From an uncultured beta proteobacterium (lineage in GTDB: Bacteria > Pseudomonadota > Gammaproteobacteria > Burkholderiales > Burkholderiaceae_C): 39,814 nucleotides of DNA. The position numbers and the translations under genes are program-made. This document shows, one piece after another, positions 1 through 39,814 of the stretch. Location: contig CAITQH010000099.1 of the NCBI GenBank assembly GCA_903894475.1, positions 1 to 39,814 of the forward strand, in the 5' to 3' direction. Position 1 is the stretch's first letter. Each line of letters starts with the position of its first letter. Below the pieces are notes generated by a model, which was not told where the DNA came from, did not search any database, and saw nothing but the letters and a program-made list of their open reading frames with translations.

Positions 1-2564
1 GCATCGGTGTAATCCTTGACCTTGTCGAAATTCAGGTACTGATAGACCTTGTCACTGGCAGCAGTCAGGACACCCATGTCAGCCATGTACTCCGCTTTGC
101 TCGGAATGCGCCCGAGTTTGGAGCAGATCGCAGCCAACTCGGCGCTGCCAAGATAGACATAGCTGTTCTTTCCCAATCGATTCGGGAAGTTGCGCGTGGA
201 AGTGGAGAACACGGTCGCACCTTCGCGCACCTGTGCCTGATTACCCATGCACAAACTGCAGCCCGGCATTTCCATGCGCGCACCGGCAGACCCAAGGACG
301 CCGTAATGTCCCTCCTCTGTAAGTTGCTTGGCATCCATTTTTGTCGGTGGGGCCATCCATAGTTTTACCGGAATATCACGCTTATTCTCCAGCAGTTTGC
401 TGGCTGCCCTGAAATGACCAATGTTGGTCATGCAGGAACCGATAAAGACCTCGTCGATCTTGGCGCCCGCCACTTCGGACAAGGTCTTGACATCATCCGG
501 GTCGTTTGGACAGGCCACGATGGGCTCATGAATATCAGCGAGGTCAATTTCAATGACGGCAGCATACTCGGCGTCAGCATCACCCTTGAGCAACAGTGGA
601 TCCTGCAGCCAAGCTTGCATCGCCTTGATACGGCGGTTGAGAGTACGCACATCCGAATAACCTGAGGCGATCATCCACTTCAGCATCGTGATATTGCTTG
701 TGATGTACTCGATGATGGGTTCTTTGTTCAGATGCACGGTGCAGCCACCGGCACTGCGCTCGGCCGAAGCATCACTGAGTTCAAATGCCTGCTCTACCTT
801 CAGATTGGGCAAGCCTTCAATCTCAAGAATACGTCCCGAAAAAATGTTCTTCTTCCCTTGTTTGGAAACGGTCAACAAGCCAGCCTTGATGGCGTACAGC
901 GGTATCGCATTGACCAGATCACGCAGTGTGATGCCAGTTTGCATCTTTCCTTTGAAACGCACCAGTACACTCTCGGGCATGTCAAGCGGCATCACGCCGG
1001 TAGCAGCACCGAAGGCCACCAAACCGGACCCTGCCGGGAAACTGATGCCGATCGGAAAGCGGGTGTGGCTATCGCCGCCGGTTCCTACCGTATCAGGCAG
1101 CAGCATGCGGTTCAGCCAGCTGTGGATGATGCCGTCACCCGGGCGCAAGGGAACACCACCGCGCGTACTCATGAATTCGGGCAGTTCGTGATGCATCTTC
1201 ACATCCACCGGCTTCGGGTAAGCAGCAGTATGGCAAAACGATTGCATGACCAGATCCGCGCTGAAACCCAGACAAGCCAGGTCCTTCAGTTCGTCGCGGG
1301 TCATGGGGCCGGTTGTGTCTTGCGAGCCAACGCTGGTCATCCTGGGCTCACAATAAGTGCCAGGACGCACGCCCCTCCCTTCTGGCAGGCCGCAGGCACG
1401 ACCGACCATTTTTTGTGCCAGTGTGAACCCCTTGCCAGTGTCTGCCGGGTTCTGCGGCAGTCGGAACAGCGTGCTTGCGGGCAAGCCCAGAGCCTCGCGC
1501 GCCTTGGCCGTAAGACCCCGACCAACGATCAGAGGGATGCGGCCGCCCGCGCGCACCTCATCAAACAACACATCGCTCTTGACCTTGAATTCAGCGATCA
1601 CCTTGCCGTCTTTGAACGCCTTGCCCTCGTAAGGCCTAAGCTCGACCACATCACCCATATTCATCCGACTGACGTCGAGTTCAATCGGCAACGCACCAGA
1701 ATCTTCCATCGTGTTATAAAAAATCGGCGCAATTTTTGAGCCGAGACAGACGCCGCCAAAACGCTTGTTCGGAACGAACGGAATGTCCTCGCCAGTGAAC
1801 CACAGCACGGAGTTGGTAGCAGACTTGCGGGAGGAGCCGGTACCGACAACATCGCCGACGTACGCCACTAAATTGCCTTTGGCTTTGAGATCGGCGATGA
1901 AGTTGACCGGACCACGTTTGCCGTCTTCTTCCGGCACGATACCTGGCCGCGCATTCTTGTGCATCGCCAAAGCGTGCAAGGGAATGTCAGGACGACTGAA
2001 TGCGTCTGGTGCTGGTGACAAATCATCCGTGTTGATCTCACCCTCGACTTTGAAAACGGTCAAGGCGATCGACTGTGCAACTTCTGGACGAGAGGTAAAC
2101 CACTCAGCGTCAGCCCAACTCTGCAGGACGGCTTTGGCATTTTCATTGCCCTTTTCGGCTTTTTCCTGCACGTCATGGAATTGATCGAACATCAGCAGTG
2201 TCTTCTTCAAGCCGTCGGCTGCAACGGTTCCGACTGTCGGATCATCAAGCAAACCAACCAATGGGCTGACGTTGTACCCACCTAGCATGGTCCCGAGCAA
2301 CTGTGTCGCCTTCTCGCGTGAGATCAGAGGACACTTTTCAGAGCCATATGCAACAGCGGCAAGATAGCTTGCCTTCACTTTGGCTGCATCATCGACACCA
2401 GCGGGCACGCGATGCGTCATCAAATCCAGCAAGGTGGCTTCTTCACCCGGACTTGGATTTTTCAATAGTTCGATCAGTTCGCCGGTCTGCTTGGAAGACA
2501 GGGGCAACGGTGGTATGCCCAGGGCCGCGCGTTCAGCGACGTGGACGCGATAGTTCTGCAACAT
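1..2564 (-). CDS. acnB: Aconitate hydratase B (bifunctional aconitase / 2-methylisocitrate dehydratase), 3' end cut by the window edge
   Basis: The minus-strand frame is open from ATG at 2564 ([37 protein letters not shown]...) to the edge. It contains AcnB-like [21 protein letters not shown] and [13 protein letters not shown]. It is missing from the ORF track because its stop lies outside the window. Confidence 0.95.
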
Positions 2565-2626
2565 GATTACTCCTTATCAAAATCAATAAAGCGGTATGGC
2601 ACCCATGAGTCGGGCCAATTTTCCAA

Positions 2627-3181
2627 CTATTTGGTGGGGGTTGCCCGGGTCGCATCAAGAATACTTGGCACTGGATTCTTCTTCAAATTTTCAACCACCA
2701 CAGCCTGACTCGGACTGATACATTCGTCGGCCAGCCTCTGACCCAGTTTTTGGCTCATCAGCATTGACTTATTACCCAACTGCAACCACATCGCCCCTGC
2801 TTTGGGATCTTCGAGACGGATGGCGCCCGTGCGGCTGCTTACCGGATGCATACGAAAAGTCATGTTCTTGGTCCGAACCAAAAACATTCCTGGTTTCTTT
2901 TCGCTTGGTGTGATCGTGACGGACGTCCCCAATTCACAGGGGATCACGCCGACCTCGACCAATTTCGCCAGGTCAAGTTCTTCCGCAGTCAAATTCAACT
3001 GAACATCATCGTCAATCGGCGTCACCTCCTCCACTACCTTGAGCGCGGAGCGACGCACACCAGGTGTCAGTTTGGGCGTCGAGGCCGCAGCCTTGGCCGG
3101 GGCTGGCCCTGACGGAACGACCTGAGGCAATGACACTGCGGGCACTGCCATAGCGACGGACAGCAACAAAAAAGACTTCAT
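2627..3181 (-). CDS. Hypothetical protein with an N-terminal signal-like segment (MKSFLLLSVAMAVPAVSLPQV...)
   Basis: 184 codons from the internal ATG at 3181 of the longer ORF. The upstream part of that ORF overlaps the mdh terminator and the mdh 3' end in another frame. No family recognised. Confidence 0.65.
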   Translation of the reverse strand: MKSFLLLSVAMAVPAVSLPQVVPSGPAPAKAAASTPKLTPGVRRSALKVVEEVTPIDDDVQLNLTAEELDLAKLVEVGVIPCELGTSVTITPSEKKPGMFLVRTKNMTFRMHPVSSRTGAIRLEDPKAGAMWLQLGNKSMLMSQKLGQRLADECISPSQAVVVENLKKNPVPSILDATRATPTK

Positions 3182-3261
3182 GGCACCTCCCCGAACCGAT
3201 TGAGTTGATGGTCGATGCGCCGGGGACAGGAATTCAGGTCCAATCAACAGCGCGCCACGCC

Positions 3262-3299
3262 AAAAAAATCGCACAGCCGGCATCAAAACCGGCTGCGCG
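3262..3299 (-). terminator. Intrinsic terminator of mdh (minus strand)
   Basis: On the minus strand, CGCGCAGCCGG-TTTTGATG-CCGGCTGTGCG (7 bp + 1 mismatch + 3 bp) followed by ATTTTTTT, just downstream of the mdh stop. Confidence 0.8.
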
Positions 3300-3323
3300 A
3301 CCACGCAGCACTTGCAACTCGTC

Positions 3324-4313
3324 TTAGCCCACCAAATGGGCAACACCCGCTTGCTCGTCTTGCAGTTCCTTGAGTGTCTTGTTGATGCATTCCTGGCTGA
3401 ACGCATCAATCGGCAAGCCCTCGACCACTTTGTACTCACCGTCTGCACATGTCACGGCAAAACCAAACATGGTGTCCTTGGGAATACCATACTGGCCATC
3501 CGACGGAATACCCATGGTCACCCACTTACCGTTGCTGCCCAATGCCCAGTCACGCATATGGTCGATAGCAGCATTCGCAGCAGAAGCGGCTGACGAGACG
3601 CCGCGCGCCGCAATGATGGCGGCGCCGCGCTTGCCAACGGTCGGCAGGAAGGTATTAACGTTCCAGTCATGGTCATTGATCATTTCCTTGACGCTGGCAC
3701 CATTGATGGTGGCAAAGCGGTAGTCAGCGTACATGGTCGGCGAATGGTTGCCCCAAACTGCCATCTTCTCGATGTCCGCCACTGCCTTGCCGGTTTTGGA
3801 GGCCAACTGACTCAGGGCACGGTTGTGGTCCAGGCGAATCATGGCGGTGAAGTTTTTGCGTGGCAGATCAGGCGCACTCTTCATCGCGATATAGGCATTC
3901 GTATTGGCGGGGTTGCCAACCACCAGAACCTTGACGTCGCGACTGGCGACCGCATTCAGTGCCTTGCCCTGCTCCGTGAAAATGGCACCATTGACAGCCA
4001 GCAACTCGGCGCGCTCCATACCCGGTCCCCGGGGCCGCGATCCGATCAGGAGGGCGTAATCGGCGTCTTTGAACGCCGTCATTGGATCCGAATGCGCCTG
4101 CATCCCAACCAGCAAAGGAAACGCACAGTCTTGCAGTTCCATCATGACTCCCTGCAAAGCCGCCTGGGGCTTTTCCAAAGGAACCTCCAGCATTTGAAGA
4201 ATGACGGGTTGATCCTGGCCCAACATCTCGCCAGAGGCGATGCGGAACAGAATTGCGTAACCAATTTGACCTGCTGCGCCGGTAACGGCGACACGGACGG
4301 GCTTTTTGCTCAT
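3324..4313 (-). CDS. mdh: Malate dehydrogenase
   Basis: [45 protein letters not shown]...; NAD-binding TGAAGQIGY, ..[13 protein letters not shown].., [13 protein letters not shown].., WGNHSPTMY. Start taken at the internal ATG at 4313. Confidence 0.96.
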
Positions 4314-4433
4314 GGTGAGACTCCAGAGTTGTTGTGAAACCGGGTTCCGGGGTAGCTCAATCTGGATGCTGAACCCCACAGAATGCGTCGCTAGTTTACT
4401 CTGGAAAACCCTGAGTTGGAAATTCGTCTTATG

Positions 4434-4445
4434 TCTTATATAAGA
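4434..4445. promoter_or_regulatory. Perfect 12-bp palindrome TCTTATATAAGA, candidate operator in the mdh/gntR divergent intergenic region
   Basis: Seen directly: gtcttatgTCTTATATAAGAtaagatg. It lies between divergent mdh and a GntR-family gene. The operator role is inferred. Confidence 0.5.
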
Positions 4446-4455
4446 TAAGATGTGG

Positions 4456-4479
4456 CTCATACGCATCAAGCCGTATGAG
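4456..4479. repeat. 8-bp inverted repeat CTCATACG-N8-CGTATGAG upstream of the gntR start
   Basis: Perfect arms at 4456-4463 and 4472-4479 with spacer catcaagc. Confidence 0.6.
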
Positions 4480-4490
4480 GTCACACACCT

Positions 4491-5282
4491 ATGGTCACAT
4501 CACCACTGCCAACAAGCCAGTCGAGCCCCGCTGCAAACGACAACGGGTCCGCCATGACGCCTTCTTTCAGTCCGCTCTACCAGCAAATCAAAGGCATGAT
4601 TCTCAATAGCCTGCGGCTTGGTGAATGGAAGCCGGGCGAGGCCATTCCCAGTGAAATGGACCTGGCAACACGTTTTCGCGTCAGTCAGGGAACGGTGCGA
4701 AAGGCTATCGACGATTTAGCTGCAGAACATTTGCTGGTGCGCCGGCAGGGTAAAGGGACGTTTGTCGCCACCCATGCAGAGCAGCAAGTGCAGTTTCGTT
4801 TTTTGAAACTGGTACCCAACAACGGCAACCCAGGCAGTGAAGGTCCGGCCCATCGCGATATCGTGCAATGTCGTCGCAGCAGCGCCAGCGCAGATATTGC
4901 CCGTGCACTGGCATTGCGCACAGGTGACGCCGTGCTGCAGACACGCCGTGTCCTCAGTTTCCTTGGCACGCCCGCGATTCTTGAAGACATCTGGCTACCA
5001 GCGGCCCCGTTCAAGGGCCTGACCGCCGAGCGACTGACGAACCACCAGGGTCCAATGTACGCCTTGTTTGAGACTGAATTTAGCGTGCGGATGGTTCGTG
5101 CTGAAGAAAAGATACGCGCTGAACCGGCCACGCCAGGGCACGCCGAACTGCTGAAAATCGCTCAGGGCACGCCCTTGCTCAGTGTCGAGCGCATTGCCTA
5201 CACCTACAAGGATGTGCCAATGGAACTGCGACGCGGCTACTATCGCACCGACACTCACTACTATCACAACCGATTAAGCTGA
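4491..5282 (+). CDS. GntR-family (HutC-like) transcriptional regulator
   Basis: Winged-helix N-terminus ([66 protein letters not shown]) and UTRA-like C-terminus. An alternative start is the ATG at 4554 ([13 protein letters not shown]). Confidence 0.92.
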
Positions 5283-5330
5283 GTGTGCCAAGGGCTTGCG
5301 TGCCTGCCATAGAATTTCCGAGCAGCCAAT

Positions 5331-5356
5331 GGGTGATTGCATCGCATTGCTCACCC
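5331..5356 (+). repeat. Leader hairpin just upstream of the sdhC ribosome-binding site
   Basis: GGGTGA-t-TGC-atc-GCA-ttgc-TCACCC: perfect 6-bp outer stem with an inner TGC/GCA, about 20 nt before the sdhC ATG. Confidence 0.5.
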
Positions 5357-5375
5357 GCAAAAAGGAAAACAAAAC

Positions 5376-5822
5376 ATGTCTGAATTCTCAACAAGCACAT
5401 CAACAAGCCGACCCGAATTTCGCAATATACACGCCTTCAGAGACCTGCCAGGCTATCGATGGCCACCGGCTGCCGTCGTGTCCGGCATGCACCGGGCCAG
5501 CGGACTGATGATGTTCTTGCTGCTTCCCTTCATCATCTGGATGTTCGATAACTCGATATCGTCAGAAATTTCGTTTGCGAAATTCAGTTCAGCCTTCAAT
5601 GTCGGCATGCTGGGCTTGCCAGGTCTGATCTGGAAATTGGTGGCACTGGCGCTGATATGGGCCTATCTGCATCACTTCCTCGCGGGTCTGCGCCACCTCT
5701 GGATGGACGCCAGCCATGCTGCCGTCAGCAAAGAATTTGGCAAGTCGTCGGCACTTATTGTCATGTCACTCAGTGTTGGCCTGACACTTGTGCTGGGCGC
5801 AAAGTTGTTTGGCATCTATTAA
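5376..5822 (+). CDS. sdhC: Succinate dehydrogenase cytochrome b556 subunit
   Basis: MSEFSTS...RPEFRNIHAFRDLPGYRWPPAAVVSGMHRASGLMMFLLLPF...HHFLAGLRHLWMD; SdhC signature, first gene of sdhCDAB. Confidence 0.93.
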   Translation: MSEFSTSTSTSRPEFRNIHAFRDLPGYRWPPAAVVSGMHRASGLMMFLLLPFIIWMFDNSISSEISFAKFSSAFNVGMLGLPGLIWKLVALALIWAYLHHFLAGLRHLWMDASHAAVSKEFGKSSALIVMSLSVGLTLVLGAKLFGIY

Positions 5823-5832
5823 GGAAAGCTTC

Positions 5833-6198
5833 ATGTCGGTCAATTTCGGCTCCAAGCGTCTTGTTGTGGGCGCACATTACGGTCTGCGCGACTGGCTGGC
5901 CCAGCGTTTGACTGCAGCCTTGATGGCCCTGTTTACGCTGCTGGTTCTGGCCCGGATCATCTTCAGTACCGGTCCGATCGGCTATGACCAATGGTCAGGC
6001 ATCTTTTCCCCTCAATGGATGAAGGCATTGACCTTCAGCGTCATCGTCGCCCTGGCCTTTCACGCCTGGGTCGGCATGCGCGAAATCTGGATGGATTACA
6101 TCAAGCCCGTGGGTCTGCGTCTTTTCCTGCAGGCATTTTCCCTCCTTTGGCTTGTTTCCTGTAGCGGATGGGCCATCCAGGTTCTGTGGCGCCAGTGA
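5833..6198 (+). CDS. sdhD: Succinate dehydrogenase hydrophobic membrane anchor subunit
   Basis: MSVNFGSKRLVVGAHYGLRDWLAQRLTAALMALFTLLVLARI...FHAWVGMREIWMDYIKP; position between sdhC and sdhA. Confidence 0.93.
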   Translation: MSVNFGSKRLVVGAHYGLRDWLAQRLTAALMALFTLLVLARIIFSTGPIGYDQWSGIFSPQWMKALTFSVIVALAFHAWVGMREIWMDYIKPVGLRLFLQAFSLLWLVSCSGWAIQVLWRQ

Positions 6199-6260
6199 GT
6201 CCGCGCCAGGCACCACCGTCCCGGCAGCGTAGCCCCCTTGACATTACTTCCGAACCCATC

Positions 6261-8057
6261 ATGACCGTTACATCCAAACTCCCGAGACGCCAATTTGACG
6301 TCGTCATCGTCGGCGCCGGCGGCTCAGGCATGCGCGCCTCACTACAACTGGCTCGAGCCGGTCTGAAAGTCGCAGTGTTATCAAAAGTCTTCCCAACGCG
6401 ATCCCACACGGTCGCAGCGCAAGGTGGCATCGGTGCATCTCTGGGCAATATGTCGGAAGACAATTGGCACTACCACTTCTACGACACCGTCAAAGGATCA
6501 GACTGGCTCGGAGATCAGGATGCCATCGAATACATGTGCCGCGAGGCACCTAAAGTCGTGTACGACCTGGAGCACATGGGCATGCCGTTTGATCGCAACC
6601 CCGACGGTACGATCTATCAGCGCCCCTTCGGCGGCCACACTGCCAACTACGGCGAAAAGCCGGTTCAACGCGCCTGCGCCGCCGCTGACCGCACCGGCCA
6701 CGCCATGCTGCACACGCTGTACCAGCAAAACGTCAAGGAAAAGACCAGCTTTTTTGTCGAATGGCTGGCCCTCGACCTGATTCGTGACGCTGCGGGCGAC
6801 GTCGTCGGGGTAACGGCGCTGGAGATGGAAACCGGCGATGTGCACATCTTTGAATCCAAGACGACGCTGCTGGCAACCGGTGGCGCTGGCCGCATCTTTG
6901 CCGCCTCCACCAACGCTTTCATCAACACCGGGGACGGACTGGGCATGGCCGCGCGCGCCGGCATTCCCCTTGAAGACATGGAGTTTTGGCAATTCCATCC
7001 GACCGGCGTGTACGGAGCCGGGGTGCTGCTCACCGAAGGCTGCCGGGGCGAAGGCGCGATTCTGCGCAACGGCAGTGGCGAAAGATTCATGGAACGCTAT
7101 GCGCCAGCCTATAAAGACCTGGCGCCACGGGACTACGTATCGCGCTGCATGGATCAGGAGATCAAGGAAGGTCGCGGCTGCGGCCCGAACAAGGACTACA
7201 TCAATCTTGACATGACGCACCTGGGCGTCCAGACCATCATGAAGCGGCTGCCTTCCGTGTTCGAAATCGGTCACAACTTTGCCAATGTTGACATTACCAG
7301 GGAGCCGATTCCGGTCGTACCCACCATCCATTACCAGATGGGGGGCATTCCCACCAATATTCACGGTCAGGTGGTAAATCAAAACGCCGCGAACCAGAGC
7401 GAGGTTGTCAACGGCCTTTACGCGGTCGGAGAATGCGCTTGCGTCAGCGTCCACGGTGCCAACCGACTGGGCACGAATTCCCTGCTTGATCTGCTGGTGT
7501 TTGGTCGGGCGGCGGGCAATCACATCGTTGAGTTCAACAAGGAAACCAGGACTCACAAGCCCTTGCCGCAGGACGCTGCAGATGCCACGCTGACGCGCAT
7601 CGCGCGTCTGGACGCCACAAGCAGTGGTGAGTATTCACAGGACGTAGCCAACGATATCCGCAGCACCATGCAACAGCACGCTGGCGTGTTCCGCACACAA
7701 GCGAGCATGGACGAAGGCGTGGCGAAGATCGCCGCCTTGCGCGAGCGCGTCCAGAGCATCACTTTGAAAGACAAATCCAGGATCTTTAATACCGCCCGGA
7801 TCGAGGCGCTTGAGGTCGAGAACCTGATTGAAGCAGCGCAGGCCACCATCGTCTCCGCCGCCGCACGGCACGAAAGTCGCGGCGCCCATTCAGTCAATGA
7901 TTACGCTGACAGCCCGGAGCATCCTAACGGTCGCAACGACACCGACTGGCACAAGCACACACTGTGGTATCGCGAAGGCAACCGCCTGTCCTACAAACCG
8001 GTCCAGATGAAGCCGCTGACGGCGCTGTCAGTGCCGCTCACCGTGCGCAGCTTTTAA
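6261..8057 (+). CDS. sdhA: Succinate dehydrogenase flavoprotein subunit
   Basis: FDVVIVGAGGSGMRASLQLARAG, RSHTVAAQGGIGASLGN, HPTGVYGAGVLLTEGCRGEG, HGANRLGTNSLLDLLVFGR. Confidence 0.97.
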   Translation: MTVTSKLPRRQFDVVIVGAGGSGMRASLQLARAGLKVAVLSKVFPTRSHTVAAQGGIGASLGNMSEDNWHYHFYDTVKGSDWLGDQDAIEYMCREAPKVVYDLEHMGMPFDRNPDGTIYQRPFGGHTANYGEKPVQRACAAADRTGHAMLHTLYQQNVKEKTSFFVEWLALDLIRDAAGDVVGVTALEMETGDVHIFESKTTLLATGGAGRIFAASTNAFINTGDGLGMAARAGIPLEDMEFWQFHPTGVYGAGVLLTEGCRGEGAILRNGSGERFMERYAPAYKDLAPRDYVSRCMDQEIKEGRGCGPNKDYINLDMTHLGVQTIMKRLPSVFEIGHNFANVDITREPIPVVPTIHYQMGGIPTNIHGQVVNQNAANQSEVVNGLYAVGECACVSVHGANRLGTNSLLDLLVFGRAAGNHIVEFNKETRTHKPLPQDAADATLTRIARLDATSSGEYSQDVANDIRSTMQQHAGVFRTQASMDEGVAKIAALRERVQSITLKDKSRIFNTARIEALEVENLIEAAQATIVSAAARHESRGAHSVNDYADSPEHPNGRNDTDWHKHTLWYREGNRLSYKPVQMKPLTALSVPLTVRSF

Positions 8058-8068
8058 AGAGAACAACC

Positions 8069-8773
8069 ATGTCAAAACGGATATTTCAGATCTACCGCTA
8101 CAACCCCGATGCAGATGCAAAACCCTATATGCAGACCATTGAGGTGGAACTGGACGGCACTGAGCGCATGCTGTTGGACGCGTTAGTGAAGCTCAAGGCG
8201 CAGGACCCCGGCATCAGTTTTCGCAAGTCGTGCCGTGAAGGTGTCTGCGGCTCCGATGCCATGAACATCAATGGCAAGAACGGGCTCGCCTGTCTGACCA
8301 ATATGCGCACGCTGCCCGGCACCATTGTTCTCAAACCGCTACCCGGGCTGCCAGTGGTGCGGGACCTGATCGTCGATATGACGCAGTTCTTCAAGCAGTA
8401 CAACTCGATCAAACCCTACTTGATCAGCGACAGCGTGGCGCCAGAGAAAGAGCGTTTGCAGAGTCCCCAGGAACGCGAAGAACTCAACGGTTTGTACGAG
8501 TGCATCCTGTGTGCCAGTTGCTCCACTTCCTGTCCCAGTTTCTGGTGGAATCCGGACAAATTTGTAGGTCCCGCTGGCCTCCTGCAGGCCTACCGCTTTC
8601 TTGCTGACAGCCGCGATGACGCGACGGCCGAACGTCTGGACAACCTCGAAGACCCCTACCGTCTGTTTCGCTGCCACACCATCATGAATTGTGTGGAAGT
8701 CTGTCCGAAGGGACTCAATCCAACCCGGGCAATTGGAAAAATCAAGGAAATGATGGTGATGCGTACGGTTTGA
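8069..8773 (+). CDS. sdhB: Succinate dehydrogenase iron-sulfur subunit
   Basis: FRKSCREGVCGSDAMNINGKNGLAC, CILCASCSTSCPSFWWNPDKFVGPAGLLQAYRF, FRCHTIMNCVEVCPKGLNPTRAIGKIK. Confidence 0.97.
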   Translation: MSKRIFQIYRYNPDADAKPYMQTIEVELDGTERMLLDALVKLKAQDPGISFRKSCREGVCGSDAMNINGKNGLACLTNMRTLPGTIVLKPLPGLPVVRDLIVDMTQFFKQYNSIKPYLISDSVAPEKERLQSPQEREELNGLYECILCASCSTSCPSFWWNPDKFVGPAGLLQAYRFLADSRDDATAERLDNLEDPYRLFRCHTIMNCVEVCPKGLNPTRAIGKIKEMMVMRTV

Positions 8774-8801
8774 TTTCGATCAACATCTGGGCCAATCAGC
8801 C

Positions 8802-9110
8802 ATGGTACAAAGCAGCAACCTGATCGATGCGAGAAGTCTGAGCAAACTGAAATGGCGCTGCCGTCGCGGTTTGCTTGAGAACGATATTTTCATCGAACGA
8901 TTTTTCAGACGCTTTGAGTCCGGCCTGACCGTCAGTCAGTCACAAGGGCTCATGGCTTTGATGGATCTGGGTGACAACGATCTGCTGGACCTGCACTTGG
9001 AACGCAAAACCCTGGCGCAAGTCGACGTTGATTTGGATCGCGGTGATGTGCGTGAAGTTTTGTGTATGTTGAGAAAACCCCTTGAAAGGCAAGAATATGA
9101 AATTAGCTGA
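8802..9110 (+). CDS. sdhE: FAD assembly factor SdhE (succinate dehydrogenase assembly factor 2 family)
   Basis: [52 protein letters not shown]; follows sdhB. Confidence 0.88.
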
Positions 9111-10407
9111 CAACAAAGCAACCCTGTCGTTTAGTAACGGCAGTCCCAGCATCGAATTGCCTGTATACCAGGGCAGCGTTGGACCGGATGTGGTGGATAT
9201 CCGCAAACTGTATGGCCAAACCGGCATGTTCACTTACGACCCCGGGTTCCTGTCCACTGCGTCCTGTCAGTCGACCATCACGTACATCGACGGCGACAAG
9301 GGTGAGTTGTTGTATCGCGGCTATCCGATTGAGCAACTTGCCACCAACTGCGATTTCCTGGAAACCTGCCATTTGCTGCTGTACGGAAACCTGCCCAATG
9401 CGACGGAGAAGGCGGATTTCACCAAACGGGTGACGCGTCACACGATGGTCAATGAACAGATGCAATTCTTCCTGCGTGGTTTCCGGCGCGATGCCCATCC
9501 GATGGCCATCATGACCGGTCTGGTCGGCGCCCTGTCAGCGTTTTATCATGACAGCACCGACATCAACAATCCCGAGCATCGTGAGATTGCTGCGCTTCGC
9601 CTGATTGCAAAGATGCCGACTCTGGTCGCGATGGCCTACAAGTACAGCATGGGTCAGCCCTATATGTACCCAAAGAACGAGTTGAGTTATGCAGGCAATT
9701 TTCTGCACATGATGTTTGCGACCCCATGCGAAGACTATGTAGTGGACCCGGTCATTGAACGCGCCCTGGACCGCATCTTCATACTGCACGCCGACCACGA
9801 GCAAAACGCCTCCACCTCGACCGTTCGCCTGTGCGGCAGTTCCGGCACCAATCCGTTCGCGGCCATCGCTTCGGGCGTGGCTTGTCTGTGGGGTCCGGCG
9901 CATGGCGGCGCCAACGAAGCCTGCCTGAACATGCTCGGAGAGATTCAGGCCAGCGGCGGCATCGCCAAAGTCGGTCACTTCATGGAACAGGTCAAGGACA
10001 AGAATTCCGGCGTCAAACTGATGGGGTTCGGACACCGGGTCTACAAGAATTACGATCCGCGTGCGAAGCTGATGCAGGAAACCTGCAGGGAAGTTCTTGG
10101 CGCACTCGGTCTCGAAAGCGATCCCCTGTTCAAACTGGCCATGGCACTTGAAAAGATCGCCCTGGAAGACGACTATTTCGTGTCACGCAAGCTTTATCCG
10201 AACGTCGATTTCTACTCTGGCATCGTGCAACGCGCCATCGGTATTCCGGTCAATATGTTCACCGGTGTTTTCGCGCTGGCCCGCACGGTCGGTTGGATCG
10301 CGCAGTTGAACGAAATGATCAGCGACCCTGAGTACAAGATCGGCCGTCCGCGCCAGTTGTTCTCTGGTTCGGTCAGCCGCAACGTTCCTCCGATGGCACA
10401 ACGCTGA
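9097..10407 (+). CDS. gltA: Citrate synthase (type II)
   Basis: [59 protein letters not shown]...; [30 protein letters not shown]. The start overlaps the sdhE 3' end by 14 bp. Confidence 0.97.
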
Positions 10408-10423
10408 AGCGACCTCACTGACA

Positions 10424-10457
10424 CGCCCGCCGGCTGGCGACACCGGCGGGCGTTTTT
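10424..10457 (+). terminator. Intrinsic terminator downstream of gltA
   Basis: CGCCCGCCGG-ctggcgaca-CCGGCGGGCG-TTTTT: perfect 10-bp stem plus T-run. Confidence 0.92.
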
Positions 10458-10519
10458 GTTTGCAGCGCAACATCGGTCGTGCCGGCCGTTTAAAATCGCG
10501 TCATTCCAAGGAAAACCAT

Positions 10520-11992
10520 ATGGGTCGCATCGATACGCAGACACACGCACGCACGCTCTACGACAAGCTCTGGGACGAACACGTGGTTCACACTGAAGAA
10601 GACGGAACCGCCCTGCTCTACATAGATCGTCATCTGGTCCATGAAGTGACCAGCCCGCAAGCCTTTGAAGGTTTACGCCAGGCTGGGCGCAAGCTCTGGC
10701 GCGTCAGCTCGATTGTTGCCACCGCTGACCACAACACCCCAACCACCGGCTGGCATTTGGGATACGAAGGCATCACCGACCCAACCAGCAAGGAACAGGT
10801 CCTGGCGCTGGACGCCAATATGAGGGAAATTGGATTGGCCACGTACTTCCCTTTTCTTTCCAAAAGGCAAGGCATCGTGCATGTCATAGGCCCTGAAAAT
10901 GGCGCAACCCTGCCGGGCATGACCGTCGTTTGCGGCGATTCTCATACCTCCACGCACGGTGCTTTCGGCGCACTGGCCCATGGTATTGGCACCAGCGAAG
11001 TCGAACATGTGATGGCGACCCAAACTCTGCTGGCAAGAAAAGCAAAGAACATGCTGGTGCGCATTGATGGTGTCCTGCCCCGAGGTTGCGGCGGCAAAGA
11101 TATTGTGCTGGCCGTCATCGGCAAGATTGGAACGGCCGGAGGAACCGGCTATACGATTGAATTTGGTGGCTCTGCCATTGCGGCACTGAGCATGGAAGGT
11201 CGAATGACCGTCTGCAATATGGCTATCGAGGCCGGTGCGCGCGCCGGCCTGATAGCTGTCGATGAAAAAACCATCGCCTACGTGAAAGGTCGTCCTCTGG
11301 CACCTGGCCAGGGCGCCGACACGGACACCGCAGCGGCCATGGAATGGGACATGGCGGTCGCGTACTGGAAAACCTTGCACAGCGATGCCAACGCGGTGTT
11401 TGACGCCGTCGTGGTACTCGATGCGAACCAGATCGTGCCCCAGGTAAGCTGGGGGACCTCTCCCGAAATGGTGCTTGGCATTGACGACCTGATCCCTGAC
11501 CCGGACAAGGAAAAGGACCCCGGCAAACGCAGCGCGATAGAACGTGCACTGGTCTACATGGGGCTGCAGCCAGGCAAGGCGCTGAACGATCTGTTTGTCG
11601 ACAAGGTGTTTATCGGTTCTTGCACGAACAGCCGGATTGAAGATATGCGCGAAGCTGCAAGTTTGGTCAAGAAACTCGGACGCAAGCTAGCCAGCAATAT
11701 CAAGCTAGCGCTGGTCGTACCGGGCTCTGGCTTGGTCAAGGAGCAGGCTGAACGCGAAGGTTTGCATGAAATTTTCAAAGCTGCCGGGTTTGAGTGGCGT
11801 GAGCCAGGTTGCTCCATGTGTCTGGCGATGAATGCTGACCGCCTGGAGCCAGGTGAACGCTGCGCCTCCACCAGCAATCGAAATTTTGAGGGACGCCAGG
11901 GAGCAGGTGGGCGTACCCATCTGGTGAGTCCCGCCATGGCCGCTGCGGCTGCCATTCATGGTCACTTTGTTGACGTCAGAAAATTTGCTTGA
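10520..11992 (+). CDS. leuC: 3-isopropylmalate dehydratase large subunit
   Basis: [87 protein letters not shown]. Confidence 0.97.
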
Positions 11993-12015
11993 ACAGGTCT
12001 GCCAAGGAAAGCGCT

Positions 12016-12666
12016 ATGCAAAAATTCAACTTGCACCAGGGACTGGTCGCTCCGATTGACCGAGAGAACGTCGACACCGACGCCATCATCCCCAAGCAGT
12101 TCCTGAAGTCCATCCGCAAGACTGGCTTTGGACAGAATCTGTTTGACGAGTGGCGTTACCTCGACGCTGGCTTTCCGGGTCAGGACCCAAGCAGCCGCCG
12201 GCCCAACCCTGACTTCGTGCTGAATCTGCCGCGCTACAAGAGCGCATCCATCCTGCTGGCACGCAAGAACTTTGGCTGCGGTTCCTCGCGAGAGCACGCA
12301 CCCTGGGCGCTTGACCAGTATGGTTTTCGCGCCATCATCGCCCCCAGCTACGCCGACATATTCTTCAACAACAGCTTCAAGAATGGCTTGTTGCCGATTG
12401 TTCTAAGCGAGGCTCAAGTGAACCAATTGTTTGCGGAAGCAGCAGCCTTCCCTGGTTACAGTTTGACCGTCGACCTGGAGCGTCAAATGGTGATCAAACC
12501 GGATGGCACCGAGTTGGCGTTTGAGGTCCAGGCCTTTCGCAAGTACTGCCTTCTCAACGGTTTTGACGATATTGGCCTGACCTTGCGCCACGCCGACAAG
12601 ATCAGGACTTTTGAAGCGCAGCGTCTGGCGCAAAAACCGTGGCTGACCCGTACCATGCTGGCCTAG
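12016..12666 (+). CDS. leuD: 3-isopropylmalate dehydratase small subunit
   Basis: [82 protein letters not shown]. Confidence 0.97.
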
Positions 12667-12726
12667 CCACAGACCACGATACTTTTCAAGTACTGTCCTT
12701 AACCGTTCGAGAGATTGAGCCTGACC

Positions 12727-13794
12727 ATGAAAATTGCAGTATTGCCGGGTGATGGTATCGGCACCGAGATTGTGGCCGAAGCGGTCAAGGTGCTCGGCGC
12801 CCTCGACCTGAAGTTCGAGACGGAAACCGCCTTGGTAGGTGGCGCCGCGTACGAAGCCTACGGCCATCCGCTGCCTGAGGCCACCCTGAAGTTGGCCAGG
12901 GAGGCCGACGCTGTTCTGTTTGGCGCTGTGGGCGACTGGAAATACGACAAGCTCGAACGCAGCCTGCGTCCTGAACAGGCCATCCTTGGGCTGCGAAAAA
13001 ATCTCGGCTTGTTTGCCAACTTTCGACCGGCAATTTGCTACGAACAACTGGTCGATGCTTCCAGCCTCAAGCCCGAGCTTGTGGCAGGTCTGGATATTCT
13101 GATCATTCGGGAACTGACCGGCGACATCTATTTTGGCCAGCCAAGAGGGCGGCGCATCGCGACCGACGGGCACTTCCCGGGGAGTGAGGAAGCATTTGAC
13201 ACGATGCGCTACTCGCGCCCGGAAATCGAACGCATTGCCCACGTTGCATTCCAGGCGGCCCGCAAGCGTTCCAAACGCGTGACCAGCGTGGACAAAGCCA
13301 ATGTGCTGGAAACTTTCCAGTTCTGGAAGGACGTGGTCACTGAGGTCGGCGAGCAATATCCGGATGTACAACTCGATCACATGTACGTGGACAATGCCGC
13401 CATGCAACTGGTACGGGCACCCAAGAAGTTTGACGTCGTGGTGACCGGCAACATCTTCGGCGACATACTCAGCGATGAAGCGGCGATGCTGACCGGCTCC
13501 ATTGGCATGCTGCCATCGGCAAGTCTGAATTCCAGCAGTCAGGGCCTGTACGAACCCAGCCACGGCAGTGCTCCTGACATCGCTGGCAAAGGCATAGCCA
13601 ACCCTTTGGCGACCATTTTGAGTGCTGCGATGATGCTGCGATTCAGTCTGAAACAACCGGCCGCAGCCGATCGAATTGAAGCCGCCGTGCAATCGGTGCT
13701 GACGCAGGGGCTGCGTACGGCCGACATCTTCAGCCCTGGCACGACGAGGGTGAACACCCAGGAAATGGGCCGCGCCGTGGTCAAGGCCCTGTGA
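12727..13794 (+). CDS. leuB: 3-isopropylmalate dehydrogenase
   Basis: [97 protein letters not shown] at 12727 preferred over the upstream TTG. Confidence 0.97.
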
Positions 13795-13832
13795 ATTTTG
13801 ATTTCGTAATTCCAACCATTTGAAAGAGCAAT

Positions 13833-14972
13833 ATGAATAAAATTGGTAATCTGGTCGGTCTCGTAGGCTGGCGCGGCATGGTCGGTTCGGTATTGATGGA
13901 TCGCATGCAATCAGAGGGCGATTTTGACTTGATCGAACCCGTCTTTTTTTCCAGTTCCGACGCCGGCGGCAAGGCACCGGCGCAGGCCAGGAATGAAGCC
14001 GTACTGAAGGACGCCTTTGACATTGAGACTCTGAAGAAGTGCGACATCATCATCAGCGCCCAGGGCGGCGACTACACCACCGAAATCTTCCCCAAGCTGC
14101 GCGCCACCGGTTGGAACGGACACTGGATTGACGCCGCCTCAACCTTGCGCATGAAGGAAGACGCTGTCATCATTCTGGACCCGGTCAACATGCCTGTCAT
14201 CCAGAACGCCCTGTCCAAAGGCGGCAAGAACTGGATTGGCGGCAATTGCACCGTCAGTTGCATGTTGATGGGTGTCGGTGCACTCTACAAGGCGGGTCTG
14301 GTCGAATGGATGACGAGCATGACTTACCAGGCCGCGTCGGGTGGTGGCGCCCAACACATGCGTGAATTGCTGACCCAATTCGGAACACTCAATGCAGAGG
14401 TCAAAGCGCTGCTCGACGATCCGAAGTCGGCAATTCTTGAAATAGATCGCAAGGTGCTGGCCAAGCAACAATCTCTCAGCAGTGCAGAGACAGCCAATTT
14501 CGGCGTGCCCCTGGGTGGCAACCTGATACCATGGATCGACAAGGACCTGGGCAACGGCATCAGCCGCGAAGAGTGGAAGGCTGGCGCCGAAGCCAACAAG
14601 ATTTTGGGACAAGGCCCGGGCTTCGGTACCGCCGCAGTCCCGGTGGACGGCTTCTGCGTTCGGGTCGGCGCGATGCGCTGCCACAGTCAGGCTCTGACCT
14701 TCAAACTCAAGAAGGATGTGCCGGCAGCTGACATCGAAGCCATGATCGCTGCCGACAACGCCTGGGTCAAGGTCGTGCCCAACACACGCGAGGGCAGTCT
14801 GCGCGATCTGACTCCGGTAGCGGTAACGGGAACACTGGGAATCCCGGTGGGACGGATCCGCAAACTTGCCATGGGACCTGAGTACGTCGGTGCCTTTACG
14901 ATTGGCGACCAGCTCCTGTGGGGTGCGGCAGAGCCCCTGCGTCGCATGCTGCGCGTACTGCTCGCGGCCTGA
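13833..14972 (+). CDS. asd: Aspartate-semialdehyde dehydrogenase
   Basis: [68 protein letters not shown]. Confidence 0.96.
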
Positions 14973-15089
14973 GCCGGGGTTGACGCAGATGCCAGATATG
15001 TTATGGTCTGCTTCCAATTTTGAGTATCGAGGCCTTGTTTCGGAAAATGCAGTTGCTATTCCAGCAGTCTGAACTACGGAGTCCACTAA

Positions 15090-17435
15090 TTGATTGCTAA
15101 ATCACATCGCTGGCATCAAGTCGCTGTCGCGGCAGCTGCCTTGTGCGGACTGTGGGGATCCAGTGCCATGGCCTTGTCGCTTGGTCGTATTACGGTCCAA
15201 TCGGCGTTGGGTGAGCCGCTGCGTGCAGAAGTTGATTTACTCGACATCAATGCCGAGGAAGCGGCTTCTTTGCAACCCTCGGTTGCGTCGCCGGAAGGCT
15301 TCAAAGCTGCAGGACTCGACTACAACCTGGCCCTGGCAGGTTTGCAAGCCAGCCTGCAGAGACGCTCCGACGGACGAGCCTATATTCGCCTGATCGGCGA
15401 GCGCGTCATCAACGATCCCTTTGTCGACCTGATCCTCGAGACAAGGTGGTCCAGTGGTCGCATTGTGAGGGACTACACGCTCCTGTTTGACCCGCCCAAC
15501 CTGCGTACCACGGCGGCGGCCACGCCAACACCAGCGCAGATCAGCCCGCAGCCAGTTGCCAGCCCACCCCGTCCCGCTGTCGCCCCGACTTCGACTCCGA
15601 CTGCGGCTGCGGCGCCGATCGCCAAAGCAGCTTCTGAAGCCGCCAGGGCAGCTACGCCCGTGGCGCCAAGAGCGCCAGTCGCACTCATGCCATCAGCCAG
15701 CGCTGCCAAGGTCAGCGTCAAGCCAGGTGACACCGCGAGCAGGATAGCTGCTGCCACCCGACCGGACAATGTTTCCCTTGATCAGATGCTGGTCGCGCTG
15801 CTGCGCACCAATCCCGCATCATTCATCGACGACAACGTCAACCGTGTCAAGGCTGGATCCATCCTCAACATTCCAACTGCAGAGCAGGCAGCAAGCACGC
15901 CAGCAGCCCAGGCCGCGCAGTTGATTGTTGCGCAAAGCAGGGACTTCAATGAATTTCGTCGAAAACTTGCACTCGCTGCGCCTGACACACCCTTGATCGC
16001 GAGAGACCGCCTCGCCGCCGGCGCCATCGAGGCCAGGGTCGAAGAGAAGAGGTCCATCGCAACGGCGCCTGACAAGTTGACTTTGTCCAAAGCGGCCATC
16101 GAAAAGGTTACTGCTGAGGATAGGCTGGCCAAGGAACGCAGCGCCAAGGACAGCGCTGACCGCGCGGCAGAGATGGCCAAGAACATCCGTGATCTTGGAA
16201 AGCTCGGCACGACATCGAGCGCGGCGCCCACCCCGACACCGGCAGCATCTTCAGCGACTACGGCAAGTGCAGCCGCTGCTCAGAAAGCGGGCACTGGCGC
16301 GTCTTCACCGATCAGCGTGGCCGCAAGCAGCGTCAAGACGGTGCCACTTGTGGTGGCAAAGCCGCAGCTGGGCTTATTCGACAGTTTGTTTGAAAGTCCA
16401 TGGCTCCCCGCAGGCGCTGCCGGTCTGGTCGGATTGCTGGCATTTGGCATCTACCGATCTCGCCAACGCAAGAATGAACATCCCGTTGATAAGGTCTTGA
16501 TCGAGGAGCAGGTCCGGCCGGACACCTACTTTGCAGTCAGCGGTGGGCAAAATGTCGACACCAATCACGGACCAGCAACCGGCTCCTCCATCGTGTCCGC
16601 CCCCAGTCAGCTTGAGGGCGTTGGCGTGGACGACGTCGACCCGGTGGCCGAAGCCGATGTTTACCTGGCCTACGGACGCGACTTGCAGGCCGAAGAAATT
16701 CTGAAGGATGCTCTGCGTGCGGCGCCAGAGCGAATTGCCATTCACCAAAAATTGCTTGAACTTTTTGCCAAGCGACGTGACATCAAGTCATTCCAGCATG
16801 TCGCGGCGAAGGCTTTCAGGTTGACCGACAGCGACAGCCTGGAATGGCAGCGCATACGCGAGCTCGGTCTGAGCATTGACCCGGGCAATCCGCGCTACTT
16901 GCCGGGCTGGCAGCCAGCCGAAGCCGAAGGCAAACCTTCCATGCCTGTCCCGTTGGAAGCCGTTGCCACGCAACCAGCCAGCGACGCTGGTGCCGATCCT
17001 CAAGGCACGGCACTTCCGGCCAGTACGGCGGTCGATCTCGATCTTGATCTGGATTTTTCTCTCGATGACGAACCAAGCCATACCGAGGGTGAAACGAGTG
17101 CCAGCGTCGCTGAAACCACCCCTGCTACTCTTTCGACACCACCGAGCCTTCCCGAGCCTGCTACAAAAGCAACGCCAGCGCAGGATTTCGGCATGCTGGA
17201 ATTTGACCTTGGCTCGCTCTCGCTTGATTTGGGAGAAGAGGCCGAGTCTGGTTCCAGCAGTGAACCGGCCAAAGCGGAAGATCCCTTGGCAACCAAGCTG
17301 GAACTGTCTGAAGAATTCGTCGCGATCGGTGACATCGACGGTGCGCGCACGCTGATAGAAGAAGTCATCGCAGAAGCCTCGGGTGATATGAAGCGCAAGG
17401 CAAAAAAAGCCTTGAGCGACCTTCCGTCGCTGTGA
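15090..17435 (+). CDS. fimV: FimV/HubP-family polar or pilus-assembly protein (LysM-type, TPR-like C-terminus)
   Basis: ALSLGRITVQSALGEPLRAEVDLLDINAEEAASLQPSVASPEGFKAAGLDYN, LysM-like VKPGDTASRIAAATRPDNVSLDQMLVALLRTNPASFIDDNVNRVKAGSILNIP, acidic C-terminus ending DIDGARTLIEEVIAEASGDMKRKAKKALSDL. Apparent TTG start. Confidence 0.9.
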   Translation: MIAKSHRWHQVAVAAAALCGLWGSSAMALSLGRITVQSALGEPLRAEVDLLDINAEEAASLQPSVASPEGFKAAGLDYNLALAGLQASLQRRSDGRAYIRLIGERVINDPFVDLILETRWSSGRIVRDYTLLFDPPNLRTTAAATPTPAQISPQPVASPPRPAVAPTSTPTAAAAPIAKAASEAARAATPVAPRAPVALMPSASAAKVSVKPGDTASRIAAATRPDNVSLDQMLVALLRTNPASFIDDNVNRVKAGSILNIPTAEQAASTPAAQAAQLIVAQSRDFNEFRRKLALAAPDTPLIARDRLAAGAIEARVEEKRSIATAPDKLTLSKAAIEKVTAEDRLAKERSAKDSADRAAEMAKNIRDLGKLGTTSSAAPTPTPAASSATTASAAAAQKAGTGASSPISVAASSVKTVPLVVAKPQLGLFDSLFESPWLPAGAAGLVGLLAFGIYRSRQRKNEHPVDKVLIEEQVRPDTYFAVSGGQNVDTNHGPATGSSIVSAPSQLEGVGVDDVDPVAEADVYLAYGRDLQAEEILKDALRAAPERIAIHQKLLELFAKRRDIKSFQHVAAKAFRLTDSDSLEWQRIRELGLSIDPGNPRYLPGWQPAEAEGKPSMPVPLEAVATQPASDAGADPQGTALPASTAVDLDLDLDFSLDDEPSHTEGETSASVAETTPATLSTPPSLPEPATKATPAQDFGMLEFDLGSLSLDLGEEAESGSSSEPAKAEDPLATKLELSEEFVAIGDIDGARTLIEEVIAEASGDMKRKAKKALSDLPSL

Positions 17436-17442
17436 TCGAACC

Positions 17443-18225
17443 GTGCGCCTGGCACTTGGCATCAGCTACAACGGCCAGGCCTATCAGGGATGGCAGAGCC
17501 AGTTGTCAGGTCAAACCATCCAGGACCAGCTTGAACTGGCGCTGAGCAAGTTCAGTTCGCACAAGGTGTCAACCCTTTGCGCCGGTCGAACAGACGCTGG
17601 AGTACACGGCTTGATGCAGGTCGTCCATTTCGACACCCGACTCGACCGCGCAAGTTCCTCATGGGTGCGCGGCACCAACTCGTTCTTGCCACGCGACATC
17701 GCCGTCCAATGGACGCATCCGGTACCTGATGAGTTTCACTGTCGCGCCAGTGCCCTGTCCCGCCGCTATGCCTATGTGTTGCTGGAGTCGCCAGTGCGAC
17801 CCAGCATCGACAGTGGCCGAGTCGGCTGGGTTTTTACTCCACTGGATCTCAGCGCAATGCAGCAAGCTGCCGGATACCTGGTGGGCGAACATGACTTCAC
17901 ATCCTTTCGTGCCTCTGCCTGTCAAGCCTTGTCGCCAGTGAAAATCTTGCAGTCGATTGATATCACCCGGCGCGGCGCCTACTGGCGCTTTGACTTCGAA
18001 GCCAACGCCTTCCTGCATCATATGATTCGCAACATCCTGGGTTGTCTGCTGCTTGTTGGCCAGGGCAAACAGCCGCCGCAGTGGCTGCAAGAAGTCCTGC
18101 AGAAGCGGGACCGGAATGCTGCAGCACCCACGTTTTCTCCGGATGGTCTCTATTTTCTAGGCCCTCGCTACGCCGAACACTGGGGTCTGCCCGAACGAAC
18201 CGCGGCTTTTGACGGATTGCCATGA
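17443..18225 (+). CDS. truA: tRNA pseudouridine(38-40) synthase
   Basis: MRLALGISYNGQAYQGWQSQ, LCAGRTDAGVHGLMQVVHFDT, FLHHMIRNILGCLL; GTG start. Confidence 0.96.
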   Translation: MRLALGISYNGQAYQGWQSQLSGQTIQDQLELALSKFSSHKVSTLCAGRTDAGVHGLMQVVHFDTRLDRASSSWVRGTNSFLPRDIAVQWTHPVPDEFHCRASALSRRYAYVLLESPVRPSIDSGRVGWVFTPLDLSAMQQAAGYLVGEHDFTSFRASACQALSPVKILQSIDITRRGAYWRFDFEANAFLHHMIRNILGCLLLVGQGKQPPQWLQEVLQKRDRNAAAPTFSPDGLYFLGPRYAEHWGLPERTAAFDGLP

Positions 18226-18902
18226 ACGCGAGAACCAGAATCAAAATCTGCGGACTGACACGCGAGGGTGATGTGGATGCTGCTGTGGCGGCCGGCGTCG
18301 ATGCACTGGGCTTTGTGCTGTATGAGAATAGTCCGCGCCATGTGTCAATCGAGCGTGCCACTGAACTGGCCGCCCGTTTGCCACCCTTTGTGACACCGGT
18401 CCTGCTTTTTGTCAATGAGACAGCGCACAGAATTGCTGAGGCCTGCGCTGCGATTCCTGGCGCCACCCTGCAATTGCATGGCGACGAATCACCCGGCCAG
18501 TGTCTGGCGGCAAGCCAGCGCGGAAAATACCCCTATCTGCGCGTCGCCCGCATACCGATGGGTCAAGCCGCCAAGCAGTTTGATCTCGTAAAATACGCGC
18601 TCGAATACTCAGGAGCCCGGGCTATCCTGCTCGACGCACAGGTCGACGGGTATGGTGGTTCGGGACAAACATTCAATTGGTCACTGCTGCCTCCAAACGT
18701 CAACGCTCACCTCGTCTTGAGTGGTGGGCTCAGCGCTGCAAACGTGGGCGACGGCATCTTGCAGCTGCGCCCTCGCTGTCTTAGCCTGGCCGTCGATGTG
18801 AGCTCGGGTGTCGAATACTCAGGCCCCGGCAACAAGGGTCTGAAGGACCCCGAAAAGATCCACCAATTTGTGGCCGCGGTGCGCGCGGCCGATCAAGCAT
18901 GA
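18222..18902 (+). CDS. trpF: Phosphoribosylanthranilate isomerase
   Basis: [55 protein letters not shown]. Start overlaps the truA stop. Confidence 0.95.
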
Positions 18903-20182
18903 ACCCCTACCAACAGCCTGACCTGCGCGGTCATTTCGGAATTTATGGTGGCAGTTTCGTCTCGGAGACGCTGAGCTTCGCGATCAGCGAACTGAAGGAC
19001 GCCTACGCCCGCTACCAGTGTGATCCTGCCTTTGTTGCAGAGTTCAACAACGAGTTGGCCCACTTCGTCGGCCGACCCTCGCCGGTCTATCACGCCGCCC
19101 GCATGAGCCGTGAACAGGGTGGCGCCCAGATCTTCCTGAAGCGCGAAGACCTGAACCATACCGGCGCCCACAAGATCAACAACACGATCGGTCAGGCCAT
19201 GCTGGCCAAGCGAATGGGAAAGCCGCGTGTGATCGCCGAAACCGGTGCCGGTCAGCACGGCGTGGCAACGGCCACCATCTGTGCCCGCTACGGGCTGCAG
19301 TGTGTGGTTTATATGGGCAGTGAAGACGTCAAGCGCCAAAGCCCCAATGTCTACCGCATGAAACTGCTGGGCGCCAGCGTGGTTCCGGTGGAGAGCGGCA
19401 GCCGCACGCTCAAGGACGCACTGAACGAGGCGATGCGCGACTGGGTGGCCAATGTGGATAGCACCTTCTACATCATCGGCACCGTAGCCGGTCCCCATCC
19501 CTACCCCATGATGGTGCGCGACTTCCAGAGTGTCATCGGCAGCGAATGCCTGGTGCAAATGCCCGAGATGTTGCGCTCGCAAGGCTGCTCAAGTTCGCAG
19601 CCTGATGCAGTGGTGGCCTGCGTTGGCGGGGGCAGCAATGCCATGGGAATTTTTTACCCCTACATCGACCACGCCGATACGCGCCTGATCGGTGTTGAAG
19701 CGGCGGGTGAAGGCATCGATTCAGGTCGCCACTCCGCCTCTCTGCAACGTGGCAGCCCAGGCGTTCTGCACGGCAACCGCACCTACATACTGCAGGACGA
19801 CAACGGACAGGTCACCGAAACGCACAGCATCAGCGCCGGCCTGGACTACCCCGGCGTCGGACCGGAACACGCCTACCTCAAGGACATCGGTCGCGCGGAG
19901 TACGTGGGCATCACAGACCAGGAAGCCTTGCAGGCCTTTCACTACTTGTGCCGTACCGAGGGCATCATTCCAGCGCTGGAATCGAGCCACGCCGTGGCCT
20001 ATGCCATGAAGCTGGCCAAGACCATGCGTGCCGATCAGTCCATCCTGGTCAATCTGTCCGGGCGCGGCGACAAGGACATAGGCACTGTGGCCGACCTCTC
20101 CAGCGCCGACTTTTATTGTCGCCCAAGCTGTACCGGGCAGGCGGTCAAGGGTGGTCAGACCATCGTGAAGGTGCCCAAATGA
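18899..20182 (+). CDS. trpB: Tryptophan synthase beta chain
   Basis: [72 protein letters not shown]. Confidence 0.97.
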
Positions 20183-21000
20183 GCCGCATCGCCGCCACCT
20201 TTGTCCAACTCCAGGCCCGCGGCCGCAAGGCGCTCATTCCTTATGTGACTGCTGGCTTCCCTTTTTCCGATATCACTCCGGATTTGATGCACGCGATGGT
20301 TGCGGGCGGCGCCGACATGATCGAACTGGGTGTACCTTTTTCCGACCCCAGCGCCGATGGGCCGGTGATTCAAAAGGCAGGTGACAAGGCGCTGGCCGAG
20401 GGCGTAGGCATGGTTCAGGTGCTGGCCATGGTGCACGCTTTTCGCCAACGCGACGAGGCCACGCCGGTGATCCTGATGGGTTACGCCAACCCGGTGGAAC
20501 GCTACAACCGGAAATATGATCGCCATGATGGCAAAAGCGCCTTTGCTGCGGACGCGGCGCAGGCCGGCGTCGACGGTGTCCTGATCGTTGACTACCCACC
20601 CGAAGAGTGCCAAGGATTTGCCGCCGAACTCAAGGCGCAGGGTCTGGACCTGATCTTCCTGCTGGCGCCCACCAGCACCGACGAGCGCATGCGCCAGGTC
20701 GCAGCAGTGGCCAGCGGCTATGTTTACTATGTTTCCCTCAAGGGTGTAACGGGTGCGGGCACGCTCGACACTGCTGCCGTTGCGGCCATGCTGCCGCGTA
20801 TCCGCCAGCATGTCAGCATCCCGGTGGGTGTCGGTTTTGGCATACGTGACGCCGCCACAGCGTGTGCCATTGGCAAAGTTGCCGATGCAGTAGTGATCGG
20901 CAGCAAAATCATCCAACTGATTGAGCAGCAGCCCAGGCAGCAGGTAGGCCCCGTTGCACAGCGCTTCCTGCGTGAAATCCGTTCGGCGCTGGATTCATAA
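20179..21000 (+). CDS. trpA: Tryptophan synthase alpha chain
   Basis: [74 protein letters not shown] overlap with trpB. Confidence 0.97.
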
Positions 21001-21053
21001 TCTAAACTGACAGTCTGCACCAGGCAGACATTACTACGCGTTAAGGAAACTCC

Positions 21054-21926
21054 ATGAGTTGGCTCGAAAAACTGCTACCACCCAAGATCCAGCACACCGA
21101 CCCGGCCGGTCGACGCAGCGTGCCAGAAGGGCTATGGATCAAATGCCCGAGCTGTGAAGCCGTGCTTTACAAGACCGATCTGGAGCAGAACCAGAACGTC
21201 TGCCCGAGTTGCAGTCACCACCATCGGATTGGGGCACGCGAGCGGCTCAATGTGTTTCTGGACAACGAGGGCCGTTTCGAGATAGGCCAGGAAGTATTGC
21301 CGGTCGACTCACTCAAGTTCAAGGACAGCCGCAAATACCCGGAACGCCTGAAGGAAGCCATGGAAAACACCGGCGAAACGGATGCGCTGGTCGTCATGGG
21401 CGGTGCCGTGCATGGCATCGCTCTGGTGGCAGCCTGCTTTGAATTCGAATTCATGGGCGGCAGCATGGGTTCGGTCGTGGGCGAGCGCTTTGTGCGCGGT
21501 GTGCACGCTGCCATCGAGCAAAAAGTTCCCTTTGTCTGCTTCACGTCAACTGGCGGCGCGCGCATGCAAGAGGGCCTGCTGAGCCTGATGCAAATGGCCA
21601 AGACCAACGCCTCGCTGACCCGGCTGGCCAAGAAGGGTTTCCCTTTCATCAGTGTACTAACCGACCCGACCATGGGCGGCGTCAGCGCCGGCTTCGCCTT
21701 CCTGGGCGACGTGGTGATTGCCGAGCCCAAGGCATTGATCGGATTTGCCGGCCCGCGCGTCATTGAGTCCACCATGCGGGTGGCACTTCCGGAAGGCTTT
21801 CAGCGCGCTGAATTCCTGCAAGCCAAGGGAGCAATCGATCTGATTTGCGACCGCCGCGAGTTACGTAAGACCATTGCCAGCGCCCTGGCGATTCTGCAGC
21901 GCCAGCCGGCCGACGCGGTGAATTAG
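21054..21926 (+). CDS. accD: Acetyl-CoA carboxylase carboxyltransferase subunit beta
   Basis: [13 protein letters not shown], zinc-ribbon [79 protein letters not shown]. Confidence 0.97.
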
Positions 21927-21933
21927 CTTCGAC

Positions 21934-22500
21934 TCAGACGACCTGTAGCGCGAGAGTCTGCAGGCTGCCCAGCACGATACCGGCAATCTGAAGCAGCACC
22001 AGCAACACCAACGGCGACAGGTCGACGCCCCCAACCAGCGGAAGCAAACGCCGGATGGGTTTCAGTGGTGGCGCGCAAAGGCGCTCGATCACGTCCGAAA
22101 TCGGCGACGCGGTCGGCACCCACGACAGCACGGCGTAAACAATCACCAGCCCGGTGAGTGCTGAAATCACCAGTCGCAGCAAACCAAAGGCGGCCAGAAT
22201 CGGAATCACGATCAGACCACCCCGCGCGCCGGCGAGCAGCCAGAGCATCAGAAACTGCGTCAACTCCAGCAGGAATGCAGCCAGCAGGCTGGCCGTATCC
22301 CAGCGCCCCAGCGCTGGCACGATGCGTCGCAGCGGCAACACCAGCCAGTCCGTCAAGGCAAAGACAAAACGCCCCAGCGGATTGCCCGACCGTACCGACA
22401 TCGGAATACGTTGGTGCTGCATATACAGGCGCAGCAGGCAGGCGCCGGCGAGTACGCTGGTGGCAACTTCAAGCAGCAAAGAAAGGATCTGGTAGAGCAT
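21934..22500 (-). CDS. YggT family membrane protein
   Basis: MLYQILSLLLEVATSVLAGACLLRLYMQHQRIPMSVRSGNPLGRFVFALTDWLVLPLRRIVPALG..., two YggT-like repeats (VLSWVPTASPISDVIERLCAPPLKPIRRLLPLVGGVDLSPLVLLVLLQ). Confidence 0.88.
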   Translation of the reverse strand: MLYQILSLLLEVATSVLAGACLLRLYMQHQRIPMSVRSGNPLGRFVFALTDWLVLPLRRIVPALGRWDTASLLAAFLLELTQFLMLWLLAGARGGLIVIPILAAFGLLRLVISALTGLVIVYAVLSWVPTASPISDVIERLCAPPLKPIRRLLPLVGGVDLSPLVLLVLLQIAGIVLGSLQTLALQVV

Positions 22501-22574
22501 GAATAGGCGTGTTGGTCTGGTCGCATCATAGCGAGACTTAAAATCGGATTCTGCCATCACCATTTGCGCCTCTC

Positions 22575-24128
22575 ATGTCTGACCACAACATTGCCCCAGC
22601 CCCCCAGGACGAAAACCAGCTTATTCTTGAACGTCAGGAAAAACTCAAGGCGATCCGCCAGAGCGAGGCCGAGGGCAAAGGCCCGGCCTTCCCGAACGAT
22701 TTCAAACCATCCGACCATGCCGCCGACCTGTTCTCCGCGCATGCCGGCCAAACGCCCGAAGCCCTGATCGAACAAGGATCGGTTGCCAAGGTAGCCGGGC
22801 GCATGATGCTCAAGCGCCTGATGGGCAAGGCGAGCTTTGCCACGCTGCAGGACAGCAGCGGCCGGATCCAGATCTACATCAAGGCCGATGACATTGGTGC
22901 CGACCTGTACGCCAGCTTCAAGCACTGGGATCTGGGCGACATCGTCGCTGCCGAAGGCAAAGTATTCAAGACCCGCACCGGTGAGCTCTCGATTCACGCC
23001 AGCAGCCTGCGCCTCCTGACCAAGAGCCTGCGTCCCATGCCCGACAAGTTCCATGGCATGGCCGACCAGGAACAGAAGTACCGTCAGCGCTACGTCGACC
23101 TGATGACAGACGAGACGACACGGGCCCGCTTTGTGGCGCGCAGCCGTGCCCTGAGCGGCGTGCGCGAGTTCATGGTGTCGCACGATTTCCTGGAAGTGGA
23201 AACCCCCATGCTGCACCCCATCCCCGGGGGTGCCAACGCCAAGCCTTTCACGACGCACCACAATGCGCTGGACCAGCAGATGTTTCTGCGCATTGCGCCA
23301 GAGCTCTATCTCAAGCGTCTGATCGTCGGCGGTTTTGAACGGGTCTTCGAGATCAATCGGAGCTTTCGCAACGAAGGCATCTCGGTACGCCACAACCCCG
23401 AGTTCACCATGATGGAGTTTTACGCTGCCTATTGGGACTACCAGGACCTGATGACCTTCACAGAAGCATTGGTTCGTGACACCGCGCAGCGCTCCAGGGG
23501 CACCTTGCAATTGAGCTATGGCGGCAGGGATGTTGACCTGAGCCAGCCCTTTGAGCGCCTGACGATTGTCGAGGCGATCTGCAAGCACACCGAAGCCGGC
23601 CAAAGTCTGGAAGGCAGCAGCCAGCGCAAGGTGGACGATCCGGCCTGGCTCATCAACGCGCTGCGCAAGCTCGGCCTGACCGAGGAAAAGAACAAACTGT
23701 CGATTCGCTCCCTGCCCAGCCTGCAGGTGATGTACTTCGAAGAAACCGTGGAAGAAATGCTCTGGCAGCCCACCTTCATCTGCGAGCACCCGGTCGAAAT
23801 CTCACCCCTGGCGCGCGCCAGTGATCACAAACCCGGCGTCACCGAACGCTTTGAGCTCTACATCACGGGCCGGGAATTTGGCAACGGCTTTTCCGAACTC
23901 AACGACGCCCAGGAGCAGGCCAGGCGCTTCCAGGAGCAGGTGGCAGCCAAAGACGAAGGTGACGACGAGGCCATGTACTACGACCACGACTTCATTCGCG
24001 CCCTTGAATACGGCATGCCGCCTACCGGCGGCTGCGGTGTTGGCCTGGATCGCCTGATGATGCTGCTGACCGACAGCGCCAGCATTCGTGATGTCATCCT
24101 GTTCCCCGCACTGCGTCGCGAGGCCTGA
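22575..24128 (+). CDS. lysS: Lysyl-tRNA synthetase (class II)
   Basis: [109 protein letters not shown]. Confidence 0.97.
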
Positions 24129-24287
24129 GGGCAGCGCCGGTCACGCAAGCGACATAGGCGCCACTGCCTGCTAGCAGAATCCGGACGCTTTTGGGGCGAC
24201 AATCGATCAGGATTTGCGACAGATCAAAATCTGACGACTTCGCCAACCCTCACCCACTCAACGCTGCTTTTCCATCAAGCCACAAAA

Positions 24288-25142
24288 ATGAAATTCAAAG
24301 GTACACAAAACTACGTCGCTACCGAGGACCTCATGCTGTCGGTCAACGCCGCCATCACCCTCAAGCGCCCCTTGCTGGTCAAGGGCGAGCCCGGCACCGG
24401 CAAGACCATGCTGGCCGAAGAGGTAGCTGGCGCGCTGAACATGCCGCTGATGCAGTGGCACATCAAATCCACCACCAAGGCACAGCAGGGACTTTACGAA
24501 TACGACGCCGTGAGCCGTTTGCGCGACTCCCAGCTCTCCGACATTGACGGTGGCGAGCGCGTCAAGAACATCCACAACTACATCCTCAAGGGCGTCTTGT
24601 GGCAGGCCTTCACTGCAGAGCACCAAGTGGCGCTTCTGATCGACGAAATCGACAAGGCCGACATCGAGTTCCCGAACGACCTGCTGCGTGAAATTGACCG
24701 CATGGAGTTCTACTGCTACGAAACGCGGGAACTGATCCAGGCGAAACACCGCCCGCTGGTCTTCATCACATCAAACAACGAGAAGGAACTGCCTGACGCC
24801 TTCCTGCGCCGCTGCTTCTTCCATTACATCAAGTTCCCCGACGCTGATACTATGAAGAGCATCGTGGACGTGCACTTCCCGGGCCTGAAGAAGGAACTGC
24901 TGAGCGCCGCCATGAAGACGTTTTACGACGTGCGTAACCTGCCAGGTCTGAAGAAGAAGCCTTCCACCAGCGAACTGCTGGATTGGCTCAAGCTCCTGCT
25001 GGCTGAAGACATCCCGCTGTCAGTGCTACAAACCAAGGATGACAAGGTTGCAGTACCCCCGTTGGTGGGCGCACTGCTCAAGAACGAACAGGACGTGACC
25101 CTGTTCGAAAAGCTCGTGTTCATGCAACGTCACAACCGCTGA
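24288..25142 (+). CDS. MoxR-family AAA+ ATPase
   Basis: Walker A GEPGTGKTML, Walker B VALLIDEIDKAD, FITSNNEKELPDAFLRRCFFHYIKFP. Confidence 0.92.
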   Translation: MKFKGTQNYVATEDLMLSVNAAITLKRPLLVKGEPGTGKTMLAEEVAGALNMPLMQWHIKSTTKAQQGLYEYDAVSRLRDSQLSDIDGGERVKNIHNYILKGVLWQAFTAEHQVALLIDEIDKADIEFPNDLLREIDRMEFYCYETRELIQAKHRPLVFITSNNEKELPDAFLRRCFFHYIKFPDADTMKSIVDVHFPGLKKELLSAAMKTFYDVRNLPGLKKKPSTSELLDWLKLLLAEDIPLSVLQTKDDKVAVPPLVGALLKNEQDVTLFEKLVFMQRHNR

Positions 25143-25158
25143 ACCGGAGAGCAGATCC

Positions 25159-25752
25159 ATGGCCTACATTGAACCGGTCACCCTGAGCGGGCGCGGCATC
25201 AAGCTTGAGCCGCTCGCCCTGACCCACGAAGCGGGTCTGCGCGCTGCTGCGGCCGATGGCGAGTTATGGAAGCTGCGCGTCACTTCCGTCCCGGAGCCCG
25301 AGCAAACCCGCAAATACATCGAGGACGCGCTGGCGATGCGCGAGGCCGGCAACCGCTTTGCCTTCGCCGTTCTTGACGAGGCGACAGGCACGGCGCTGGG
25401 CTGCAGCAGCTACCACGACATCATTGCGGCGGTCAGGCGCGTCGAGATCGGCTGGACCTGGTATGCAAAGCGCTGCCAGCGCACGCACGTCAACTCGGTT
25501 GCCAAACTGCTCCTGATGACCCATGCCTTCGAAACCCTGGGTTGCCAGGTCGTGGGATGGCGCACCGACAACTTCAATTTTGCGTCGCAGACTGCCATCG
25601 AACGACTTGGTGCCAAAAAGGACGGCGTCATCCGCGGACACGCCCTGCGTCGCGACGGCACCGTGCGTGACACGGTGATGTACAGCATGCGCAGCGGTGA
25701 ATGGCCCGAAGCCAGGGCGCAACTGCTGTACCTGCTGGACAAGCCACGTTGA
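25159..25752 (+). CDS. GNAT-family N-acetyltransferase (RimJ/RimL-like)
   Basis: GRGIKLEPLALTHEAGLRAA...FAFAVLDEATGTALGCSSYHDI...VEIGWTWYAKRCQRTHVNSVAKLLLMTHAFETLGCQVVGWRTDNFNFASQTAIERLGAKKDGVIR. Confidence 0.9.
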   Translation: MAYIEPVTLSGRGIKLEPLALTHEAGLRAAAADGELWKLRVTSVPEPEQTRKYIEDALAMREAGNRFAFAVLDEATGTALGCSSYHDIIAAVRRVEIGWTWYAKRCQRTHVNSVAKLLLMTHAFETLGCQVVGWRTDNFNFASQTAIERLGAKKDGVIRGHALRRDGTVRDTVMYSMRSGEWPEARAQLLYLLDKPR

Positions 25753-25765
25753 CCGGAGCGCGCGC

Positions 25766-26980
25766 ATGTTGATCGACTTTTTCTACACCCTGCGTTCGGC
25801 CAAATTGCCGGTATCGGTGAAGGAATACCTGACGCTGCTCGAAGCGCTGAAGGAAGGTGTGGTTGGACCAAATGCAACCGAGCGTGGCGATGAATCCACG
25901 ATCAGCGGCTACAGAATCGACGACTTCTACTACCTCAGCCGCACGACACTGGTGAAGGACGAAAAGCACTACGACAAGTTCGACCGTGCCTTTGCGTCTT
26001 ACTTCAAGGGCGTCGAGATGGTGGCCGACTTCAGCAAAGAGATACCGCTGGAGTGGCTGCGCAAGAACCTGGAACTTAATCTCAGCCCGGAAGAACTCGC
26101 CCAGATTCAGAAGATGGGCTGGGACGAACTGATGGAGACGATCAAGAAGCGACTGGAAGAGCAGAAGGAACGCCACGAAGGCGGCAGCAAGTGGATAGGT
26201 ACGGGCGGTACCAGTCCGTTCGGCGCTTACGGTCAGAACCCGCAGGGCATTCGCATCGGGCAGGACAAGGGTCGCAACAAGAGCGCCGTCAAGGTCTGGG
26301 ACCAGCGTGCCTACAAGGACTACGACGACACCCAGGAACTGGGCACTCGCAACATCAAGGTGGCGCTACGCCGGCTACGCAAGTTCGCCCGTGAAGGTCA
26401 CGACGAAGAACTGGACCTCGACGACACGATCAAGTGCACTGCGGCCAACGCCGGCTACCTTGACATCAAGATGATCCCAGAGCGCCACAACAACGTCAAG
26501 GTGCTGTTGTTGATGGATGTCGGCGGCACCATGGACGAGCACATTGCCCGGGTCGAGGAGCTTTTTTCTGCGACCAAGACCGAGTTCAAGCATCTGGAGT
26601 TCTATTACTTCCACAACTGTGTCTATGACTTCATGTGGAAGAACAACCGGCGCCGCTTCGCAGAAAAATTCGCGACCTGGGACATCATCCGAAAGTACAA
26701 CAAGGACTACAAACTGATCTTCGTCGGTGACGCCACCATGAGTCCTTATGAAATTCTGCAGCCCGGCGGCAGCGTGGAATACAACAACGAAGAGGCTGGT
26801 GTCGAGTGGCTGCAGCGCCTGACCAAGGCCTTCCCCAAGTTCGCCTGGATCAATCCGGAACCGCAAGGCGTCTGGCAGTACCGTCAAAGCATCAGCGTGA
26901 TTCAGCAGATCGTGAGTCAGCGCATGTATCCTCTGACCATCAAGGGTCTGGAAGACGCGATGCGCCTACTGACCAAATAG
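25766..26980 (+). CDS. VWA-domain protein, CoxE-like
   Basis: MLIDFFYTLRSAKLPVSVKEYLTLLEALKEG..., VKVLLLMDVGGTMDEHIARVEELFSATKTEFKHLEFYYFHNCVYDFMW; paired with the MoxR ATPase. Confidence 0.9.
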   Translation: MLIDFFYTLRSAKLPVSVKEYLTLLEALKEGVVGPNATERGDESTISGYRIDDFYYLSRTTLVKDEKHYDKFDRAFASYFKGVEMVADFSKEIPLEWLRKNLELNLSPEELAQIQKMGWDELMETIKKRLEEQKERHEGGSKWIGTGGTSPFGAYGQNPQGIRIGQDKGRNKSAVKVWDQRAYKDYDDTQELGTRNIKVALRRLRKFAREGHDEELDLDDTIKCTAANAGYLDIKMIPERHNNVKVLLLMDVGGTMDEHIARVEELFSATKTEFKHLEFYYFHNCVYDFMWKNNRRRFAEKFATWDIIRKYNKDYKLIFVGDATMSPYEILQPGGSVEYNNEEAGVEWLQRLTKAFPKFAWINPEPQGVWQYRQSISVIQQIVSQRMYPLTIKGLEDAMRLLTK

Positions 26981-26992
26981 AATACGGCACCC

Positions 26993-27067
26993 GCCGCCGT
27001 AGTTCAATGGATAGAACGAGCGCCTCCTAAGCGCTAGATACAGGTTCGATTCCTGTCGGTGGTACCA
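26993..27067 (+). tRNA. tRNA-Arg, anticodon CCT
   Basis: Cloverleaf read by eye: acceptor GCCGCCG/CGGTGGT (two G-U), D-stem GTTC/GAAC, anticodon stem AGCGC/GCGCT with loop CTCCTAA, T-arm ACAGG-TTCGATT-CCTGT, encoded ACCA end. Confidence 0.95.
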
Positions 27068-28364
27068 GGTAGGTGACACGTCCATCGACAATCGTGCAGC
27101 GCACCCGGCCCGGCAACTCGTAGCCTGAAAACGGCGTGTGCTTGCCCTGACTGCGCAGCGCAGCGCTGGCCACCGTCCAACTGGACTGTGGGTCAAACAC
27201 ACATACATCAGCCACACCGCCCGCCAGCAGACGGCCAACGCGGTTCTGCCGCTTGCCAAGTGATGCACCCAGCACCGACGCCGGGCCGTGGCTGACAACA
27301 TCCAGCGCGCGCAGCAATTCAACCCCGCAGTCGGCGCTCCACTTGAGCGCCAGGCTCAAGAGCAGTTCAACACCAGTGGCACCCGGCTCGCTCTCGGCAA
27401 AGGGGAGGTCCTTGGCGTCTTCATCCACCGGTGTGTGGTCAGACACCAGGGCGTCGATCGTGCCATCGAGCAGACCGGCACGCAGCGCGTCGCGGTCGCG
27501 TTGCTGACGCAGGGGCGGGTTCAGGCGCGCGCGGCTGTCGAAGTAACCCATGTCGGCGTCGGTCAGATGCAGTGAGTTGATGCTGACATCGCAGCTCACG
27601 CTCAAGCCGTCGCGCTTGGCCTGTCGCACCAGTTCCACACCGGCGGCACTGCTGAGACGACAGATGTGAACGCGCGCGTTGGTCAAGCGCATCAACTCAA
27701 AGATGGTGTGCAGAGCAATCGTCTCGGCCGCCACCGGCACACCGCTCAAGCCCATGCGCGTGGCCAATGCGCCGCTGGCCGCCACGCCCTGCCCCAGGTG
27801 AAAGTCCTGAGGCCGCAACCAGATCGCATAGCCGAAGGTGCTGGCGTATTGAAAGGCGCGCTGCAGCACCTGGGTGTTGGCCAGCGCCACGTCGGCCTGG
27901 CTGAAGGCGACGCAACCGGCCTCGGTCAGTTGCAGCATCTCGGTCAGGGTTTCACCGGCCAGGCCGCGGGTCAGCGCGCCCAGCGGGTAGACGCGCGCCT
28001 GCTGCAGTTTCTCGGCGCGGTAGCGCAGCATCTCAACCAGACCCGGCTCATCGAGCACTGGATCGGTATCGGGCGGGCAGACCAGGCTGGTGACACCACC
28101 CGCAACGGCGGCGGCCATTTCAGACTCGAGCATGCGTTCGTGCTCATGACCGGGCTCACGCAAATGCACCGCCAGATCCACCAGACCGGGCGCCACAATA
28201 CAGCCGGTGGCGTCGATAGTCTGCGTCGGTGAGAAATCCGGCGCAATCTTCCCGATGGCCAGCACAACGCCGTCGGCCAGTGCCACATCGGAAATTTGAT
28301 CGAAACCGCTGGCCGGGTCGATAACGCGACCACCCTTGATCAGTATCTTTGTCTGTGTCTTCAT
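27027..28364 (-). CDS. pyrC': Dihydroorotase-like protein, probably a non-catalytic PyrC' (PyrX)
   Basis: Amidohydrolase fold IKGGRVIDPASGFDQISDVALADG...IVAPGLVDLAVHLREPGHEH. The metal-ligand motif is DLAVHLREPG rather than DxHxHLREPG, and ICRLSSAAG replaces the usual ICHVST. Downstream of pyrB. An alternative start is at 28376. Confidence 0.85.
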   Translation of the reverse strand: MKTQTKILIKGGRVIDPASGFDQISDVALADGVVLAIGKIAPDFSPTQTIDATGCIVAPGLVDLAVHLREPGHEHERMLESEMAAAVAGGVTSLVCPPDTDPVLDEPGLVEMLRYRAEKLQQARVYPLGALTRGLAGETLTEMLQLTEAGCVAFSQADVALANTQVLQRAFQYASTFGYAIWLRPQDFHLGQGVAASGALATRMGLSGVPVAAETIALHTIFELMRLTNARVHICRLSSAAGVELVRQAKRDGLSVSCDVSINSLHLTDADMGYFDSRARLNPPLRQQRDRDALRAGLLDGTIDALVSDHTPVDEDAKDLPFAESEPGATGVELLLSLALKWSADCGVELLRALDVVSHGPASVLGASLGKRQNRVGRLLAGGVADVCVFDPQSSWTVASAALRSQGKHTPFSGYELPGRVRCTIVDGRVTYLVPPTGIEPVSSA

Positions 28365-28365
28365 A

Positions 28366-29328
28366 TCAGGCCTCATTCCCTGCCACGATGCTCATTGCCG
28401 CCATGCGAACGGCGATGCCGAACGTCACCTGCGGCAGGATCACGCTCTGGCCGCCATCGACCACCGCCGAATCGATTTCAACGCCGCGGTTGATGGGTCC
28501 CGGGTGCATCACGATGGCGTCGGGCTTGGCAAGCTGCAGTTTCTCTGGCGTGAGGCCAAAGCTCTTGAAAAACTCCTGCGTCGAGGGCAGCAGCGCGCCA
28601 CTCATACGCTCGTTCTGCAGGCGCAGCATGATGATGACGTCGGCACCGCGAATGCCCTCTTCGAGCGTGTGGCAAACCCGCACGCCCATGGGAGCCATGT
28701 CAGACGGCACCAGAGTCTTGGGGCCTACCACGCGCACCTCGGCGCACCCGAGTGTGGTCAGCGCATGGATGTCGGAGCGTGCCACGCGCGAGTGCAGCAC
28801 ATCGCCAACGATGGCCACCGTCAGATTCGAAAAATCCTTTTTGTAGTGGCGGATCGTGTACATGTCGAGCAACCCCTGCGTCGGGTGCGCGTGGCGCCCG
28901 TCGCCGGCATTGATGACGTGTACATGCGGCGCCACATGCTGGGCGATCAGGTACGGCGCGCCGGACTCACTGTGGCGCACCACAAACAGGTCGGCTGCCA
29001 TGGCGCTCAGGTTGGCGATGGTGTCGAGCAGCGTCTCGCCCTTGGCGGCGGAGGAGCGCGCAATGTCGAGGTTGATGACGTCGGCGCTCAGGCGCTTGGC
29101 GGCGATCTCGAAGGTGGTGCGGGTGCGCGTCGAGTTCTCGAAGAACAGGTTGAAGACGCTCTTGCCGCGCAGCAGCGGAACCTTCTTGACCTCGCGGTCG
29201 TTGACGCTGACGAAATTGGTCGCGGTGTCGAGCACCTGCGTCAGGATGCTCTTGGGCAGGCCCTCGATCGAGAGCAGGTGAATCAACTCGCCGTTTTTGT
29301 TGAGCTGGGGATTTCGCTTGTACAGCAT
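28366..29328 (-). CDS. pyrB: Aspartate carbamoyltransferase catalytic subunit
   Basis: [81 protein letters not shown]. Confidence 0.97.
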
Positions 29329-29331
29329 GGC

Positions 29332-29829
29332 TTAGCGGCCCTCCACGTTAAAACTGAAAGCACCGGTCTCACTGCGCGCCAGCGCCAGCGATTGCGTGGC
29401 CGGCAGGCTGACGCGCGCGGCGCAGCAGTCGGCCTGGATCGGCAGTTCACGCCCGCCGCGGTCCACCAGCACCGCCAGCTTGACGCTGGCCGGGCGGCCA
29501 AAGTCAAACAACTCGTTGATCACGGCGCGTATCGTGCGCCCGGTGTAGAGCACGTCGTCAAGGAGCAGGATCTGCGCCTCGTTGATGTCGAAATCGATTT
29601 GCGTCTGCGCGCCGGCCGTCATGCCCCGGCGGGCGTAGTCGTCGCGGTGCAGGCTGGACGAAATCACGCCAGAGCGCCCGCTCAGGCCGAGGTCGCGCTG
29701 CAGGCGTTCAGCGAGCCAGACACCACCTGAGGTGACGCCGACCAGGCGCGTCTCGGGCCGCAGCAGGGCGCGCACGCTGATCAGCAATTCAACGTAGAGC
29801 GCCTCGGCATCGAGCGTCAATGTGCTCAT
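29332..29829 (-). CDS. pyrR: Bifunctional pyr operon regulator / uracil phosphoribosyltransferase PyrR
   Basis: LVGVTSGGVWLAERLQRDLGLSGRSGVISSSLHRDDYARRG, PRPP motif ILLLDDVLYTGRTIRAVINELFDFGRPASVKLAVLVDRGGRELPIQADCC. Confidence 0.95.
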   Translation of the reverse strand: MSTLTLDAEALYVELLISVRALLRPETRLVGVTSGGVWLAERLQRDLGLSGRSGVISSSLHRDDYARRGMTAGAQTQIDFDINEAQILLLDDVLYTGRTIRAVINELFDFGRPASVKLAVLVDRGGRELPIQADCCAARVSLPATQSLALARSETGAFSFNVEGR

Positions 29830-30239
29830 TCAATACTCCTCAGAAATTGTTCCAGAATGATGCAGGCCGCCGCTGCATCGGCATCCTTGGCACCCATTTG
29901 CAGCGCCTCGGTCGTGCTGTAGCGCTCGTCGACTTCGAACACCGGCAGCTTGAAGCGGCCCTGCAACTGGCGTGAGAAACGGCGCGCGCGAACAGTGTTT
30001 TCGTGCTCTGCACCGTCCGGGTGAAACGGCACACCGATCACCAAGGCATCGGGCTGCCACTCCTTGATACGCTGTGCAATCTGGTCGAAGCGGGCATCAC
30101 CCTCGGCCTGGATAGTGCCCTGCGGTTGAGCCGTGCACAGCAGCCGGTTGCCAACCGCAAAGCCGGTGCGTTTGATACCAAAATCAAGGGCCAGAAAAGT
30201 CTGCAGGGTCGGCGCTACAGACACTGGCCCAAGATTCAT
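29826..30239 (-). CDS. ruvX: Putative pre-16S rRNA nuclease / Holliday junction resolvase-like YqgF
   Basis: FLALDFGIKRTGFAVGNRLLCTAQPQGTI...WQPDALVIGVPFHPDGAEHE...PVFEVDERYSTTEAL...DADAAAACIILEQFL. Confidence 0.94.
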   Translation of the reverse strand: MNLGPVSVAPTLQTFLALDFGIKRTGFAVGNRLLCTAQPQGTIQAEGDARFDQIAQRIKEWQPDALVIGVPFHPDGAEHENTVRARRFSRQLQGRFKLPVFEVDERYSTTEALQMGAKDADAAAACIILEQFLRSIE

Positions 30240-30835
30240 GCGTGCCCCGCGTCAGGTGAAAGCATCCAGGATTCGAAGCCGAGCAGGCGCAAGGCCTTGT
30301 CGTAACGCTGCGCTACCGGCGTATCAAAAATGATGCTGTTGCTGGCTGCCACGGTGAGCCAGCTGTTGTCCGACAGTTCTGACTCCAACTGCCCTTCACC
30401 CCAGGCGGCGTAGCCGAGCGAGACCAGCACCTTGCGCGGTCCGGCACCCCTGGCCAGCGCTTCCAGCACGTCCTTGGAGGTGGTCATCTCCAGTCCGCCG
30501 GGTATCGTCAGGGTTGAGGCGTAGAGGTGTTCGTTCGGCTTGTCAGAGCCGCCAGCGGAGTGTTCATGCAACACAAATCCACGCTCTGTCTGCACGGGTC
30601 CACCTTGAAATACCGGCGCATTTGAAAGATCGTCGCGGTGCAGCGGCAAATCGACCTTCTGGAACAGACGCTTCATGTCAATCTCGCAGGGTTTGTTGAT
30701 CACCAGTCCGAGCGCGCCGCGCTCATTGTGTTCACAAACATACACCACGCTGCGGCAGAAGACCTCGTCCTGCAATCCTGGCATTGCAATCAAAAAATGA
30801 TTCGTCAGGTTGGTTGGCGCAAAATCTCCGGGCAT
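30236..30835 (-). CDS. yqgE: YqgE/AlgH family protein
   Basis: NLTNHFLIAMPGLQDEVFCRSVVYVCEHNERGALGLVINKP, VFQGGPVQTERGFVLHE, LVSLGYAAWGEGQLESELSDNSWL. Confidence 0.95.
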   Translation of the reverse strand: MPGDFAPTNLTNHFLIAMPGLQDEVFCRSVVYVCEHNERGALGLVINKPCEIDMKRLFQKVDLPLHRDDLSNAPVFQGGPVQTERGFVLHEHSAGGSDKPNEHLYASTLTIPGGLEMTTSKDVLEALARGAGPRKVLVSLGYAAWGEGQLESELSDNSWLTVAASNSIIFDTPVAQRYDKALRLLGFESWMLSPDAGHA

Positions 30836-30856
30836 GCTTTGATTTTACCGGTGATC

Positions 30857-32320
30857 ATGAACAAGCAATTTGACGCAGGTCTGATTTGGTTTCGACGCGA
30901 TTTGCGCGTCAGCGACAACGCCGCACTGTGCCTGGCGCTGCAGGCCTGCAAAAAGCTTTATTGTGCTTTTGTCTTTGACACCGAAATTCTCGACGCCCTG
31001 CCCCGTTACGACCGCCGAGTCGAGTTCATTCGAGAGTCCTTGTGTGAGCTTGACGCATCGTTGCGCACACTGTGCACCAAGGAAGGCAGCATGCTGACGG
31101 TGCGGCACGGCGCCGCGGACATGGAAATCGTGGCTCTGGCCCACAGGCTTCGCGTGCAAGCCGTTTTTGCCGCCCATGACTACGAACCCCAGGCGCTGGG
31201 GCGCGACGCCAGGGTGCGCGGCAAGCTGGCTGATGCCGGCATCGCCTTTCACACCTGCAAAGATCACGTGATCTTTGAGGGTCGGGAACTCCTGACCCAG
31301 GCCGGCACGGCCTACGGTGTCTTCACACCCTACAAAAACAAGTGGCTCGCCAGCGTCACGGCGCAACATGTGCGCGAGCATGACGCCCTGCCTTTTGCCA
31401 ACGCCCTGACGCCAGCGCCGGCTGATTTCGCTGCGGTCGTACCAACGCTGGCGACCTTGGGGTTTGAGAAAACCAATCTGGGTGAGCTCGGAATTGGGAC
31501 CGGTGCATCGGGTGGACACCGACTCATTAAAGACTTCAACGAACGCATGGACCGCTACCACGAAACGCGCGATTTCCCGGCCATCCGAGGCCCCAGCTAC
31601 CTCGGCGTGCACCTGCGCTTTGGCACGGTATCGATCCGTCAACTGGCAGCCAGTGCGCTGCAGCGGCAGAGTCAGGGCAGCCGGGGCGCCAGCGTCTGGC
31701 TCAGCGAATTGATCTGGAGAGACTTCTATTTTTCGATTCTGGCCAACTTTCCGCACGTTGCCCAGGGTGCCTACAGGCGCGAGTACGACGCGATCCCATG
31801 GGAACATGGCAGAGTGGCCGAAGCGCTGTTTTCTGCCTGGTGCCAGGGCCGGACTGGCTACCCGCTGGTGGACGCCGCCATGATGCAGATCAACCGGACC
31901 GGCTACATGCACAACCGCCTGCGCATGGTGGCTGGCAGTTTTCTGGTGAAAGACCTGGGAATCGACTGGCGCTGCGGCGAGGCCTACTTTGCCCAGCACC
32001 TCAATGATTTTGACCTGGCAGCCAATAATGGTGGCTGGCAGTGGGTCAGTTCGAGCGGTTGCGACGCGCAGCCCTGGTTCAGAGTTTTCAACCCGATCAA
32101 TCAGAGTGAAAAGTTCGACAGCGAGGGCAAGTTCATCCGGCGCTACTTGCCACAACTGTCGCGCTTGCCCAATGCGCTGCTGCACGCGCCCTGGAGCGCC
32201 AGCGCTGCCCGGTTGCAGGAGGCTGGCGTGGTGCTGGGCCAGAACTACCCGCTGCCAATCGTGGACCACGCCGAAGCGCGCGCACGCACGCTGCAACGCT
32301 ACGCCGTGGTCAAGAAATAG
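30857..32320 (+). CDS. phr: Deoxyribodipyrimidine photolyase (class I family)
   Basis: GLIWFRRDLRVSDNAAL, YLGVHLRFGTVSIRQLA, SELIWRDFYFSIL, GRTGYPLVDAAMMQINRTGYMHNRLRMVAGSFLVKDLGIDWRCGEAYFAQHLNDFDLAANNGGWQWVSSSGCDAQPWFRVFNP. Confidence 0.95.
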   Translation: MNKQFDAGLIWFRRDLRVSDNAALCLALQACKKLYCAFVFDTEILDALPRYDRRVEFIRESLCELDASLRTLCTKEGSMLTVRHGAADMEIVALAHRLRVQAVFAAHDYEPQALGRDARVRGKLADAGIAFHTCKDHVIFEGRELLTQAGTAYGVFTPYKNKWLASVTAQHVREHDALPFANALTPAPADFAAVVPTLATLGFEKTNLGELGIGTGASGGHRLIKDFNERMDRYHETRDFPAIRGPSYLGVHLRFGTVSIRQLAASALQRQSQGSRGASVWLSELIWRDFYFSILANFPHVAQGAYRREYDAIPWEHGRVAEALFSAWCQGRTGYPLVDAAMMQINRTGYMHNRLRMVAGSFLVKDLGIDWRCGEAYFAQHLNDFDLAANNGGWQWVSSSGCDAQPWFRVFNPINQSEKFDSEGKFIRRYLPQLSRLPNALLHAPWSASAARLQEAGVVLGQNYPLPIVDHAEARARTLQRYAVVKK

Positions 32321-32337
32321 TTCCGATAGAATCAAGC

Positions 32338-32371
32338 ACCGGGCCCAAGCAATTGTGGTCCGGTTTTTTTT
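32338..32371 (+). terminator. Intrinsic-terminator-like hairpin between phr and guaC
   Basis: ACCGGGCCCAA-GCAA-TTGTGGTCCGGT-TTTTTTT: long stem with one bulge and one G-U pair, GCAA loop, T-run. Ends about 30 nt before the guaC ATG. Confidence 0.85.
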
Positions 32372-32401
32372 GCCGGATCCAATCCATCAGGAGTACGGAC
32401 C

Positions 32402-33379
32402 ATGGAAATCTTTGACTACGAGAACATTCTTCTGCTGCCGCGCAAATGCCGCGTCGAGAGCCGATCCGAATGCGACGCCAGTGTGGAGCTCGGCGGTCGG
32501 CGTTTTCGCATCCCGGTGGTGCCGGCCAACATGAAGACCGTGGTCAATGAAGAAATCTGCATCTGGCTGGCACAGAACGGCTATTTCTACGTGATGCACC
32601 GCTTTGACCTGGACAACGTGCAGTTCGTGAGGAACATGAAGGCGCTCGGACTGTATGCCTCGATCTCGCTGGGAGTGAAGCAACCCGACTACGACGCCGT
32701 TGAACAGTTGCTGACGCTGGGACTGGTGCCTGAATACGTGACCATCGACATCGCCCATGGCCACTCGGACAGCGTGAAGAACATGATTGGCTACCTGAAA
32801 GAGAAGATGCCTTCAGCCTTCATTATTGCCGGCAACGTAGCAACACCCGAAGCGGTGATCGACCTGGAGAACTGGGGCGCTGACGCCACCAAAGTTGGCA
32901 TCGGCCCAGGCAAGGTCTGCATCACCAAGCTGAAGACCGGTTTTGGCACCGGCGGCTGGCAACTGAGCGCCGTCAAGTGGTGCGCCCGTGTCGCAACCAA
33001 GCCGATCATTGCCGACGGCGGCATTCGCGAGCACGGCGACATCGCCAAGTCAATCCGCTTTGGCGCCACCATGGTGATGATTGGTTCTATGCTGGCGGGC
33101 CACGAGACCAGCCCCGGCCAGACGGTGGAGGTGGACGGCAAACTGTTCAAGGAATACTACGGCTCGGCCAGCGACTTCAACAAGGGCGAATACAAACACG
33201 TTGAAGGCAAACGGATTCTGGAGCCCATCAAGGGCAGCCTGGCCAACACCCTGATCGAAATGGAACAGGACGTGCAGAGTTCCATCAGCTATTCGGGCGG
33301 CAAGAAGTTGATGGACATCCGCAAGGTCAACTACGTCACACTGGGCGGTGACAACGCGGGCGAACACCTGTTGATGTAA
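32402..33379 (+). CDS. guaC: GMP reductase (IMPDH/GMPR family)
   Basis: [120 protein letters not shown]. Confidence 0.93.
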
Positions 33380-33393
33380 CGGGGCCCGGCTGG

Positions 33394-33425
33394 CATGATT
33401 CGGCACGTCATGATGCCCAATCATG
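33394..33425 (+). repeat. Hairpin immediately downstream of guaC
   Basis: CATGATT-c-GGCA-cgtcatga-TGCC-c-AATCATG: 7 bp + 1x1 mismatch + 4 bp. No T-run follows. Confidence 0.6.
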
Positions 33426-33590
33426 GCGGGCGACTTGGGGTTCGCATTTTCATTCAGTGGTGGTAGACTGATTTCCGAAGTCAATGCTTGCTGGAGGGCG
33501 AGTCATTGCCTTTAGTCTGAGCTTGATCAGATTGTGTCAGGCCGAAGTACTTGATAAAGGAAAGGAACTGCCCTTAGGGTTGAGACAATC

Positions 33591-33896
33591 ATGAAAAAGC
33601 CTCAAGAAAATGTGCCTGAAAAGCAGATGCGCCGCGCGAGAATAAGTTCCAGGCTTCCAACTACGGTCAATGGAGTCAAGGGCGTCACGCGTGACATCAG
33701 TCGCAGCGGTCTGTATATCGTTCAGAGCAGCAGGCTCGAAATTGGTTCACATATCGATTTTTGGATCAACCTGGATACGCCAGGTGGCAAGTTGAAACTG
33801 TCTTGCGAAGGCAACGTGGTTCGCGTGGAAGAAGTTGATGGAAAATTTGGAATCGGAGTCAAGATCCTCAGCCAAGTTATTGAGGGCAACGAATAG
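33591..33896 (+). CDS. PilZ-domain protein
   Basis: RRARISSRLPTTVNGVKGVTRDISRSGLYIVQSSRLEIGSHIDFWINLDTPGGKLKLSCEGNVVRVEEVDGKFGIGVKIL; PilZ-like [D/N]xSxxG arrangement. Confidence 0.82.
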   Translation: MKKPQENVPEKQMRRARISSRLPTTVNGVKGVTRDISRSGLYIVQSSRLEIGSHIDFWINLDTPGGKLKLSCEGNVVRVEEVDGKFGIGVKILSQVIEGNE

Positions 33897-33991
33897 CTGT
33901 GTGGGCTGAAATCATGTGTGCGAGCACCTGCACCAGATGCACTCAGGCACAAAAGCAGATCAAATTTGCCGAACTGCGCAGCACCGGACAA

Positions 33992-34228
33992 CTACCTTTG
34001 TGGAACCCGATAATGCGCTTCCTCTGTGACCCTGGCGGCATCAGACGCGGCAATTGCCGCTGATTCCGCTGCTATTTGCATCAGCGGCTTGGCGGCTTCC
34101 TTGGCGGCGCGCTGTTGTTGCTCATTCATTAGTCCGTCGCTCGCCTCATATTGTCGTACCAAGTACAACAATGCGGCAATAGACAAAGCCGCGCCCACAG
34201 CCCACGCCAACACCCTGCGCTTTGTCAT
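33992..34228 (-). CDS. Small hypothetical protein with one N-terminal TM/signal segment
   Basis: MTKRRVLAWAVGAALSIAALLYLVRQYEASDGLMNEQQQRAAKEAAKPLMQIAAESAAIAASDAARVTEEAHYRVPQR, 78 aa. Confidence 0.55.
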   Translation of the reverse strand: MTKRRVLAWAVGAALSIAALLYLVRQYEASDGLMNEQQQRAAKEAAKPLMQIAAESAAIAASDAARVTEEAHYRVPQR

Positions 34229-34284
34229 GTTATCCCCCGCTTTGTTGATCCGTTTCCAGTTTACCCCGCATAATCCTCCGCAGT

Positions 34285-34650
34285 ATGCGCATCGACAAAT
34301 GGCTATGGGCCGCACGTTTCTTTAAGACACGTTCATTGGCAACCGATGAGATCAACCGTGGGCGCGTGCAAATGGAGCGGCATGACGTCAAGCCGTCCCG
34401 GGAAATCCGGGTTGGGGATGTGATCACCCTGATGCAGGCCAGGACGGCGCATACCGTTATCGTGAAAGGCCTTAACCAACAGCGTGGACCAGCCTCCGCG
34501 GCACAACATCTCTACGAGGAGACAGCAGAAAGTTTTCAAGCAAGAGCCAACGCTATCGAACTCCATCACTTGAGCCCGGAGCCTGCACTGACCATTGCGC
34601 ATGGCCGACCTACAAAACGGGATCGCCGGAATTTACAACAATTTGGATAA
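34285..34650 (+). CDS. hslR: S4-domain RNA-binding protein (Hsp15/HslR-like)
   Basis: MRIDKWLWAARFFKTRSLATDEINRGRVQMERHDVKPSREIRVGDVITL...RPTKRDRRNLQQF. Confidence 0.92.
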   Translation: MRIDKWLWAARFFKTRSLATDEINRGRVQMERHDVKPSREIRVGDVITLMQARTAHTVIVKGLNQQRGPASAAQHLYEETAESFQARANAIELHHLSPEPALTIAHGRPTKRDRRNLQQFG

Positions 34651-34659
34651 ACCAGACCC

Positions 34660-35271
34660 ATGACCACCTCGAATCGACGATCGAATTTTCACACGTGCTT
34701 TGCCAGGATTGCGCAAGCAGTGCTTTTCGCTGGAGTGATGGCTGCGACGCCCGGTCATGCCGCTGACGGTTCAACGGATTCCGACAAAGGCACTTACGAC
34801 CAGGAGTCAGTCCTCAAGGACGCCGAGCAATTTTTTGGTGCCAGCACCGAGGGACTTGCCAAGATTGTCGAGAAGGCCTTCAAAGAGCATGGTCGACCCA
34901 GCGGCTATATCAAAGGCGAAGAGGCCAGTGGTGCGGTCACTGTAGGCCTGCGCTACGGAAACGGAATGCTCAGCATGAAGACCGGCAAATCCAGAAAAGT
35001 CTATTGGCAAGGCCCTTCCATCGGATTCGACTTTGGTGCCAATGTATCCAAAGTTTTTGTGTTGGTCTACCACCTCCCTTCCAGCGACAAGATATACCAA
35101 CGCTTCCCGGCAGTGGACGGCAGTTTTTATTACGTTGGCGGAGCCGGCATCAACTATCAGCAACGCGATGGCGTCATACTCGCGCCCATTCGGCTTGGCG
35201 TCGGGATGCGGGCCGGTGCGAGCATTGGCTACATGCACTACACCCGAGAGAAGACTTATCTTCCGTTCTAA
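34660..35271 (+). CDS. EipA / DUF1134 family periplasmic protein
   Basis: Signal-like N-terminus. YDQESVLKDAEQFFGASTEGLAKIVEKAFKEHGRPSGYIKGEEASGAVTVGLRYGNGMLSMKTGKSRKVYWQGPSIGFDFGANVSKVFVLVYHL...GVGMRAGASIGYMHYTREKTYLPF. Confidence 0.87.
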   Translation: MTTSNRRSNFHTCFARIAQAVLFAGVMAATPGHAADGSTDSDKGTYDQESVLKDAEQFFGASTEGLAKIVEKAFKEHGRPSGYIKGEEASGAVTVGLRYGNGMLSMKTGKSRKVYWQGPSIGFDFGANVSKVFVLVYHLPSSDKIYQRFPAVDGSFYYVGGAGINYQQRDGVILAPIRLGVGMRAGASIGYMHYTREKTYLPF

Positions 35272-35334
35272 GGTGCTTGGCATGGTGGAGCGGGCAGGCC
35301 ATTTTCATTCGCCTGCGGAATTTGCGCTCACGAA

Positions 35335-35610
35335 TGACGCGCCCCCAAGTAGCAGATTCTTTTTCAATGTAAGCCTGGGACGTGGAAGACGTGGAGTAAT
35401 AGGCCGCAACGCGACCACCCAACAAGTCTTGCAGCGCTGGCGCACCGCCTTTATAAGGAATATGCACCGTGTCAATCTTGGCCATGTCAATCACCGGGTC
35501 GTAAGGTAGCTTCATCAGGTGTGGTGCAATGGCCAAGGGGCCGACCGAGCCAAATAAGATGAGGCGTGCGCCCGTGTCAGCGGCCCCACCAGCAGCAGCC
35601 TAATGGATCG
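35335..35610 (-). pseudogene. Internally deleted remnant of a tripartite tricarboxylate transporter receptor (TctC/Bug family)
   Basis: The frame reads GAADTGARLILFGSVGPLAIAPHLMKLPYDPVIDM then AKIDTVHIPYKGGAPALQDLLGGRVAAYYSTSSTSQ then AYIEKESATWGRVIRER. These TctC-like N-terminal, central and C-terminal blocks are joined without the sequence that normally separates them. Boundaries approximate. Confidence 0.75.
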
Positions 35611-36418
35611 TTTGCAACGGATGAGTAGTCAATCCCGCCCGTTGTAGCCAAGCAAATACCGAGTCTGCTGTAACTGTTTCAATTCGGTCGCCAAAGCGCT
35701 TCTCATTAGGGTGGTCGTCAAACGCCACGTTTGCAGCTGTCATGCGTGCGCCTAGCCGAACTAGAACTCCAAGTTTCAAAACGCCAGCTTGGTAATCGTG
35801 GTTCATGAGCCAAGTCTGAGCTTGGCCCCGGCTGGCCCCTGCACCTGCCATTTCTGGATCCAACGCCATGGCAACCGTTTCAATAGCCCACTGGTTTGAC
35901 TGTTGGTATTTCAAGCCCCAAACGTAGCTAACCATGCTGTAAGGTTTGACGTGCATTTGCACCGCGCGACGATCATCCAAGAGGACTGACTGTAACTTGC
36001 GCTGTACATCGGGTGTGGGCATCATCCAGGCCGCTTCAAATCGCCATAGATCATCCATGAAGAATTCACCTAGCCCTTGACGGTAGATCGCCGCATCGGC
36101 GCTTCCACATTGATTGAGCTTATGCAAGATGCGCCAGGCATGGCCACCCTGTCCATCGGGTTGTTGGTATGCAAATCCCAAGTGAGAATAGTGCAAACCG
36201 TATTTCCTCAAATCTTGCCCAGCCCGGGCCAAAACCACCACCTGTGCGCCACTTGCCTCCAGGACGTTGACAGCATGCTGTGCCAACTCAAGCGCACGCA
36301 ATACGGTCTCGGTCTTGGGTGGTTGTGGTTCGGCGCAAGTTCGTCCGGCATGCGCCACTTGGGCAAGCAGCATGTAGCCGCAAACCGATGCAGCGAACTG
36401 GCGAGAGATCATATTCAC
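35600..36418 (-). CDS. DUF2145 family protein
   Basis: Signal-like MNMISRQFAASVCGYMLLAQVAHAGRTCAEPQPPKTETVLRALELAQHAVNVLEASGAQVVVLARAGQDLRKYGLHYSHLGFAYQ...AWRILHKLNQCGSADAAIYRQGLGEFFMDDLW. Family call from memory. Confidence 0.78.
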   Translation of the reverse strand: MNMISRQFAASVCGYMLLAQVAHAGRTCAEPQPPKTETVLRALELAQHAVNVLEASGAQVVVLARAGQDLRKYGLHYSHLGFAYQQPDGQGGHAWRILHKLNQCGSADAAIYRQGLGEFFMDDLWRFEAAWMMPTPDVQRKLQSVLLDDRRAVQMHVKPYSMVSYVWGLKYQQSNQWAIETVAMALDPEMAGAGASRGQAQTWLMNHDYQAGVLKLGVLVRLGARMTAANVAFDDHPNEKRFGDRIETVTADSVFAWLQRAGLTTHPLQTIH

Positions 36419-36876
36419 TGCGTGACGCGTTCGCTATGTAGTAGCGATTGTCCAACAGCATTGGGAATGAAGGCAATCACTTCCCCTGCCACCGACAAAA
36501 CCGTGCCCGCGCCGACAATGCTTACTGTCACCACCGCGCCTGTTACCACGGAAGCGGCTGCGGATGCCTTGCCGACAAGCTGCACGCTGACACGCGCGCC
36601 ATCCGAGGCACGCTCCAACAAATAGACAGCCCCCTTGGCAGACAATTCCACCGCCTTGACCGTTAAGACCGAGCCCGCTGTCGACAGGATGGCCGGTGTA
36701 GCAACCATGGCGCCAGCCACTGCACTGGTCCCCACCACGACGGATGCAAGAGGCATTGTCGATACGGCACTTGAAGTCGTGGAGGCATCATTGGCAGCTT
36801 GAACATGAAGAGATGCAGTACCCCCCAGCGACAACACACCAACAACAATCAGCGCAGCAGCAAACCCAGATTTCAT
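36415..36876 (-). CDS. Hypothetical exported/membrane protein, translationally coupled to the DUF2145 gene
   Basis: MKSGFAAALIVVGVLSLGGTASLHVQAANDASTTSSAVSTMPLASVVVGTSAVAGAMVATPAILSTAGSVLTVKAVELSAKGAVYLLERASDGARVSVQLVG... Its stop overlaps the next start (ATGA-type). Confidence 0.65.
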   Translation of the reverse strand: MKSGFAAALIVVGVLSLGGTASLHVQAANDASTTSSAVSTMPLASVVVGTSAVAGAMVATPAILSTAGSVLTVKAVELSAKGAVYLLERASDGARVSVQLVGKASAAASVVTGAVVTVSIVGAGTVLSVAGEVIAFIPNAVGQSLLHSERVTQ

Positions 36877-36979
36877 CAAATTAATCCTGTTCAGATTGGA
36901 CATTCGGGCCAAACGCAGAGCTGTGCGCTCTCATCGCCGCCTCCCCGCTGGGCTCATCCTGCAAAGACTTGACAGCTTA

Positions 36980-37306
36980 CTACTTCTTCTTTTTCTCCGC
37001 CGGCTTAACCTCAGCAGCAGCGCGCGGTTTGGCCGCTTTCTTTGCCTTGGGGGCTTCCTCTTTTGGTTTTGTCAGGCGCTCCGCCTTCATTACGGCGAGT
37101 TCCGCTGTCAGTTTCTCCGCAGCATCAATAGCCTGTAGGCGGACCTGTGATTCCTTAACCTTTGACTTCAACTCCCTGACGCCGATATCATGAGCGATTC
37201 TTGTTGCGTCAAGCCCTTTGTCTCCAAGAAGCGTCTGGCGTTTCTGCAACTTCGCCTCCCATTCGACCAACTGCTTCTGCCGTGTTTCTCTGCTGAGGGA
37301 CGTCAT
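36980..37306 (-). CDS. Small coiled-coil-like protein with a Lys/Ala/Pro-rich basic C-terminal tail
   Basis: MTSLSRETRQKQLVEWEAKLQKRQTLLGDKGLDATRIAHDIGVRELKSKVKESQVRLQAIDAAEKLTAELAVMKAERLTKPKEEAPKAKKAAKPRAAAEVKPAEKKKK; AGGAGA-like SD (ggagaaatct) before the ATG. Confidence 0.6.
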   Translation of the reverse strand: MTSLSRETRQKQLVEWEAKLQKRQTLLGDKGLDATRIAHDIGVRELKSKVKESQVRLQAIDAAEKLTAELAVMKAERLTKPKEEAPKAKKAAKPRAAAEVKPAEKKKK

Positions 37307-37329
37307 AGATTTCTCCTTTGTTTTTCATT

Positions 37330-37482
37330 GTATAACCCGCTTGATCCCAGCGCTTGTCTCCAGTTGATGGTTACTTCCATCGCACGAAGGCTTTCCAGCC
37401 TTCAGTCTATAGCTCACCGCCTCCATCTCTTGAATTTCAACGTGTATTTGCTACGTGCCTGTCCGTCTTTCCTCTTGCTCAT
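37330..37482 (-). pseudogene. Possible 5' remnant of an IS3-family OrfA (frameshifted)
   Basis: Minus strand: MSKRKDGQARSKYTLKFK, then a frameshift into MEAVSYRLKAG. This resembles the OrfA N-terminus (MSKxK..YTxEFKxEAVxLVKxG). No further transposase follows. Confidence 0.4.
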
Positions 37483-37908
37483 TTCGTAACCTCCAGTGTC
37501 TGAAATTTTCCATCAGCTATGCAGTACGTTTTCCGGGGGCAAGCTCAATCCGTCCCATTCGATCAGCAACTGTCCCATCAGAGTGGTCGACTACTACGTG
37601 ATGCCCGCGCTTGATCTTGCGGGGCCGGCACTGAGCATCTTCAGCCGGCGTGAAAGCAGTCTGGATTGCTTTCGCTTTGACTCTCTGGACTTCCTTTATG
37701 GAATGACCGAGCGCATGCCGGTGATGCGCCGGGGTCATGGATTACCGCCCCTCTTTTTGCGGCCAAACCTAAAGCCCCTTGCGCTCAATTGAACAGCCCT
37801 TACCAAGGAAACCGCTCCGCATTGGAACCCCCTTTGATTTCAAATTGACCCACGCGCGAGGCCCCTGGTCAAAGCTTCTTTGCTTATCGCGTGGCCACTT
37901 AACAGCCC

Positions 37909-38387
37909 GGCGGGCGCTTCGCTTTGTGCCCGCCGAATACCGCTCGCGGGGCGCTCGCTTTGTTAACAAGTTTGTGTGCCCGTGCTCCGGGTTTTGCCGC
38001 GGTAAAGGCGCGAGCCCCGTGCGATGCCACGCTGCCCGCGCGTTCAGAACTTGTTTTGAGAGCACGCTCAGGCTTGGCCCTTGGCTAGGGCTGGACCCCT
38101 TTTGTTTTCAAAGAGGGCTGCCGGCGTCTGGTGCTGGCGGGCTTCAGAACTTGTTCTGAGGGTACGTGCTGGGCTGCTGCCAAAATGGCGCGCAAATGCG
38201 CCCCGGCGCGCGTCTACCAAGGGTGCCGGGGTCAGGGGCCAGGCTCGCTGCCGCTCGCCACTGCGTCCGGGCTGCGCTTGTCCGGACGCAGGGTACCGCG
38301 GGCTTGCGCCCGCCAATTTTGGGGGCCACGAGTCCGGGTTTTACCCCCGTGAAACGCCGTGCCCCGTGGCGATGCCACGCTGCCCGC
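37909..38387. repeat. Hairpin-rich repeat region without convincing coding content
   Basis: Hairpins/palindromes: GGCGGGC-N12-GCCCGCC (37909-37934); TCAGAACTTGTTCTGA (38144-38159) with a 1-mismatch copy at 38044-38059; CTGCGTCCGG-N11-CCGGACGCAG (38261-38291); GCGGGC-ttgc-GCCCGC (38298-38313); CGTGGC-gat-GCCACG (38365-38379). A ~54-bp imperfect direct repeat lies at 37986-38039 and 38333-38387. Confidence 0.7.
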
Positions 38388-38396
38388 CTACCGTTC

Positions 38397-38612
38397 TCAT
38401 GCCGGCTGTTTGGGCTGTGGAAACCCTGTTGCTATACAACGTATCACAGGACAAATTGACGAGGACTTAAGGGGGTAGTGCCGTAGTAGCTGACGTGCTG
38501 TCTTGCGCACGTCGTCAGCGATGCCTGGCGTGTCGCCTGGCATCGTTAGCGTCTCAAGGAAACGTCTTGTTTTCAGTAAAGCCCGGGTGCGCTGGTGTGG
38601 TTCTGTCATCAT
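38397..38612 (-). CDS. BPSL0761-family-like small protein (71 aa, possibly with an altered C-terminus), nested in frame at the 3' end of the integrase ORF
   Basis: MMTEPHQRTRALLKTRRFLETLTMPGDTPGIADDVRKTARQLLRHYP; own SD-like sequence aaaaGGAGaacaaATG. Family assignment from memory. Confidence 0.5.
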   Translation of the reverse strand: MMTEPHQRTRALLKTRRFLETLTMPGDTPGIADDVRKTARQLLRHYPLKSSSICPVIRCIATGFPQPKQPA

Positions 38613-39587
38613 TTGTTCTCCTTTTGCCTGAACGCTTACCCGGCGCTCGCAAACCTCGACTGCAATGCCTTGTAAGCCGACTTCATCCAAATAGACGGAC
38701 TGCTCAATTCCAGGGGTATCCCAGGCGTCTCGGTAGTTGTACGGCCCCCATCCTTCCTCAAACCTCTTCTTTGTAGCGAAGATGTACTTACATGTCGCAG
38801 GCGATGCGTCCACAATCGCACGAATGCACCGGTGTACCGGTATCGGCAGCACTATCGTGCGCGCGTCTTCGTTCTTTGTCCGCGGTAGTGTTATTTGCGG
38901 CGGTTGGTCACGCAGCCACGATTTCTCTGCGTGAGATATCTCACCCGGCCGGCACCCGGCACTAAAAAGTGTCATGAAAAAAGTGTAGGCTTTCAGGTCG
39001 CTGTCGATTGCCGGGCATGAGAAAAATTTGCCGATGACCTGGTCAGACATGCGCTGTGTGCGCCGGTCAGAGACTGGCTTCTTGACAGTCAACGTGACGT
39101 TGTCGATTATTTTCTTTGTCTCGATAGCCCAAGCCAGCATGGCTGATAGCGCGGCGACCTCGAGCCGTATCTGGGCCCCGCTCAGCTTTGCCTTTGGGTC
39201 TTTGCTGCGCACAGGCTTCACGTCTCGGCGCTTCGATATGTAGGCCCGCACATCATCTGCAGTGAGCTCTGTGAGCAGCTTGTCACCGAGCTCTGCGAGC
39301 ACAGGGATGTGCTTCGGTATCTCTGACCTCCTGGTCGAGTCAGCCTTGGCCAGCCATTCCTCTGATTTCAAATATTGCGGCCAAACGTCGGCAATCGTCA
39401 GCCCCTTGGGTGCATCTTCCAGCGCGGTTCTGTCTTGCTTTACCCATGTGCCCTTTCGCATGCGCCCCATGGTCTTATCTGCCCACGTCTGCGCGTCTTT
39501 TTGGTGGTCAAAGGTCTGGGCATCTTTCATGTCGCGGACCCGCGCAAAGCCACGAAAACGACCGCTGGGAAGCATCACGACTGACAT
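38397..39587 (-). CDS. Tyrosine recombinase/phage integrase, C-terminally truncated and read in frame into a BPSL0761-like small protein (probably a non-functional recombinase)
   Basis: Core-binding-like YLKSEEWLAKADSTRRSEIPKHIPVLAELGDKLLTELTADDVRAYISKRR; catalytic Arg box LFSAGCRPGEISHAEK; beta-hairpin Lys PRTKNEDARTIVLP. After WGPYNYRDAWD there is no HxxR, LGH or catalytic Tyr box. Confidence 0.8.
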   Translation of the reverse strand: MSVVMLPSGRFRGFARVRDMKDAQTFDHQKDAQTWADKTMGRMRKGTWVKQDRTALEDAPKGLTIADVWPQYLKSEEWLAKADSTRRSEIPKHIPVLAELGDKLLTELTADDVRAYISKRRDVKPVRSKDPKAKLSGAQIRLEVAALSAMLAWAIETKKIIDNVTLTVKKPVSDRRTQRMSDQVIGKFFSCPAIDSDLKAYTFFMTLFSAGCRPGEISHAEKSWLRDQPPQITLPRTKNEDARTIVLPIPVHRCIRAIVDASPATCKYIFATKKRFEEGWGPYNYRDAWDTPGIEQSVYLDEVGLQGIAVEVCERRVSVQAKGEQMMTEPHQRTRALLKTRRFLETLTMPGDTPGIADDVRKTARQLLRHYPLKSSSICPVIRCIATGFPQPKQPA

Positions 39588-39702
39588 GCTTTTCTCCTTG
39601 TTTGCTCACAAAGCCTGCTCACGGGGCATTTTGTGAGAAAAGTGCAGTTTACGGGAGAAAGGGTATTAATCCGTAACCCTATGATTTAATAAGGGTTTTG
39701 AA

Positions 39703-39747
39703 TGGTGGGAACTGAGAGATTCGAACTCTCGACCTACGGATTAAGAG
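39703..39747 (-). other. 45-bp 3' fragment of tRNA-Lys(CTT) including CCA; probable attachment (att) site
   Basis: Minus strand CTCTTAATCCGTAGGTCGAGAGTTCGAATCTCTCAGTTCCCACCA = anticodon loop to 3' CCA. The expected 5' half (GGGAACT...D-arm) is absent: the upstream sequence is ...ccctgaatttt. An integrase gene is adjacent. Confidence 0.8.
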
Positions 39748-39814
39748 AAAATTCAGGGCCCTTTTTGCAACTTCGTGGCGACGGCGTGGTCAATGAAATC
39801 AAGGACTTACGAGC

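Follow-up and report, generated by a model that had tools for sequence, protein, structure and literature searches.

A tRNA-Lys(CTT) 3′ fragment as the probable attachment junction between tandem integrative elements in a Rhodoferax chromosome

A 45-nucleotide 3′ fragment of tRNA-Lys(CTT) near the right end of contig C99 was identified as an att junction that very likely lies inside a tandem (accreted) array of integrative elements, at a tRNA-Lys(CTT) hotspot of a Rhodoferax chromosome. The window, meaning the whole stretch of DNA analysed (39,814 nucleotides), is the entire contig C99, one of 536 in the assembly, and is mostly ordinary chromosome. In the mechanism proposed, a tyrosine integrase would cut in the anticodon loop (CTCTTAA), and each insertion would rebuild the tRNA at one side and leave a displaced 45-nt 3′ end at the other. 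The displaced end found here would separate two elements. To its right would lie an island that ends in a terminal arm, X, and an excisionase/AlpA-like gene and that probably runs on into contig C483, where HipBA and another tRNA-Lys fragment are found; to its left would be all that survives of a decayed older element, its left arm and a truncated integrase. The array would be inverted relative to guaC, with breakpoints in the integrase gene and in the guaC-tRNA interval, or would appear so through an assembly error. Coordinates of the features are given in Table 1.

Table 1. Features of the right-hand part of the window, with strand and the evidence for each.
Feature	Position	Strand	Evidence
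guaC (GMP reductase), native upstream neighbour of tRNA-Lys(CTT)	32402..33379	+	Pfam IMPDH/GMPR
Host genes PilZ, S4, EipA, DUF2145, ORF108	33380..37358		match parts of the guaC-tRNA-Lys interval of relatives
Intergenic DNA with diverged repeat	37359..38465		79% matches at ends of C506, C481, C174
BPSL0761-family remnant, in-frame fusion to integrase relic	38466..38609	-	NCBIfam NF041728, E 3e-14
Truncated tyrosine integrase relic, N-terminal ~291 aa	38715..39587	-	48% identity over 290 aa to G303 integrase
Spacer, integrase start codon to CCA end; putative left attachment arm of older element	39588..39702	-	direct read
tRNA-Lys(CTT) 3′ 45 nt, anticodon loop to CCA; att junction	39703..39747	-	45/45 identity, 5′ half absent
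X, terminal arm of right-hand island, 67 bp, up to contig end	39748..39814	-	shared with C28, G023

Read directly, the minus strand of the fragment is CTCTTAATCCGTAGGTCGAGAGTTCGAATCTCTCAGTTCCCACCA. It opens with the seven-base anticodon loop CTCTTAA and matches, at all 45 positions, the 3′ end of the intact tRNA-Lys(CTT) gene of many congeners, which excludes chance. The sequence 5′ of the fragment, CCTGAATTTT, is unlike the tRNA 5′ half of relatives, GGGAACTTAGCTCAGCTGGTAGAGCAGCGGA, and no tRNA was called at the fragment by ARAGORN; the sequence-only reading had correctly described a 45-bp 3′ fragment with its 5′ half replaced. In an exact scan of public genomes, the records containing the 45 bases were mostly Rhodoferax and other Comamonadaceae. 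An Rfam scan over the fragment gave a weak chance match and nothing else, and BLAST of the fragment region against plasmids gave no match. That the fragment is a decayed or duplicated tRNA-Lys gene with no link to mobile elements is scarcely credible: the lack of an intact tRNA-Lys(CTT) gene in the host assembly would suit that origin, but the complete identity, the sharp edge at the anticodon loop, the adjacent integrase and the recurrence of such fragments with shared island arms argue against it, and the survey of fragments contradicts it.

In that survey, loci read in Rhodoferax and relatives yielded 17 fragment rows (15 distinct), including the three fragments of the host and one from a viral contig. 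In all 15 distinct fragments, identity to the tRNA breaks off within the anticodon loop CTCTTAA or a few bases 5′ of it. From this divergence the crossover would be placed in the anticodon loop, which bears out the earlier assignment of the site to the att class with crossover there. Each of the three host fragments has its own 3′ flank, and the 5′ arm is common to those on C99 and C28. As several 5′ arms recur among the fragments, several element families use the tRNA-Lys(CTT) site. In relatives with guaC on the same contig the tRNA is intact, and the fragments found elsewhere in relatives carry one of several unrelated 5′ arms; the finding that was to have counted against the original proposal, the same truncated fragment at an unoccupied site, was not made.

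G015 and G035 each pair an intact tRNA-Lys with a second fragment ~1.6-1.7 kb away; the interval is occupied by BrnTA-like genes or an integrase remnant, named from their translations. A different account of such loci, which we consider very improbable, is a cassette array of anticodon-loop att copies, in which small integrase-less modules, each ended by a tRNA-Lys 3′ fragment, would be acquired, lost and inverted through the action in trans of any tRNA-Lys integrase that happens to be present. The modules in that account would be the excisionase-like gene with HipBA here and the BrnTA-like genes in G015. The Rhodoferax tRNA-Lys(CTT) hotspot is documented here with several element families and stacked insertions, which helps in annotating islands and in the search for toxin-antitoxin and restriction cargo.

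The arm X identifies the DNA to the right of the fragment. X and the fragment together are identical at 111 of 112 bp to C28:4286-4397 of the same assembly, and the whole 133-bp query matches contig C157 of G023, another species, at 83%. An excisionase/AlpA-like gene lies ~230-245 bp from the fragment in both C28 and G023 C157, and by sequence X is the conserved terminus of a family of islands in which this gene is also present. Close matches to the excisionase-like gene in the host numbered two, one on C28 and the other right at the start of C483; a scan of viral contigs found no relatives of its protein. On the island side of the C28 copy are an HsdS-like ORF and a GmrSD-type gene, and on its 3′ side is a tRNA-Lys-type terminator. 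The stretch around this second X-fragment copy (C28, L005, 1-9339) also contains a WYL regulator and a restriction-modification control-protein-like HTH gene, and the GmrSD-type gene was matched by PADLOC (PDC-M55C/HEC-05). This cargo looks like a defence island.

The intergenic sequence from X to the excisionase-like gene is complete on C28 alone. The right end of C99 and the left end of C483 hold the two ends of that sequence, 141 bp apart in C28 coordinates. Very probably, then, the window continues to the right into C483 across a join of 141 unassembled bp. C483 contains, in order, the excisionase-like gene, a HAD_SAK phosphatase-like gene and HipBA, followed by a second tRNA-Lys fragment at 3684-3728 and, at 3902-5284, a full-length integrase recognised by Pfam. 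The integrase is on the 5′ side of its fragment and faces away from it; a direct repeat bounding its element was searched for and not found. If the join is right, the fragments of C99 and C483 bound a ~3.9-kb segment that carries the excisionase-like gene and HipBA and no integrase. The matching end of C483, its second fragment and its intact integrase support tandem accretion. The boundary with another island to the right, as first proposed, is thus supported by X at the island ends of C28 and G023 and by the open end, second fragment and intact integrase of C483.

Other genes near these fragments were recorded. HipA and a HipB-like ORF occupy 978-2650 of C483 (L006), between two tRNA-Lys fragments, and a HipA-like gene also stands beside a tRNA-Lys fragment on G015 C299 (L073), after a BrnTA-like pair. 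Similar small unnamed genes are found ~290 bp 3′ of the C483 fragment (L006, 3066-3398) and ~230 bp 3′ of the C28 fragment (L005, 4631-5014), and their similarity suggests a shared left-end gene.

As the sequence-only reading had noted, an integrase ORF (38397-39587, minus strand) lies immediately 3′ of the fragment, with its start 115 bp from the CCA. That reading did not mention that the ORF is a shortened integrase joined to a remnant of another gene, or that the window stops exactly where the contig does. The product (P0001) was assigned to PHROG 1 integrase. About 291 of ~460 aa of the integrase are left: the 48% identity to the 459-aa integrase of G303 is confined to the first 290 residues, the CRPGE and TKNE motifs are kept, and the C-terminal HxxR and Tyr part is absent. 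Of the R-K-HxxR-H/W-Y set of a functional tyrosine recombinase, P0001 has R (CRPGE) and the K-region only; it is homologous to the tyrosine recombinase family and not a complete member. The C-terminal half was searched for in the host assembly and not found, and scans of genome-contig and viral-contig sets found no relatives of the integrase. The NF041728 match spans residues 327-374 of P0001, and a paralogue of this BPSL0761 family (83%) is on C481. Since the relic and the remnant form one 396-aa ORF, automatic gene callers could report them as one intact gene. The full-length G303 homologue follows an intact tRNA-Met after ~100 bp and runs in its direction; the layout of tRNA, spacer and integrase is the same as in the window, but the tRNA of the window is a fragment only. 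The proposal that an older element owned the 38.4-39.6 kb integrase is supported, and that integrase is now a relic; an intact integrase lies on C483, which belongs to the array only by the inferred join. In the spacer between integrase and fragment, the minus strand at window 39660-39680 (ACGGATTAAT) repeats part of the att core (TTAATCCGT) in inverted form; this is possibly an arm or inverted core site, or a chance match.

An attP is commonly laid out with the att core between an excisionase gene on one side and the integrase on the other. The order here, with the att core between an excisionase-like gene and an integrase 115 bp away, conforms to this layout, and X, fragment and integrase could together be the attP of a single element, duplicated in tandem or inserted reversed by another route, with no second element type. 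Insertion in reverse orientation would also explain the strand of the fragment relative to guaC. We regard this as improbable: on C28 a tRNA-Lys-type terminator, and no integrase, comes after the X-fragment end, no integrase follows the fragment in G023 either, and the integrase of the window is a truncated relic abutting host-like DNA. A junction between two elements remains the preferred reading.

The host flank gives the orientation of this junction. From ~27.0 kb the window holds a dihydroorotase-like ORF and other housekeeping genes (from translations), then photolyase, guaC, PilZ, S4, EipA and DUF2145. The gene for tRNA-Arg(CCT) at 26993-27067, considered as an island boundary with a second integrase, was rejected when the adjoining ORF proved dihydroorotase-like. 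ORF108 lies between guaC and tRNA-Lys in G012, as do EipA, S4 and ORF107 in G018. Where guaC and an intact tRNA-Lys were on one contig, the tRNA was on the same strand in 29 of 29 loci (23 distinct), 62-4298 bp downstream. The fragment of the window is on the opposite strand to guaC and 6.3 kb away, and its disagreement with 23 distinct relatives implies an inversion or a mis-assembly. From synteny, the array would be inverted relative to guaC, which could be an assembly error. Two breakpoints, in the guaC-tRNA interval and within the integrase gene, would account for the truncation as well as the orientation. The case for inversion comes from a single contig, in a fragmented assembly of 536 contigs with 7% contamination. 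The earlier idea that a later element pushed the tRNA gene to the right is qualified by the native guaC-tRNA-Lys strand, with which the simple model agrees only given an inversion or a mis-assembly.

The intergenic DNA next to the integrase ORF contains an internal direct repeat (81%), and the diverged repeat at window 37428-37550 recurs at the very ends of its three matching contigs. The right end of C99 may be chimeric, with host chromosome (guaC to ~38.4 kb) misjoined to element DNA close to 37.4-38.7 kb, a stretch rich in repeats; the inverted orientation would then be an artefact and the fragment a real island junction that belongs elsewhere in the array, so that this possibility rivals the inversion step only. 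The conflict with the orientation in relatives, the fragmentation of the assembly and the presence of the 37.4 kb repeat at three other contig ends lend it some weight, but the repeats, at 79% identity, are too diverged to confuse an assembler directly, and the join of integrase and BPSL0761-family sequence is a clean in-frame ORF. We consider a chimera possible and, on balance, unlikely.

Other neighbours of the tRNA were also sought. The K+-channel gene next to the tRNA in G012 and G018 had no close orthologue in the host (best 40%). The PPDK neighbour is at the end of host contig C303, a position consistent with an assembly gap over the array. Intact tRNA-Lys(CTT) was searched for in the host assembly and not found; tRNA-Lys(TTT) is present. 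As tRNA-Trp, tRNA-Ile and tRNA-Ala(TGC) are also absent among the 40 tRNA matches of the assembly, the absence of tRNA-Lys(CTT) says little and is best read as an assembly gap. Of the original proposal, then, the tandem events gained support, and the intact tRNA-Lys gene predicted to the right was not recovered from the assembly.

Islander (PMC4383910) counts 2083 islands whose sites are anticodon-centred, and 125 tandems of two or more; the three-subsite scheme for the sublocation of integrases in tRNA genes is cited there from Williams (2002). The window resembles Islander class A islands in its displaced 3′ tRNA fragment, which is identical to the tRNA 3′ end at 45 of 45 positions as that class demands, in its anticodon-loop crossover and tyrosine integrase, and in the tandem arrays that occasionally occur among them; it differs in having a relic integrase beside the fragment, in the absence of the intact tRNA from the assembly and in a reversed orientation to the host flank. 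In CIME/IME accretion, site-specific integration beside decayed elements that keep their att sites produces composite islands, and a tRNA-Lys composite island in S. agalactiae is described in a review (PMC5704250). The same process may have acted in the window, whereas here the setting is proteobacterial, the cargo is an excisionase-like gene and HipBA, and no transfer genes were seen. CGI48 of Shewanella putrefaciens CN-32 is likewise a composite island with HipAB at a tRNA site, in a tRNA-Trp gene (PMC8978831), and so differs in tRNA and host. No general idea is changed by the finding: anticodon-loop tRNA islands with tandem arrays are a standard class, of which the window is a further case, and what is unusual in it, a reversed array and an integrase both truncated and fused, arose by decay and rearrangement or in the assembly.
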